The position numbers and the translations under genes are program-made. Source: Lachnospiraceae bacterium (GTDB lineage: Bacteria > Bacillota > Clostridia > Lachnospirales > Lachnospiraceae). Taken from it: DNA of 64,000 nucleotides. Below, piece after piece: positions 1 to 64,000 of the stretch (positions are counted from its first letter, which is position 1; every line of letters begins with the position of its first letter). The notes under the pieces are model-generated. The model was not told the DNA's origin and did not search any database. It saw only the letters and a list, made by a program, of their open reading frames with translations. Location: assembly GCA_016286555.1 (NCBI GenBank), contig JAEETA010000003.1:81556-145555 (forward strand). Reading direction: 5' to 3'.

Positions 1-2
1 TT

Positions 3-1637
3 TCCGGGAGAAAGGCATCCCTGGGACTTCTGATCCTGACGGCGTGTGTGTTCTTTACGCCCGGATTTTTTTATCTCACCTTCACCTACGGAAATCTTAT
101 CGGACTGTCCCTGGTAATGAACGCCGTCCTCCTCTTTGAGCGTTTTGCCTCCGAGAAAAAGTGGTGGCAGATGATCACCGCGGTCCTGTGTTGTTATTTC
201 GCAGTGGTGTTAAAGAGCAACTATCTGGTGTTCCTCATCGGCATGCTGGTCTACCTCCTGCTGCTTTTGATAAAACATCGGGAGCTGCGGCTGCTTCTGG
301 GCATGGCCGGGATCGTTCTCGTGATGCTGCTGGAGGATCCCATCGCACGGGGACTCACCAAAGCTGTGACAGGCGTGACGGTTTCGGAGGGTTCTTCCAT
401 GTGGTCCTTCGTGGCCATGGGAATGATGGAGAATCCCCACCGCTACAACGGCTGGCACAACGGCTATGATATCGAGAGCTATCACGGGAATGCCTTTGAT
501 GTGGAGGCACAGGCGACGGAAAATAAGACGAAGGTGGACGAACTGGTGAACTATCTGGTTCACAATCGTGCTTACGCCATCTGGTTTTTCGGCGGGAAAA
601 ATGCGTCTGCCTGGACCAACCCCGATTTCCAGGGCTACTGGCTGAACCGGGCGGAGAGTGGAACGGTGAACGAACCTGCTTATCTCCGGAGGCTTTTTAC
701 CTTGCCGAAGGCTTCCGAACCCTTCTTGAATGCCTATACTTTCCTGATCTATCTGGGAGCGCTGCTGTATGCGCTGCTGGAGCGGCGGAAGTCCCGGGTG
801 GGGTATTTCGCCATGATCACGGTATTCGGTGGATTCCTCTTCCATACCGTGTGGGAGATCAAGGCCCAGTACATGCTCTTTTACTTCCTGTTGCTGATCC
901 CGCTCTTCGTGGTGGGATGGCAGGATGTGGTGATGGCGTTGGAGACGGTGGTCCGGAAGAAACAAGCCACGACTGTATCCGGGAAGCACGATGGAGCACA
1001 GGAGAAAGCGGCGAACAGGACTGCTTTGAAGGATGAGGAGCGCGCAGATGAGGACGGAAAGAACTTCCGGATTCTTGCGATCACCTGCGGCACTCTGGTG
1101 CTGATCACGATTTTGGTTTATCTGCAGCTGATCCCTTCCCTCAACAATCTGGTTGCTCAGAGGGATACGGCATTCTATGAACAGCAGTTGGAGATCTATC
1201 CTTCCGACCGAATGAAGGAAGGCCGTTACAGGGTGATGTCAGCGTCCGGTACGTTTCTGAACTTGGATGCTGCATCAGGACAGGTGCATGCAGGATCTGC
1301 GGATGAGAAACTTCTGCTGACCCATTCTCGCAGTGATGATACTCTCTATATCCGTTTTTCCGACGGATCTGTCATGGAACTGATGAGTGCCGCCGCCGAA
1401 GCAGGGACCGGCGTTGCCGCAGGAGAGGCTTCCGATGAAATGACCCAGCGATGGAACTTTAAGCGGGTATCCGAGCCTCTTTCCGTAGGGGATGCAAACA
1501 CCACCTGCGGGTATCTGCGATACGGCCCCTATAAGGCACTGTCCTGTGATCCCGCAACCGGAGCGGTGACACTGGAATGGTGGAACCTGCAGGACGAGAA
1601 CCAGTTGTGGTATTTCACTGAGTGGGAGAAGCCCTGA
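3..1637 (+). CDS. Polytopic membrane protein (glycosyltransferase-like) with C-terminal ricin/beta-trefoil-like tail; 5' end truncated by window
   Basis: Frame is open from window start (ORF track from 48); several hydrophobic TM segments; C-terminal stretch '...YRVMSASGTFLNLDAASG...ENQLWYF' resembles ricin-like repeats; stop TGA at 1635-1637. Confidence 0.7.
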   Translation, partial: SGRKASLGLLILTACVFFTPGFFYLTFTYGNLIGLSLVMNAVLLFERFASEKKWWQMITAVLCCYFAVVLKSNYLVFLIGMLVYLLLLLIKHRELRLLLGMAGIVLVMLLEDPIARGLTKAVTGVTVSEGSSMWSFVAMGMMENPHRYNGWHNGYDIESYHGNAFDVEAQATENKTKVDELVNYLVHNRAYAIWFFGGKNASAWTNPDFQGYWLNRAESGTVNEPAYLRRLFTLPKASEPFLNAYTFLIYLGALLYALLERRKSRVGYFAMITVFGGFLFHTVWEIKAQYMLFYFLLLIPLFVVGWQDVVMALETVVRKKQATTVSGKHDGAQEKAANRTALKDEERADEDGKNFRILAITCGTLVLITILVYLQLIPSLNNLVAQRDTAFYEQQLEIYPSDRMKEGRYRVMSASGTFLNLDAASGQVHAGSADEKLLLTHSRSDDTLYIRFSDGSVMELMSAAAEAGTGVAAGEASDEMTQRWNFKRVSEPLSVGDANTTCGYLRYGPYKALSCDPATGAVTLEWWNLQDENQLWYFTEWEKP

Positions 1638-1697
1638 GAATTGAATCAACGTAAGCGTCAAATCATCCGCTACCAGGTAAAAGATACGCCACTGGTT

Positions 1698-3317
1698 TCA
1701 GTGGCGCTGTTTCCTGCATTCGTCCGGTAGCGTGTCCGACCAGGGCATTAAATAGTCCAGGTCTGCAGGATCTATATTTCCTTTTTCATCACACCATTTC
1801 GGTAGCTCCGTCAGGAGATACTTGAAGTAGTGGTACGGCTTGAGGTCATTTAGCTTCGCCGTTTCCGAGATGCTGTAGACCATTGCGCTGGCGTTCGCAC
1901 CCTTGGCTGTGTTGTGGAACATCCAGTTCTTCTTGCCCAGGCAGAAGGTTCGAATTGCCCTTTCCGACGCGGAGTTATCGATTGGAACCTCTCCGTCGTC
2001 CAGGAACACGCGAAGGTACTTCTCCTGATTTATGACATAGGCAAGGCCTTTCCCGGTTTCGCTCTTGGGTGGAACTGTGCCTGACATGATCTGCTGCTTT
2101 GCCCACGCAAAGAAGTCGTCAACCAGCGGTCGGATTTCTTTCTGCCGCTTTTGGAGACGTTCACTTGCAGAGAGCTGTTTCAGCTCCGTGTCTGCATTGT
2201 AGAACTCAGATATCCGCTGCAGTGCCTGGTAGGCAACTGATTGCCGGACAACGGATGGATCTTTTTTGTCCGCTGCCTTAACGGCATCGGCGAACGACCT
2301 GCGAGCATGCGCCCAGCAATTCGCATTTGTCAGATCATCCAGTTTCTTATCGACCAGATGATACTGCGACAGGCCGTCGGTCACAAGGACTCCTTTATAG
2401 TCCTTGTAGAATTCCAGAGGGATGTGATGATCCCGCCCCTTCTGATATTCATAGACCACGATCTTTCGATCCGAATAGAGTTCTCCGGATCGATGCACCC
2501 ACATGTAGCACTTGCTGCTAGGATGCGTACTGTCCTTTATGACCTGTGTGGGTGTTTCGTCAGCCTGCGTGACATGTAGCGTCAGGAGTTCCTGTTTCAT
2601 CCGCTCCACGAAGGGAGCAAAGTACTTCTGAGAGCACTGAATGATCCAGTTCGCCATAGTCTGTCTTGAGATGTTTACTCCGTTCCGCTGGAACTCCTGC
2701 TCAATTCGATGGAGCGCTGAAGAATTAACATACTTCACGTTCAAGATAGATGCCAGGAGTGACGGTGTAACGATGCTGTTCCGGAGTAGATCCTTGGGGC
2801 GGTTGCCGCGAAGAAATTCATCCTGATGGTCTCCATCGGTACCGACATACACTTCAACTGTATGGAGTTCAACCGTCCAGGATTCAGGTTCATGTCTGAG
2901 CCTCTTGTAGGTCTCATCCGGCATCCTGCGCCAGTTGCCCTTGCCATAGAAAGCATCCAGTTCCTCTTCCGGTATGCTATAGGGCGGGATCACTTCCTCC
3001 GGCAGGTCCTTAAGATTGAGGTCGCGAGTATTCTTTTTCTTGCGACGAACATACTCGATCACCTCATCTGCTTCGGGCTCCGGGAGGCTCTCGTCACAGG
3101 TTGCTTCCGCTTCATCAAAGAATGAGAGCTGACCTTCGATCATGTCCATCTTTTCGGAACGCTTGCCAAAGCGATAGTTGTTGGCAATACGAACCTGTTC
3201 GAGAAGGCGCTCGATATTCTCGTTCAGCTGCTCCATCTGGCCCTCCATCATGAGGATCATGGTGATCAGCTCTTCACGGCTGCTATTATTCAATTCCTCA
3301 AGGGTATGCTTGGCCAT
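1698..3317 (-). CDS. tnpC: IS66 family transposase (TnpC)
   Basis: 539 aa; IS66 transposase features (QADETPTQV, VTDGLSQYH, NSASERAIRTFCLGKKNW). Confidence 0.95.
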   Translation of the reverse strand: MAKHTLEELNNSSREELITMILMMEGQMEQLNENIERLLEQVRIANNYRFGKRSEKMDMIEGQLSFFDEAEATCDESLPEPEADEVIEYVRRKKKNTRDLNLKDLPEEVIPPYSIPEEELDAFYGKGNWRRMPDETYKRLRHEPESWTVELHTVEVYVGTDGDHQDEFLRGNRPKDLLRNSIVTPSLLASILNVKYVNSSALHRIEQEFQRNGVNISRQTMANWIIQCSQKYFAPFVERMKQELLTLHVTQADETPTQVIKDSTHPSSKCYMWVHRSGELYSDRKIVVYEYQKGRDHHIPLEFYKDYKGVLVTDGLSQYHLVDKKLDDLTNANCWAHARRSFADAVKAADKKDPSVVRQSVAYQALQRISEFYNADTELKQLSASERLQKRQKEIRPLVDDFFAWAKQQIMSGTVPPKSETGKGLAYVINQEKYLRVFLDDGEVPIDNSASERAIRTFCLGKKNWMFHNTAKGANASAMVYSISETAKLNDLKPYHYFKYLLTELPKWCDEKGNIDPADLDYLMPWSDTLPDECRKQRH

Positions 3318-3582
3318 CCGATTGCTCCTTACGGGAATAATTATACCGAAAAAGCAGCAAAATAGCGAATTTCACGCTTCGAACGAACCGTCATAATGCC
3401 TATGGATCACGCCTCGTTAAACGGCGATGAAAGTAAAGAAATATAGAGTTTTCAAGGTTCAAAAAGATCTATTTTAAGTAAACCCAAGGACATCCAACGC
3501 CCTTGTGGGATGGTTAAAACCACTGATAAACACAGGATTCTTGCCTGTTTTTATAGCCTGAAAATTTCTCTGTTTTGCACAA

Positions 3583-3939
3583 TCAGTAGGTTTTTCCGGG
3601 TGTTACATTCTTGATCTTTGGATCAAGTGGATTCAGACCCAACATAAGATAACGGAATTGCTCATCCGTGATGTCAGCAGCTTCGGCTTTTGTCCGCGGC
3701 CAGGACAGAGAACCGGCTTCAAATCTTTTGTATAAAAGCAGATAGCCGTCGCCCATCCACAACAAGCCCTTGATTCGATCCGACCGTCGCCCGCAAAAGA
3801 GGAACAAAGTCCCCTGCTCAAACGGGTTCTGATGGTAACGATCGCCAATGATCATGGCGAGGCCGTCGATACCCTTTCGAAGATCCACGGTTCCGCATGC
3901 CAGAACAACCCGCCGGATACCGGCAAAATCCTCAAGCAT
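3583..3939 (-). CDS. tnpB: IS66 family accessory protein TnpB (Orf2)
   Basis: 118 aa; 'VVLACGTVDLRKGIDGLA...LFLFCGRRSDRIKGLLW' typical of IS66 Orf2. Confidence 0.95.
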   Translation of the reverse strand: MLEDFAGIRRVVLACGTVDLRKGIDGLAMIIGDRYHQNPFEQGTLFLFCGRRSDRIKGLLWMGDGYLLLYKRFEAGSLSWPRTKAEAADITDEQFRYLMLGLNPLDPKIKNVTPGKTY

Positions 3940-4315
3940 GTGATACCTCCATGATCAGCTTATGAAGGAGTGACTCCGAAATCTCGTTAGAGACCTCAAG
4001 CGTGATACCATTGCACTTGATCACCGCGACAGAAGCGAGATTACGCTGAACTTCCAACGATTGATCTGATCGAATCGGTGCCGGAAGTTGGATCTCTGCA
4101 AAAGACAGTTCTGTGGATGCCTGTTCCTTCACCGCAGGAGGGAGTTCAGCGTAAGCTTCTTTGCGGAATTTCCGAAGCCAGTAATAATACGTCTTGCGAT
4201 TGACTCCATTCTGATCCAACCAGTCTTTCGCTGACATGCCTTCTGGTCTGGAAAGACATTGACGAACGATTTCCAACCAGTTGTTGCGGCGGATGTTATG
4301 TGTAATCTGATCCAT
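3932..4315 (-). CDS. tnpA: IS66 family accessory protein TnpA
   Basis: 127 aa; HTH-like N-terminus 'GMSAKDWLDQNGVNRKTYYYWLRKFRKE'; overlaps tnpB by 8 nt. Confidence 0.9.
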   Translation of the reverse strand: MDQITHNIRRNNWLEIVRQCLSRPEGMSAKDWLDQNGVNRKTYYYWLRKFRKEAYAELPPAVKEQASTELSFAEIQLPAPIRSDQSLEVQRNLASVAVIKCNGITLEVSNEISESLLHKLIMEVSHA

Positions 4316-4481
4316 GATAGCTAGCTCCTTTAGACTTTACTCGAAAAAACTAACTAGTTTTTTCGGCTAATCTAAAGTGTCTCATAAAGCGAGCTACTAT
4401 CCTAGGCGCGTGATTTTACGCTTACGAATCAACAGAGTGCGGATGTGTTGATCTCTGTGAAGATTAGGATGAAACAGAAAG

Positions 4482-4515
4482 GCCCGACTGCCGAATGTGG
4501 CAGCCGGGTCTTTTT
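4482..4515 (+). terminator. Intrinsic terminator, probably of the CDS ending at 1637
   Basis: CCCGACTGCC-gaatgt-GGCAGCCGGG followed by TCTTTTT. Confidence 0.75.
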
Positions 4516-4582
4516 GCATCTTCTGTGATGTTCCTACGCATAGGCGATGTTCCGACATGGACCGGAATCGTTGCCTTGGCGC

Positions 4583-6613
4583 TTAAGCTTTTACTGTGAA
4601 TCTGAATACACCATTCTCGGTTTTGAATTCATAGTCGGGCCTTACATAGATTCCAACCTCTCCCAGAGACAGTTCCACATAATGATCCCCTGCTTTCAGC
4701 GGGATCACGTCCACATCCTCGGGACTGCGGAACCGGTACAGAGTCATATCCTCCGGCAGGTACACATACCGCCCGCTCGCATTTTGGGTATAGACCGGTG
4801 CGATCATGAAGGCCTTACCTACCAGCAGCTGATCCTCCACGGTACGGGCTCTTTCGTCTGCAGGGTATGCCAGGGACAGGGGCGTGAAGATCAGGTCATT
4901 TTCCTCCGCTGCCCGGGTAAAGGTATCATACAGATAAGGGATCAGCGCGTAGCGCAGGCGGATGAGATTCCGGAACAGATCTGTCTGTGCAAACTGATAG
5001 AGCTCCTGGTTCCGTGTACCCAGTGCCGCGTGGTTGCGGAAGAGGGGCGTGAACATGCTGATGGCCAGCCAGCGCAGCATCAGGTCCTCGGTGCAGTCAC
5101 CACCGAAGCCTCCGGTATCTGCGCCGCAGAAGAGGAAGCCACACATGTTCAACGCGGGCAGCTGCTGGAGATTCAGCAGGAGATGGCTCCACCAGGATTT
5201 GTTGTCGCCGGTCCAGATGCCGCCGTAACGGTGCATTCCCACGTAGGAAGCACGGGAGAAGAGGAGATATTCACCCTTCGGCATCATTTTTTGAAGCGAT
5301 TCCCCTGCGGCACGCGTCATGTAGTAACCGTAGAGATTGTGCACCAGGTCATGACGGAGGCGACGCCCCTTGTACTCGTGATAGAAAGTGCGGTAGTCTT
5401 CGGGTCTGTTGTTGATGCTGCCCATGAGATCCTGGAATCCGAAGAAGGTCCAGATGTCCATCTCCTCCATGGCTTTGTAATGCTCCAGTTCCTCAAAGAC
5501 TTTTTTCAAGTGGTCCTCGGTGTAGAAGATGGCGGGCTCGTTCATGTCATTCCAGAAGCCTTCGATGCCCTGTTCTGTCAGGAAGCGGTACTTCTCGCCG
5601 AACCATTCTCTGGTCTCCGGTTTCAGGAAATCCGGGAAGTGCACTTTGCCGGGCCAGACGGCGGCTACCAGATCGGTGCCGTCTTCCTTTTTGCAAAAAT
5701 ACTCGCCCTGAACGCCTTCTTCGTAGACAGAATATCCCTTCTCAATTTTGACACCTGCGTCAATAATGGGGATCAGGCGAATGCCCCGATCCTTCATTTC
5801 CTGCACAAACGCAGGAAAATCGGGGAAGGCCTTTTCATCAATGGTAAAGTCCTTGAAATGATCCATATAATCGATGTCCATATAGATCATGCTCAAAGGA
5901 ATATCCGCCTCCGCGTAGCGGTCTGCCACCTCACGGATGTCTGCCGCAGTCTTGTATCCCCAGCGGCTCTGGCCGAAGCCGAAAGCCCACTGCGGGGGCT
6001 GATAGCTTTTGCCGATGAGGGAACGGAACTCCCGGATGAGCAGGAGAGGATCTTCACTTTCCGCATAGTACAAAGCGGCATCGGAGGATGCGATGCGGAT
6101 CTCCAGCTTCTTCAGATCGGTGTAGCCCACATCGAAGGTAACCTTCCCCGGGACATCCACGAAGAGGGCCTGAGCGGCGCCGTCGCCAAAGAGCAGCAGG
6201 AAGTTCTGAGAGGCATAGAGGGAGCGTTTGTCCTCCGTATGATTGGGGTCATCCGCATTATTGGAGACATAGATCCAGCCCCGCTTGTTGATTCCACGGA
6301 GGGTTTCTCCAAGACCGTAGACCAGCTCCCGGTCGGAGAGGGTGCGGGTGAGGATGATCTCACCGGCGGGATCATCCGCGGTGCATGCCTCGCGGGTATA
6401 TTCCTTTGCCGGCTCTGTTTCGAGGCCTTTTCGGCAGATCGTAAAATCCTTCAGGAACGAAACCGATTTTTCTACTCCGGTAAATGACGACTCTGTCGTT
6501 TCTGCGGGTACCTCACAGAGGATTGCTTCCGTATCGATGGGATCTCCCAGGATCAGTTTTTTATACATAGTTATCAGTAATTCCTTGTCGTTTTTATTTG
6601 TTCTCTTTTTCAT
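4583..6613 (-). CDS. Glycoside hydrolase family 31 (alpha-glucosidase/alpha-xylosidase-like)
   Basis: GH31 motifs WAFGFGQSRWGY, MIYMDIDYMDHFKDFT, GFWNDMNEPAIF; real start may be the internal ATG at 6568. Confidence 0.92.
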   Translation of the reverse strand: MKKRTNKNDKELLITMYKKLILGDPIDTEAILCEVPAETTESSFTGVEKSVSFLKDFTICRKGLETEPAKEYTREACTADDPAGEIILTRTLSDRELVYGLGETLRGINKRGWIYVSNNADDPNHTEDKRSLYASQNFLLLFGDGAAQALFVDVPGKVTFDVGYTDLKKLEIRIASSDAALYYAESEDPLLLIREFRSLIGKSYQPPQWAFGFGQSRWGYKTAADIREVADRYAEADIPLSMIYMDIDYMDHFKDFTIDEKAFPDFPAFVQEMKDRGIRLIPIIDAGVKIEKGYSVYEEGVQGEYFCKKEDGTDLVAAVWPGKVHFPDFLKPETREWFGEKYRFLTEQGIEGFWNDMNEPAIFYTEDHLKKVFEELEHYKAMEEMDIWTFFGFQDLMGSINNRPEDYRTFYHEYKGRRLRHDLVHNLYGYYMTRAAGESLQKMMPKGEYLLFSRASYVGMHRYGGIWTGDNKSWWSHLLLNLQQLPALNMCGFLFCGADTGGFGGDCTEDLMLRWLAISMFTPLFRNHAALGTRNQELYQFAQTDLFRNLIRLRYALIPYLYDTFTRAAEENDLIFTPLSLAYPADERARTVEDQLLVGKAFMIAPVYTQNASGRYVYLPEDMTLYRFRSPEDVDVIPLKAGDHYVELSLGEVGIYVRPDYEFKTENGVFRFTVKA

Positions 6614-6791
6614 CCGTATCCGGAGTTTCCTTCTTCGGGTCTTCCGGCTTGTTTAGTTTTTTCCGGATCTTTCGCATTTCCAGCACATCCGGCGGCGGCC
6701 CCAGGATAACGGGCTTTCCCTGGTTCTTCGCCTTTTCATGCAGCTTTCGTCCGATAGGATCCATCGGCCATTCTTTTTCCGGTGTAGGCAT
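6594..6791 (-). CDS. Small charged hypothetical protein
   Basis: 65 aa with good RBS (AAGGAG) upstream of ATG; overlaps the next ORF start by ~20 nt. Confidence 0.6.
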   Translation of the reverse strand: MPTPEKEWPMDPIGRKLHEKAKNQGKPVILGPPPDVLEMRKIRKKLNKPEDPKKETPDTDEKENK

Positions 6792-6991
6792 ACAGGTCTC
6801 CTTTTAATCGGCCCTCCAATCTTCGTTCCGTCTGGCCTGATTCTCCTTTTATTATAGTCATTGATGATTCGCAACTGCAAGAAGAACCTATGTTTTCAGA
6901 CTATGCGCCATACGTATACACCTCCCGCAAAAGAAGTGAACATGAAGATACGCCTCTATGATATAATAAAACACATCAGGAGGTGATCAAA

Positions 6992-7609
6992 ATGGATACG
7001 AAAGCTTTTTACAAACTGTCCTACGGCGTATTTTTTCTCGGCGTGAAATCCGGTGAGAAGGTGAATGCCTGCATCACCAATACCTGCATCCAGGTAGCGT
7101 CGAACCCGACGCGTATCGCCATCAGTGTGCTGAATAACAATTACACCTGTGAACTGCTGAAGGAATCCGGGAGCTTTGCCATTTCCCTGCTGGATCAGGA
7201 TGCAACCTTTGACCTCATCAAACATTTCGGTATGCAGTCCGGCCGGAACGTGGATAAAATGGCCGCTTTCCAAATGCCGACAGACGCAGACGGGAATCCT
7301 TACCTGGGATGGGCTGCCTGCGCCATGTTCTCCGGAAAGGTGGTCAGCAGCCAGGATCTGGGCACCCATACCCTTTTCATCGCGGAAGTGACGGATGCAA
7401 AGGTCCTGAGCGATAAGGATCCCCTGACCTATGCGGACTATCAGAACCATGTGAAGCCAAAGCCGGAAGCGCCCAAGGAAGACCGTAAGATCGTGGGTTG
7501 GAGATGCAAGATCTGCGGCTATGTTTACAAAGGTGCGGAGCTGCCGGGGGATTTCAAGTGCCCTGTCTGCGGGCATTCCGCCGATGATTTTGAACCGGTT
7601 TACGAGTAG
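6992..7609 (+). CDS. Flavin reductase domain-rubredoxin fusion (high-molecular-weight rubredoxin-like)
   Basis: N-terminal flavin-reductase-like domain plus C-terminal rubredoxin motif WRCKICGYVYKG...FKCPVCGHSADDF; RBS AGGAGG at 6978 favours ATG 6992 over GTG 6983. Confidence 0.9.
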   Translation: MDTKAFYKLSYGVFFLGVKSGEKVNACITNTCIQVASNPTRIAISVLNNNYTCELLKESGSFAISLLDQDATFDLIKHFGMQSGRNVDKMAAFQMPTDADGNPYLGWAACAMFSGKVVSSQDLGTHTLFIAEVTDAKVLSDKDPLTYADYQNHVKPKPEAPKEDRKIVGWRCKICGYVYKGAELPGDFKCPVCGHSADDFEPVYE

Positions 7610-7683
7610 GCCGGGCAGATAAAATTGCCGATAAATACGCGAGAAAGAGCGAATGGATTGTGCGCTTTTTCGCAAGAAAGGTG

Positions 7684-7712
7684 TTGACTTTCCGTTTTTC
7701 CGGGTTTACAAT
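7684..7712 (+). promoter_or_regulatory. Sigma-70-type promoter of rimP-nusA-infB operon
   Basis: TTGACT - 17 nt - TACAAT. Confidence 0.75.
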
Positions 7713-7738
7713 GACTTATGTTAATAAGGTAATGAGAT

Positions 7739-7764
7739 TAAGAGTGGCTTCGCGGCCACTCTTA
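7739..7764 (+). ncRNA. rimP leader hairpin
   Basis: Perfect 10-bp stem TAAGAGTGGC-ttcgcg-GCCACTCTTA just upstream of rimP; matches my recollection of the Firmicutes rimP leader motif. Confidence 0.75.
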
Positions 7765-7786
7765 GTTCGTGTCAGGGGGTATTTCT

Positions 7787-8275
7787 ATGGGAAATGCGAA
7801 GCAGTACGAGGCAAAAACCGAAGAGCTGCTGAAGCCCATCACGGACGAATGCGGAGTCCGCATTTATGATGTGGAATGGGTGAAGGAAGGCAGCGAATAC
7901 TATCTGAGAGCCTACATCGACAAGGACGGCGGTGTGGACATTAACGACTGCGAGAAGGTCAGCCGTGCCTTTAACGAGGTGCTGGACCGGGAGGACTACA
8001 TCGATGAGGCATACATCTTCGAGGTCTCCAGCCCGGGACTGGGCAGAACCCTGAAGAAGGACAGGCACCTGGAGCAGAGCATCGGCGAGGAGGTGGAGAT
8101 CCGCTTCTACAAGCCTACTGAGGATCCCTTCGGCGGCAGCGCCAAGTGCAAGGAACTCATCGGGCTCCTGCAGGGCTTTACGGCGGACACCATCACGGTA
8201 CAGAACGAAGCCGGAACGGAAGCACAGATCCCTCGCAGCGACATCGCGAAGATCAGCCTGACCATTGATTTTTGA
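7787..8275 (+). CDS. rimP: Ribosome maturation factor RimP
   Basis: VYDVEWVKEGSEYYLRAYIDKDGGVDINDCEKVSR...EVSSPGLGRTLKKDRH; upstream of nusA. Confidence 0.95.
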   Translation: MGNAKQYEAKTEELLKPITDECGVRIYDVEWVKEGSEYYLRAYIDKDGGVDINDCEKVSRAFNEVLDREDYIDEAYIFEVSSPGLGRTLKKDRHLEQSIGEEVEIRFYKPTEDPFGGSAKCKELIGLLQGFTADTITVQNEAGTEAQIPRSDIAKISLTIDF

Positions 8276-8333
8276 CACAACAAAGAACAAAGAAACCGAA
8301 ACCTACTAAAGAAAACGGAGGAAAACGAAAAAA

Positions 8334-9509
8334 ATGAACACCGAACTGATGGAAGCACTGGACGCGCTGGAGCGTGAAAAAGGGATCGCCAAGGAAGTAC
8401 TTTTCAAAGCGATTGAAGACTCCCTTCTCACCGCATGCAAGAACCACTTCGGCAAGGCCGACAATGTAAAGGTGGAGATTGACAGAGAGACCGGCGATTA
8501 TCTGGTCTATGCAGCCAAGGAAGTGGTGAAGACGCCCGAAGAGGTCGAGGACGATATGCTCCAGATTGCTTTGGATGACGCCAAGAAGCTTGCCAAGTCC
8601 GTGAAGGTGGGAGATGTGCTGAATGTGGAGATCAAGTCCAAGGAGTTTGGACGTATCGCTACCATGAGTGCTAAGAACGTGATCCTTCAGAAGATCCGTG
8701 AGGAAGAGCGCAACGTCATTTACAACCAGTATTTCGAGAAGGAAAAGATGGTTGTTACCGGCGTGGTGCAGCGCTATATCGGCAAGAATGTCAGCATCAA
8801 CCTGGGCAAGGCAGACGCCATGCTGAACGAGAGCGAGATGGTGAAGGGCGAAGAGTTCAAGCCCACCGAGCGCATCAAGGTTTACGTCCTTGACGTGAAG
8901 AACACCCCTAAGGGACCCCGCATCAATGTCAGCCGCACTCATCCGGAGCTGGTTCGCAAGCTCTTTGAGTCCGAGGTTTCCGAGATTTCCGACGGTATCG
9001 TCGAGATCCGCAGCATTGCCCGTGAGGCAGGCAGCCGTACCAAGATCGCTGTCTGGAGCAACAATCCCAACGTGGATCCCGTGGGTGCATGCGTCGGTAT
9101 GAACGGCTCCCGTGTCAATGCCATCGTTGATGAGCTGGGCGGCGAGAAGATCGACATCGTTAACTGGGATGAGAATCCCGGAACTCTGGTGCAGAACGCA
9201 CTGAGCCCCGCATCCGTTGTGGCAGTTTTCGCGGATCCCGATGAGAAGACCGCAAAGGTGGTAGTTCCCGACGATCAGCTGAGCCTGGCCATCGGCAAGG
9301 AGGGACAGAATGCCCGCCTGGCTGCAAAGCTTACCGGCTACAAGATCGACATCAAGTCCGAGACTCAGGCAAAGGATTCTCCCGGATTCCGTTATGAGGA
9401 CTACATGTACGACGAGGACGAGTTCTATGATGAAGAGGGTTACGAAGGCGAGTATGAAGGCGACGTGATCCTGGACGACGAGGCGGAGGCTCCCGCTGAC
9501 GGAGAGTAA
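8334..9509 (+). CDS. nusA: Transcription termination/antitermination protein NusA
   Basis: NusA N-terminal, S1 and KH regions (GACVGMNGSRVNAIVDELGGEKIDIV; LSLAIGKEGQNARLAAKLTGYKIDI). Confidence 0.97.
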   Translation: MNTELMEALDALEREKGIAKEVLFKAIEDSLLTACKNHFGKADNVKVEIDRETGDYLVYAAKEVVKTPEEVEDDMLQIALDDAKKLAKSVKVGDVLNVEIKSKEFGRIATMSAKNVILQKIREEERNVIYNQYFEKEKMVVTGVVQRYIGKNVSINLGKADAMLNESEMVKGEEFKPTERIKVYVLDVKNTPKGPRINVSRTHPELVRKLFESEVSEISDGIVEIRSIAREAGSRTKIAVWSNNPNVDPVGACVGMNGSRVNAIVDELGGEKIDIVNWDENPGTLVQNALSPASVVAVFADPDEKTAKVVVPDDQLSLAIGKEGQNARLAAKLTGYKIDIKSETQAKDSPGFRYEDYMYDEDEFYDEEGYEGEYEGDVILDDEAEAPADGE

Positions 9510-9513
9510 GGAA

Positions 9514-9834
9514 ATGCCTACAGACACTACGGGAAAAAAGAAGCCGCAGCGGCAATGCATCGGATGCGGCGAGCGGCATGACAAAAAGGATCTGATCCGT
9601 ATCGTGCAGTCCCCGGAAGGAAAGCTTTCGGCGGATGCTACGGGAAGGAGCCAGGGCAGGGGCGCATACATCTGTCCGAAGCCGGAATGCCTGCAGAAAG
9701 CCGTGAAAAAAAGAGGCCTGAACCGGGCCTTCAAGCGGGAGATCCGTCCGGAGGAACTCACCGCTGTCACGGAGGATTTTTCCCGGATCTGCGATCAGCT
9801 CGCAGGGACAGGAGGCGGAAATGACGGAACATGA
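9514..9834 (+). CDS. rnpM: YlxR family protein (RNase P modulator RnpM)
   Basis: RQCIGCGERHDKKDLIRIV...GRGAYICPKPECLQKAVKKRGLNRAF; position after nusA. Confidence 0.92.
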   Translation: MPTDTTGKKKPQRQCIGCGERHDKKDLIRIVQSPEGKLSADATGRSQGRGAYICPKPECLQKAVKKRGLNRAFKREIRPEELTAVTEDFSRICDQLAGTGGGNDGT

Positions 9835-10141
9835 GCACATCCTTTCCATGCTGGGTCTGGCCGCAAGAGGCAGGAATCTGACCAGCGGCGAAGATCAGGT
9901 GCTGGACGCCGTGCGAAGCGGCAAGGGCAGACTGGTCATTGTGGCCGGAGATGCCTCAGAGAATACGAAAAAGAAGTTTCACGACAAATGTACGTACTAT
10001 GATGTACCGTTTCGCCTGTTCTCCGCGAAGGAGGAGCTGGGACATGCCATCGGCAGGCAATCGCGCACCAATGTGTGTGTCCTGGATGCGGGACTGGCGA
10101 AGAAGATATCAGATTTAATCGATTCAAACAAAGAGGAGTAA
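9821..10141 (+). CDS. L7Ae-family ribosomal-like protein YlxQ
   Basis: [44 protein letters not shown]; position between ylxR and infB. Confidence 0.9.
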
Positions 10142-10142
10142 C

Positions 10143-13142
10143 ATGGCAAAAATCATTATCAAAGATCTTGCAACGGAACTGGGCATGTCCAACAAGGAGG
10201 TGTTGGCCATTGCTGCAGAGAAAGGGATTGAGGCAAAGGCTTACAACAGCTCTGTAGAGCCTGCCGATGCGGATAAGATCCGTGCGGCTGCCGGAAAGGG
10301 AGGCGCAAAAGCCCCCGCTCCCGAAAAGAAAGAGCCTGCAAAGGAGCAGAAGGCGGTAAAGGAAGAAGCCCCCGCAGCTCCTGCACAGAAGGTGGAGAAG
10401 CCCGCAGAGCAGCAGGCAAAACCTGCAAATGCGGACAGCGCACAGAAGGCACCCGCACAGAGCAAGCCTGCGCAGAAGGGGGATGCTCCCGCAAAGGGGA
10501 ACAGACCTCAGGGTGAGAATGCGCCCAAAAAGAAGAACATCAGCATGGTATTTAACCCCCAGTACTCCCGCATGAACGGCGGTCAGGGCGGCGGCAGAGA
10601 TAATCGCGGCGGCCAGGGCGGCGGATACCAGAGAAATAACGGCGGCGGCTACAACAATCCCCGTCAGGGAAACAGCCAGCCTACTTATGCCAGAACTCCT
10701 ATCAAACCTCTGACACCTCCTTCCGCGACTCCCAGCGTGAACATGGTGCCCGAGCATCATAATCAGCCGAAGAAACCTGCACCCGAGGCAGCAAAGGTGA
10801 ACCCCTCCGTCACCGAAGCAGCGCCCGTAGCTCCCGCAGCACCTCAGCAGCAGGAGAGACCCGCGCAGGCACCTCGTCAGAACACCGGCTCCGCAGATAT
10901 GAATCGCGGCGGCGCTCGTGACACGGGCAGAGACCAGCGTCAGTTCCAGGGCAGACCCCAGGGACAGCAGCAATCCGGAGGAAGGAGCGCAGGCGGCTAT
11001 GGCAACAGAAACGGACAGGGACAGCAGGGACAGGGCTCTTACGGCCAGAGACCTTATCGCCAGGGGCAGGAAAACGCGGGGGGCGGTCAAAGGGGCTCTT
11101 ATGGTAATGCAGCTCCTGGCCGCGGCTATAATAATACTGGCAGAGGTCAGAGACCAGGTGGGGGACAGGGAGGTTCCTTTGGTGGAGGACGCCCGCAGCC
11201 GGGTAAAGGCTTTGGCGGCGCGCCTGCGGCCGGCGACAAGGGCGGAAGAAACGACCGCCGCGGAAAAGGAAACGACCGCAAGAACAAGGAAGTAACATAT
11301 ACCGAGGGAGATGACAGCAAGCTGAATCGCCCCGGACGTTTCATCAAGCCTGTGAAGAAGGTGGAGGAGGCTCCCGAGGAGGTGATCAAGGTGATCACCC
11401 TGCCCGAGACCATCACCATCAAGGATCTGGCAGACAAGATGAAGCAGCGTCCCGCGGACATCATCAAGAAGCTGTTCCTGGCAGGTAAGATCGTTACCGT
11501 GAACCAGGAGATCTCCTATGAGGATGCCGAGAATATCGCAATGGAGTACGAAATCCTCTGCGAGCACGAGGTGAAGGTCAATGTCATCGAGGAGCTCCTG
11601 AAGGAGGAGGACGAAGCAGAAAGCGAAATGGTTTCCAGACCTCCCGTTGTCTGCGTTATGGGTCACGTCGATCACGGTAAGACATCCCTGCTGGATGCTA
11701 TCCGTAATACCAATGTGACCGACCGCGAGGCCGGCGGTATCACCCAGGCCATCGGTGCATATACCGTCAACATCAAGGGCAGATCCATCACCTTCCTGGA
11801 TACCCCCGGACACGAGGCATTTACCGCCATGCGTATGCGCGGTGCTAACGCTACGGATATCGCGATCCTGGTGGTGGCAGCCGACGACGGTGTCATGCCC
11901 CAGACCGTTGAGGCAATCAACCATGCAAAAGCAGCAGGCGTCGAGATTATCGTCGCCGTGAATAAGATCGATAAGCCTTCCGCAAATGTGGACCGCGTAA
12001 AGCAGGAGCTGTCCGAGTACCAGCTGATTCCCGAGGATTGGGGCGGCAGCACCGTGTTTGCCAACGTCTCTGCGAAGACCGGAGAGGGCATCGATTCCCT
12101 GCTTGAAATGATCCTTCTGACCAGCGATGTGCTGGAGCTGAAGGCAAATCCCAACCGTCGTGCGAGAGGTCTCGTTATCGAGGCCGAGCTGGACAAGGGC
12201 CGTGGTCCCGTGGCTACCGTTCTGGTGCAGAAGGGTACCCTGAAGGTGGGCGATTTCATCTCCGCCGGTGCATCCCACGGTAAGGTCCGTGCCATGATCG
12301 ACGACAAGGGCAGAAGAGTGAAGGAAGCCCTTCCCTCCGTGCCCGTAGAGATCCTCGGTCTGTCCGATGTACCTGAGGCAGGCGAGGTCTTTATCGCACA
12401 TGAAAATGACAAGACTGCCAGATCCTTCGCCGAGACCTACATGGCGGAGAACAAGCAGAAGAAGATCGAAGAGACTCAGGGCCGCATGAGCCTGGAGGAT
12501 CTGTTCTCCAAGATCCAGGAGGGCAACCTGAAGGAGCTGAACGTCATCGTCAAGGCAGACGTCCAGGGTTCCGTGGAAGCCGTGAAGGAGAGTCTGACCA
12601 AGCTGTCCAACGAAGAAGTTGTGGTACGCTGCATCCATGGCGGTGTGGGTGCCATCAACGAGAGCGATGTGAACCTGGCAAGCGCATCCGATGCCATCAT
12701 CATCGGATTCAACGTTCGCCCCGATGCCACCGCTAAGGACAAGGCAGAGCAGGAGAATGTGGACGTACGTCTCTACAATGTCATCTATCAGGCCATCGAG
12801 GATATCGAGAAGGCTATGAAGGGCATGCTGGATCCCGTCTTCGAGGAGAAGGTCATCGGCCACGCCGAGGTACGTCAGATCTTCAAGGCATCCGCTATCG
12901 GAAACATCGCAGGTTCCTATGTGCTGGACGGCGAGATCCGCAGAGGATGCAAGGTCCGTATCACCCGTCAGGGTGCGGACGAGCCCGTCTGGGAAGGCGA
13001 GCTGGCATCCCTGAAGAGATTCAAGGATGATGTAAAGGAAGTAAAGGCCGGCTTTGAGTGCGGTCTCGTATTTGAAGGGTTCGACAAGATGCAGGAGGCA
13101 GACGTAGTCGAGGCTTACATCATGGTCGAGGTACCCAGGTAA
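10143..13142 (+). CDS. infB: Translation initiation factor IF-2
   Basis: GTPase motifs [32 protein letters not shown]; long G/Q/R/P-rich N-terminal extension. Confidence 0.98.
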
Positions 13143-13154
13143 GACAGGTAAGAA

Positions 13155-13544
13155 ATGAGAAAGAACAGTATTAAAAACACAAGGATCAACGGGGAGGTGC
13201 AGAAGGTCTTAAGCGAGATCATCCGCAACGAGATCAAGGACCCTCGCATCAGCCCCTGGACCAGTGTGGTTGCCGTGGAAGTGGCTCCCGATCTGAAGAC
13301 CTGTAAGGCATGGATCTCCGTGCTGGGTTCGGAGCAGGACCGCATCTATACGGAGCAGGGATTAAAAAGCGCAGCTTCCTTCATTCGCAGGGAGCTGGCT
13401 CACACCCTGAATATGCGCTCCACGCCGGAGATCACCTTCCTGATGGACCAGTCCATCGAGTACGGTGTCAACATGTCCCATCGCATCGATGAGGTGATCG
13501 CGGAAGACAACAGCCACCATGTGTCGGAGGAAACGGATGATTGA
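13155..13544 (+). CDS. rbfA: Ribosome-binding factor A
   Basis: VQKVLSEIIRNEIKDPRISPWTSVVAVEVAPDLKTCKAWISVLG. Confidence 0.95.
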   Translation: MRKNSIKNTRINGEVQKVLSEIIRNEIKDPRISPWTSVVAVEVAPDLKTCKAWISVLGSEQDRIYTEQGLKSAASFIRRELAHTLNMRSTPEITFLMDQSIEYGVNMSHRIDEVIAEDNSHHVSEETDD

Positions 13545-14484
13545 TTTGATCAAGGAATGCGAGGGCGCCCGGACCATCGGGATCAGCGGCCACGTTCGTC
13601 CCGATGGGGATTGCGTGGGTTCCTGCCTTGCGCTTCGCAAATATCTGCTGAACGCTTTCCCCGATGTACAGGTGACGGTCAATCTGCAGACCCCCCCCAG
13701 GATCTTTCATAACCTGGCGGGTTACGAAGAGGTGCAGACGGAATTTCCCGAGCAGCCTCGCTATGATGTTTATTTTGCACTGGATTGCAACAGAGAACGC
13801 CTCGGCCCTGCCGGTGACTATTTTGATAATGCCGTCAAGACCATCAACATCGATCATCACGTCAGCAACACCGGCGTAGGTCAGATCAATGTGGTGGAGC
13901 CCGAGATCAGCTCAACCGGAGAGCTCCTCTATACGCTCTTCGACAAAAAGTATATGGATGCCCAGGTGGCGGAGGCCCTGTATGTGGCCATGATCCACGA
14001 CACGGGCGTGTTCCAGTATTCCTGCACTTCGCCGCAGACCATGCGGATCGCGGCGGATCTGATGGAGTACGGTCTGAACTTCCCCGTGATCATTCAGGAG
14101 ACCTTCTACGAGAAGACCTATCTCCAGGCCCAGATCATGGGAAGGTGTCTGATGGAGAGTGTCCGTTTTATGGACGGACGCTGCATTGTCAGTGCAGTGG
14201 ATCGCAAGACCGCAGAGTTTTACGGCGTACTTCCGAAGGATTACGAGGGCATCGTCAATCAGCTCATCAACATCAAAGGGGTGGATTGCGCCCTGTTTAT
14301 GTATGAGACGGATACCCTGGAGTTCAAGGTGAGCCTCCGCTCTTCCGAAGCGGTGGACGTATCCAAGGTCGCGGAGCATTTCGGCGGCGGCGGACACGTG
14401 CGCGCAGCAGGCTGCACCATGAAGGGTACCTTCCACGACTGCGTCAATAATCTCTCCAAATATATCGCGGAGCAGATGTCATAA
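13537..14484 (+). CDS. DHH-family phosphoesterase (NrnA-like)
   Basis: GHVRPDGDCVGS, FALDCN, IDHH, GGGGHVRAAGC motifs; start ATG 13537 overlaps rbfA end. Confidence 0.93.
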   Translation: MIDLIKECEGARTIGISGHVRPDGDCVGSCLALRKYLLNAFPDVQVTVNLQTPPRIFHNLAGYEEVQTEFPEQPRYDVYFALDCNRERLGPAGDYFDNAVKTINIDHHVSNTGVGQINVVEPEISSTGELLYTLFDKKYMDAQVAEALYVAMIHDTGVFQYSCTSPQTMRIAADLMEYGLNFPVIIQETFYEKTYLQAQIMGRCLMESVRFMDGRCIVSAVDRKTAEFYGVLPKDYEGIVNQLINIKGVDCALFMYETDTLEFKVSLRSSEAVDVSKVAEHFGGGGHVRAAGCTMKGTFHDCVNNLSKYIAEQMS

Positions 14485-14507
14485 GTGCCGGTTTAGAGCA
14501 TAGGAGG

Positions 14508-14533
14508 ATCCCGCGTTTTTTTCGCGGGATTTT
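14508..14533 (+). terminator. Hairpin/possible attenuator between nrnA-like gene and truB
   Basis: ATCCCGCG-tttttt-CGCGGGAT TTT. Confidence 0.5.
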
Positions 14534-14560
14534 CTATGAAAGAGAGTTTTATGGAGTTTC

Positions 14561-15562
14561 ATGCAGACAACTGAGCAATACAACGGAATCATCAATGTTT
14601 ATAAAGAGCAGGGCTTTACCTCCTTTGACGCAGTAGCGGCACTGCGTGGGATCCTCCACCAGAAGAAGATCGGTCACACCGGAACTCTGGATCCCATGGC
14701 CACCGGCGTCCTGCCTGTGTGTCTGGGCAAGGGTACGGGCGTGGTAGAGCTCCTGACGGACTGGGATAAGGAATATGTGGGGGAACTTCTGACAGGACTG
14801 TCAACAGACACCCTGGATGTGACGGGGCAGCGCACGGGAGGAGATCCCGCACTGGCAGCAGCCCTTTCCCCGGAACAGATCCGTGAGGCCGTGTTTTCCT
14901 TCCTGGGAGGATATGATCAGATCCCGCCCATGTACTCCGCCCTGAAGGTGGACGGTCAGCGCCTCTACGACCTGGCCCGGAAGGGACAGGAGGTGGAGCG
15001 AAAGCCCAGGCCTGTGAAGATCCATGAAATGGAGATCCTGTCGGAGGGAAGTGAGGAAATCACTTCGGAATCGGGAGAGACCTTTACCGTACCCACGGTG
15101 CGGTTCCGGGTGCTTTGCTCCAAGGGAACTTACATCCGGAGTCTTTGTGACGACATCGGAAACAAACTGGGCTGCGGCGGCTGCATGAAGTCGCTGGAGC
15201 GCACGGCAGTAGGGCCCTTTACTCTGGAGAACGCAAAGCGGTTGAAGGAGATCGAAAGTCTCCGGGATGCGGCGTTATCGCGGGGAGAGTTCCATCATCG
15301 GGATAATCGGGGAAATGACTGCCCCCCGGGAGAAGTGCTGGGAATCCTGCCCATCGACCTGTTGTTCCGGGATCTGCCGGAGGCAAGGGCGCTTCCCGCA
15401 GGGGAAAAACTCCTGCAAAACGGAAATCCGGTGAAGGCATCGCTGCTGCAGGGATGTCCGGATGCAGAAAGGCTTCGCATCTATCTGGAAGATGACACCT
15501 TTGTCGGAATCTTCCGAAAGAGCGGCGAGTTGTACAAGCCGGAGAAGATTTTTTTGATCTGA
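14561..15562 (+). CDS. truB: tRNA pseudouridine(55) synthase TruB
   Basis: GHTGTLDPMATGVLPVCLGKGT; YSALKVDGQRLYDLARKG; CSKGTYIRSLCDDIG. Confidence 0.96.
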   Translation: MQTTEQYNGIINVYKEQGFTSFDAVAALRGILHQKKIGHTGTLDPMATGVLPVCLGKGTGVVELLTDWDKEYVGELLTGLSTDTLDVTGQRTGGDPALAAALSPEQIREAVFSFLGGYDQIPPMYSALKVDGQRLYDLARKGQEVERKPRPVKIHEMEILSEGSEEITSESGETFTVPTVRFRVLCSKGTYIRSLCDDIGNKLGCGGCMKSLERTAVGPFTLENAKRLKEIESLRDAALSRGEFHHRDNRGNDCPPGEVLGILPIDLLFRDLPEARALPAGEKLLQNGNPVKASLLQGCPDAERLRIYLEDDTFVGIFRKSGELYKPEKIFLI

Positions 15563-15589
15563 GTTTTACACAAGGGAATGGAATCAGAC

Positions 15590-18500
15590 ATGAGATATAA
15601 TGCGTTTATCAGTTACAGACATTCGGAACTGGATATGTTCGTGGCAAAGCAGGTGCACCGGAGACTGGAGACCTTCCGTGTCCCCCGCAAGGTGCAGAAG
15701 GCCACGGGCGTCAAGAATATCAAGAGGGTGTTCCGCGACCAGGAGGAGCTTCCCATCGGAAGTGACCTGGGGGATAACATCAGCACCGCTTTGCAGGAAT
15801 CGGAATTCCTGCTGGTGATCTGCTCTCCCAGAACCCCTCAGTCCTACTGGGTTCAGACGGAGATCAAGACCTTCATCTCCATGCACGGCAGGGAGAATGT
15901 GCTGGCTATTCTCATTGAGGGCGAGCCCAACGAGTCCTTCCCGCCGGAGCTGCTGACGGATGAAAAAGGAAATCCCGTGGAGCCTCTGGCAGCGGATGTC
16001 CGCGGCAAGGATATGCGGGAGGTGAAAAAGAAGCTCCGGACGGAGATCATGCGTCTGGCAGCACCTCTGCTTCACTGCAGTTATGACGATCTGCGGCAGC
16101 GCCACAAAGAGCGTCAGATGCGGAGAGCCTTTGCTTTTATGACTGCGGGCCTGGTGCTGGCATCCGGCATTGCGGCAGCAGCTATCTACACTGCGAAGAC
16201 GGTGCATGATGCGGCCGTAAAGGTGGAAGCGGCTTACGAAGAGACCCAACGTGCGTACGAGGCGGAGCAGGAAAGTCTTCGTCTGCAGAAGATCGCTTAT
16301 CGCGAACAGCTCATCAGCCAGTCCAAGGTCCTGGCGGAGACCGCAGAGGACCTGCTGAAGGAAGGCGACCGTATGCGGGGTATCGCCGTAGCATTGGCAG
16401 CCCTTCCCTCCGAGGAGAATGACAGACCCTATGAGCCCAGGGCAGAGATGGCCCTGAATGAAATGCTCTATGCATACAATTCCGGCGCAGAGCTGGAGCC
16501 GGACCGGATCGTATCCATGCCTCTTCCGGTGAGTGATTTCAAGCATAACCCGAACGGGGATAAGATCGTAGTCAGCGATAATTCCGATGAGGTGGCTGTT
16601 TTTACCACCGTTGACGGAAAGAAGCTCTTTAGCGTACCTGCTCCTCTGGATGACAGAAATGACACCTATGATCTGCGGGATATGCTCATGACGGGAGATG
16701 ACACCACTGTCATTGCGTATGAGAACAGTGTTTCCGCTTATGATTTGGAAGGAGAGCTTCTCTGGACCTTCTCCTATTCGGAATTGGTCGAGGGTCTGCG
16801 CTATTCTTCCGAGCAGGATCTCATTGCCATTGTGTCCCAGCGCACCATCGATTTTGTCAGACCCGGTGGCAGGATTGCCTGCACTTATAACGTGCCGGAG
16901 GAGGAGCCCAGAACCTTTATCGATGCCTGCGGTTTTTCCCCGGATGGAAAGACCTTTGCCTGCACCTTTTATAAGACTTCCTTCTCTCTGTACTCCGATG
17001 CGGAGGATACGGATGAGCGGGGGCATGTAGCCATAGTGGATACCGCAAGCGGTGAGGGCAGGATCGTCCGTGTATCCGCGGGGTATCTTGCTGAGTTATC
17101 CTTTGTGGATAACGAGAGATTTGCCGTGGCTGTGGCTGAGGAAGGAGAGCGGTTGCTCCTGACCGGAAACGGCAGCATCGATTGTGTGAATACGGTCTCC
17201 GGGGCCACGCTCTGGAGTTCCCCTTACCAGTTCAATGCCAATGTGCTGCAGAGCAGCAGTCTGGAGATGTTCTGCAGAGAGATCGAGGATGAAAACGGCA
17301 ACAAGGGAAATAAAGTCGACATCACGGTTGACAGGAATTTCTATGATTACGATGCCGCTGACGGAAAGCTCTGCTTTACCTTTGAGTGCAGTTCTCCCAT
17401 CACCGGACACAATGCGGCACCGGGAAACAGCATCCTGGCCATGTTTGAGCGGGACGGCACCATCGATTATCTGGATGCGGAAGCCGGAAGCGTTTATTCG
17501 GACAACAGAGACAATACGGATCTGACCACCCTGAAGGGCGCTGCCCGGAAGGGATGCCTCGTGATCATGGGGTACAAGTCCCCCGATATCGTCCTCCTTC
17601 GTTACATGGAGGGAGAGGGTAAGACCGAGATCGGATATTACGAGGATTACCTGTCCAATGTGGAATTCAGCGAGGACGGCACTCTGATCCTTCTGGATTA
17701 CGGTCGGAAATACGAAGTCCTGGATGCGCAGACCTACGAGACGGTCTGCAGCGGCGGTGACGGCGAGGAACATGTGAACTTTGTCAGTCTGACGCCTGAT
17801 GATCAGATCCTTCTGTTCCGGGGAAGCTTCCTGGAGCGGATCGATCCCGTCACCGGAGAAAGCGTGAAGCTGGATGCGGATGACTATGAGTTTGCAGAGA
17901 CCATCTATTATCCCGAAGTGGAGCGTCTGGTGTGCTTCGGCAGAGAGTCGGCTGTCATCGACACGAAGGAGATGCAGTACGTCTACACCGATATCCCGGA
18001 TCTGTATGCGGAGTACTACACCCATACCATGGCGGGACTGGGCGGTAAGGACAGTGAGATCCTCTGCATGATGCGCAGCGACAATACGCTCCACATCGTA
18101 AATCTGAAGGATGGGTCCGAACTGGTGGTGGACCGGGAGGAGTTAAAGACTCTGTCAGGCTATGACCACAAGGAGGGCATGACCGTGAGCCGTGACGGAA
18201 GCAAGGTGGCTTTCTTCTGTCTGGACGGCTACGCAAGAGTGCTGGATACTTCCGACGGACACGAGGTGGCAGCCATTCCTTTCACTGCCAGAAGAGAGAT
18301 GTTCCTGGGATTCTCCCCCGACGGAAGCAAACTGATGCTGCAGGGAGATGACTACTATTTCCGCGTCTTCGATCTGGAGACCGGAAAGCTGGTCTACCTG
18401 TCGGATACCCAGTTCTATACCGTTGCTCAGGCAAAATATGAAGAGGAGTCCGGGATTATCATTCTCCGCGCAGGCGTGTATCTGTATGTGTTTGACGCGG

Positions 18501-18697
18501 ATTCCTACGGATGTATTCTGGCGGTTCCTTATGGCAAGGACATGAATCTGAAGGCAAAGCAGGTACTCACGGTGTCCAGGCACACGCTCTACTCCTTCCC
18601 GTATCGTACGCTGGAGGAGCAGATCGAGCTGGCTCATGAGACACTGGGAGACTACGTGCTTTCGGAGGAGAGCAGGATACAGTTAAACGTGGATTAA
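15590..18697 (+). CDS. TIR domain - TM - beta-propeller (WD40/PQQ-like) protein
   Basis: N-terminal TIR-like YNAFISYRHSELD...FRDQEELPIGSDLGDNISTALQESEFLLVICSPRTPQSYWVQTEIKTF; single TM (AFMTAGLVLASGIAAAAIY); STAND-like connector helix LISQSKVLAETAEDLLKEGDRMRGIAVALAALP; repeated beta-propeller segments (FSPDGKTFACTF, FSPDGSKLML); alternative start ATG 15578. Confidence 0.88.
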   Translation: MRYNAFISYRHSELDMFVAKQVHRRLETFRVPRKVQKATGVKNIKRVFRDQEELPIGSDLGDNISTALQESEFLLVICSPRTPQSYWVQTEIKTFISMHGRENVLAILIEGEPNESFPPELLTDEKGNPVEPLAADVRGKDMREVKKKLRTEIMRLAAPLLHCSYDDLRQRHKERQMRRAFAFMTAGLVLASGIAAAAIYTAKTVHDAAVKVEAAYEETQRAYEAEQESLRLQKIAYREQLISQSKVLAETAEDLLKEGDRMRGIAVALAALPSEENDRPYEPRAEMALNEMLYAYNSGAELEPDRIVSMPLPVSDFKHNPNGDKIVVSDNSDEVAVFTTVDGKKLFSVPAPLDDRNDTYDLRDMLMTGDDTTVIAYENSVSAYDLEGELLWTFSYSELVEGLRYSSEQDLIAIVSQRTIDFVRPGGRIACTYNVPEEEPRTFIDACGFSPDGKTFACTFYKTSFSLYSDAEDTDERGHVAIVDTASGEGRIVRVSAGYLAELSFVDNERFAVAVAEEGERLLLTGNGSIDCVNTVSGATLWSSPYQFNANVLQSSSLEMFCREIEDENGNKGNKVDITVDRNFYDYDAADGKLCFTFECSSPITGHNAAPGNSILAMFERDGTIDYLDAEAGSVYSDNRDNTDLTTLKGAARKGCLVIMGYKSPDIVLLRYMEGEGKTEIGYYEDYLSNVEFSEDGTLILLDYGRKYEVLDAQTYETVCSGGDGEEHVNFVSLTPDDQILLFRGSFLERIDPVTGESVKLDADDYEFAETIYYPEVERLVCFGRESAVIDTKEMQYVYTDIPDLYAEYYTHTMAGLGGKDSEILCMMRSDNTLHIVNLKDGSELVVDREELKTLSGYDHKEGMTVSRDGSKVAFFCLDGYARVLDTSDGHEVAAIPFTARREMFLGFSPDGSKLMLQGDDYYFRVFDLETGKLVYLSDTQFYTVAQAKYEEESGIIILRAGVYLYVFDADSYGCILAVPYGKDMNLKAKQVLTVSRHTLYSFPYRTLEEQIELAHETLGDYVLSEESRIQLNVD

Positions 18698-18700
18698 ACA

Positions 18701-18857
18701 GGGGCGAAAAATCATTGTGCGATCATGCTTGCATGAATCGCGCGGTGAATTTGAGCCCCGTCGACCATGAGGAAGAAGTCATATCCTGCATTGCGGGATA
18801 TGACGGGATTCCGAATGGGCGTAGGATGGCGGGAGTTCCGCAGGAACGAAGCCATCC
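18701..18857 (+). repeat. Structured intergenic element, copy 1 (multi-hairpin)
   Basis: H1 GGGGC..ATGC-tt-GCAT..GCCCC (18701-18759), ATGAGgAAGaAG linker, H2 TCATATCCTGC/GCGGGATATGA, terminal H GATGGC-ggga-GTTCC-GCA-GGAAC-gaa-GCCATC; same architecture as 23140-23330. Confidence 0.75.
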
Positions 18858-18899
18858 GTGTTAAGATTAAGACGAGACATACATCAGGGAGGAAAACAG

Positions 18900-20471
18900 A
18901 TGAAGCTGACAGATCTTTCACCTTTTAATGAGATCGTGATCCAATGTCATGACAATCCGGATGCGGATGCACTGGGCTCCGGCTTTGCGCTTTTGCATTA
19001 TTTTTCCTCTCTGGGGAAAAATGTGCATTTCATCTACAGCGGCAGAGCGAAGGTGACCAAGAGCAACTTAAAACTCATGATCCAGGAACTGGAGATCGCG
19101 GTCACCTATGTGAAGGATGAGGTTGCCTTTGCCAAGGCCGTGGCTGCGTGGCGCGGCATGGAAGGCACCGTAACCGACGGGCCCGAACTGCTGTTGATGA
19201 CAGATTGTCAATACGGTGAAGGTAATGTGACGAAGTTCCCGGCGCAGACCGTTGCGGTGATCGATCACCATCAGGTGACGGGCTCCCTGCCGGAGCTGCA
19301 CGAAGTGCGCAGCAAGAACGGCAGCGCCTGCACCATCGTCTGGGATATGATGAAGCAGGCAGGTTACGATTTTGGTCGTGACTGGAGAGTGTCCACTGCG
19401 CTGTACTACGGACTTTTGACGGATACCGGGAACTTTGCGGATCTGCGGCATCCGCTGGACAGAGATATGCGGGAAGCGCTGGACATTGATGCTACCCTGA
19501 TCCGTCGCCTCTGCAATTCCAACCTGTCTCTGGAGGAGATGAAGGTGGCAGGTGTGGCCCTCATCAGTAATGAGTACCACGAGGATCACCGCTATGCCAT
19601 CATTCAGTCCGAGCCCTGTGATCCCAACATTCTGGGACTCATCAGCGATTTTGCCCTTTCCGTGGACACGGTGGATATGTGTCTGGTGTACACCGTGCTT
19701 TCCGACGGTATTAAATTCTCCGTCAGAAGCTGCATCCGGGAGGCGAAGGCAAGCGAGCTGGCAGCTTACCTTTCTGCGGACATCGGTTCCGGCGGCGGCC
19801 ATCTGGACAAGGCAGGCGGATTTTTGCAGACAGCCCTGATCATCGAGAAATACCCGGAGTATGATTTTTCCCAGAGCAACCGCTTCCTGCAGATCATCCG
19901 CGAGGTGCTGCGGCAGCGCATGAGCGAGTACTTCGACAGCTTCGATGTCATCGACGTGAAGAAGGATAAGCTGAATGAGGATGAGGTGGAGCTCTATCAC
20001 AAGGTGCCCATGACGGTTGGCTACGTGAAGGCTTCCGATGTGGCTCAGGTGGGCTCCGATATCGTGATCCGTACCCTGGAGGGGGACATCCATCTGACGG
20101 TGGAGCCGGATCATTACATCATGATCGGCATCAAGGGAGAGGTGTATCCCATCCACGAGAAGAAATTCCTGGCAGGGTATGAAAAGCTGGACGAGGTCTA
20201 CAACCTGCAGCTGGAGTATGAGCCCAGGATCACCAAGGGCAAGGAGAGCATCCTGCTGCTTCCCTACGCAAAGCAGTGCCGCACCACGGGCAAATCCCAG
20301 ATCCTGGCCCGGAAGCTGACAAAGCCCATGAAGGTCTTTACCGAGTGGGACAGAGAAGGCTATATGTATGGCAAGGTGGGCGATTACGTGGCCTGCCGCA
20401 TGGACGACCACAGCGATATCTATATCGTTGACGGCGATATTTTTGCAAACAGTTACGCCCCCGGTGAATAA
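18900..20471 (+). CDS. DHH-family phosphoesterase with ~170-aa C-terminal extension
   Basis: HDNPDADALGSG, MTDCQYGEG, IDHHQVTG, GSGGGHLDKAGG; extra C-terminal segment beyond DHHA1. Confidence 0.88.
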   Translation: MKLTDLSPFNEIVIQCHDNPDADALGSGFALLHYFSSLGKNVHFIYSGRAKVTKSNLKLMIQELEIAVTYVKDEVAFAKAVAAWRGMEGTVTDGPELLLMTDCQYGEGNVTKFPAQTVAVIDHHQVTGSLPELHEVRSKNGSACTIVWDMMKQAGYDFGRDWRVSTALYYGLLTDTGNFADLRHPLDRDMREALDIDATLIRRLCNSNLSLEEMKVAGVALISNEYHEDHRYAIIQSEPCDPNILGLISDFALSVDTVDMCLVYTVLSDGIKFSVRSCIREAKASELAAYLSADIGSGGGHLDKAGGFLQTALIIEKYPEYDFSQSNRFLQIIREVLRQRMSEYFDSFDVIDVKKDKLNEDEVELYHKVPMTVGYVKASDVAQVGSDIVIRTLEGDIHLTVEPDHYIMIGIKGEVYPIHEKKFLAGYEKLDEVYNLQLEYEPRITKGKESILLLPYAKQCRTTGKSQILARKLTKPMKVFTEWDREGYMYGKVGDYVACRMDDHSDIYIVDGDIFANSYAPGE

Positions 20472-20489
20472 GGGGTTACGAGGTTCAGC

Positions 20490-21410
20490 TTGGAGATCAT
20501 TACCGGAACGGAAGAATTTCATATTGAAGCGGACACGGCGGTGGCCATCGGAAAATTCGACGGCGTGCACCTGGGACACAGGCGCATTCTGGAGGAGATC
20601 CTGAAAAAACAGAGCGAAGGCCTCCGATCCTGTGTGTTTACCTTTGATCCGTCCCCGGCGGTGCTCTTTGGCGGTGGTGATGTCCGGGAACTCACCACCC
20701 GGGAGGAAAAGCGGCTCCTGCTGCAGCGAATGGGTGTGGAGATCCTGATCGAGTATCCCCTGAGCTTTGAAAATGCGGCGACGCCCCCGGAGATCTTTGT
20801 CCGGGAGATCCTGATCGAGCGCATGGGTGCAGGCTTCCTGGCTGCGGGCCCGGACCTGTCCTTCGGCGCAGGCGGCAGAGGAAATCTGGAGCTCCTGCGG
20901 AAAATGGCACCGGAAAGCGGTCTGGAGATCAGCGAGATCCCCAAACTTCTCTTTGAGGACGGGGGAGAGACGAAGGAGATCAGTTCTTCCCTGATCCGTT
21001 CCTTTGTGGAAGCGGGCCGGATGGAAGAAGCGGGAGAGTGCCTGGGCACGCCCTATCCCATTCTTGGAAAGGTGGTGCAGGGTGCGCATCTGGGACATAC
21101 CCTTGGTTTCCCCACAGTGAATGTGGAGATTCCGGAAGAAAAACTCCTGCCGCCCTACGGCGTGTACACTTCCGTGATGACGGTGGACGGACGTGAGTAT
21201 CAGGGTATTACCAACATTGGCTGCAAGCCTACGGTGGCTTCCGGCATACGCCCTCTCGCGGAAACCTACCTCTATGATTTTGACGAGGAGATCTACGGGA
21301 AGGAAGTGCTGATCGGCCTGAAGGCTTTCAAGCGTCCGGAGCGGAAGTTCCCCGATGTGGAAGCCTTAAAGGAGCAGCTGCGGCAGGATATTGAAAACTG
21401 CAGGCCCTGA
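20490..21410 (+). CDS. ribF: Bifunctional riboflavin kinase/FAD synthetase
   Basis: AIGKFDGVHLGHRRILEEI; SSLIRSFVEAGRMEEAGECLGTPYPILGKVVQGAHLGHTLGFPTVNVE; TTG start. Confidence 0.95.
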   Translation: MEIITGTEEFHIEADTAVAIGKFDGVHLGHRRILEEILKKQSEGLRSCVFTFDPSPAVLFGGGDVRELTTREEKRLLLQRMGVEILIEYPLSFENAATPPEIFVREILIERMGAGFLAAGPDLSFGAGGRGNLELLRKMAPESGLEISEIPKLLFEDGGETKEISSSLIRSFVEAGRMEEAGECLGTPYPILGKVVQGAHLGHTLGFPTVNVEIPEEKLLPPYGVYTSVMTVDGREYQGITNIGCKPTVASGIRPLAETYLYDFDEEIYGKEVLIGLKAFKRPERKFPDVEALKEQLRQDIENCRP

Positions 21411-21469
21411 GGATGGCGGATTTTGATCAGGAGATTTTGATATATTAGCCAGGCGAGGAGAATTGGATT

Positions 21470-23131
21470 TTGCGAAAGAAAGCGTACGGAAAAGCGGTGG
21501 TCCGGGGCGTGCTGCTGGCAGCGGCGATGATGCTGTCAGGGTGCGGAGCGGGCGGATCTGCAGGATCGGATGAAGGCGCCGTGAGCACGGAAACGGCGCA
21601 GACAGAGAGCGAATCGGAAAATACGGCCTCGGGGGAAGCCTCGCAGCCGGCAGAAGGAACAAAAGAGCAGGAGGATGTTTCAATGGACTATGCAGAGCTT
21701 TTCAAGGATGTGAAGGTGGCACAGAGCTTCAAGGGAGCGACAAACTGCAACCCCATCATCGAGCAGCACTACGGCGCAGACCCTTATGCGCTGGTGTACG
21801 GCGACGAGGTGTATTTTTACATGACTGCCGATGCCTATGAGTACGATGCCAAGGGAGAGATCTCGGAGAATACCTACGGCAAGATCCGCAGTCTCTATGT
21901 GGTTTCTACGAAGGATATGATCAATTTCACCGACCACGGCGAGATCACCATTGCGGGCGAAGGGGGAGCAACTACCTGGGCACACAATTCCTGGGCCCCT
22001 GCGGCAGCGTGGAAGGAGATCGACGGTAAGCCCAAGTTCTTCCTGTATTTTGCGGACAACGGCGGCGGCATCGGCGTGGTTACCGCTGACAGCCCCGTGG
22101 GACCTTTCCGGGACGAGCTGGGTCACGGCCTGATCCGCAGAGATATGGAAAATTGCGGTAATGTGGAGTGGCTCTTTGATCCCGCAGTGCTGGTGGATGA
22201 TGACGGCAGAGCTTACATCTACTTTGGCGGCGGCGTGCCGAAAGGAAAGGCCTCCCATCCCATGACCGCAAGATGCGCGGAGCTGGGGGAGGACATGATG
22301 AGCCTGAAGGGGGTACCCGAGGTCATCGATGCGCCTTACCTCTTTGAGGATTCCGGCATCCACAAGTTCGGTGATACCTATTATTACACCTACTGCAGCA
22401 ATTTCAGCGTGGACGCGGAAGGCACCGCGGAGTACGGTTTTGAGAACGGCGAGATCTGCGTCATGGAGAGCAAGAGTCCCCTGGGACCCTTCACCTTTAA
22501 GGAGCGGATCCTGAAAAATCCCGGCGCATACTTCGGCGTGGGCGGCAACAATCACCATGCAGTGTTTGAATTCAAGGATCAGTGGTATATCACCTACCAC
22601 ACCCGTATCCTGGAGACCGCGCAGGGCATTCAGAAGGGCTATCGCAGCACCAGCGTCGAGCCCATCAGCATCGCTGAGGACGGCACCATCGGCAACATCG
22701 TCATGACAAAGAACGGCCGCAAGCAGGTGGGTGCGCTGAATCCCTATGAGACCATTAACGGTGCCACCTTCGCAGTGATGGGCGGTGTGGATACCGCTCC
22801 TGCGGATGAAGTGAGCAAGGAGTACGGTTGCGGCAATCTGCTGCTGACCGCCATCGATACCGGAGATTTCGTAATGCTCCGGGGCGTGGACTTCGGCGAT
22901 AAAGGTGCTACGAAGATCAAAGCTACCGTCCGCACGAATGGCCAGACTGGCGCGGTCCGCATCACCACCCGTTTTGCCACCGGCGATGTGGCAGGATACC
23001 TTCCCATCAGCGGAGAGGGAGATACGGTGGTCTGCGAGGCGGAGCTGGATGCACCTCTGACGGGGATCCAGGATGTGTACTTCACCTTCAGCGGAGAAGG
23101 ATACGAGATTTTGGACTGGGTCTTTGAATGA
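21470..23131 (+). CDS. GH43-like glycosidase lipoprotein (arabinosidase/xylosidase type)
   Basis: Lipobox-like AAAMMLSGCGAGG; GH43-type DPYALVYGDEVYFY, WAPAAAWKEIDGKPKFFLYFAD, FDPAVLVDDDGRAYIYFGGG; TTG start with upstream GAGGAG. Confidence 0.88.
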   Translation: MRKKAYGKAVVRGVLLAAAMMLSGCGAGGSAGSDEGAVSTETAQTESESENTASGEASQPAEGTKEQEDVSMDYAELFKDVKVAQSFKGATNCNPIIEQHYGADPYALVYGDEVYFYMTADAYEYDAKGEISENTYGKIRSLYVVSTKDMINFTDHGEITIAGEGGATTWAHNSWAPAAAWKEIDGKPKFFLYFADNGGGIGVVTADSPVGPFRDELGHGLIRRDMENCGNVEWLFDPAVLVDDDGRAYIYFGGGVPKGKASHPMTARCAELGEDMMSLKGVPEVIDAPYLFEDSGIHKFGDTYYYTYCSNFSVDAEGTAEYGFENGEICVMESKSPLGPFTFKERILKNPGAYFGVGGNNHHAVFEFKDQWYITYHTRILETAQGIQKGYRSTSVEPISIAEDGTIGNIVMTKNGRKQVGALNPYETINGATFAVMGGVDTAPADEVSKEYGCGNLLLTAIDTGDFVMLRGVDFGDKGATKIKATVRTNGQTGAVRITTRFATGDVAGYLPISGEGDTVVCEAELDAPLTGIQDVYFTFSGEGYEILDWVFE

Positions 23132-23139
23132 TGATACAA

Positions 23140-23330
23140 GGGTCATAAGTCAAAACTGCGAGTTATGCTTGCATAAACGAGCATTTTGACTTAAGGACCC
23201 GAACAAACATGAGCAAGTAGCAATTTCCTGCGAAGGCAGGAAATTAGCGGATTGCGAATGCATGACAACAGAGCGCAAAGCGGTCTGTTGTAGTGTAGAA
23301 TTGCGAGAGTTGCGCAGCAACGGAGCAATT
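23140..23330 (+). repeat. Structured intergenic element, copy 2 (multi-hairpin)
   Basis: H1 GGGTC..TAAGTCAAAA..ATGC-tt-GCAT..TTTTGACTTA..GACCC, ATGAGcAAGtAG linker, H2 AATTTCCTGC/GCAGGAAATT, extra ACAACAGA/TCTGTTGT hairpin, terminal H AATTGC-gaga-GTTGC-GCA-GCAAC-gga-GCAATT. Confidence 0.75.
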
Positions 23331-23454
23331 TGTTGTATCAGATAAAACAGAAACTGCACCGCTCGTACCGTTTCCGCAATGCCCTTATTATAGTGAAGAA
23401 ACGGAAACGGAACGGAAACGATTAAGTGACCGTAAAATGTGGATTTTACAGGGG

Positions 23455-23483
23455 TTGACAATAATTTTGTCAGCCCCTATAAT
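23455..23483 (+). promoter_or_regulatory. Perfect consensus sigma-70 promoter
   Basis: TTGACA - 17 nt - TATAAT; overlapped by inverted repeat AGGGGtTGACAA-taatt-TTGTCAgCCCCT (23450-23478). Confidence 0.85.
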
Positions 23484-23566
23484 TTATTTGTAATATTTTT
23501 GTAACATTCGATTTGCACAGAGGCGAAATCAGGGGATTGCGCCTCGATTTTATGGGGATACGATTC

Positions 23567-24613
23567 ATGAGAGTTTCAGTTGCAGCCAAGATCATAGCGG
23601 GCGGCCTGCTGGCAGCAGGTCTTTTTCTGGTGCCCGGGACCTGCGCTCAGGCGGAGACTACCAATTCCATCATCGGCGGGGGCGGCGTTGCTGGCGTGAC
23701 CGGCATCACCGATCTGACCGAGGATGAGCTCATCGCCATGGCGGAAGAGTCCGAAGGATCTTTTTACGGCTACACCAATATCGGCATCTGCAATGTGGAA
23801 GAGGGCAACCTGAATGTCCGTGCTGCCGGCACTTCCGACGCTTCCATGCTGGGCAAGCTTCCCAGAAACGCAGCATGCGAGATCCATTACATCGACGAGA
23901 ACGGCTGGGCACAGATCACTTCCGGTGAAGTGAACGGCTGGGTGAATTCCGAGTATCTGCTGATGGGTGCCGAGGCGAGAGTGAAGGCACACGAGCTGGT
24001 CCGTACCGTAGCACTGGTCCAGACCAACGGCCTGAATGTCCGCGAGGAGCCCAGCACCGATTCTGCTATCCTTACCCAGATGCTTAAAGGGCAGGAGCTG
24101 GAGTTCGTTCAATATGTAGACAACGGTTGGATCGAGGTGACGATCGACGCCGATACCTGCTACGTGGCAGGGGAATATGTGGAAGTTACCGAGATGCTGG
24201 ACGTGGCAGTTACCATGAAGGAACTCCTCTACGGCCAGGGCATTTCCGATACCCGCGTTGCTATCTGTGAGTATGCAAAGCAGTTCGTAGGTAACCCTTA
24301 TGTATGGGGTGGCACCAGCCTGACCAAGGGCTGCGATTGCTCCGGATTCGTCATGGTGATCTTCAAGAAGTGGGGCTACTCCTTGAGCCACTCCTCCAGA
24401 GCACAGGCCAACGAGGGAACCAAGATCAAGTTCTCCGAGATCAAGCCCGGCGACCTGATCTTCTACGGCAACAGCCGCGGAACCATCAACCATGTGGGTA
24501 TCTACCTGGGCAACGGACAGGTCATTTCCGCATCCAGCCCCAAGACCGGTATCCGTATCTCTCCTTACAACTACCGTACTCCTCTGAAGTATGTGAGAGT
24601 GATCAAAGACTAA
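23567..24613 (+). CDS. Secreted SH3-domain/NlpC-P60 peptidoglycan endopeptidase
   Basis: Signal peptide; two SH3 modules (GNLNVRAAGTSDASMLGKLP; GLNVREEPSTDSAILTQM); NlpC/P60 NPYVWGGTSLTKGCDCSGFVM...GDLIFYG...NHVGIYLGNGQVISA. Confidence 0.93.
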   Translation: MRVSVAAKIIAGGLLAAGLFLVPGTCAQAETTNSIIGGGGVAGVTGITDLTEDELIAMAEESEGSFYGYTNIGICNVEEGNLNVRAAGTSDASMLGKLPRNAACEIHYIDENGWAQITSGEVNGWVNSEYLLMGAEARVKAHELVRTVALVQTNGLNVREEPSTDSAILTQMLKGQELEFVQYVDNGWIEVTIDADTCYVAGEYVEVTEMLDVAVTMKELLYGQGISDTRVAICEYAKQFVGNPYVWGGTSLTKGCDCSGFVMVIFKKWGYSLSHSSRAQANEGTKIKFSEIKPGDLIFYGNSRGTINHVGIYLGNGQVISASSPKTGIRISPYNYRTPLKYVRVIKD

Positions 24614-24779
24614 AGACCGTAAGACAGTGCGGCAAAATAAATATTTACAATTATCAAGGGATATGGTAACATATCCCTTGTGTTGTGTAATGCGGGCACT
24701 CGGTTTGCGGCTTCTCCGGCCGGGGCTTAGTGTTTCGCCAAATTATGTGGCGCTAAAAGCGCATTAGGAGGTTTTTCAA

Positions 24780-25046
24780 ATGATCACCAAAGAGAAAAAG
24801 ACAGCCATCATGAACGAGTATGCAAGAACCCCCGGCGACACCGGTTCCCCGGAAGTTCAGGTTGCAGTGCTCACCGCAAGAATCCAGGAGCTCACCGAGC
24901 ACCTGAAGGAGAACCCCAAGGATCATCATTCCCGTCGCGGAATGCTGAAGATGATCGGCCGTCGTCGTGGCCTTCTTGACTATCTGAAGCAGGTAGACAT
25001 TGAGAGATATCGTGCTCTGATCGAGAAGCTTGGCCTGAGAAAGTAA
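24780..25046 (+). CDS. rpsO: 30S ribosomal protein S15
   Basis: [50 protein letters not shown]. Confidence 0.97.
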
Positions 25047-25076
25047 TCCTAAACTTTACGCGAAAGAATGGGAAAC

Positions 25077-25097
25077 TATGCCGGCGGCATATTTTTT
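25077..25097 (+). terminator. Intrinsic terminator after rpsO
   Basis: TATGCC-ggc-GGCATA TTTTTT, nested in larger stem GCG..AAAGAATG/CATTCTTT..GCG. Confidence 0.7.
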
Positions 25098-25257
25098 CAT
25101 TCTTTTTGCGTAATTGGAGCATTTTCTGGTAACTCGGAATAAAGAGTGTCCACCGAGACCGCTGAAAAGCGTGCGAGGGATTCTCGTATTTTTTTCAGTA
25201 GTTTCGGTACCTTTTTATTCCTTGTAATAAATCGCCGAAAGGCAAAGGAGGTACCAT

Positions 25258-27351
25258 ATGGCATACCGGACTTATGAAATGGAACTGGCCGGCAGAACCC
25301 TGAAGGTCGACATCGATCGTGTGGGTAAGCAGGCAAACGGCTGTGCGTTCATGCACTACGGTGACACCACCGTTCTGTGTACCGCAACCGCATCTGAGAA
25401 GCCCCGTGACGGGATCGATTTCTTCCCCCTGAGCGTGGAGTACGAGGAGAAGATGTACTCTGTGGGCAAGATCCCCGGAGGATTCAACAAGAGAGAGGGA
25501 AAGGCAAGCGAGAATGCGATTCTTACCAGCCGTGTCATCGATCGCCCCATGCGCCCTCTGTTCCCCAAGGATTACCGCAATGACGTCACCCTGAACTGCA
25601 TGGTGATGAGCGTTGATCCTAACACCCGCCCCGAGTTGGTTGCAATGCTGGGCGCTGCAATTTCCACCTGCATTTCCGACATTCCTTTTGACGGCCCTTG
25701 CGCTATGACCCAGATGGGTCTGGTAAACGGTGAGTTCATCGTGAACCCCAACCAGGAGCAGTGGGCAAAGGGTGACCTGAAGCTGACCGTCGCTTCCACC
25801 CGCGAGAAGGTGATCATGATCGAGGCAGGCGCCAACATCATCCCTGAAGCAAAGATGATCGAGGCTATTTACAAGTGCCACGAGGTCAACCAGACCATCA
25901 TCGCATTCATCGACAAGATCGTTGCAGAGTGCGGCAAGAAGAAGCACGAGTACACCAGTTGTGCGATCCCTGCAGAGCTGTTTGAGGAGATCAAGAAGAT
26001 CGTTCCTCCCGCTGAGATGGAGACTGCAGTCTTCACCGACGAGAAGCAGGTGCGTGAGGAGAATATCCGCAACATCACCGCAAAACTGGAGGAGGCATTC
26101 GCAGACAACGAGGAGTGGCTGGCAGTGCTGGGCGAGGCTATCTACCAGTACGAGAAGAAGACCGTCCGCAAGATGATCCTGAAGGATCACAAGCGTCCTG
26201 ACGGCCGTGAGATCACCCAGATCCGTCCTCTGGCTGCAGAGGTTGATATCATCCCTCGCGTGCACGGTTCTTCCATGTTCACCCGTGGACAGACCCAGAT
26301 CTGCGACGTCGTTACCCTGGCTCCTCTTTCCGAGTCCCAGAAGGTAGACGGTCTGGATCCCAACGTTACCGAGAAGAGATACATCCATCACTACAATTTC
26401 CCTTCCTACTCCGTAGGAGAGACCAAGCCCAGCCGTGGACCCGGACGTCGTGAGATCGGTCACGGTGCACTGGCTGAGAGAGCTCTGATCCCCGTGCTTC
26501 CCACTGTGGACGAGTTCCCTTATGCGATCCGTGCCGTATCCGAGACCTTTGAGTCCAACGGATCCACTTCCATGGCTTCCACCTGCGCATCCTGCATGTC
26601 CCTGATGGCAGCAGGTGTGCCCATCAAGGCTATGGTTGCAGGTATTTCCTGTGGTCTGGTCACCGGCGATACCGATGATGATTTCGTACTGCTTACCGAC
26701 ATCCAGGGTCTCGAGGACTTCTTCGGCGACATGGACTTCAAGGTGACCGGTACCACCGAGGGTATCACCGCTATTCAGATGGACATCAAGATCCATGGTC
26801 TGACCCGCCCCATCGTGGAGGGTGCTATCGCACGCTGCCGCGAGGCGAGACTTTTCATCATGGACAACTGCATGAAGCCCGCTATCGCAGCTCCCAGAGC
26901 TACCGTTAACGAGTATGCTCCCAAGATCATCTCCCTGCAGATCGATCCCGAGAAGATCGGTGATGTGGTCGGCCAGAGAGGTAAGACCATCAACGAGATC
27001 ATCGCTCGCACCGGTGTTAAGATCGATATCGACGACAGCGGCCGCGTAGATGTCTGCGGTGTGGATCAGAAGGGCATGGATGCAGCCATCGAGATGATCA
27101 AGATCATCACCACCGAGTTCCAGGAAGGCCAGATCTTCAAGGGCAAGGTTGTCTCCATCAAGGAGTTCGGCGCATTCATCGAGTTTGCACCCGGCAAGGA
27201 GGGAATGGTTCACATTTCCAAGATTGCCAAGGAGCGCGTGGAGCATGTTGAGGATTACCTGACCCTGGGTGACGAGGTTACCGTTGTATGCCTCGGCAAG
27301 GACAAGATGGGCAGAATCAGCTTCTCCATGAAGGATGTTGCTCAGCACTGA
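25258..27351 (+). CDS. pnp: Polynucleotide phosphorylase
   Basis: Full RNase PH x2, KH (IGDVVGQRGKTINEIIARTGVKIDI) and S1 domains. Confidence 0.98.
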   Translation: MAYRTYEMELAGRTLKVDIDRVGKQANGCAFMHYGDTTVLCTATASEKPRDGIDFFPLSVEYEEKMYSVGKIPGGFNKREGKASENAILTSRVIDRPMRPLFPKDYRNDVTLNCMVMSVDPNTRPELVAMLGAAISTCISDIPFDGPCAMTQMGLVNGEFIVNPNQEQWAKGDLKLTVASTREKVIMIEAGANIIPEAKMIEAIYKCHEVNQTIIAFIDKIVAECGKKKHEYTSCAIPAELFEEIKKIVPPAEMETAVFTDEKQVREENIRNITAKLEEAFADNEEWLAVLGEAIYQYEKKTVRKMILKDHKRPDGREITQIRPLAAEVDIIPRVHGSSMFTRGQTQICDVVTLAPLSESQKVDGLDPNVTEKRYIHHYNFPSYSVGETKPSRGPGRREIGHGALAERALIPVLPTVDEFPYAIRAVSETFESNGSTSMASTCASCMSLMAAGVPIKAMVAGISCGLVTGDTDDDFVLLTDIQGLEDFFGDMDFKVTGTTEGITAIQMDIKIHGLTRPIVEGAIARCREARLFIMDNCMKPAIAAPRATVNEYAPKIISLQIDPEKIGDVVGQRGKTINEIIARTGVKIDIDDSGRVDVCGVDQKGMDAAIEMIKIITTEFQEGQIFKGKVVSIKEFGAFIEFAPGKEGMVHISKIAKERVEHVEDYLTLGDEVTVVCLGKDKMGRISFSMKDVAQH

Positions 27352-27375
27352 GCTAAAAAAACGTAGTTTTTTAAG

Positions 27376-27408
27376 GCCGGTTCCCTGAAAAGGGAGCCGG
27401 CTTTTTTT
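27376..27408 (+). terminator. Intrinsic terminator after pnp
   Basis: GCCGGtTCCCT-gaaa-AGGGAgCCGGC TTTTTTT. Confidence 0.9.
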
Positions 27409-27489
27409 GACTTTACGGCCATTTTTTAATAAAATAATAGTATCTGTGCATTGCTCAAAATGCACTCGATCGAAGGAGCTGTTAGGGGC

Positions 27490-29337
27490 ATGAAGGGCTG
27501 GAAGAAATTCGCTTCCGACAAATGGTATATGATCCCTGTTTTGCTGTTTTTGGCAGTGGTGGGGATATTCTACGCTGTTGTCGGACAGAACAGCTACCTT
27601 GCAATTCATGACGACCTGGATCTGTTCATTCCCCAGTACCGCATCCTGAAGGAGACCCATTCCTTCTTCGCTCACAATACGGAGCTTCCCTTCCTGGGAG
27701 GCATCAGCAGAGATGCCTTTCCTTCGGAATTTTCCCTGTATTCCTTTTTGTTTATGCTGTTGCCGGATTATCCGGCCTATATCGCCGCGTATCTGCTGAA
27801 AGTCGTGATCGCTCTGGTTTCCTGTCTGCTGCTGGCAGATGACATGGCGAAGACCAAGGGCTTTGGTCCCGGCTTTGCGGAATCTCTTTCGGACAAGGGC
27901 CAGCGTGCCATTCTTTGGGGATGCAGCTTTGCCTACGGGATCCTGAATCTGTTCCCTGCCTTCGGTATCGCCTTTGCATCGATCCCGCTGGTGATCTACC
28001 TATTCCGGAAGGTTTACAGAGAGCCTTCACCCAAGTGGTTTGTGGCGCTGTTTTTCTATCCTCTGGTGTCCTATTTTTCCTACTTCGGACTCTTTATCCT
28101 GTTCTATGCTACCCTGGCCTGTCTGATCCTCTGGATCGGTTGCGGGATCCGGAAGAATCCTCCCGCAGGCTTCCGCGGACCGCAGAAAAAACTGTGCCTT
28201 TCTCTGCCGCTGGTGCTGGGGATCACAGTGCTTTCCCTGGGGTATATCCTCTGCGAGTACCGGTTGTTCGCCCTGTTCTTGCTGGGAGGGAGCGAGACCA
28301 TCCGCAGCTCCATCGTTCCCGGGGCGTTAAGCTGGAGCGAGGTTTTCAACACGGGCTGGTATGTGTGGCTCTACGGCATGATGCATGCTAATGACGCTCA
28401 CCAGTATGTGGTGCTGCCGGTGGTGGTGGTCTTTTTCCTGTTCCTGAACATTCGCTATATCGTGCGGGGAAAGGGACGGGATATTTTCCGGGATCCCTTC
28501 AATCTGGGCTTTGTGCTGCTGATCCTGAACGCTCTTTGTTACGGGCTCTATTACCGGGAGCCGGTGCGGAACGAGATCTCCGTGCTGGTGCCGCATCTGA
28601 CCGGATGGCAGTTTAACCGCACCATCTTTTTCAATCCATTCCTCTGGTACGGCCTCTTTTTCCTGGCCTGCTGCAGGGTCTACACCGAGACCCGGAAGGC
28701 GGAGCGGGAGACCACACGAAAGCTGGGAACTGCAGGGGTTTCAGTTGCAATCCTGCTGGCGGTGGGAGCAATCCTGCTGCAGCCCATGGAGTTTAACGAC
28801 CTGTACAATACCGCAGCCGGCACGGCTTACCGGATCGTCCGGGGAGAGTACAGCGACAATCTGAACTACCGGGAATTCTACAGCGAAGAGCTTTTTACCG
28901 AGATCAAGGAGGAGCTGGGATACGAAGGAGAGTGGTCCGTGGCCTACGGCCTGTATCCCGCAGTGCTGGAGTATAACGGCATCGCCACCCTGGACGGCTA
29001 TCTGGGGTACTACGGTCAGGACTATAAGGAGCGCTGGCGGGAGGTTATCGCCCCTGCGCTGGACAGGGTACCGGAATCCGCAAATTATTACGATAATTGG
29101 GGCGCCAGATGCTACCTGTATTGGGGCACCGATGTAACCGTGGATATGACCACCAAGTCCCTGCTGGGGCTTACGGATAGCGATATTTACATCAACACCC
29201 GGGCCCTGTCGGACATGGGATGCAGGTATCTGTTTTCCCGTCTTGAGATCGGCAATGCGGAGGAAGAAGGGCTATCTCTTGCAGGCAGATTTTCCTCCCC
29301 GGATTCGCCCTATGAAATCTACGTCTACACCCCGTAA
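27490..29337 (+). CDS. Polytopic membrane protein, possibly DUF6044-like
   Basis: ~12 hydrophobic segments; NSYLAIHDDLDLFIPQYRILKETHSFF; start set at internal ATG with AGGGGC upstream. Confidence 0.75.
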   Translation: MKGWKKFASDKWYMIPVLLFLAVVGIFYAVVGQNSYLAIHDDLDLFIPQYRILKETHSFFAHNTELPFLGGISRDAFPSEFSLYSFLFMLLPDYPAYIAAYLLKVVIALVSCLLLADDMAKTKGFGPGFAESLSDKGQRAILWGCSFAYGILNLFPAFGIAFASIPLVIYLFRKVYREPSPKWFVALFFYPLVSYFSYFGLFILFYATLACLILWIGCGIRKNPPAGFRGPQKKLCLSLPLVLGITVLSLGYILCEYRLFALFLLGGSETIRSSIVPGALSWSEVFNTGWYVWLYGMMHANDAHQYVVLPVVVVFFLFLNIRYIVRGKGRDIFRDPFNLGFVLLILNALCYGLYYREPVRNEISVLVPHLTGWQFNRTIFFNPFLWYGLFFLACCRVYTETRKAERETTRKLGTAGVSVAILLAVGAILLQPMEFNDLYNTAAGTAYRIVRGEYSDNLNYREFYSEELFTEIKEELGYEGEWSVAYGLYPAVLEYNGIATLDGYLGYYGQDYKERWREVIAPALDRVPESANYYDNWGARCYLYWGTDVTVDMTTKSLLGLTDSDIYINTRALSDMGCRYLFSRLEIGNAEEEGLSLAGRFSSPDSPYEIYVYTP

Positions 29338-29518
29338 AATGGGCATTTTTCAGTTTCTGCTTTTTTAATAAAATCTTTGCGTTTGATTCATTGTATCGCG
29401 TTCCGGAAGCGTGCATAATGAGGTGGAGTGGGTAGCAGTATCCGCTCCGCTTTTATGTAATCGGATCATTTTTTGAACGGGCCTGCCGGGATCTTACGGC
29501 CGGTGCCGGGAGGATGAA

Positions 29519-30358
29519 ATGTTTGGATATGTGAACATCAACAAGCCGGAGATGAAGATCAAGGATTACGACACGTACCGGTCCTACTATTGCGGTCTGT
29601 GCACGGCGCTGAAGAAGTCCTGCGGTCTGTGCGGGCAGATGAGTCTGAGCTATGACATGACTTTTCTGTACGTGCTTCTCACGGATCTCTACGAGCCGGA
29701 GACCAGAGTGGTGAAACGCCGTTGTCTGGCGCATCCTTTTTCCACGCATCCTGCACGGATCAATGACATCGCCGAGTATGTGGCAGACATGAACGTACTA
29801 CTGACCTATTACAAATGTATGGACGACTGGCGGGACGAGAGGAAGATTCTGCGGCTTTGCTATGGCAAGGACCTGCGCAGATGCTCCCGTAAGCAGCGGA
29901 AGAAATACCGTGAGAAGATCCGGGTGATGCGTGGGCTGCTGGAGGATATCTGGACGAAGGAAAAGGAAAACTGCCAGGATCCGGATGTGATGGCCGGCCT
30001 CTTCGGTCAGATCATGTCCGAGGTTTTCGCTTACCGGAAGGATGAGTGGGAGGACGAGCTCCAGCGCATCGGCTTCAATCTGGGGAAGTTTATCTACCTG
30101 GTGGATGCCTATGAGGATATCCCCGAGGATGTGAAGAAAAATCGTTACAATCCTCTGAAGGAGCGCTATGAGGATCCGGATTTCGAGACGGATACCAGAA
30201 CGGCCCTGACCATGATCATGGCGGATTGCTGTAAGGATTTTGAAATCCTTCCTCTGTTGGAGGAATTGGATATTTTGAGAAACATTTTGTATTCCGGCGT
30301 CTGGTGCCGCTTTGAGACGATTCAGGCGGAGCGGGTAGGCAGAAAGGAACAGGAGTAA
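29519..30358 (+). CDS. DUF5685-like protein
   Basis: MFGYVNINKPEMKIKDYDTYRSYYCGLCTALKK...; family assignment from memory. Confidence 0.75.
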   Translation: MFGYVNINKPEMKIKDYDTYRSYYCGLCTALKKSCGLCGQMSLSYDMTFLYVLLTDLYEPETRVVKRRCLAHPFSTHPARINDIAEYVADMNVLLTYYKCMDDWRDERKILRLCYGKDLRRCSRKQRKKYREKIRVMRGLLEDIWTKEKENCQDPDVMAGLFGQIMSEVFAYRKDEWEDELQRIGFNLGKFIYLVDAYEDIPEDVKKNRYNPLKERYEDPDFETDTRTALTMIMADCCKDFEILPLLEELDILRNILYSGVWCRFETIQAERVGRKEQE

Positions 30359-30361
30359 ACG

Positions 30362-31090
30362 ATGTATTTTGATCCGTACGCGGTCCTGGGGGTGTCCCGG
30401 GATGCCTCTGAGGAGGAGATCAAAAAAGCATACCGAAGCCTGAGCAGAAAATATCATCCCGACTCCAATGTGGGGAATCCGAATCAGGAGCAGGCAGAGG
30501 AAAAATTCAAAGAGATTCAGGCCGCATACAAGCAGATTATGAAGGAGCGGACGCAGGGGTACAGCAGCAATTTCAGCGGTTTTGGCGGAGGTACCTATGG
30601 CGGCGCTTCCGGTTCATCCGCCGGCAGTACGACCTGGGGAAGCACCAAGGCTTCCTGGGAGAGTGGCAATACTTCTTCGAAATATGGCGGAGAAGCCTGC
30701 GGCTATGAGGAGAACATGGTACTTCGGGCTGCGGGTAATTATGTTCGGAGTGGCTATTACAAGGAAGCCAGGAATCTGCTGGATGAGATCCCGTTTGATG
30801 AAAGAAACGCACGGTGGTATTATTACAGCGCATGTGCGAACAACGGTCTCGGAAACAACCTTCAGGCACTGTCCCACGCCCGCAGGGCGGTAGCGATGGA
30901 ACCTGCAAATCTGGAATACAGGTCCTTCCTGAACAAACTGGAAGTGGCGGGCGAATGGTACACCGAGCGGCAGTCCTTCTACGGATTCCCGGTGACCAGA
31001 GGGGACGATTATTGTCTGAAGATGTGCATCGCCAATCTGCTTTGCAATCTGGCCTGCGGTGGCAGCGGACTGTGTTGCGCAAGGTATTAA
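30362..31090 (+). CDS. J-domain (DnaJ-like) protein
   Basis: [31 protein letters not shown] (HPD motif). Confidence 0.92.
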
Positions 31091-31147
31091 TGACCGGTTC
31101 CGTTCGGCGAACGCTCAGCCGGGAATACGCGGGAGGGAGTTTTTGAC

Positions 31148-31555
31148 ATGGATGAAGAATTGCAAAAAGAGTTACAGTCTCTGAAACGGAGCCTTTTGAT
31201 CAACCGGATCCTGAACGGGGTCCTGCTGGCGGTGATGGTGGTGCTGCTGATCTGCGGTATCCGGATGATCCGGATCATCACTCCGGTGATTGACGATGTG
31301 AAGCAGATCTCGGACACCGTGGAGCGTCTGGAATCTCTGGATCTGGCGACGTTGATGGAGAATGTGGACAGCATCGAAACCCAGCTTTCCTCCGTGGACT
31401 GGGACAAGGTGGTGGACAAGATCGACGCCATCGATATGCAGGCTTTCAACGACGGACTGAACACCATCAAGAGCATCGATGTGGAGCAGTTCGGTAAGGC
31501 CATCGAAAATCTGAATTCCATCATGACGGCATTAAAGAGCCTGCCTTTCTTCTGA
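31148..31555 (+). CDS. Hypothetical single-TM protein
   Basis: TM segment (ILNGVLLAVMVVLLICGIRMI) followed by coiled-coil-like region. Confidence 0.65.
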   Translation: MDEELQKELQSLKRSLLINRILNGVLLAVMVVLLICGIRMIRIITPVIDDVKQISDTVERLESLDLATLMENVDSIETQLSSVDWDKVVDKIDAIDMQAFNDGLNTIKSIDVEQFGKAIENLNSIMTALKSLPFF

Positions 31556-31583
31556 TGGGACAGGACGCCTGAAGAAACAGAAA

Positions 31584-31617
31584 AAGCGGTATTTCCGATC
31601 ACTCGGAGATACCGCTT
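31584..31617. terminator. Bidirectional terminator between convergent genes
   Basis: AAGCGGTATtTCCG-atcact-CGGAgATACCGCTT flanked by A and T runs. Confidence 0.75.
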
Positions 31618-31648
31618 GTTTTAGTGCCTGCTTTGTTCTATGGGCGGC

Positions 31649-32167
31649 TTATCCTTCCCACAGAACCACCTTCCCTGCTTTTCTGGAGGCCTTCACATCG
31701 ATGAGACGCTGATTCTCGGAACCGCGGAAGCGGAGCCTCAGATTGCGCTGGGCAAAGATGAACTCCCCGTCCACCAGGACGTCCAGCAGATCCAGAAGAC
31801 GGTGTACGTACTCGTCCCCTTCCGCCTCCCAGCGGAGCAGATCCTCGTAGAGGTAGCCGGTGTAGCTCCAGATGGTCTTGTCCGGAAAACGGTCGTGGAT
31901 CTTCTGAGCCAGGTCATAGACTACGGGACGGTTCTGGGATTCCATAGGCTCGCCCCCCAGGAAGGTAAAGCCGGAGATGTATTCATGATCGACGGCTTCC
32001 AGGATTTCCTTCTCGGTCTCTTCGGTATAAGGCTGGCCGAAGGTGAAGTTCCAGGTCTCGGCGTTAAAGCAGCCTTCGCAATGATGAGTGCAGCCGCTGA
32101 CAAAGAGTGACACCCGGACGCCGGGGCCGTCGGCCACATCGGTTTTCTTGATCACGGAGTAATACAT
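31649..32167 (-). CDS. nrdG: Anaerobic ribonucleoside-triphosphate reductase activating protein
   Basis: Radical-SAM motif CTHHCEGCFN; GFTFLGGEPM; next to nrdD. Confidence 0.95.
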   Translation of the reverse strand: MYYSVIKKTDVADGPGVRVSLFVSGCTHHCEGCFNAETWNFTFGQPYTEETEKEILEAVDHEYISGFTFLGGEPMESQNRPVVYDLAQKIHDRFPDKTIWSYTGYLYEDLLRWEAEGDEYVHRLLDLLDVLVDGEFIFAQRNLRLRFRGSENQRLIDVKASRKAGKVVLWEG

Positions 32168-32208
32168 AAATGCAGGACCTCGCTTCGAAAATCTATTGGT
32201 GCAGTGAA

Positions 32209-32245
32209 TGAAAAAGCCCTATCGGAAGCACTTCCGACAGGGCTT
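32209..32245 (-). terminator. Terminator-like hairpin between nrdD and nrdG
   Basis: AAAGCCCTaTCGGAA-gcac-TTCCGAcAGGGCTTT; T-run on the minus strand. Confidence 0.6.
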
Positions 32246-32261
32246 TCGATCTGTTGATGGA

Positions 32262-34394
32262 TTAAAGGTGAAGTACGCGTGCCTTGATCTCCTTGGTCTT
32301 TCCGGTGTTCCAGAAATTCTCACCAAGGTATCCGCAGGTGCGGCGGGTGACGTTCATCTTGGAATGATCCTTGTTGTGGCACTGAGGGCATTCCCACTCG
32401 TTGTCCGCATTGATGAGAATCTCTCCGTCGTAACCGCAGACATGGCAGTAATCGGACTTGGTATTGAACTCGCCGTACTGGATGTTCTCGGAGATGTACT
32501 TGATCACCGTCTTCACGGATTCCACATTCTGGGTCAGGTTCGGCACCTCGACGTAGGAGATGGCGCCGCCCAGAGACAGGTTCTGGAACTGACTCTCGAA
32601 TGCAAACTTGTCAAAGGCACTGATGGGCTCACGCACATCGATGTGATAGGAGTTGGTGTAGTAACCCTTGTCGGTGACGTTGGGGATGTCGCCGAACTTC
32701 TCGCGGTCGATCCTTGCGAAGCGGTAGCACAGGCTCTCTGCGGGAGTGCCGTAGAGTGCGAAACCGATGTTGGTCTCTGCCTTCCACTGCTTCACGGCGT
32801 CGTTCAGACGCTTCATGACCCGGAGTGCGAACTCCTTACCCACGGGATCGGTGTGGGACACACCCTTCATGGCGTAAGTGGTCTCGTAGAGGCCGATGTA
32901 GCCCAGGGAGATGGAAGAGTAGCCGCCGAAGAGGAGTTTATCAATGGTCTCGCCCTTCTTCAGACGGGCGATGGCACCGTACTGCCAGTGGATGGGGCTT
33001 ACATCGGATCTGATGCCCAGCAGAGCCTTGTGTCTGCACATCAAAGCTTCGAAGCAGATCTGGAGACGCTCATCCATGAGCTTCCAGAACTTCTCCTCGT
33101 CGCCCTTTGCCAGGATACCGATCTGGGGCAGGTTCAGGGAGACGACACCCTGGTTGAAACGGCCTTCGAACTTATACTCGCCGTTCTCGTCCTTCCAGGG
33201 AGCCAGGAAGGAGCGGCAACCCATGGGCGAGAAGACGTTGCCTTCGTAATTCTCACGCATCTTCTTTGCGGAGATGTAATCGGGATACATTCTCTTTGCG
33301 GAGCACTCGGCTGCCAGCTCGGTGACATAGTCATACTTGCCGCCCTTCAGGCAGTTGTTGTCGTCCAGAACGTAAACCAGCTTGGGGAAGGCGGGAGTCA
33401 CATAAACGCCCTTCTCATTCTTGGTTCCCTCGATGCGCTGGCGAAGGATCTCCTGGATGATCTCAACGGTCTCTTCAATATAAGGATCCGTATCGTCGAT
33501 GTGCAGGAACAGAGTGACGAAAGGAGACTGGCCGTTGGTGGTCATCAGGGTATTGATCTGATACTGGATGGTCTGGACGCCGCTCTTGAGCTCGTCACGG
33601 ACACGAAGCTTTACCACGCGCTCCTTGTCCTCCTGGGACATTGCGGAACCGAACTCCTCGTCCAGCTGACGGCGGAATTTATCACGGCTCTTGCGCAGGT
33701 ACTTGCCCAGGTGCTTGATGTTCACGGACTGGCCGCCGTACTGGTTGGAAGCCACTGCCGCGATGATCTGGGTGGTGACGGTGCATGCCACCTGGAAGCT
33801 CTTGGGAGACTCGATCATCTTACCGTTGATGGAGGTACCGTTGTCCAGCATGTCCTGAATATTGATCAGGCAGCAGTTGAAGATGGGCTGGATGAAGTAG
33901 TCCGCATCATGGAAGTGGATCACACCGTTGTCGTGTGCCAGGGAGATGTGCTCCGGCAGCAGAAGACGACGGGTAACATCACGGGAGACCTCGCCCGCGA
34001 TATAATCTCTCTGGGTGGAAGCGAGACGTGTATTCTTATTGGAATTCTCCTCAGCCAGCTCCTTGTTCTCGTCACGGATCAGCTTGAGGATGGACTCGTC
34101 GGTGGTATTGGACTTACGCAGCAGGCTGCGCTGATACCGGTAGACGATGTACTTCTTGGAAAGGGTGTATTTGTTGTGCTCGACCAGGCTCTCCTCGATC
34201 ATATCCTGGATGTGCTCCACGGTGAGGATCTTGCCCTGTGCGCTCTCAAGCTCGACATCGCGCAGGATCAGGTTGATCAGCTCGTCGCTGGCCCGCTCCG
34301 ATTCCTCCACCTCGTTGTTGGCTTTTTTGATAGCGGCTACTATTTTTTGTGCTTCATAGTCAACAATACGGCCGTCTCTTTTTTGAATCTTCAT
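32262..34394 (-). CDS. nrdD: Anaerobic ribonucleoside-triphosphate reductase
   Basis: ATP-cone N-terminus KIQKRDGRIVDYEAQKI; C-terminal CHVCGYDG..ECPQCHN and RRTCGYLGEN glycyl-radical loop; start at ATG 34394. Confidence 0.97.
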   Translation of the reverse strand: MKIQKRDGRIVDYEAQKIVAAIKKANNEVEESERASDELINLILRDVELESAQGKILTVEHIQDMIEESLVEHNKYTLSKKYIVYRYQRSLLRKSNTTDESILKLIRDENKELAEENSNKNTRLASTQRDYIAGEVSRDVTRRLLLPEHISLAHDNGVIHFHDADYFIQPIFNCCLINIQDMLDNGTSINGKMIESPKSFQVACTVTTQIIAAVASNQYGGQSVNIKHLGKYLRKSRDKFRRQLDEEFGSAMSQEDKERVVKLRVRDELKSGVQTIQYQINTLMTTNGQSPFVTLFLHIDDTDPYIEETVEIIQEILRQRIEGTKNEKGVYVTPAFPKLVYVLDDNNCLKGGKYDYVTELAAECSAKRMYPDYISAKKMRENYEGNVFSPMGCRSFLAPWKDENGEYKFEGRFNQGVVSLNLPQIGILAKGDEEKFWKLMDERLQICFEALMCRHKALLGIRSDVSPIHWQYGAIARLKKGETIDKLLFGGYSSISLGYIGLYETTYAMKGVSHTDPVGKEFALRVMKRLNDAVKQWKAETNIGFALYGTPAESLCYRFARIDREKFGDIPNVTDKGYYTNSYHIDVREPISAFDKFAFESQFQNLSLGGAISYVEVPNLTQNVESVKTVIKYISENIQYGEFNTKSDYCHVCGYDGEILINADNEWECPQCHNKDHSKMNVTRRTCGYLGENFWNTGKTKEIKARVLHL

Positions 34395-34472
34395 AACTAA
34401 TTCCTTTCCCAAACCCAGTAAATATGCGTAAAAATAAGGGCGTAACAATCGTTATAGAAATCGCCCTTGACT

Positions 34473-34520
34473 CCACAAGATTTTGTATTCGGTTAGCCGG
34501 TCACTAACTACATCTTGTAG
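34473..34520 (-). promoter_or_regulatory. Pair of candidate NrdR boxes upstream of nrdD
   Basis: ccacaagattttgtat (34473-34488; revcomp ATACAAAATCTTGTGG) and taactacatcttgtag (34505-34520), starts 32 bp apart. Confidence 0.7.
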
Positions 34521-34626
34521 TTTGTATTATATGAGTCGACTCCCGAAAAAGCAAGTGGCTTACATAAATTAATTGGTGATTCTAAAAAATCTGTGAAAAT
34601 CTACAAAAAATCCCTGAGGGTTTTTG

Positions 34627-34655
34627 TTGACATTGAAGAATCGTTAGTCTATACT
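34627..34655 (+). promoter_or_regulatory. Sigma-70 promoter for the Fur-family gene, with palindrome over the -10
   Basis: TTGACA - 17 nt - TATACT; GTTAGT-ctat-ACTAAC palindrome spans the -10. Confidence 0.75.
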
Positions 34656-34819
34656 AACCACTGTTGATAATCGTTTTTCAGTTATCAACAGCGTAGCGAT
34701 GCGGCAAATTCGCCGTGAGAGCGTCATGAGGCTGCGCAGGTCGGCGCGGCGCGGCGCCCCTCAGGGGGAAGTCTGCCGCAAAACGTTTCATCCCGGCCAT
34801 CGGCCGGATCGGAGGTACT

Positions 34820-35263
34820 ATGGAACAGACAAAAATGGTCAGCACCATGCAGAAGGATATCATCATCCAGCGCCTGCGGGAGCGGGGGTGCAGGATCACC
34901 AAGCAGCGCCTGATGCTGCTGGACATCATCCTGGAGGAGGATTGCTCCAGCTGTAAGGAGATCTTCTACAAGGCGGCCAAGATCGACAATACAATAGGAA
35001 CAGCCACGGTGTATCGCATGATCAACACCCTGGAAGAGGTGGGGGCCATCAGCCGCAAGAACATGTACCGTGTCGCTTGCGGTACGGAGTGCTGCGAGAA
35101 GGAAGCCTGCACCGTATATCTGAAGGACGGCGGTGTGCTGGATCTGAACGGAACGGTATGGAACCGTGTCATTCAGGAGGGGCTGCGTGCCTGTAAGCTG
35201 ATCCGCCCGGATCAGAGGGTGGCCTCGGTGGAGGCCGGCACCTGCGAATGCAGCTGTAAATAA
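34820..35263 (+). CDS. Fur-family transcriptional regulator
   Basis: RLRERGCRITKQRLMLLDIILEEDCSSCKEIFYKAAKIDNTIGTATVYRMINTLEEVG; Cys-rich C-terminus. Confidence 0.88.
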   Translation: MEQTKMVSTMQKDIIIQRLRERGCRITKQRLMLLDIILEEDCSSCKEIFYKAAKIDNTIGTATVYRMINTLEEVGAISRKNMYRVACGTECCEKEACTVYLKDGGVLDLNGTVWNRVIQEGLRACKLIRPDQRVASVEAGTCECSCK

Positions 35264-35378
35264 CGGATCCCCTCCCCGGAGCGGACGACAGAGGGCAGAG
35301 ATCCTACGGAGGTAGTGCTTTGAGTGCTCCGAAGTATCGGCCCCACACCACAAAATCAACAACAGGAGATGAACCGAC

Positions 35379-36254
35379 ATGTTTCAGAAGATAGGAAGAA
35401 ACGATCCCTGCTGGTGCGGCAGCGGAAAAAAGTACAAGACCTGCCACGAGGCCTTCGATGCCAGGATCCGTAAGGAACAGATGGCCGGACACATCGTTCC
35501 CCGTCATGACATCATCAAGACCCCGGCCCAGATCGAGAAAATCAAGGAGAGCTGCAAGATCAACATCGCCATTCTGGACGAGATCGAGAAGCAGATCCAT
35601 GAGGGCATGAGCACGGCGGAGATCGATGACATCGTCATGTCCATGAGCGAGGCGGCAGGCGCCATCCCTGCCCCCCTAAACTATGAGGGATACCCCTACA
35701 GCGTGTGCACATCGGTCAACGACCAGGTCTGCCACGGCTTCCCCTCCAAGGACGTGATCCTGAAGAGCGGAGATATCGTCAATGTGGACTGTTCCACCAT
35801 TCTGAACGGGTATTTCTCCGATTCTTCCCGCATGTTCTGCATCGGCGAGGTCAGCGAGGAGAAGCAGCGCCTGGTACAGGTGACGAAGGAAGCCGTCTAC
35901 GCGGGACTGGAGGCCGTAAAGCCCTGGGGCTACCTGGGAGATATGGGCCAGGCTGTCCATGACTACTGCTACGAGCGGGGCTACACCGTGGTCCGGGAGA
36001 TCGGCGGTCACGGCGTGGGTCTGGAATTTCACGAGGATCCCTGGGTAGGGTACCATTCCAAGGCAGGCACCGAGATGCTGCTGGTGCCCGGCATGATCTT
36101 TACCATCGAGCCCATGGTAAATATGGGCAAGGTGGAGATCTACACCGACAAGGAGAACGGCTGGGAGGTCTATACCAAGGATCATCAGCCCTCCGCCCAG
36201 TGGGAGATCATGGTGCTGGTGACTGAGGACGGACACGAAGTGCTGTGCTGGTAG
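35379..36254 (+). CDS. map: Type I methionine aminopeptidase with N-terminal SEC-C motif
   Basis: SEC-C RNDPCWCGSGKKYKTCH; MetAP motifs INVDCSTILNGYFSDSSRMF, GHGVGLEFHEDP, IEPMVNMG. Confidence 0.95.
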   Translation: MFQKIGRNDPCWCGSGKKYKTCHEAFDARIRKEQMAGHIVPRHDIIKTPAQIEKIKESCKINIAILDEIEKQIHEGMSTAEIDDIVMSMSEAAGAIPAPLNYEGYPYSVCTSVNDQVCHGFPSKDVILKSGDIVNVDCSTILNGYFSDSSRMFCIGEVSEEKQRLVQVTKEAVYAGLEAVKPWGYLGDMGQAVHDYCYERGYTVVREIGGHGVGLEFHEDPWVGYHSKAGTEMLLVPGMIFTIEPMVNMGKVEIYTDKENGWEVYTKDHQPSAQWEIMVLVTEDGHEVLCW

Positions 36255-36329
36255 GCGTGATGTCGAAAGCTTTCGCCTGAGATTTGCTTTTCCGATGTCC
36301 AGGAATTACAATGGAATTCTGGTGTAGGC

Positions 36330-38159
36330 ATGGAAACGCGGAGGCTTTTGGAGGAAATACGGTCAATGATTGCGCTCCTGCATGATTACGGATATAAAAA
36401 GATTCTTTTTTTATTCCTTGTTGCTGTCGGCGGTTGCATTTTTCTTTTCGCAAGCCGGAAGAAACTATGGGAACGGAGGTACTCGTTCCTGTTTCTTCTC
36501 GGTGTTGTGGCCGTTACAACCCTTCCCGCGTTAACGGGGAAGGGGCTGGCATACGGTCACGATCTGTTATTCCACATGAATCGTGTGGAATCCCTCACAC
36601 AGGAATTGAGACTGGGGCATTTCCCCGCAAAGATCCCGTATTTGTGGATGGATGGGTACGGCTACCCCAGCTCGATTATGTACAACGATATACTTTTATA
36701 CATTCCGGCGGTTTTGAGGTTGATTGGATTTGATCTCAAAACAGTTTTTTTGTGGTATATTCTTTTGATCAATGCGGGAACTGCCCTCAGTTCATGCGGG
36801 TGCTTTTCCAAAATATTCGCTTCGGAACGGATCGGACAGATTCTCAGTCTGGTCTATTGTATGTCCTCTTACCGGTTGGTAGACCTGTATACCAGAGCCG
36901 CTGTGGGAGAGTACAGTGCTTTTTGCTTTTTTCCGGTCATTGCTTTGGCGATGTGGGAACTGTTGTACGAGGAGAAGGTGGGCCTTCGGCAGGCGATTTT
37001 GTTGGCGTTGGGTGTGTCCGGGGTCCTCTCCGTGCATCTTCTCAGTCTGGTAAGCGTTGGCGTCGGCCTGATTGTTGTATTGCTGTTCCATATCAAGGTC
37101 GTGGGAAAGAAAAACTTTCTTTCCGTAATCTTCGGAGCGATGGGGATTTTTGCCGCGTTGAACGCTTATTATCTGGTTCCCTTTGCAGATTATATATTGA
37201 CTGTTCCTATGAAAATTACCGGGATGTCCTATAGTGGAACTCCCTTTGCTGATCAGGGATCCCGGGCCGGAGTTGATCAGATTTTCGGCGTATTCCGCTC
37301 TGTGATGCCGTTAAAGATCACGGACACACAACTTTCCCCCGGCTTGGTCCTGCTGTTAACCCTGGTCTTTGCATTGCTCCTGTTTGTTAAGGGGATGGGA
37401 AACAGAAGGATGCTTTTTCTGGGAGGGGTAAGCCTGTTTTTCCTGTTTCTTTCTTCCGGAATGTTTCCCTGGGAAGAACTGACCGACCTGTTTCCTTTTG
37501 TGCGCAATGTTGATGTGATACAATTCTCTTGGCGGCTGATGACCTTGCCTGTCGTGTTTTTGACACTTTTGCTGGGAGAGTGTCTGTCAGCCGGCTTTAA
37601 GGATAAGAATCCGAAGGACCGTATTTCAAAGTGCATCGTCGGCGGGATCGTTTTTCTGGAGTTGTTCACGGTGCCTTTCCTGTACACGGACCAAAACAAC
37701 TATTGGGCGGCCTTCAGGGATCAATGGGATCTGAACCTGTCCTATGTGGGAAAGGGAGAGTATCTGCGCCTGGGAAGCACTGTTCCGGAAGAAAAAGCGG
37801 ATCCGATCTTTTATGACCTGGAGGGAAGTGTTCTGGGTTTTCATGGGACGTTCTGCCTGCTCTCCGTGCAAGACGCCGGGAAGGAAGCTTTTGTCCAGAT
37901 TCCCGTATTTAATTATAAGGGATACATCGCCGAGAACGAAGTAACCGGGGAGCGGTTAACGATTGTTGACGGCGATAACAATATGATCCGTGTGCTGATC
38001 CCGGAGAGATATTCGGGAAACGTGCTGGTTACGTTCCGGGAATTGTGGTATTGGCGCCTGGCGGAAACGGTTTCACTTTTGTCAGCATTGATCCTCATTA
38101 TCGGCGGTACGATCTGTCTGCACGGAGCGCGGAGATGTCGAAAAAATGCTGTAGCGTAA
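36330..38159 (+). CDS. Polytopic membrane protein (YfhO/glycosyltransferase-like), paralog A
   Basis: Many TM segments; GHFPAKIPYLWMDGYGYPSSIMYNDILLY shared with 40231-42051. Confidence 0.75.
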   Translation: METRRLLEEIRSMIALLHDYGYKKILFLFLVAVGGCIFLFASRKKLWERRYSFLFLLGVVAVTTLPALTGKGLAYGHDLLFHMNRVESLTQELRLGHFPAKIPYLWMDGYGYPSSIMYNDILLYIPAVLRLIGFDLKTVFLWYILLINAGTALSSCGCFSKIFASERIGQILSLVYCMSSYRLVDLYTRAAVGEYSAFCFFPVIALAMWELLYEEKVGLRQAILLALGVSGVLSVHLLSLVSVGVGLIVVLLFHIKVVGKKNFLSVIFGAMGIFAALNAYYLVPFADYILTVPMKITGMSYSGTPFADQGSRAGVDQIFGVFRSVMPLKITDTQLSPGLVLLLTLVFALLLFVKGMGNRRMLFLGGVSLFFLFLSSGMFPWEELTDLFPFVRNVDVIQFSWRLMTLPVVFLTLLLGECLSAGFKDKNPKDRISKCIVGGIVFLELFTVPFLYTDQNNYWAAFRDQWDLNLSYVGKGEYLRLGSTVPEEKADPIFYDLEGSVLGFHGTFCLLSVQDAGKEAFVQIPVFNYKGYIAENEVTGERLTIVDGDNNMIRVLIPERYSGNVLVTFRELWYWRLAETVSLLSALILIIGGTICLHGARRCRKNAVA

Positions 38160-38173
38160 AAGGATAAGGTTAG

Positions 38174-40228
38174 ATGAAGGGAAAGAAAGATCGTTTTATT
38201 CGGGAGATAGACTGGAAATCGCTGTATTACGGTCCCGCGATTGTTGCGCTGATAACATTCCTGTTTTTTTTCTGGATGTACGGAGTTCGTATTTTGAATC
38301 CGCTCTATACCGACTGGATGATGTTGGGAGGAGATCTGACGCAGCATTATCTCGGGTGGCAGGCCTTTGCAAATGAGACCTGGATGTTCCCTCTGGGAGG
38401 CTTGAGAACCCTTAGTGCCCCAATGACAACGTCTGTTATTTTTACGGACAGCATCCCGCTTATGGCGATTCCATGCAAACTGATTGCGCATTTGATCAAG
38501 GTGCCATTTCAGTATTTTGGGCTCTGGGGATTGCTCTGCTATGAGGCCCAGGCGCTGATCGCCTACCGAATCCTGTCTTACTATACAGAGAATCGTGTAA
38601 ACGCCGTTCTTGGAGGATTGCTTTCTCTCCTGAATCCTTACTATCTGACTTATATGTTTCGACATACGGCTCTTTCCAGCCATTTTATCCTGCTTTTGGC
38701 GTTGGAACTGTGTCTGACTCCTAAAAAATTCGAGGAGAAACGGCGTTTTTTGATGCGCTGTGCTTTATTGGGGCTGATTGCATCCGCAGTGCATATTTAT
38801 CTTCTTTTGATGGTCGGCATCATTCTGGCTGCCTATTGCTTTGCGGATTTTGTGGTGCATCGGCGCTTTTGGCGAAACGCCATCGGTATGGGAGGATTCC
38901 TGGGGACTTCCCTCCTGACGGTCTACATGCTCGGTGGATTCCTGCAGCAGAGTGATACCTACGAAGGGGGCGGCCTCGGGTATTACAGTTTTAATTTGAA
39001 TGGCTTTTGGAACCCCTGGGGATGGTCTCGGATCCTTCCGGAGCTCCCCAGAGTTTATCCGAAACAGGGTGTAGCATATTTGGGCATGGGTGTGTTCTTA
39101 CTGCTTTTGGTAGCCTGCGTCGGTTTTTTCGTACGGCGCAGGAAGAAGGCCATCCGTAAGTGCCTGGTCTCCGTAATTTCTCTGGTGCTCACCTTCCTGG
39201 TCAGCCTGGGATTTGCCGTAACTTATCAGATTACCTACGGAGACCGGATTCTTCGAACTTTTTCTGTTCCCAAGAGAATCGAGGAATTGTGGGGAATCTT
39301 CCGCGTTACGAGCAGAGTTGCGCAGGTATGCGTATATGCGCTGATGTTGAGCGCACTAATCATGGTGTTGCGCTCGCTCTCTCCCAAAATTGTGACCGCC
39401 GTGGTTTTCGCTGTGCTGTGTCTCCAGGCTTTTGATCTCAGCGAAGGTCTCCTCTCTGCCAGAAAAGGCGAGACGTTTGGCAACGTGACATATGAAAATA
39501 CCCTCTCTGAGTTGGAGGTCATGCAGGTCCTGGCGGAGTGCCCGGAATACAGACGCCTGGTACTGGCATCGGATCTTGGCATGGGAACTCCCACCTATGA
39601 TCCGGATACCCTCTACATGTTGGCAGATTGGACCATTAAGAACGGGAAGACCCAGAGTAACTTTTATTTTGCAAGACTCCTGGGAGCGGAAATGGCATAC
39701 AAGACTCAGGAAATGTTGGAAGCCGGCGATTCGACCGATGTGTTTGTGTTCTTTCCCGGCAATTACTTTTTGGCCAAAGACAGGCCCTTCCACTTTTACC
39801 TGGCGGGAGACCTGTTGATCGGTACGAGAGATCCCCTGGAAGGGGTGGATGAGATTCCTCTGAAGATCACGGAATTTAACCTGATGCCCGCCGCCGGCGA
39901 ATACCTGGATCTGGCGGAGGACGATGAGAGTGGCCGGTTGATTCATTATGGCGGCACCAGCTATGGACCGTATATTGAACTGCCTGCCGCAACTTATGAG
40001 GTGGATGTGTTTGGCAATCTCATCGCAAATGCCAGCATTTCTTTCACGGCGGATCGGGGGCAAACGGAAATTACGGATCAAAGTGAGATCATCGCGGCCT
40101 ATCGGGTATTTCATAGGTTTGTGCTGATGGAGCCCGTCGAGGATTTTGAAATGGTGGTGCGAAATCAACAAACTGTCGATTGTAAACTGGAATACGTGAC
40201 TCTCTATCGACTGGATGGACTGGAGTAG
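38174..40228 (+). CDS. Polytopic membrane protein, DUF6311-like
   Basis: GDLTQHYLGWQAFANETWMFPLGG...SVIFTDSIPLMAIPCKL; ~11 TM segments; family from memory. Confidence 0.7.
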   Translation: MKGKKDRFIREIDWKSLYYGPAIVALITFLFFFWMYGVRILNPLYTDWMMLGGDLTQHYLGWQAFANETWMFPLGGLRTLSAPMTTSVIFTDSIPLMAIPCKLIAHLIKVPFQYFGLWGLLCYEAQALIAYRILSYYTENRVNAVLGGLLSLLNPYYLTYMFRHTALSSHFILLLALELCLTPKKFEEKRRFLMRCALLGLIASAVHIYLLLMVGIILAAYCFADFVVHRRFWRNAIGMGGFLGTSLLTVYMLGGFLQQSDTYEGGGLGYYSFNLNGFWNPWGWSRILPELPRVYPKQGVAYLGMGVFLLLLVACVGFFVRRRKKAIRKCLVSVISLVLTFLVSLGFAVTYQITYGDRILRTFSVPKRIEELWGIFRVTSRVAQVCVYALMLSALIMVLRSLSPKIVTAVVFAVLCLQAFDLSEGLLSARKGETFGNVTYENTLSELEVMQVLAECPEYRRLVLASDLGMGTPTYDPDTLYMLADWTIKNGKTQSNFYFARLLGAEMAYKTQEMLEAGDSTDVFVFFPGNYFLAKDRPFHFYLAGDLLIGTRDPLEGVDEIPLKITEFNLMPAAGEYLDLAEDDESGRLIHYGGTSYGPYIELPAATYEVDVFGNLIANASISFTADRGQTEITDQSEIIAAYRVFHRFVLMEPVEDFEMVVRNQQTVDCKLEYVTLYRLDGLE

Positions 40229-40230
40229 AT

Positions 40231-42051
40231 ATGCTTGTTCAGTTGCATGCTTACGGATTCAAAAAGTTTTTCTTTATAGTACTCAGTGTCATTGCTTTTT
40301 GTGGATGTGTCTTTTGCTGCAGAAAAAAAATCTGGGAAAACAGGAAGATTCTCTGTGGGCTTTTGGGTGTGATGTTTCTTACGTTGCTTCCGGAATTTTT
40401 GGGCATCGGCGTGGTCGCGGGAAATGATCTGGTGTTCCATCACATTCGCCTGGAGGCGCTTGCGCAGGAGTTGAAGTTGGGGCATTTTCCTGCCAGGATC
40501 CCGTATCTGTGGATGGACGGGTATGGGTATCCTAGCTCCATCATGTACAATGATATCCTCCTCTATTTTCCGGCTATACTGCGATTGATTGGATTTGAAC
40601 TGACGACAGCCTATCTGTGGTACGTGGTCCTGATCAATGGGGCTACGGTGATCAGTTCTTATCTGTGCTTTTCAAGGATTTTTTCTTCCAAATCCATCGG
40701 GTTTATCCTTTGTGTGGTATATAGCCTGGTGCCTTATCGACTTCTGGATATCTATACCAGAGCTGCGGTGGGAGAGTACAGTGCCTTTTGTTTTTTTCCG
40801 ATCATTGCTCTGGCAATCTGGGAACTGCTCTACGAAGAGAAGATCGGACTGAGACAGTCCCTCTTGCTGGCCTTGGGAATGACGGGGGTGTTCTCGGTTC
40901 ATATTCTCAGCGTGATCGTTGTCGGGATCGGGCTGTTCCTTGTATTGCTGTTCGGGATCAAGGTGGTGAGAAAAAAGCGTTTTTTTCCTGTGGTTTTCGG
41001 CGCTGTCGGGATCTTTGCCGCATGGAATGCCTATTTTCTGGTTCCATTCCTGGACTATACTCTGACGGTTCCGATGTGGATCACGGGTAAATCCTACGGG
41101 GTTCCCTTTTCGGAGTCGGAGAGAAATGCGACTGTAAAGCAGATCTTTGATTATTTCGGCTCACTTATGAATGAGGCAGTGGCGGATTCTCCCATCACGC
41201 CGGGATTGTCCCTTTCCCTTTCCGTTTTGTTTATGTTGCTCCTGTTTGTCAAAAATAAAGGCAATCGAAGAATGCTGTTTTTGGGAGGAAGCAGCATCAT
41301 GGTGCTGTTTTTGATATCCGAGCATTGTCCCTGGGATCGGATAGTCACGATCCTTCCTTTCCTGAAGGTGCTGGGGGTGATACAATTTTCCTGGCGGCTG
41401 ATGATCCTTCCGGTGGTATTTCTCACTTTATTGCTGGGAGAATGTCTGTCAGTCATGCTGGAGATTGAGGCACTAAAGCCGGTGGTGAGGACCGGGATTT
41501 ATGTAGGGATTCTTTTGACGGCCCTGGTGGTGCTTCCTTTTCAATATGTGGGAAGCAGTGGGCAACGTGCCGTTTTTCGGGACCAATGGGATCTGGATCT
41601 GTATTTTGTTGGCTCCGGTGAATACATGAAGCAAGGGAGCTACATCCCGCAGGAAACCGCGACTCCGGTTTTTCACGATATGACGGGGGAAGTGCTGGGA
41701 TGCAGAGGGACGACATACCTGATCTCCGTGGAAGAGGCGGGGAAAGAGGCATTCGTGCAGATCCCTGTATTTAATTACAAAGGATATGTTGCGAGACAGG
41801 AAGCTACCGGAGAAAAAATGCCGGTCACGGACGGTGAGAACAACCTGGTGAAGGTACTTGTCCCCGAGGGTAGCTCCGGCAATATATTGATCGGCTTTCA
41901 GGAGCCATGGTACTGGCGGCTGGCGGAGGGCATCTCGCTTCTGTCAGTGATCTGCACCGCTCTCACGGCGGCATGCTTCCGGAAGGGTATGAAGGCAAGC
42001 ACCGGCCTTTCCGTGGAAAAAAAGAGAAGGAATAACCCAAATGAAAATTGA
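40231..42051 (+). CDS. Polytopic membrane protein, paralog of 36330-38159
   Basis: Near-collinear similarity with 36330-38159 along the whole length. Confidence 0.75.
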   Translation: MLVQLHAYGFKKFFFIVLSVIAFCGCVFCCRKKIWENRKILCGLLGVMFLTLLPEFLGIGVVAGNDLVFHHIRLEALAQELKLGHFPARIPYLWMDGYGYPSSIMYNDILLYFPAILRLIGFELTTAYLWYVVLINGATVISSYLCFSRIFSSKSIGFILCVVYSLVPYRLLDIYTRAAVGEYSAFCFFPIIALAIWELLYEEKIGLRQSLLLALGMTGVFSVHILSVIVVGIGLFLVLLFGIKVVRKKRFFPVVFGAVGIFAAWNAYFLVPFLDYTLTVPMWITGKSYGVPFSESERNATVKQIFDYFGSLMNEAVADSPITPGLSLSLSVLFMLLLFVKNKGNRRMLFLGGSSIMVLFLISEHCPWDRIVTILPFLKVLGVIQFSWRLMILPVVFLTLLLGECLSVMLEIEALKPVVRTGIYVGILLTALVVLPFQYVGSSGQRAVFRDQWDLDLYFVGSGEYMKQGSYIPQETATPVFHDMTGEVLGCRGTTYLISVEEAGKEAFVQIPVFNYKGYVARQEATGEKMPVTDGENNLVKVLVPEGSSGNILIGFQEPWYWRLAEGISLLSVICTALTAACFRKGMKASTGLSVEKKRRNNPNEN

Positions 42052-43834
42052 CGGGAAACGTGATCTCCTAACAAAAAAAGGGTGCAGCGCCGCTGTTTTG
42101 GCGGCGTTATTTCTGCTTGGCACGGTTGTTCGCTTTCTGATTGCCGATTTTGATCGGACAATGTTTACCTATCAGGATGAACTGCGATACTACGCCCTGG
42201 CGCGGAGCATTTTTCTGGGGGAAGGAGTGGCTTATCATGGTGCGACTCTGACGTTTCAAAAGTTGGGCTATACGCTTTTCCTGGTCCCCTTTTTTCGAAT
42301 CACCGATGTGACCCTGCGCTTGAAATGGATTGCTTTGTTCAACAGCGCATTGTTTTGCACCGGGATTTTCCCGTTGTACGGGATTGCGCGGAAGCTGGGA
42401 CTGGGAGACGGTTACTGTTTTCTGGGAATGATTCTGTTCCTGATTTGGCCGGATGGTTCTTACAGTGCGACGTTCCTGTCGGAATCTTTGTATTTCCTTT
42501 TGCTGCTTTGCTTTGTGCTACTCTGGCTTTGCAATCTTGCGGAGCGGAGCGCATGGAGAGCCGTTGGCTTGGGGTTTCTCTGCTATTACGGGTATTTCAC
42601 GAAAGAAGTGTTTCTGATCCCTTTTCTTTGCGTGCTTCTTTATGAAGTGTATGCCGCTGTATTTCCCGGGAAATTGCGGAATATGGGGATGAGGAACACA
42701 GCGCTTTTTGCGATGATATTTGTGGGTACGCATTTGCTGGTCAAGTCGATCTTCTTCAGTGGTTACGGGAACTCCTATGATCAGATGAGTCTGAGTGCCA
42801 TTGGATCACCGGCGTCTTTCGCTTATATGGTCTACGCTTTTTTCTATTATCTGGCGGCGATCCTGACGGCACTGCTGGTGATCCCGGTCGTATGCACTCT
42901 TGTATTGGGAGAAAGAGAGACCGGACCTGTAAAGAGTCTGACGTTCTTTGTCGGGGCCTTTAGCATTGTCTGCGCAGCGACGGTTGCCTACACAATCTCC
43001 GTACGGGAAGATCTTGGCAGAATGGTTCCCAGAGTTCATATGCGATATATCGGGCCGATTCTGCTCCTTTATCTGTTGCTGTTCCTGCGGATTTTGGAGA
43101 AGGGTGATCTGCAAAACACAGACCGGAAGCCTTTGCTGAAGCAGCTTCTTCTGATTGCATCGGTCTATGCGATTGGCATTTTCCGCGGTGTTACCAGAGG
43201 AAGTTCGATCGATCAGTACATCCTGGAATGGTATGCAATCCTGGCGATCAACCTTCCGCGGGCGCTGTTCGGAGGGAGTCTGCCCAATGTATGGATCGCA
43301 TTGGCCCTCAACCTTGTCCTGGGGATCGCTGTCTGGATCTTTTATCGTCTGTCCACGGGAGAAAAACCAGCTGTGGCGCGAAAATTATATATTTCTGCGA
43401 TCGTCCTGGTTTGCCTGGTCGGAAACATTGCGGCCAGGAGCATCTACCAGCATGCGATGGCCATTTCCGGGGAAGAGGTTGCGGAACTGCAGGGCGTACA
43501 GAGCTTTCTGGAACAGCTCCCGAAGGGGACTGTGGTCGCCTATTATACGAATCCGGAAGAGATCACACTGCAGGTAAAGAAATTTGATACGTACATCGAT
43601 CACAAGGGAATCCAATTCCGATCCGATCGATCCTTGAAAGTGGACGGAGAATGGCTGATGACAGGGACGGGAGCAGAGCCGGTGACCGGGGAGGCGCTGG
43701 ATCTGAACGAGGTTCCGGAATACGTTATCCTGGAAAAGGATGCTGCGACTTATGGAATCGCTGATGAGTTGCTCCCGGTAGACCTGGAAGGAACCCCGCA
43801 GAAGAATTATTTTCTGTATCATGTCGTTCCGTAA
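42041..43834 (+). CDS. Polytopic membrane glycosyltransferase-like (PMT/ArnT-like) protein
   Basis: FTYQDELRYYALARSIFLGEGVAYHGA N-terminal loop, ~11 TM segments; 11-nt overlap with upstream gene. Confidence 0.7.
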   Translation: MKIDGKRDLLTKKGCSAAVLAALFLLGTVVRFLIADFDRTMFTYQDELRYYALARSIFLGEGVAYHGATLTFQKLGYTLFLVPFFRITDVTLRLKWIALFNSALFCTGIFPLYGIARKLGLGDGYCFLGMILFLIWPDGSYSATFLSESLYFLLLLCFVLLWLCNLAERSAWRAVGLGFLCYYGYFTKEVFLIPFLCVLLYEVYAAVFPGKLRNMGMRNTALFAMIFVGTHLLVKSIFFSGYGNSYDQMSLSAIGSPASFAYMVYAFFYYLAAILTALLVIPVVCTLVLGERETGPVKSLTFFVGAFSIVCAATVAYTISVREDLGRMVPRVHMRYIGPILLLYLLLFLRILEKGDLQNTDRKPLLKQLLLIASVYAIGIFRGVTRGSSIDQYILEWYAILAINLPRALFGGSLPNVWIALALNLVLGIAVWIFYRLSTGEKPAVARKLYISAIVLVCLVGNIAARSIYQHAMAISGEEVAELQGVQSFLEQLPKGTVVAYYTNPEEITLQVKKFDTYIDHKGIQFRSDRSLKVDGEWLMTGTGAEPVTGEALDLNEVPEYVILEKDAATYGIADELLPVDLEGTPQKNYFLYHVVP

Positions 43835-43860
43835 ACGGTGGTTGTGAAGGAATTGGGAGT

Positions 43861-44130
43861 TCAATGCTCCTCCGGGATCACCCACACCCCCTCCTGCTGA
43901 TAGTAGGAGAGCAGCAGCGGGATCAGTTGCTTTCCCCGCTGCACCTGGCAGGAGAAGACCATCACATGGGCGAAGGAGGACTTCACCCAGTAGGTGTCCA
44001 CCTTCAGCGGCGTCCCCTCCATGCGTACATAGAGCGGCGCCACATGCCCCTGGGAATCGAAGGAGGCGATGACGGGCACCGGTGTCACGGGCTTGTAATC
44101 AAAGGATGTATAGGATGGGAAACCGGCCAT
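43861..44130 (-). CDS. Small hypothetical protein
   Basis: 89 aa; strong RBS GGAAAGGAGGTACC before ATG. Confidence 0.65.
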   Translation of the reverse strand: MAGFPSYTSFDYKPVTPVPVIASFDSQGHVAPLYVRMEGTPLKVDTYWVKSSFAHVMVFSCQVQRGKQLIPLLLSYYQQEGVWVIPEEH

Positions 44131-44274
44131 GGTACCTCCTTTCCGCGGATTTTACGATCAGACGGTCCCTTTATGGGACAGTTTTTTTCAGCACACCGAT
44201 CTCTCGTACACCTATTTAAGAACAAATGTTCGGATTTGTAAATCGAACAAAATATGAAAAATGACCTGACTCTA

Positions 44275-44304
44275 TTGACAATCGGAAATCTCGATTGTTA
44301 TACT
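44275..44304 (+). promoter_or_regulatory. Promoter with overlapping inverted repeat
   Basis: TTGACA - 18 nt - TATACT; CAATCG-n7-CGATTG over the spacer; a second IR GTTCGgATTT/AAATCGAAC just upstream (44228-44248). Confidence 0.7.
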
Positions 44305-44351
44305 TTTTATTAGTGAGCAACCGATTGCGCAACAATTTTCCGGAGGTACCT

Positions 44352-46178
44352 ATGGAAGAAAAATTCATTGTAAACATTATCCACCGCCCCGAAATGGTGC
44401 CGGAGTATTCCGCCACCGTCACCGGACAGGGAAAGGAAGAGGACATCGGCGACGAGAAGCTTCTGACGGAGTCCCTGGACATTTTCAAGACCCAGCAGCG
44501 ACTGGCCCATGAGAACGGTCTGAAGACTACCATTCAGATGACCTACGCATCCCTTTTCAACGACGAGGCCGTGGAGCTGGCAAAGCATGACCACGAGGTC
44601 TACGGCGACGAGATCGCCCTGAGCCTTCTGGGACTTCCCTGCGAGGAGTTCCGTGAGAAATACCACACCAAGGATTTCTGTATCTGGATGTTCTCCATGG
44701 AGGACAAAAAGGCCATCGTCCGGGATGTGTTCGGGAAGTTCTACGACCGTTTCGGCTTCTGGCCCGAATCTACCGGTTCCTATTACATGGATGCGGATCT
44801 GATCAATTTCATCAAAGCGGAGTACCCCACGGTAAAATGTGCCGTGGCCACCTGCTGGGAGGAGGGCCCCAAGGCCTACCATACCTGCAATAATTCCTGG
44901 TACACCCTCTTTGACGGCGGTCCCTGGGCTCCCTGGATCCCTTCCAAACAGAACACCCACGCCCCTGCGGCAAATGAGGCGGAGGATTCCGGCATCGTGG
45001 CCATCCCCCACCTTTCCAGAGATCTGATCGCCTGCTACGACGGCAACGGATCCAATTTCGGAACCCACCCCCAGAACGTGCTTCGCGGCATGATCTATGA
45101 CAGCAAGACCTGGGAGTTCCCTTATCTGTACAACCTCATCGACCAGTACCGCGCCCTGGCAAAATACAACAACGGCTACGCCTACAACATGATGTTCGTG
45201 GGCCCCGGCTGGATGAACAAAATGGGCCGCTGGGAGGCTCCCTACGAGCTTCTCTACAAGTCATACAGCGAGGGATGTAAATACTACGGCGACCTGAAGA
45301 AGGCCGGCAAACTTTGCGACATGACCATGAGCGAGTTCGCCGACTATTACCGCGAGAAGAAGGGCTACACCGAGCCGGAATGCGCCCTCTGGCGTGACAT
45401 CCTCTACGGCTCCGACAAGCAGCTCTTCTGGTACTGCGATCCCTTCATGAGAGCCTGCGTCAACATGGACCAGGGCGGCGCCATCGTGGACCTGCGCCCC
45501 TATGCGGCGAAGCTGGAGTGGCCCGTGGGCATCGGCACGAAGCATGTCCAGGACGCTTCCTATCCCTTCCTGATCCAGGAAAAATACAGGGCCGGTTACT
45601 TCACCCACTACGCGGGAGAGGGCACCGTCCGCAGCGCAAAGCTCAGCTACAAGGGGGAGGAGGTGGACCTGTGTCTGACCCCCACCAAGGCGCATTTTTC
45701 TCAGGAGGGCAATACCAGGATCCTGACCCTGGATCCCGTCACCATCGAGTTCCGGAACCTGACGGTGAAGCTTCAAACCAGAGAGTACTTCGAGGAAGGC
45801 AGCTCCTCCATTAAGATCGAGCGCACCATTCTGGAGATGAGCGATCCCACTGCAGAGGTGACTCTGAACGAGTACATGGTGGCCTGCTACGGCACCACGG
45901 AGTACCCCGAGGACATGACCTGTATCACCCTGAAGGCAGACGAGAAGGAGATCCGGTACGAGTACAAATGCCGGGAAGAGGCAGTCGCAGGTGCCGGGGA
46001 AGTGTCCGCAGTGATCCCCGCCATCGAGACCCGCGTTTCCATGACCCAGACCGGCGGTGCGGAAGGATACATTAAGGAAGGCTACGCCTTCTCCCCCATG
46101 TTCACCCTGGGATATCGCAAGCAGATCAAGGATAAGGAGGTATTTGCTACATGGCTCAACTTACAAAAGGCAAATTAA
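44352..46178 (+). CDS. Predicted carbohydrate-active/(alpha/beta) barrel protein of unclear family
   Basis: IIHRPEMVPEYSATVTGQG...YDRFGFWPESTGSYYMDADLINF; neighbours GH53; RBS GGAGGTACC before ATG 44352. Confidence 0.6.
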   Translation: MEEKFIVNIIHRPEMVPEYSATVTGQGKEEDIGDEKLLTESLDIFKTQQRLAHENGLKTTIQMTYASLFNDEAVELAKHDHEVYGDEIALSLLGLPCEEFREKYHTKDFCIWMFSMEDKKAIVRDVFGKFYDRFGFWPESTGSYYMDADLINFIKAEYPTVKCAVATCWEEGPKAYHTCNNSWYTLFDGGPWAPWIPSKQNTHAPAANEAEDSGIVAIPHLSRDLIACYDGNGSNFGTHPQNVLRGMIYDSKTWEFPYLYNLIDQYRALAKYNNGYAYNMMFVGPGWMNKMGRWEAPYELLYKSYSEGCKYYGDLKKAGKLCDMTMSEFADYYREKKGYTEPECALWRDILYGSDKQLFWYCDPFMRACVNMDQGGAIVDLRPYAAKLEWPVGIGTKHVQDASYPFLIQEKYRAGYFTHYAGEGTVRSAKLSYKGEEVDLCLTPTKAHFSQEGNTRILTLDPVTIEFRNLTVKLQTREYFEEGSSSIKIERTILEMSDPTAEVTLNEYMVACYGTTEYPEDMTCITLKADEKEIRYEYKCREEAVAGAGEVSAVIPAIETRVSMTQTGGAEGYIKEGYAFSPMFTLGYRKQIKDKEVFATWLNLQKAN

Positions 46179-46375
46179 ATTACAGGTGTCCTTCCTGCTT
46201 TATGCGTGACCTGGACATCGATATGTTCTACAATAAGGAGACCGGCATCTACAGCTGCATCCGCTGCCAGTACCGCGGTACCGAGGAGGATGTGCTGGCG
46301 AAAAACGAGATGGTGCGTTTCCGCTATGGTGCGATGCATAAGCGTTTCACCAAGTTTGATTTTGATGAGGATTGA
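46151..46375 (+). CDS. Small zinc-ribbon protein
   Basis: CPSCFMRDL...CIRCQYRG; overlaps preceding CDS by 28 nt. Confidence 0.7.
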   Translation: MAQLTKGKLNYRCPSCFMRDLDIDMFYNKETGIYSCIRCQYRGTEEDVLAKNEMVRFRYGAMHKRFTKFDFDED

Positions 46376-46437
46376 GGAAAATGTCGGAGACGGAGCGTAA
46401 GCCCGTCTCCGTTTTCCTTAAAGAGAGAGGATAAACC

Positions 46438-47568
46438 ATGCGAGATTTCATCAAGGGAATGGACCTGTCCACGCTGCTGGAGCTGGAGCAGTGCCACGCG
46501 GAATACTATGACGGGAATGAAAAGAAGGACCTGCTGGAGATCCTGAAAGCCTGCGATGTGGATACCATCCGCCTGCGGCTCTGGAACGATCCGAAGTCCC
46601 CCGAAGGAGAGGCCTACGGCGCCGGAAACAACGACCTGGAGACCACTCTGGCCATTGGCCGCAAGGTGACGGAAGCCGGCTTCGGCGTGCTCCTGAACTT
46701 CCACTACAGCGACTTCTGGGCAGATCCCGGGAAGCAGTTTAAGCCTAAGGCATGGGAGGGCCACAGCGTCCCGGAACTGGAGACCGATGTATATAATTAC
46801 ACCCGTGATTCTTTAAAACATTTATTGGATAACGGGGTAAATATTGCCATGATACAGGTGGGAAATGAGCTGACCAACGGGCTTCTCTGGCCTGAGGGTC
46901 AAAAGCCCGCCTATGAAAATATCGCCCGTTTTGTTTGCGCCGGACTCAGGGCCTGCAGAGAGGTGGCACCGGAGATCAGGCTCATGATCCACCTGGACAA
47001 CGGCGGCGCCTGTGAGATGTACCGGGACTGGTTCGACCACTATTTTGAACTGGCTCCCCGTTTTCTGAAGGGAGCAAAGGACATCGATTACATCGGTCTG
47101 TCCTACTATCCCTTCTGGCACGGCCGCCTGGATGATCTGGAGAAAAACATGGATCAGCTGGCGGAGCGCTATCACAAGGATCTCATCGTTGCGGAGGTGT
47201 CCATGGGTTATACCATGGAGGACTACTCCTCCTATGAAAAGCTCCGGCCCGAGGAGCGGAAGGGCTATGCCACGAAGCCTTCCCTGTGCGAGAATCTGGA
47301 CTATCCCATGACCGTGGAAGGACAGACGGACTTCGTCCGGGACTTCCTGAACCGCGTAAAAAATGTCCGGGACGGCAGAGGAAAGGGGTTCTTCTGGTGG
47401 GAACCCGCCTGGATCCCGGTGCCCGGCAGCGGCTGGGCCACCCCCGCCTCTCTGGCCTACATGAAGGATCCGGGGCCCTGCGGCAACGAGTGGGCCAATC
47501 AGGCACTGTTTGACTATGACGGGAAAAAGCTTCCCGCCCTTGAGGTGATAAGAGACTTCCATGGATAA
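46438..47568 (+). CDS. GH53 arabinogalactan endo-beta-1,4-galactanase-like
   Basis: FIKGMDLSTL, IRLRLWNDP, VLLNFHYSDFWADPGKQ, IQVGNELTNGLLWPEG, WWEPAWIP. Confidence 0.93.
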   Translation: MRDFIKGMDLSTLLELEQCHAEYYDGNEKKDLLEILKACDVDTIRLRLWNDPKSPEGEAYGAGNNDLETTLAIGRKVTEAGFGVLLNFHYSDFWADPGKQFKPKAWEGHSVPELETDVYNYTRDSLKHLLDNGVNIAMIQVGNELTNGLLWPEGQKPAYENIARFVCAGLRACREVAPEIRLMIHLDNGGACEMYRDWFDHYFELAPRFLKGAKDIDYIGLSYYPFWHGRLDDLEKNMDQLAERYHKDLIVAEVSMGYTMEDYSSYEKLRPEERKGYATKPSLCENLDYPMTVEGQTDFVRDFLNRVKNVRDGRGKGFFWWEPAWIPVPGSGWATPASLAYMKDPGPCGNEWANQALFDYDGKKLPALEVIRDFHG

Positions 47569-48535
47569 TCTGATCTTCAGCTTAAATGCCACCATCCCCG
47601 TATTCCTGCTGATGCTTCTGGGGGTATTTTTCCGGAAAATCGGCTGGATGGAGGAAAGCTTTGCGGGAAAATGCAATACCTTCGTATTTCGGGTAGCCCT
47701 GCCGGTGCTGGTCTTCGAGGACCTGGCCACGGTGGATTTCTCACAGGTCTGGAATCTGCGGTTTGTGGGCTTTTGCTTCGGTGCCACCGCACTTTCAATA
47801 ACGCTCGTTACGGCAATCGCATTTCTCCTGGTGAAACCCCGGGAGCGGGGAGAATTCGTCCAGGCGGCATACCGCAGCAGTGCGGCACTTCTGGGGATCG
47901 CTTTCATCCAGAACATCTACGGGGACTCGGGTATGGCGCCCCTCATGATCATCGGCAGCGTTCCCCTCTATAACATTTTTGCAGTGATCGTTTTGTCGGT
48001 ATTAACGCCGGAAACGGCAGAAGCAGGTACGGCGGGACACGAAAATGCCACGCAGCGGCGCGCTCTGTGGAAGAAGACGGTAAAGGGGATCCTTACCAAT
48101 CCCATTTTGATCGGTATCGTTCTGGGCCTTCTGTGGTCTGCGCTGGGGCTCCATCTGACCGGAATCCTGCAGAAAACGGTAAAGAGTGTGGGTGCCATTG
48201 CAACGCCCCTGGGACTCATGGCCATGGGCGCGGGATTTAACGCAAAAAGAGCCCTTGAGAGCGGGAAGCCTTCCATCCTGGCGGCCTTTTTCAAACTCAT
48301 AGGCCTGGCAGGGATCTTCCTGCCCATCGCCGTAGGGATGGGCTTCCGCTCGCAAGAGCTCGTGGCGATCCTGGTGATGCTGGGTTCCGCCACAACCGTC
48401 AGCAGTTATGTCATGGCGAAAAACATGGGACATGAGGGAACGGTCTCGGGAAGCACGGTCATGCTGACCACCCTTCTGAGTGCCTTTACCCTGACCTTCT
48501 GGCTGTGGTTACTCCGCAGCCGCGGTCTCATCTGA
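47561..48535 (+). CDS. AEC (auxin efflux carrier) family transporter
   Basis: AEC-type membrane topology; FLLMLLGVFFRKIGWM, PLYNIFAVIVLSVL; overlaps GH53 stop by 8 nt. Confidence 0.88.
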   Translation: MDNLIFSLNATIPVFLLMLLGVFFRKIGWMEESFAGKCNTFVFRVALPVLVFEDLATVDFSQVWNLRFVGFCFGATALSITLVTAIAFLLVKPRERGEFVQAAYRSSAALLGIAFIQNIYGDSGMAPLMIIGSVPLYNIFAVIVLSVLTPETAEAGTAGHENATQRRALWKKTVKGILTNPILIGIVLGLLWSALGLHLTGILQKTVKSVGAIATPLGLMAMGAGFNAKRALESGKPSILAAFFKLIGLAGIFLPIAVGMGFRSQELVAILVMLGSATTVSSYVMAKNMGHEGTVSGSTVMLTTLLSAFTLTFWLWLLRSRGLI

Positions 48536-50008
48536 GGGAGGCGCAGGCTTTACTGCCTTGTCGCGGATCCGGATCCGGGGCAATGCGGTCAGCTCCGCGT
48601 AGTAGTTCACGGCCCAATCCTCCCCCTGGGAAGGATCGTTCTCACCGCTTGCAGGAGGCGCATAAATATGCAGCTCCAGTTCCGCAGCACCCTTGAGAGG
48701 CTGCTTGTGGAAGGCGGTCATCAGATCCACTACGGTAACGCCGGGTGCCTTGTAGAACCAGGTGCCGTTACACTCGATCATAAGATTTGCCTCGGGGAGA
48801 TTGCCCTCCTCGAAATACGCTTCGCAAAATACGGGATTGCCGGGGAAGGAAAGAGGCATTGCAATGCCTTCCGCATCCTCGGAGCCGCCCCAGCGCAGAC
48901 GCACGGGAAGCTCGGCCTCGCCTGCATCCTCTGTTACGGGAGAGAAGAAGGGATCTGCGATGATCTCCCGGAAGGTATCCATCAGGGGCTGCTCGATGCC
49001 CACGTTCTGATTGTTGGGATCCTCGATCTCCAGTCCCAGTCTGCCCTTGTCCCGGAACTGATACAGGGTAAAGGCATTCAGCCAGGGATCGGGATCGTTT
49101 TTGATCAGATCCGTAAAGTCCTTCATCATCTGTGCCTGTCCTTCGGCACCGATCACGTCACCGTCCGCATTCAGCTCGGAGAGCACCATGGGACGTACCT
49201 TCCCGCTGAGCTCTTCATAGCGTTTCTTGCTTTTCTTAGCCAGCTCATAGATTTCCTTCACATCGGAAGCGGAGAAGGAAGTTCCGTTGTCGTCCGCCAC
49301 ATCGTAGGGCCAGCCCCAGTGCAGTGCCAGGTAGCGGTCCACGGACATAATGTCCGCAGCATCGATTGCAGAGAGGAAATCGTCCTCTTTTTCCATTTTT
49401 TCATCCTTCAGACTCTTATATCCGTCCAGGCAGAGGATCAGTTTGACATGGGGAGCTTCCTTATGGAAGATCTCGCAGACATGTGCGAAGAAGTCCGAAA
49501 CCTCTTTGTAGGTGGCGCGCTTGTTGAAGGAAAACCAGGAGCCGGAAGCCTCGTGGTTCACTCGCAGCAGGAGACGGCCGAAGGTCCGGAGCTGTCTGGC
49601 TACAGCCACAATATGCTCGTCGGGAAGCTTCGGGTCCATGGTGATGGTCAGCACCACCTCCTGGCCGTGACGGCGCACTTCCCGCATGGAACGGAAGGGC
49701 TCCCCGGTGGTATCCCCGTTTAAGCCGCCCTCAAAGGGAAAATAATCGTCGTAGGGATATCCCCAGGCGCTGTTTCCGGTATCATGGCCGGCAAAAGCTA
49801 CGCTGGCGCGCTGCGGCCAGCCCTTGTCCAGAGGATAGTAGCAGTACATGAGGCTGATGCCCCGCATGGGTCTTCCCAGTTTGCGCAGGATGTAGTCCTG
49901 ATCGACGTACTCGCCGCGCTCGCTTCCGTCTCCCAGATCAACGGCGCAGGCAGCAGGTCCCAAATGGATTTTTTTCACGGAAATGTTTGACATATCATGG
50001 CCTTTCAT
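48509..50008 (-). CDS. GH26-like glycoside hydrolase
   Basis: GRLLLRVNHEASGSWFSFNK resembles GH26 RxxHExxGxWF; barrel-like spacing; convergent 27-nt overlap with the AEC gene. Confidence 0.65.
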   Translation of the reverse strand: MKGHDMSNISVKKIHLGPAACAVDLGDGSERGEYVDQDYILRKLGRPMRGISLMYCYYPLDKGWPQRASVAFAGHDTGNSAWGYPYDDYFPFEGGLNGDTTGEPFRSMREVRRHGQEVVLTITMDPKLPDEHIVAVARQLRTFGRLLLRVNHEASGSWFSFNKRATYKEVSDFFAHVCEIFHKEAPHVKLILCLDGYKSLKDEKMEKEDDFLSAIDAADIMSVDRYLALHWGWPYDVADDNGTSFSASDVKEIYELAKKSKKRYEELSGKVRPMVLSELNADGDVIGAEGQAQMMKDFTDLIKNDPDPWLNAFTLYQFRDKGRLGLEIEDPNNQNVGIEQPLMDTFREIIADPFFSPVTEDAGEAELPVRLRWGGSEDAEGIAMPLSFPGNPVFCEAYFEEGNLPEANLMIECNGTWFYKAPGVTVVDLMTAFHKQPLKGAAELELHIYAPPASGENDPSQGEDWAVNYYAELTALPRIRIRDKAVKPAPPSDETAAAE

Positions 50009-50152
50009 TTTACATTGTTTTCTAACGGCTTTGCATTTTAATGCAAAATCACTATATCTGAAGGAAATTCTTTCCGCAAGAGGATCTTTGTGTTAAAATG
50101 AACTTTAATCGGCATATTGTCGAAACACATTTAATATGAAAGGAACAATACT

Positions 50153-51394
50153 ATGTACTCTCTGGACGAAGTAAAACTGGTTGACCCCGAGGTGGCACAG
50201 GCCATTACCGACGAGATGGATCGTCAGAACAGCCATCTGGAGCTGATTGCTTCCGAGAACTGGGTAAGCAAGGCTGTGATGGCAGCGATGGGAAGCCCTC
50301 TGACCAATAAATATGCAGAAGGTTACCCCGGAAAACGCTATTACGGCGGATGCCAGTGCGTGGACGTCGTTGAGGAGCTGGCCATTGCCCGTGCCAAGGA
50401 GCTTTACGGTTGTGAGTATGCAAACGTGCAGCCTCATTCCGGCGCTCAGGCAAACCTGGCAGTGCAGTTCGCAATCTGCAAGCCCGGAGATACCATCATG
50501 GGTATGAACCTGGATCACGGCGGACATCTGACCCACGGTTCACCGGCCAACATTTCCGGTTCCTATTTCAAGATTGTTCCTTATGGCGTAAATGCACAGG
50601 GCTTCATCGACTATGATGAGGTGGAGCGCCTGGCAAAGGAGTCCAAGCCCCGCATGATCATCGCAGGTGCTTCCGCTTATGCGCGTACCATCGATTTCAA
50701 GCGTTTCCGCGAGATCGCGGATGAGGTTGGCGCCATCCTTATGGTAGACATGGCACACATCGCCGGACTGGTGGCAGCAGGCCTGCATCCCAGCCCCATC
50801 CCTTACGCTCATGTCACCACCACCACCACACACAAGACTCTGCGCGGACCCCGCGGCGGTATGATCCTTTCCAGCCAGGCCTTCGCAGATGAGTATAAAC
50901 TGAACAAGTCCGTTTTCCCCGGCATCCAGGGCGGCCCTCTGATGCATGTCATCGCCGGCAAGGCAGTCTGCTTCAAGGAGGCTCTGACTCCCGAGTTCAA
51001 GGCTTATCAGCAGGGCATCGTCGACAACGCACAGGCACTGTGCAAGGGCCTGATGGATCGCGGCGTCAGCATCGTATCCGGCGGCACCGACAATCACCTG
51101 ATGCTGGTGGATCTGACTCCCTTCGATCTCACCGGTAAGGAAGTGGAGAAGCGCCTGGATGAGGCACATATCACCGCCAACAAGAACACCATCCCCGGCG
51201 ATCCCAAGTCTCCTTTCGTCACCAGCGGTATCCGTCTCGGTACCCCGGCAGTTACCAGCCGCGGCCTGAACACCGAGGACATGGATCGTGTGGCAGAGGC
51301 CATCGCTACCGTCATCAAGGAAGGCGATGCAGGTGTGCCTAAGGCAAGAACTATCGTTGCGGAACTGACCGCAAAGTATCCTTTGAATATGTAA
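50153..51394 (+). CDS. glyA: Serine hydroxymethyltransferase
   Basis: [53 protein letters not shown]. Confidence 0.98.
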
Positions 51395-51441
51395 TCAGTT
51401 TTCTACAGACCGGAAAATATAGAAGCAGGAAGGTCATAGCT

Positions 51442-52656
51442 ATGGTAAATGTGGCAGTACTCGGCTACGGCACCGTGGGCAGCGGTGTGGTAGAAGTTTT
51501 GGAAGGAAACAGGGATCTCATTGCCGCTCGTGTGGGCAAGGACATCCACGTAAAATACATCCTGGATCTGCGTGACTTCCCCGGGGATCCCTTTGCGGAC
51601 AGAGTGGTCCATGATGTGAACGTGATCCTGGAGGATCCCGAGATCAGCGTGGTCTGCGAAGTGATGGGCGGTGTGGGCGCCGCATATCAGTTCACAAAGA
51701 GTGCCCTGGAAAAAGGAAAGAGCGTCTGCACCTCCAACAAGGAGCTGGTGGCGCTGCACGGCGCAGAGCTTCTGGCCATCGCAAAAGCACATCAGTGCAA
51801 TTACCTCTTTGAGGCCAGTGTGGGCGGCGGTATCCCTCTGATCCGTCCCTTCGTTCGCTCTCTGACGGCAGAGCGGATCCTGAGCATCGTGGGTATCCTG
51901 AACGGCACCACCAACTACATCCTGACCCGGATGGAGGAAGAGGGAGCCAAGCTTCGCGATGTGCTGGCACAGGCACAGGAGTTGGGTTATGCGGAGCGTG
52001 ATCCCGAAGCGGATGTGGAGGGGCATGATGCCTGCCGCAAGATTTCTATTCTGTCTAACCTGATGACCGGACATTACATTGACGCGGAAGAGGTTCCCAC
52101 CAAGGGAATCATGGAGATTTCCGCGAAAGACTTTATCTTCGCCGAGGAGGCAGGCTACACCATTCGCCTTCTGGGCATCTCCAGGCTGGAGAAGGATGAC
52201 CGCCTGTCCGTGCTGGTGGCGCCTCATCTGGTTTCTGTCGGAAGCCCTCTGGCTGCAGTCAAGGATGTTTTTAACGGCGTTCTCATCACCGGCAATATGG
52301 TGGGAGATACCATGTATTACGGTCGCGGCGCAGGCAAGCTTCCCACCGCCAGCGCAGTGGTCAGCGATGTCATCGATGCAGTGCTGACGGGAACCGAGAG
52401 CGTACCCGGCGGCTGGGACGAGACCAAAGTGGAGATCATGCCCATCGAGGAGACCGAGAGCCGCTTCTTCCTGCGGGTGAACAAGGACGATATCCGGAAA
52501 GTTCTGGATGCCTTCCCCGGCGGCGAAGCAGTCCTCAGCGATGAGGTGGTGAACCAGGCAGGCTTTATGACTCCCGTACTGAAGACCGGCGACTTTAATC
52601 GTACCGTGGAAGCCCTGGGCGAAGCGGTGCTGGGTAAAATGCGTGTGCTGAACTGA
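51442..52656 (+). CDS. hom: Homoserine dehydrogenase
   Basis: VLGYGTVGSGVVEVL; EASVGGGIPLIRPF; GILNGTTNYILTRM; GRGAGKLPTASAVVSD. Confidence 0.97.
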   Translation: MVNVAVLGYGTVGSGVVEVLEGNRDLIAARVGKDIHVKYILDLRDFPGDPFADRVVHDVNVILEDPEISVVCEVMGGVGAAYQFTKSALEKGKSVCTSNKELVALHGAELLAIAKAHQCNYLFEASVGGGIPLIRPFVRSLTAERILSIVGILNGTTNYILTRMEEEGAKLRDVLAQAQELGYAERDPEADVEGHDACRKISILSNLMTGHYIDAEEVPTKGIMEISAKDFIFAEEAGYTIRLLGISRLEKDDRLSVLVAPHLVSVGSPLAAVKDVFNGVLITGNMVGDTMYYGRGAGKLPTASAVVSDVIDAVLTGTESVPGGWDETKVEIMPIEETESRFFLRVNKDDIRKVLDAFPGGEAVLSDEVVNQAGFMTPVLKTGDFNRTVEALGEAVLGKMRVLN

Positions 52657-52724
52657 TTTTGTGATCGGAAATATACAGACCTGAACAGAAAGGGGCGAAC
52701 GCCGCAAAAGCGGCAGAGGAGATT

Positions 52725-54044
52725 ATGGCAAAGGTAGTAAAATTCGGTGGCAGTTCTCTTGCCAGCGCAGAACAGTTTGAAAAGGTCGGAAAGATCATTC
52801 ACGAGGACAAGGATCGCCGCTATGTGGTGCCTTCCGCTCCCGGAAAGCGTAATTCCAAGGATACCAAGGTTACGGACATGCTCTATGCATGCTACGACCT
52901 GGCAGAGAGCGGACAGGATTTTTCCGCAGCACTTCGTGCCATCGAGGCCCGTTATGACGAGATCATTTCCGGACTGGGACTGAAGCTGAGCCTGAAGGAT
53001 GAGTTTGCAACCATCGAGAAGTCCTTTAAGAATAAGATCGGCCGTGACTATGCAGCCTCCAGAGGCGAGTACTTAAACGGCCGGATCATGGCAGCATATC
53101 TGGACTATGAGTTCCTGGATGCAGCCACCGTTATCTTCTTTGACGAGAACGGCAACTTTGATGCGGACAAGACCCAGGAGGTCCTTTCCGCAAAGCTGAA
53201 GGAAATGAAAAATGCGGTTGTCCCCGGATTCTACGGCGCTATGCCCGACGGCAGCGTCAAGACCTTCTCCCGTGGCGGTTCCGATATCACCGGTTCCATC
53301 GTGGCAAAGGCCATCCATGCGGACGTCTATGAGAACTGGACCGATGTGTCCGGCTTCCTCATCGCAGATCCCAGGATCATCCGCAACCCCGAGAAGATTG
53401 AATTCATCACCTATCGCGAGTTGAGAGAGCTTGCCTACATGGGTGCCAGCGTCCTTCATGAGGATGCGATCTTCCCTGTCCGTCAGGAGGGAATCCCCAT
53501 CAACATCCGCAACACCAACATGCCCCAGGACAGCGGTACCTGGATCGTGGGCAGCACCTGCCAGAAGTCCCGTTACACCATCACCGGTATCGCCGGCAAG
53601 AAGGGCTTCTGTGCGGTAAACATTGAGAAGGACATGATGAACTCCGAGGTAGGCTTCGGCCGCAAGGTGCTTCAGGCCTTCGAGGAGAGCGATATCTCCT
53701 TCGAGCATCTGCCCTCCGGCATTGACACCATGACCGTCTTCGTGCACCAGGACGAGTTCGTTCACAAGGAGCAGAAGGTGGTATCCGCTATCCATCGTCT
53801 GGCAAAGCCCGACACCGTGGATATCGAATCCGATCTGGCACTCATTGCCGTCGTGGGCCGCGGCATGCGTTCCACCAGAGGAACCGCAGGCCGGATCTTC
53901 TCCGCTTTGGCACATGCGCACATCAACGTTAAGATGATCGATCAGGGATCCTCTGAGATCAACATCATCATCGGCGTGTCCAACAGCGATTTCGAGACCG
54001 CTATCCGCGCCATCTACGATATCTTTGTTGTGACAAAGCTCTGA
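52725..54044 (+). CDS. lysC: Aspartate kinase
   Basis: VVKFGGSSLASAEQF; FSRGGSDITGSIVAKA; ACT domains. Confidence 0.96.
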   Translation: MAKVVKFGGSSLASAEQFEKVGKIIHEDKDRRYVVPSAPGKRNSKDTKVTDMLYACYDLAESGQDFSAALRAIEARYDEIISGLGLKLSLKDEFATIEKSFKNKIGRDYAASRGEYLNGRIMAAYLDYEFLDAATVIFFDENGNFDADKTQEVLSAKLKEMKNAVVPGFYGAMPDGSVKTFSRGGSDITGSIVAKAIHADVYENWTDVSGFLIADPRIIRNPEKIEFITYRELRELAYMGASVLHEDAIFPVRQEGIPINIRNTNMPQDSGTWIVGSTCQKSRYTITGIAGKKGFCAVNIEKDMMNSEVGFGRKVLQAFEESDISFEHLPSGIDTMTVFVHQDEFVHKEQKVVSAIHRLAKPDTVDIESDLALIAVVGRGMRSTRGTAGRIFSALAHAHINVKMIDQGSSEINIIIGVSNSDFETAIRAIYDIFVVTKL

Positions 54045-54102
54045 TTCGGGAGCCCTATTCCGAAAACTATTGACAAGGGGGCGGAGTTGTGAGAATATTA
54101 TC

Positions 54103-54238
54103 TCAAGCAAAAGGGAGTAGCGAGCCGCAGTATTGCAAGCGGGCTTGAGATCGTCAGCCGGTGTCTTCGGACACCCGTATCAAGTGAGAACGCGAGACTT
54201 TTACTGTAACCGTTGTTGCAGTGGAGTCTCGTTTTTTT
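54103..54238 (+). promoter_or_regulatory. yybP-ykoY-like (Mn2+) riboswitch with intrinsic-terminator expression platform
   Basis: AAAAGGGAGTAGC...GATCGTCAGC-CGGTGTC-ttcg-GACACCcG...GTGAGAACGCGAGACTTTT resembles the family consensus; terminator CGAGACTtttACTG...CAGTggAGTCTCG TTTTTTT (54193-54238) overlaps the P1 3' strand. Confidence 0.72.
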
Positions 54239-54314
54239 ATACACCGGTTCGTGTGAAAACGGCTTCGCTGCCAGTTGCCCGACCCGCCCAGGGGGGCAGA
54301 AAGAGAGGATAGTT

Positions 54315-55799
54315 ATGAAACTCACCATCACTATTGTCGTGGTCGCGATCGTGCTCTTCATCATCGTGGTCACAGGTTATGTGAAGGCCTCCACCGACGA
54401 GGCATTCATCATCACCGGATTGCACAAGGAGCCCAGATATCTCATCGGTCGTGCAGGCATTAAGATTCCCTTCCTTGAGAAGAAGGACGTGCTGAAGCTC
54501 CAGTTGATCCCTATTGATGTCAAGACTTCCTCTGCAGTACCTACCGCAGACTACATCAACATCATGGTGGACGCTACGGTCAACGTACAGATCGGACATA
54601 CCCCGGATCTGCTGAAGAAGGCAGCCAAGAACTTCCTGAACAAGAAGCCCGAGTATATCGCAGCCGTTGCGAGAGAGGTGCTGGAAGGTAATGTTCGTGA
54701 GATCGTAGGTAAGATGCACCTGGAGGAGATGGTTTCCGACCGCCAGAAATTTGCAACCCTGGTCAAGGAAAACGCAGATCCCGACCTGGAGGCAATGGGC
54801 CTGGTGATCACCAGCTTCAATGTCCAGAATTTCGTGGATGACAATCATGTGATCGAGAACCTCGGTGTGGACAATGTGGTCCGGATCCAGAAGGCAGCAG
54901 CCATCTCCCGGGCAGAGTCCGAGAGAGACATCAAGATCGCACAGGCGCAGGCCGACAAGGCTGCTAATGATGAGCAGGTGAAGGCGCAGACCGAGATCGC
55001 TACCAAGCAGAACGAGCTGGCAATCCGCCAGTCCGAGCTGAAGCAGGAAGCCGATACCAAGAAGGCTGCCGCTGACGCTGCTTATGAGATCCAGCAGCAG
55101 GAACAGAGAAAGACCATCGAGATCACCCGTACCAATGCAGACATTGCAAGACAGGAGCGGGAGGTCGAGTTGAAACAGCGCGAGGCTGATGTGACCGAGC
55201 AGGCTCTGAATGCGGAGATTCGCAAGAAGGCAGACGCTGAGAAGTATCGTCGTCAGCAGGAAGCAGAGGCTACTCTCATTGAGAGACAGCGCGAGGCAGA
55301 CGCTCAGAAGTACGAGCAGGAGAAGCAGGCTGAGGCTAAGAAGGCTCAGGCAGACGCAGCTATCTATGCGAAGGAGAAGGAGGCAGAAGGTATTGCCGCC
55401 GTCGGTCGTGCAGAGGCTGAGGCAATCCAGGCCAAGGGTCTTGCAGAGGCAGAGGCTATGGAGAAGAAGGCAGAGGCGTACGCAAAGTACAACAATGCCG
55501 CTATCACCGAGATGATCATTGCTCAGCTGCCCGCAATCGCTAAGGAAGTGGCTGCTCCCATCGCTGCCATTGACAAGGTGACCGTCATCGATTCCGGCAA
55601 CGGAGAGGGCGGTGTGACCAGCGTCGGCGGATATACCCCCGCTGTGATGGCAAAGGTCATCGAGGCCGTTCGCGAGACCACCGGTTTTGATCTTACCGAG
55701 GTCATGAAGGGCTACACCTACGATGCGAAGGTCAACAAGAACATCAATGTCACCGGTGTGGAAGGCATCCTGGGCGACAAGGCCGGTTCCGAGGACTGA
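54315..55799 (+). CDS. SPFH/flotillin family protein
   Basis: N-terminal TM, SPFH domain, long A/E/K/Q coiled coil (AEAEAIQAKGLAEAEAMEKKAEAYAKYNNAAI). Confidence 0.92.
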   Translation: MKLTITIVVVAIVLFIIVVTGYVKASTDEAFIITGLHKEPRYLIGRAGIKIPFLEKKDVLKLQLIPIDVKTSSAVPTADYINIMVDATVNVQIGHTPDLLKKAAKNFLNKKPEYIAAVAREVLEGNVREIVGKMHLEEMVSDRQKFATLVKENADPDLEAMGLVITSFNVQNFVDDNHVIENLGVDNVVRIQKAAAISRAESERDIKIAQAQADKAANDEQVKAQTEIATKQNELAIRQSELKQEADTKKAAADAAYEIQQQEQRKTIEITRTNADIARQEREVELKQREADVTEQALNAEIRKKADAEKYRRQQEAEATLIERQREADAQKYEQEKQAEAKKAQADAAIYAKEKEAEGIAAVGRAEAEAIQAKGLAEAEAMEKKAEAYAKYNNAAITEMIIAQLPAIAKEVAAPIAAIDKVTVIDSGNGEGGVTSVGGYTPAVMAKVIEAVRETTGFDLTEVMKGYTYDAKVNKNINVTGVEGILGDKAGSED

Positions 55800-56015
55800 T
55801 TCCCGGAACGGGCAGTCGTGGCAGGAAATGCAGCGAAAATCGCAGATAGTGTAACGTAAGGCATGGGGCCGTCGGATTTTCCGGCGGCCCTTTTTTGTAT
55901 TTCTCTTTTCCTTTGTTTTTATTCTGTGCGTGACACGAAAAAACCTGCTTTTTCCGCCGTTTCTGCTCAACGGGAGTTTTTTTATCAATAAAAATGAAAC
56001 ATAGTTTCAAATTTG

Positions 56016-56044
56016 TTGACAAAGAGAAATGACATGCTTATAAT
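56016..56044 (+). promoter_or_regulatory. Consensus sigma-70 promoter flanked by AGTTTCAAATT repeats
   Basis: TTGACA - 17 nt - TATAAT; AGTTTCAAATTTG (56003-56015) and AGTTTCAAATTCG (56053-56065). Confidence 0.8.
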
Positions 56045-56125
56045 CGGGAATGAGTTTCAAATTCGTTTCCGGATCCTCACGGCCGGAGGATGGGAGGAAG
56101 CGGTTATTCATGAGAGGAGAGAAGA

Positions 56126-57265
56126 ATGTTTGATCGTATGAAAAAATCCTTCGCCGTATTTGCATCGGCGATTTTGGCAGCAGGGGTCCTGTCCGGTTGC
56201 GGCTCTGCGGGAGCGTCCGGAAGCGGGATTTCCGCCGGCACCGCGCAGGCGTCTGCCTCCGGGGACAGACTGCAGATCGTTACCACCATTTTTCCCGAGT
56301 ATGACTGGGTGAGAGAGATCCTGGGAGAGAAGGCTGCGAATGCAGACGTAACAATGCTCCTGGACAACGGTGCGGACCTGCACAGCTATCAGCCTTCTGC
56401 GGATGATATCCTGAAGGTTTCCACCTGCGACCTCTTCATCTATGTGGGCGGCGAGTCCGACGAGTGGGTGGAGGATGCGCTGGAGACTGCAGCAAACGGC
56501 GATATGATCGTCATCGATCTGCTGGAGACCCTGGGCGACCGGGTGAAGGAAGAGGAGATCGTGGAAGGCATGGAGGCAGAGCACGATCATGATCACGGTG
56601 ACCATGACGAAGATGAGGACCATGATCACGATGAGGATCATGATCATGACGCAGAGGAAGAGCATGACCATGACGAGGACGCAGATCATGATCATGAGGA
56701 ACATGACCACGAGGAAGAAGAGGAAGAGATGGACGAGCACGTGTGGCTCTCCCTGCAGAATGCGGAGATCCTGTGCGATGCCATCTGCGGCGCTATAAAG
56801 CAGCTGGATCCCGCAAATGCGGATCTCTACCAGGCCAACACCGACGCCTATAAGGAAAAGCTGGCGGCGCTGGATGCGCAGTATGCCGAGGCGGTGGCAG
56901 CAGCATCCGTGAAGACATTGCTCTTCGGAGACCGCTTCCCCTTCCGCTATCTGGTGGATGATTACGGCCTTTCCTATTATGCAGCCTTTGTAGGATGCTC
57001 TGCGGAGACTGAGGCCAGCTTCGAGACCGTGGTATTCCTCTCCGGCAAAGTGGATGAGCTGGGGCTCCCCGCCATCCTGACCATCGAGGGACCGGATCAC
57101 CGCATTGCGGAAACCGTCCGTGACAACACCGCAGGCAAGGACCAGCAGGTCCTCACCCTGGATTCCCTCCAGGCGGTATCCTCCGCAGACGTGGCGCAGG
57201 GAATCACCTACCTTTCCGCTATGACTCAGAATCTGGAAGTATTGAAGCAGGCATTGGGAGACTGA
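56126..57265 (+). CDS. Zn/Mn ABC transporter substrate-binding lipoprotein (ZnuA/TroA family) with His/Asp/Glu-rich loop
   Basis: Lipobox GVLSGCGSAG; TTIFPEYDWVREILG; HDHDHGDHDEDEDHDHDEDHDHD...; DEHVWLSLQNAEILCDAI. Confidence 0.93.
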   Translation: MFDRMKKSFAVFASAILAAGVLSGCGSAGASGSGISAGTAQASASGDRLQIVTTIFPEYDWVREILGEKAANADVTMLLDNGADLHSYQPSADDILKVSTCDLFIYVGGESDEWVEDALETAANGDMIVIDLLETLGDRVKEEEIVEGMEAEHDHDHGDHDEDEDHDHDEDHDHDAEEEHDHDEDADHDHEEHDHEEEEEEMDEHVWLSLQNAEILCDAICGAIKQLDPANADLYQANTDAYKEKLAALDAQYAEAVAAASVKTLLFGDRFPFRYLVDDYGLSYYAAFVGCSAETEASFETVVFLSGKVDELGLPAILTIEGPDHRIAETVRDNTAGKDQQVLTLDSLQAVSSADVAQGITYLSAMTQNLEVLKQALGD

Positions 57266-57473
57266 GCGATAGACGGGTCGCACGAGGTCCGGGGGACCTC
57301 GGAATTGCGACGACCGGAGCGGAGCGGAGAACGCACGAGGTCCGGGGGACCTCGGAATTGCGGCGACCGGAGCGGAGACCGAATGGCGTCCGGGGGACGC
57401 CAGAATTGCGGCGATCGGAGCGGAGCGGAGCGGAGACCGAATCCCGCCCGCGGGTGAGCGCCCTCCGGCGTTA
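57265..57473 (+). repeat. Tandem hairpin repeat array with CGGAG pentamer expansion
   Basis: Three units: GAGGTCC-ggg-GGACCTC, GAGGTCC-ggg-GGACCTC and TGGCGTCC-ggg-GGACGCCA, each followed by GAATTGCGnCGAnCGGAG(CGGAG)n with 3, 2 and 4 CGGAG copies. Confidence 0.85.
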
Positions 57474-57484
57474 ACTAAAACAAA

Positions 57485-57514
57485 AACCCACATCCATTGG
57501 ATGTGGGTTTTTTG
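57485..57514. terminator. Bidirectional terminator (metal SBP gene / tRNA-Gly)
   Basis: AACCCACATCC-attg-GATGTGGGTTTTTT with A-run on the other side. Confidence 0.8.
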
Positions 57515-57526
57515 GAATAAAAAAAA

Positions 57527-57598
57527 GCGATAGACGGGATTCGAACCCGCGGTCTCCACCTTGGCAAGGTGGCGCTTTACCAACTAAGCTACTATCGC
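57527..57598 (-). tRNA. tRNA-Gly (anticodon GCC), CCA not encoded
   Basis: Revcomp GCGATAG...CCACC-TTGCCAA-GGTGG...GCGGG-TTCGAAT-CCCGT-CTATCGC cloverleaf. Confidence 0.93.
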
Positions 57599-57777
57599 AT
57601 CTGCTCGCTGTATGTCAGCGACAAGAAATAATATACTGCAAAGGTGTCATCTTGTCAACAAGATTTTTCATATTTTTTTATGCAGAAAATTTCCAAAGTA
57701 AATGCAACAAATGTTGCATTAGAACTGAGACAAAATTTTGTTGCATTTGCTTTGAGATAAAATTTATTGTCTGAAAT

Positions 57778-57806
57778 TTGCATTTGGTATCGTTTTAGGT
57801 TACAAT
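57778..57806 (+). promoter_or_regulatory. Promoter for the structured leader and PRTase/DprA-like genes
   Basis: TTGCAT - 17 nt - TACAAT. Confidence 0.55.
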
Positions 57807-57812
57807 ACAGGT

Positions 57813-57965
57813 ACAGATAACAAGAAAACGAGCTGACATTGCCGACTACAACCGAATAAAGGTGTGGTTGGCTGTTTTTGACTAAGGGGAGTTCCCTACT
57901 ACTTTGTTTTATCAGGGAACGAGCCTAAAGACTCCTTTCCCTGTTTGTAAAAATCTAATGGAAAG
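57813..57965 (+). ncRNA. Candidate structured 5' leader RNA
   Basis: Stem GCCGACTACAACC/GGTGTGGTTGGC; hairpin GTTCCCT(57891)/AGGGAAC(57914) mutually exclusive with CAGGGAA/TTTCCCTG(57936). Confidence 0.5.
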
Positions 57966-57977
57966 GATGGTTAAAGA

Positions 57978-58541
57978 ATGAGTAGAGTATTTAAGAATGT
58001 AGAGTGGGAGAAATTATCCATTGCTGGTGGTATTCCACATTTTGGATATTATCGCCCATACCGGATGCCTGATGGAACTGTAAATCCTCGGTTCAGAGAA
58101 GATGGGATTAGCGGATTGATCCTTGATGTAAAGGACAAAAGAGAAAGTGGTCTTAACTTTTTCTTTTCTGTGCTAAATCCCGAAATTGAAGAAGGAATTA
58201 CGATTTGTGTTGTACCATCACATGTAGCAAGCGATACAAACACTTCTGGAATCGCCATCTTGGCAAAGCGCTTGGCATCTGAAGGCCGAATTGACAAAAC
58301 TGATTATCTTCTTCGTCAGAAAACCATTGATAAACTTGCTACTGGCGGCGAAAGAAGTGGTCAGACACATGAAGGCAGTATTGCGACCAACCCGGATATG
58401 ACAGTTTCTGGTGATGTGATTTTGCTTGTCGATGATGTTACTACTTCTGGAGAATCTCTTCGTGCATGTAAAGATATTCTTATGAAAAGTGGTGCAAGCA
58501 GGGTTGCGATGTTCGCATTAGGCGAATCTTTAAGAGATTAA
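57978..58541 (+). CDS. Phosphoribosyltransferase-like protein
   Basis: PRTase PRPP-binding motif VILLVDDVTTSGESL; 187 aa. Confidence 0.8.
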   Translation: MSRVFKNVEWEKLSIAGGIPHFGYYRPYRMPDGTVNPRFREDGISGLILDVKDKRESGLNFFFSVLNPEIEEGITICVVPSHVASDTNTSGIAILAKRLASEGRIDKTDYLLRQKTIDKLATGGERSGQTHEGSIATNPDMTVSGDVILLVDDVTTSGESLRACKDILMKSGASRVAMFALGESLRD

Positions 58542-58542
58542 C

Positions 58543-59172
58543 ATGGATACAAAGACTGTTACCAAATTCAATACAACTTTATATTGCAATGGTGATATCT
58601 CGTTGTTGGATCGAATGATAGTGGCAGTGGTTGGAAAAAGGGAGGCACCAGAAGCAGCTCTTCAGGCCTCTTATAATGTAGGGAAGCAACTTGCTAAAGA
58701 AGGGTATGTAGTTCTCAACGGGATGGCTCTTGGTTGCGACAAAAAAGCGATTGAGGGTGCTCTTGATGCAGGCGGGAAAGTGATCGCGGTTTTGCCCTGT
58801 GGTGTTGACTTGATTTACCCATCGTCTTGTAAGGATGTTGCCAACAAAATTCTTTTAAGTGGCGGCCTTATAGTAAGTCAATATCCTAACGGAACTGGAA
58901 TTGAAAAATATCGTTTCGTTGAACGAGATAAAACCCAAGCACTTTTATCAAACAAAGTGATAAGTGTGTATTGCGACGAAAAAAGCGGTACGATGCATAC
59001 ACTTAAATTTGCCAAACGATTAGGTAAGGCGGTTGGCTGTATAATGGATTGCCTCGGAAATGACTATGCATTACAAAAATTGAATGCGAAGAAAATTTCT
59101 GCAGATACCTTAGACTCGTTTGTTAATGAAGAAGAGACGACATACACTCAGTTATCTCTTTTTGATTTATAA
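58543..59172 (+). CDS. DprA/SLOG-like Rossmann protein
   Basis: DprA-like VVLNGMALGCDKKAIEGALDAGGKVIAVLPCGVDLIYP...GGLIVSQYPNGT; 1-nt intergenic distance to the PRTase gene. Confidence 0.82.
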   Translation: MDTKTVTKFNTTLYCNGDISLLDRMIVAVVGKREAPEAALQASYNVGKQLAKEGYVVLNGMALGCDKKAIEGALDAGGKVIAVLPCGVDLIYPSSCKDVANKILLSGGLIVSQYPNGTGIEKYRFVERDKTQALLSNKVISVYCDEKSGTMHTLKFAKRLGKAVGCIMDCLGNDYALQKLNAKKISADTLDSFVNEEETTYTQLSLFDL

Positions 59173-59175
59173 TCC

Positions 59176-59212
59176 TAGTAAAAGGCTGCCCTACCCAGGG
59201 TAGCCTTTTATG
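59176..59212 (+). terminator. Intrinsic terminator after DprA-like gene
   Basis: AAAGGCTGCCCT-ac-CCAGGGTAGCCTTTT. Confidence 0.8.
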
Positions 59213-59235
59213 TTGCCCAGTTTTCTCTGAATGAT

Positions 59236-59247
59236 ATAGTATACTAT
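59236..59247. promoter_or_regulatory. Perfect palindrome overlapping XRE-gene promoter (candidate operator)
   Basis: ATAGTATACTAT overlapping TATAGT -10. Confidence 0.6.
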
Positions 59248-59280
59248 TACAACACTATCATCTTCTGAGGAGGGAACACC

Positions 59281-59637
59281 GTGGTAAACTACAAGTCCAA
59301 CCCTGAATATGAACCTCTAATGCGTAACCTTTCCATTCGGCTGCAAGACGCCAGGCGAGCCCACAGGTACACACAGGCTGATCTGGCAACAGAGCTGCAT
59401 GTTACCAAGGACTTTATCTCCAAGGTTGAGAACGGTAAGACTCCGGTTAATCCATTCATCCTGAAGGAATACTGCCGGCTCTTTGAATTGTCCGCTGATA
59501 CTGCTCTGGGGCTTGATGAGGCCAGTTCTGTGCCTATGGATAAGGAACTGAGCAAGTATTATAACAAGCTGAGCCGCAGGGGTAAGAAACTGGCTCTCTC
59601 GATCATAAAGCTCATGGCCGAACAGACCACCAAATAA
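59281..59637 (+). CDS. XRE-family transcriptional regulator
   Basis: LSIRLQDARRAHRYTQADLATELHVTKDFISKVENGKTPVN HTH; GTG start with GGAGGG RBS. Confidence 0.9.
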   Translation: MVNYKSNPEYEPLMRNLSIRLQDARRAHRYTQADLATELHVTKDFISKVENGKTPVNPFILKEYCRLFELSADTALGLDEASSVPMDKELSKYYNKLSRRGKKLALSIIKLMAEQTTK

Positions 59638-59748
59638 AAAAGTATTTCGTTTTTTGCTTTCAAAAACCACTCTCCCCGGAGGGTGTTTTTTTGTTGGTTC
59701 AATCGTCTCAGCCCTTATTTGAAGCCCTATCAGGAACTTGATGGGTCA

Positions 59749-59773
59749 TATAGTATATCAAGTAGATACTATA
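59749..59773. promoter_or_regulatory. Second inverted repeat with the same half-sites (candidate operator)
   Basis: TATAGTATaTC-aagta-GATACTATA. Confidence 0.5.
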
Positions 59774-59885
59774 CGCTACAAAGAATAAAAATAAGCAACC
59801 TCTGTGGAACATTTATCCATTCTGTTGAAAGAGTCTGACATTTTAGATTTTTCTGCTACAATGGGAATTAGAAAAATGAACACAA

Positions 59886-59929
59886 AAAAAGAGTCCCCTA
59901 ATCCTGGCAGATTTGTACGGACTCTTTTT
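59886..59929. terminator. Bidirectional terminator upstream of the IS30 transposase
   Basis: AAAAAGAGTCC...GGACTCTTTTT. Confidence 0.75.
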
Positions 59930-60091
59930 ACGAGGTTAACCACCTCTCCATATGCACCCTTATGGTAGCATTCCCCAAATGTGCTGTCAATAAGGATGAG
60001 TAAACTATACGTAAATTTCAGTTTGTTCTCTTTGCGCCGTTCGGTGCGTCTTTCCCTTCTTATGGTGGTTGCCTCGCTGGAAGGAGGTATT

Positions 60092-61444
60092 GTGCCACGC
60101 AAGAAGAAAAATGTTCCACCAAAGCCCAGAACCCATCTTACGCTGGATGACCGCATCGCGATTGAAAAAGGCCTGGACCATCATGAGTCCATCAGCAAGA
60201 TTGCCCGTGAACTTGGTAAAGACCGTTCTACCATAAGCCGTGAGATCCAGCGGAACTGTATCGTCAAGGAATGTAAAAGTGCTCTATGTGCGTATTTCTG
60301 GAACTGTAAGAAGAATGACCTGTGCCCCAGGAAATGTGGGCCGCGTAAGCACTGTAGTCGCTGCAAGATGATAAAATGCAGTAATACTTGCCCTGACTAT
60401 AAGAAATCTGACGATAGGTGTACCCGGCGTAAGGAACAGGAAGTGTGTAACGGTTGCCTTTATATCAATGATCCGTCTCACTGCTTGTTTACACAGAGAA
60501 TCTATAAGGCAATCAAAGCTGATATAGCGTCCGATGAGCGCTCTTTGGCTGCACGAGGCGGCTTTAACCTGACGGGTGAGCAATTCGCCAGGATTGATGA
60601 AATCGTGTCCCCTCTCCTGCAAAGAGGACTTTCTCCTTATGCTATCCTGGCAAGGCATAAAGACCTGGGTATCAGTGTTCAGACATTGTACCGCCTGGTC
60701 GAGTGTGGGGAGCTTTCTGCCGGAAACCTGGATCTGCGCAATCAGGTGAAGCGAAAGCCCAGAAAAGGCTTAAAAACAAGGAAGATGCGTAATGAGGTGG
60801 TCTCAAAGTTGAAGGAAGGTAGAAAATTCAGCGACTTTGAGGAATATATGGATACCAATAATGTACCGGTGGTGCAAATGGATACCGTTCTGGGGCTGCA
60901 ATCAGAAATGCCGTGCCTTCTTACGCTACACTTACCGTCCGTTCACCTTCAGCTTGCACTTATCCTGGAGGAACATACCAGCGCTTGCGTCGTTCACGCC
61001 TTGGACATCCTCGAAGAGACTCTGGGAACCGAACTGTTTGAAGTGGTATTTCCAGTCATTCTTACTGATAATGGGACGGAATTTACGGATATCATCGGGA
61101 TGGAGCGATCTTGCCTTATTCCAGACCGCCAAAGAACCAGGATCTTCTTTTGCGATCCGAACCGTTCTGATCAGAAAGGTGCCTGCGAAAACAATCACCG
61201 TCTCATTCGTTATGTTCTCCCGAAGGGAACTTCGTTCCTGCCATTGTCACAGACAGACATCAATCTGATGATGAATCACATCAATAGTTACCCTCGGAAG
61301 GAGCTGTACGGGAAGACTCCTTACCAGGCCGCCAGGCTCCTTCTCCCAGAAGATGTCTTTGACCTTTTGGGGCTTGATGAAGTACCGTATGAAGATCTCT
61401 GTTTGAAACCGGTGTTGCTGAAGAAGAAACAGGCGCGTAAATAG
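60092..61444 (+). CDS. IS30-family transposase
   Basis: HLTLDDRIAIEKGLDHHESISKIARELGKDRSTISREIQRN; DDE region VQMDTVLG, LTDNGTEF, DQKGACENNHRLIRYVLPKGTSF; GTG start after AAGGAGG. Confidence 0.95.
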   Translation: MPRKKKNVPPKPRTHLTLDDRIAIEKGLDHHESISKIARELGKDRSTISREIQRNCIVKECKSALCAYFWNCKKNDLCPRKCGPRKHCSRCKMIKCSNTCPDYKKSDDRCTRRKEQEVCNGCLYINDPSHCLFTQRIYKAIKADIASDERSLAARGGFNLTGEQFARIDEIVSPLLQRGLSPYAILARHKDLGISVQTLYRLVECGELSAGNLDLRNQVKRKPRKGLKTRKMRNEVVSKLKEGRKFSDFEEYMDTNNVPVVQMDTVLGLQSEMPCLLTLHLPSVHLQLALILEEHTSACVVHALDILEETLGTELFEVVFPVILTDNGTEFTDIIGMERSCLIPDRQRTRIFFCDPNRSDQKGACENNHRLIRYVLPKGTSFLPLSQTDINLMMNHINSYPRKELYGKTPYQAARLLLPEDVFDLLGLDEVPYEDLCLKPVLLKKKQARK

Positions 61445-61446
61445 CA

Positions 61447-61497
61447 TATCTCAAAGTTAATGCAACAAATCTCTTTTGTTGCATTTAACCTGAGACA
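61447..61497. repeat. Palindromic TGCAACAAA motif pair at the IS30 right side
   Basis: TATCTCAAAGTTAATGCAACAAA-tctc(overlap)-TTTTGTTGCATTTAACCTGAGACA. Confidence 0.7.
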
Positions 61498-61668
61498 GGC
61501 CCGTTTGGGCTTCCTTTGCATACTCAAAACCGGGAAATGAGGGTCAGAGAACGCCGAAAATACGCGATAAAAAGCCAGTCCGGGAGGTGAAAACCCTCTT
61601 CAGGACTGACTTTTTTCGTTGATGCTATTTTGTTGCATTAGGGTTGGAAATTAACTTATTTTTTTATG

Positions 61669-61697
61669 CCCGAAAAATGCTTTAAAATCGGGCTTTT
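61669..61697 (+). terminator. Terminator-like hairpin outside right transposon end
   Basis: CCCGA-n14-TCGGGCTTTT. Confidence 0.55.
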
Positions 61698-61840
61698 GGA
61701 GACCCCTTCCGAAAAAATCCCGCCGGAGGTCGGAAGAAAAATGCCACCTCTCAGCCCGCACCGGGTCGCCTTGCCGTCCCCCTGTATTTGGCATATAATA
61801 TTCCTAAGACCGTAATCCAATCAAAGGAGGATTGCTGCGT

Positions 61841-63445
61841 ATGAAACTGACATTTATCGGTGCCGATCATGAGGTGACCGGAAGCTGTCACTGTCTGGAA
61901 GCCTGCGGAAAACATATTCTGGTGGACTACGGAATGCAGCAGGGCCTGGACGTCTTTGAGAATGCGCCGCTTCCCGTTCCGGAGGCAGCCATCGATTACG
62001 TTTTCTTAACCCACGCCCATGTGGACCACTCGGGACTCCTGCCGTTGCTTTATGCCAGAGGATTCCGGGGCCAGGTCTACGCCACGGACGCTACGGTGGA
62101 TCTGTGCAGCATCATGCTTCGTGACTGCGCTCACATCCAGTTGATGGAGTCCGAATGGAAGGCCAGAAAGGCTAAGCGTGGCGCCGACATCGCTGCCATC
62201 GAGCCACTCTACACCATGGAGGACGCAGAGGGCGTCATCAAGCGCATGGTGGCCTGCCACTATGACAGTATTGTCGAGATCTGCGACGGTATCAAGATCC
62301 GTTTTACCGATGTGGGTCACCTCCTGGGATCTTCCAGTATCGAGGTCTGGCTGAAGGAGGATACCACCGAGAAAAAGATCGTCTTTTCCGGCGACCTGGG
62401 AAATGAGAGGCAGCCCCTCATCAAGGCACCCAAGCGTACCGCGGAAGCGGACTACGTGGTGATGGAGTCCACCTACGGCAACCGCCTCCATCCCGCACCG
62501 GACGGAGACTTTGCAACGGAGCTGGCCGCCATTTTGAAGGAGACCTTCGATCGCGGCGGTAACGTGGTCATCCCCTCCTTTGCGGTGGGCAGGACCCAGG
62601 AGCTCCTGTATTTCCTGAGACAGATCAAGGTGGACCGCATGGTCCCCGGACATGAGAAATTCCCGGTATTCGTGGACAGTCCTCTGGCAGTGGAGGCTAC
62701 GGAGATCTTCCACGCCAACCGCATGGATTGCTTCGATGAGAAGGCCATGGCTCTGGTGAAGGAGGGCATCAATCCCATTTCCTTCGCAGGCCTGAAGCTG
62801 GCCATCACCAGCGAGGAGTCCCGGGAGATCAACTTCAATGATACGCCGAAGGTCATCATTTCCGCTTCCGGCATGTGCGAGGCGGGTCGTATCCGTCACC
62901 ACTTAAAGCACAACCTCTGGCGTCCCGAGAGCACCATTCTCTTCGTGGGATACCAGGCCAACGGTACCCTGGGAAGAGCCATCGTGGAAGGCGCGAAGGA
63001 GGTTAAGCTCTTCGGCGAGACCATCCAGGTTCAGGCCCAGATCCGGCAGCTCCGGGGACTTTCCGGACACGCGGACCAGGCAGGACTGATCTGGTGGCTG
63101 GAAGGCTTCGAGGAGAAACCGAAAAAAGTCTTTATCGTCCACGGCGAGGACAGCGTCGCCACGGGCTTTGCGGAAATGCTTAAGATCGAGCACGGCCAGC
63201 GGGCCTATGCCCCCTACAGCGGCAGTATTTTTGACCTGGGGGCCAACCGCTTTACCTACGAGGCAGAGCCGGTGCGGGTGGAGAAAAAGCGTCCTGTGGC
63301 CAGCGGCGTATATGCGCGCCTGGTGGCAGCTGGTCAGCGCCTCCTGGCCATCATCAAGAAGCTGGACGGCCTCAACAACAAGGATACCGCGAAGTTTGCA
63401 GATCAGGTGCTGAACCTGTGCGACAAGTGGGATCCGGACAAATGA
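61841..63445 (+). CDS. MBL-fold/beta-CASP RNA metallohydrolase
   Basis: FLTHAHVDHSGLLP; FSGDLGNERQPLI; PSFAVGRTQELLYFLR; ASGMCEAGRIRHHLKHNL; LSGHADQAGL. Confidence 0.94.
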   Translation: MKLTFIGADHEVTGSCHCLEACGKHILVDYGMQQGLDVFENAPLPVPEAAIDYVFLTHAHVDHSGLLPLLYARGFRGQVYATDATVDLCSIMLRDCAHIQLMESEWKARKAKRGADIAAIEPLYTMEDAEGVIKRMVACHYDSIVEICDGIKIRFTDVGHLLGSSSIEVWLKEDTTEKKIVFSGDLGNERQPLIKAPKRTAEADYVVMESTYGNRLHPAPDGDFATELAAILKETFDRGGNVVIPSFAVGRTQELLYFLRQIKVDRMVPGHEKFPVFVDSPLAVEATEIFHANRMDCFDEKAMALVKEGINPISFAGLKLAITSEESREINFNDTPKVIISASGMCEAGRIRHHLKHNLWRPESTILFVGYQANGTLGRAIVEGAKEVKLFGETIQVQAQIRQLRGLSGHADQAGLIWWLEGFEEKPKKVFIVHGEDSVATGFAEMLKIEHGQRAYAPYSGSIFDLGANRFTYEAEPVRVEKKRPVASGVYARLVAAGQRLLAIIKKLDGLNNKDTAKFADQVLNLCDKWDPDK

Positions 63446-63482
63446 TCATTCAAAAACTACCGAGGGTGGGAGGAACCGCTGC

Positions 63483-64000
63483 ATGAGTTATGCGGATCAG
63501 ATTTTTATCGAAATGTGCAAGGACATCCTGGAAAACGGGACCAGCACGGAAGGAGAGAAGGTGCGGCCTCACTGGCCGGACGGCACCGCTGCCTACACCA
63601 TCAAGAAATTCGGTGTGGTGAACCGCTATGATCTGCGGAAGGAGTTCCCGATCCTGACGCTGCGCAGGACGGCATTAAAATCCGCCACGGACGAGATCCT
63701 CTGGATCTGGCAGCGTAAAAGCAATAACATTAACGATCTCCATTCCCACATCTGGGACGAATGGGCGGATCCCGACGGCTCCATCGGCAAGGCCTACGGC
63801 TATCAGCTGGGGGTGAAGCACATCTATAAGGAAGGCGAGATGGATCAGGTGGATCGCGTGCTCTGGGATCTGAAGCACAATCCCTTCAGCCGCCGGATCC
63901 TGACCAATATCTATGTCCATCAGGACCTGCATGAGATGAATCTGTACCCCTGCGCCTACAGCATGACCTTTAACGTGACCCAGCGCCCGGGAGAGGATAA
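63483..64000 (+). CDS. thyA: Thymidylate synthase (3' truncated by window)
   Basis: Translated from ATG 63483: MSYADQIFIEMCKDILENGTSTEGEKVRPHWPDGTAAYTIKKFGVV..RYDLRKEFPILTLRRTALKSATDEILWIWQ..; open to the window end. Confidence 0.93.
   Translation, partial: MSYADQIFIEMCKDILENGTSTEGEKVRPHWPDGTAAYTIKKFGVVNRYDLRKEFPILTLRRTALKSATDEILWIWQRKSNNINDLHSHIWDEWADPDGSIGKAYGYQLGVKHIYKEGEMDQVDRVLWDLKHNPFSRRILTNIYVHQDLHEMNLYPCAYSMTFNVTQRPGED

Follow-up and report, generated by a model that had tools for sequence, protein, structure and literature searches.

Two intergenic multi-hairpin elements with a common architecture lie some 4 kb apart in the 64,000-nucleotide stretch of Lachnospiraceae DNA analysed here (the window), and they raise a simple question: what are they, and why does each of them begin where a gene ends? 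The sequence-only reading had taken them for a candidate undescribed structured RNA or repeat family, with no named Rfam family recognised. Comparing the entire window with Rfam 15 leads to a different answer, since both elements match Clostridiales-1 RNA (RF01699) over the full model (positions 1-166), with 109.1 bits for copy 1 and 83.3 bits for copy 2 against a gathering cut-off (GA) of 48 bits, and this identification is near certain. A survey of structured RNA candidates (Weinberg et al. 2010, PMC2864571) lists the family, without a function, as "RNA likely, not cis-regulatory, Clostridiales and human gut", and Rfam gives its type as "Gene; sRNA"; beyond that survey, a literature search by the accession RF01699 returned, judging by titles and abstracts in the library covered, no study of the family's function. 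The claim of novelty thus falls for the family, and what is new here is its transposon origin. Both halves of the original alternative turn out to hold, in that a structured core sits inside a mobile miniature element.

The architecture itself was accurately described. Both copies lie on the forward strand, and their limits (18693..18866 and 23132..23340) are slightly larger than those first noted (18701-18857 and 23140-23330). Read directly, copy 1 consists of a GGGGC/GCCCC hairpin with apex ATGCTTGCAT, then ATGAGGAAGAAG, a TCCTGC hairpin, GGATTCCGAATG and a GTAG-led hairpin GGATGGC..GCCATCC, whereas copy 2 has a GGGTC/GACCC hairpin with the same apex, then ATGAGCAAGTAG, a TCCTGC hairpin, GGATTGCGAATG, an extra hairpin and the GTAG-led hairpin. 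In the predicted fold of copy 1 a short closing helix P1 (18697-18700 with 18859-18862) encloses the long hairpin P2 (18701..18759, apical loop G(CUUG)C), P3 (18762..18821, ATGAG... / GGATTCCGAATG) with its inner hairpin P3b (18778-18804), both of these also seen by covariation, and the GTAG-led terminal hairpin P4 (18824..18857). Copy 2 folds into P2 (23140..23200), P3 (23208..23260) with P3b (23220-23248), and P4 (23298..23331), and its P1, in which TGATACAA (23132..23139) pairs with TTGTATCA (23333-23340), is strong (8 bp) where that of copy 1 is weak (4 bp). Copy 2 does contain the extra hairpin, as an inserted mini-hairpin ACAACAGA..TCTGTTGT at 23265..23291 that stands out when orthologous copies are compared. 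Folding of the two elements gave z-scores of -8.4 and -9.8 against shuffled sequences, with 0 of 200 shuffles as good. Finally, both do start at stop codons: the first positions of the model in copy 1 include the TAA (18695..18697) of the upstream reading frame (15578-18697), and copy 2 directly follows a gene ending at 23131.

Some neighbouring features deserve mention in their own right. The frame directly upstream of copy 1 encodes a protein of 1039 aa whose N-terminal domain is TIR / ThsB-like and whose C-terminal part holds beta-propeller repeats; it may act in defence or signalling. Just 3' of copy 2 there are short direct repeats of CGGAAACGGAA (23360-23420), followed, upstream of an SH3/NlpC gene, by a strong promoter-like TTGACA...TATAAT (23440-23490) that overlaps the palindrome GGGGTTGACAATAATTTTGTCAGCCCC, which together look like an operator.

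Selection on structure, which had been proposed from compensatory changes between two copies only, is borne out when 30 copies drawn from many species are aligned: 27 of the 30 consensus pairs show two-sided compensatory changes. P1 lies outside this consensus, yet its two arms strongly change together from one insertion site to the next (mean run 6.6, against 3.97 when permuted; 0 of 2000 permutations reach the observed value). The 5' arm of P1 is often the end of the upstream coding sequence, stop codon included.

Where, then, does the element come from? In many Lachnospiraceae the RF01699 core lies inside a miniature transposon (MITE) of about 200 nt with imperfect terminal inverted repeats, TGATnCCAGGGTCAAAAG.../...CTTTTGACCCCAACATCA. 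Near-identical copies in the genome G033 share the ends TGATACCAGGGTCAAAAG / CTTTTGACCCCAACATCA and reach past the Rfam model, which stops at the closing helix and so lacks the right terminal inverted repeat of the full element; their right end GTTGGGGGCAAAATACCTTTTGACCCCAACATCA repeats the left end TGATACCAGGGTCAAAAG imperfectly in inverse orientation, and target-site duplications (TSDs) of 5 bp border the copies. The same ends and anatomy recur in G007, G034 and several further genomes. Among 30 copies with this anatomy, whose inverted repeats are TGAT-ended, 14 had an exact 5-bp TSD, where swapped partners give 0.59 by chance, and another 7 had 4 of the 5 positions. Inverted repeats together with 5-bp duplications indicate that the core is carried by a non-autonomous miniature transposon, and we consider this origin of RF01699 well supported and hold it with high confidence. 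The two window copies are another matter: by inspection of the flanks and motif scan, both lack the right terminal inverted repeat and the TSD, while the left repeat is kept in copy 2 (TGATACAAGGGTCATAAG) and lost in copy 1. We therefore read them as immobile derivatives, not as intact MITEs. That repeat-less copies in general descend from the mobile form is something we infer from the gradients described below and from partly decayed right ends rather than from any dated series.

The expectation that such elements would form a dispersed family was correct. The host genome (G000; 2.93 Mb, 89.8% complete) has 22 RF01699 matches, 18 of them above the cut-off, and the number of copies in relatives is patchy, from 0 to 35. 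Comparison with a sister species (G010, 83-92% identical across this region) indicates turnover: two sites occupied in the host (L003 and L012) are empty in the sister, without remnant, two occupied in the sister (L085 and L093) are likewise empty in the host, and about 11 further sites hold just a truncated or decayed copy in one species or the other, among them that of copy 2, which in the sister has suffered a large internal deletion. This one-sided decay implies that many copies are dispensable. The same comparison revealed one tandem duplication, and in the more distant G019 the two genes at the site syntenic with copy 1 are adjacent and the element is absent. Copy 2's extra hairpin is itself polymorphic, being present or absent between orthologous copies of the two sister species, and a hairpin related to it forms part of a second repeat family of about 72 nt. 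This second dispersed repeat, the two-hairpin GAGCYYGAATAAGCCCAAAGGGCTTATTCCTTTCAAATGCTGACAATAGAGCGCGAAGCGGTCTATTGTAG, has no Rfam match; it occurs in the host at C41:80578-80604, C56:11427-11525, C61:16777, C63:14398 and C73:72954 (loci L157-L171), and in the sister species one copy sits inside the P2 loop of a Clostridiales-1 copy (L144).

The mobilising transposase was not found in the genomes and loci searched. One obvious candidate was suggested by the terminal hairpin: many copies have GTAG or GGAG 5' of P4, which would fit a REP-like element moved by a RAYT/Y1 transposase. We nevertheless regard this explanation as highly improbable and have rejected it, because Y1_Tnp (PF01797) is absent from the host, G010, G031 and G033, all with 10-30 copies, and present in genomes devoid of RF01699, so that Y1 does not track copy number, and because inverted-repeat ends with 5-bp TSDs do not fit Y1 insertion. 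A DDE partner (rve, i.e. IS3/IS21-type) fared no better, as the two IS3-/IS21-like proteins of G007 lack matching ends and G033 has no integrase-fold (rve) transposase. An autonomous element was also sought by its paired inverted ends: only two pairs lay 0.5-4.5 kb apart, both flanking ordinary host genes, and in 1.7 Mb of loci no paired matching ends enclosed a transposase. Neither the core pattern nor the right end had an exact match in viral contigs, and plasmids gave no match. Twelve unannotated "Bacteriophage sp." records from human feces (MT835871.1 and eleven others) do contain sequences similar to the miniature element; these may be prophages or bacterial contigs.

What happens to copies once they have landed? 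We graded 168 distinct copies by their remaining terminal repeats (both, left only, neither). The ratio of sense to antisense orientation relative to adjacent genes shifts from 15:8 to 56:15 to 40:4 along this series (trend p 0.010), and ever more copies start at a same-strand stop codon: 6/31 (19%), 33/90 (37%) and 30/47 (64%) (trend p 5e-5). These p-values should be taken as indicative only, since the gene calls come from a simple codon-usage caller, the copies, which share ancestry and include orthologues, are not independent, and the wider genome sample taken alone shows but a weak sense bias (29:18). A second indication comes from seven orthologue pairs that are whole in both sister species, in which the element differs at 35 of 1230 positions (2.8%) and the flanks at 343 of 3872 (8.9%); the count covers only sites whole in both species (the pair L015/L097, which seems to be recombined from two neighbouring copies, was set aside), and with decayed copies excluded the constraint speaks for some copies, not all. 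Taken together, the gradients and the conservation suggest that the element has been retained repeatedly as a structured part of mRNAs.

The placement of the copies also bears on the type given by Rfam, according to which each copy would be an independent gene for a trans-acting sRNA with its own promoter. This agrees with the 2010 listing (RNA likely, not cis-regulatory; PMC2864571), and a few intergenic copies do lie just behind promoter-like sequences. But 69 of the 168 distinct copies start between -10 and +5 nt from a same-strand stop codon, which leaves no room for a promoter outside the coding sequence, the closing helix draws on coding sequence, and the sequence directly 3' of the two window copies contains no U-run terminator; we think independent sRNA genes quite unlikely. 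Nor do the copies, judged by their position, look like riboswitches or 5' cis-regulatory leaders, which would lie constantly upstream of related genes; most follow a gene, often at its stop codon, and a minority lie between divergent genes, in a leader.

A challenge to a role in RNA is raised by the base pairs themselves. In variable stem columns G-T makes up 2% in RF01699, against 19% and 20% in the SAM riboswitches and SRP RNAs of related genomes used as controls, and the ratio of G-T to A-C is 4.6, against 42 or more in these controls. Intact mobile copies have the smallest G-U share (1.4%), and the derivatives have slightly more (2.1% and 2.7%). Most hairpin loops are either C-GNA-G triloops, which are described as unusually stable in DNA, or GCTTGC. 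Such a near-absence of G-U is unusual for selection at the RNA level and would be compatible with selection on folded DNA. The structure could accordingly serve the DNA element itself, as a hairpin or single-strand form in transposition, replication or protein binding, with transcription incidental; we hold this to be unlikely, as sense bias and stop-codon placement grow with the loss of terminal repeats, which is what would be expected of a transcribed function. A variant that we find similarly improbable is that RNA is not the primary form of RF01699: its stems, capped by triloops and built from Watson-Crick pairs only, would have been selected as folded DNA during transposon life, and only some stranded copies would later have been adopted in mRNAs. 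If this were true, the Rfam family would represent a mobile structure of DNA, domesticated time and again at stop codons. Selection on RNA and on DNA may also both be true, at different stages.

Our preferred reading, to which we give a probability of roughly 0.6, is that Clostridiales-1 is transposon-derived and that sense copies near gene ends have been retained as an element embedded in mRNA. The transposon would insert near gene ends, and sense-oriented copies would then be kept as structured elements in the spacers of operons, in 3' UTRs or in 5' leaders. As the closing helix can include or adjoin the stop codon, we propose that folding takes place immediately behind the terminating ribosome. 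It would most likely act in cis, on the processing or stability of the upstream message, by analogy with Correia/NEMIS or REP elements; for this part we consider the odds about even. For a family that has been an orphan since 2010, a place at the core of a miniature transposon provides an origin and also a role that can be tested, that of mobile hairpins kept when they land in sense orientation at gene ends. This bears on the annotation of repeat-derived families in RNA databases (RF01699 is typed as an sRNA gene, while the copies here mostly look embedded in mRNA and derived from a transposon), and on how gut Lachnospiraceae acquire elements of mRNA processing or stability.

How does the element compare with known systems? 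With Rfam's own RF01699 the window copies share hairpins and conserved loops, from end to end. REP elements with RAYT (Y1) resemble it in being intergenic, multi-copy and built on a GTAG-led palindrome, and differ in that the RF01699 element has terminal inverted repeats with a 5-bp TSD and thrives in several high-copy genomes without Y1. The Correia repeat enclosed elements, or NEMIS, of Neisseria are likewise short non-autonomous mobile elements, dispersed between genes, with inverted repeats around a conserved core, and an ability to bind RNase III and to affect adjacent genes has been described for them (PMC2649163). Their sequence and host are different. The BOX elements of Streptococcus pneumoniae are modular MITE-like stem-loop repeats. 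They are mentioned in PMC10969869, and we liken them to RF01699 by architecture: both are modular stem-loops with a variably present hairpin module (here the inserted mini-hairpin), the difference being that RF01699 copies keep to a fixed plan of four helices.
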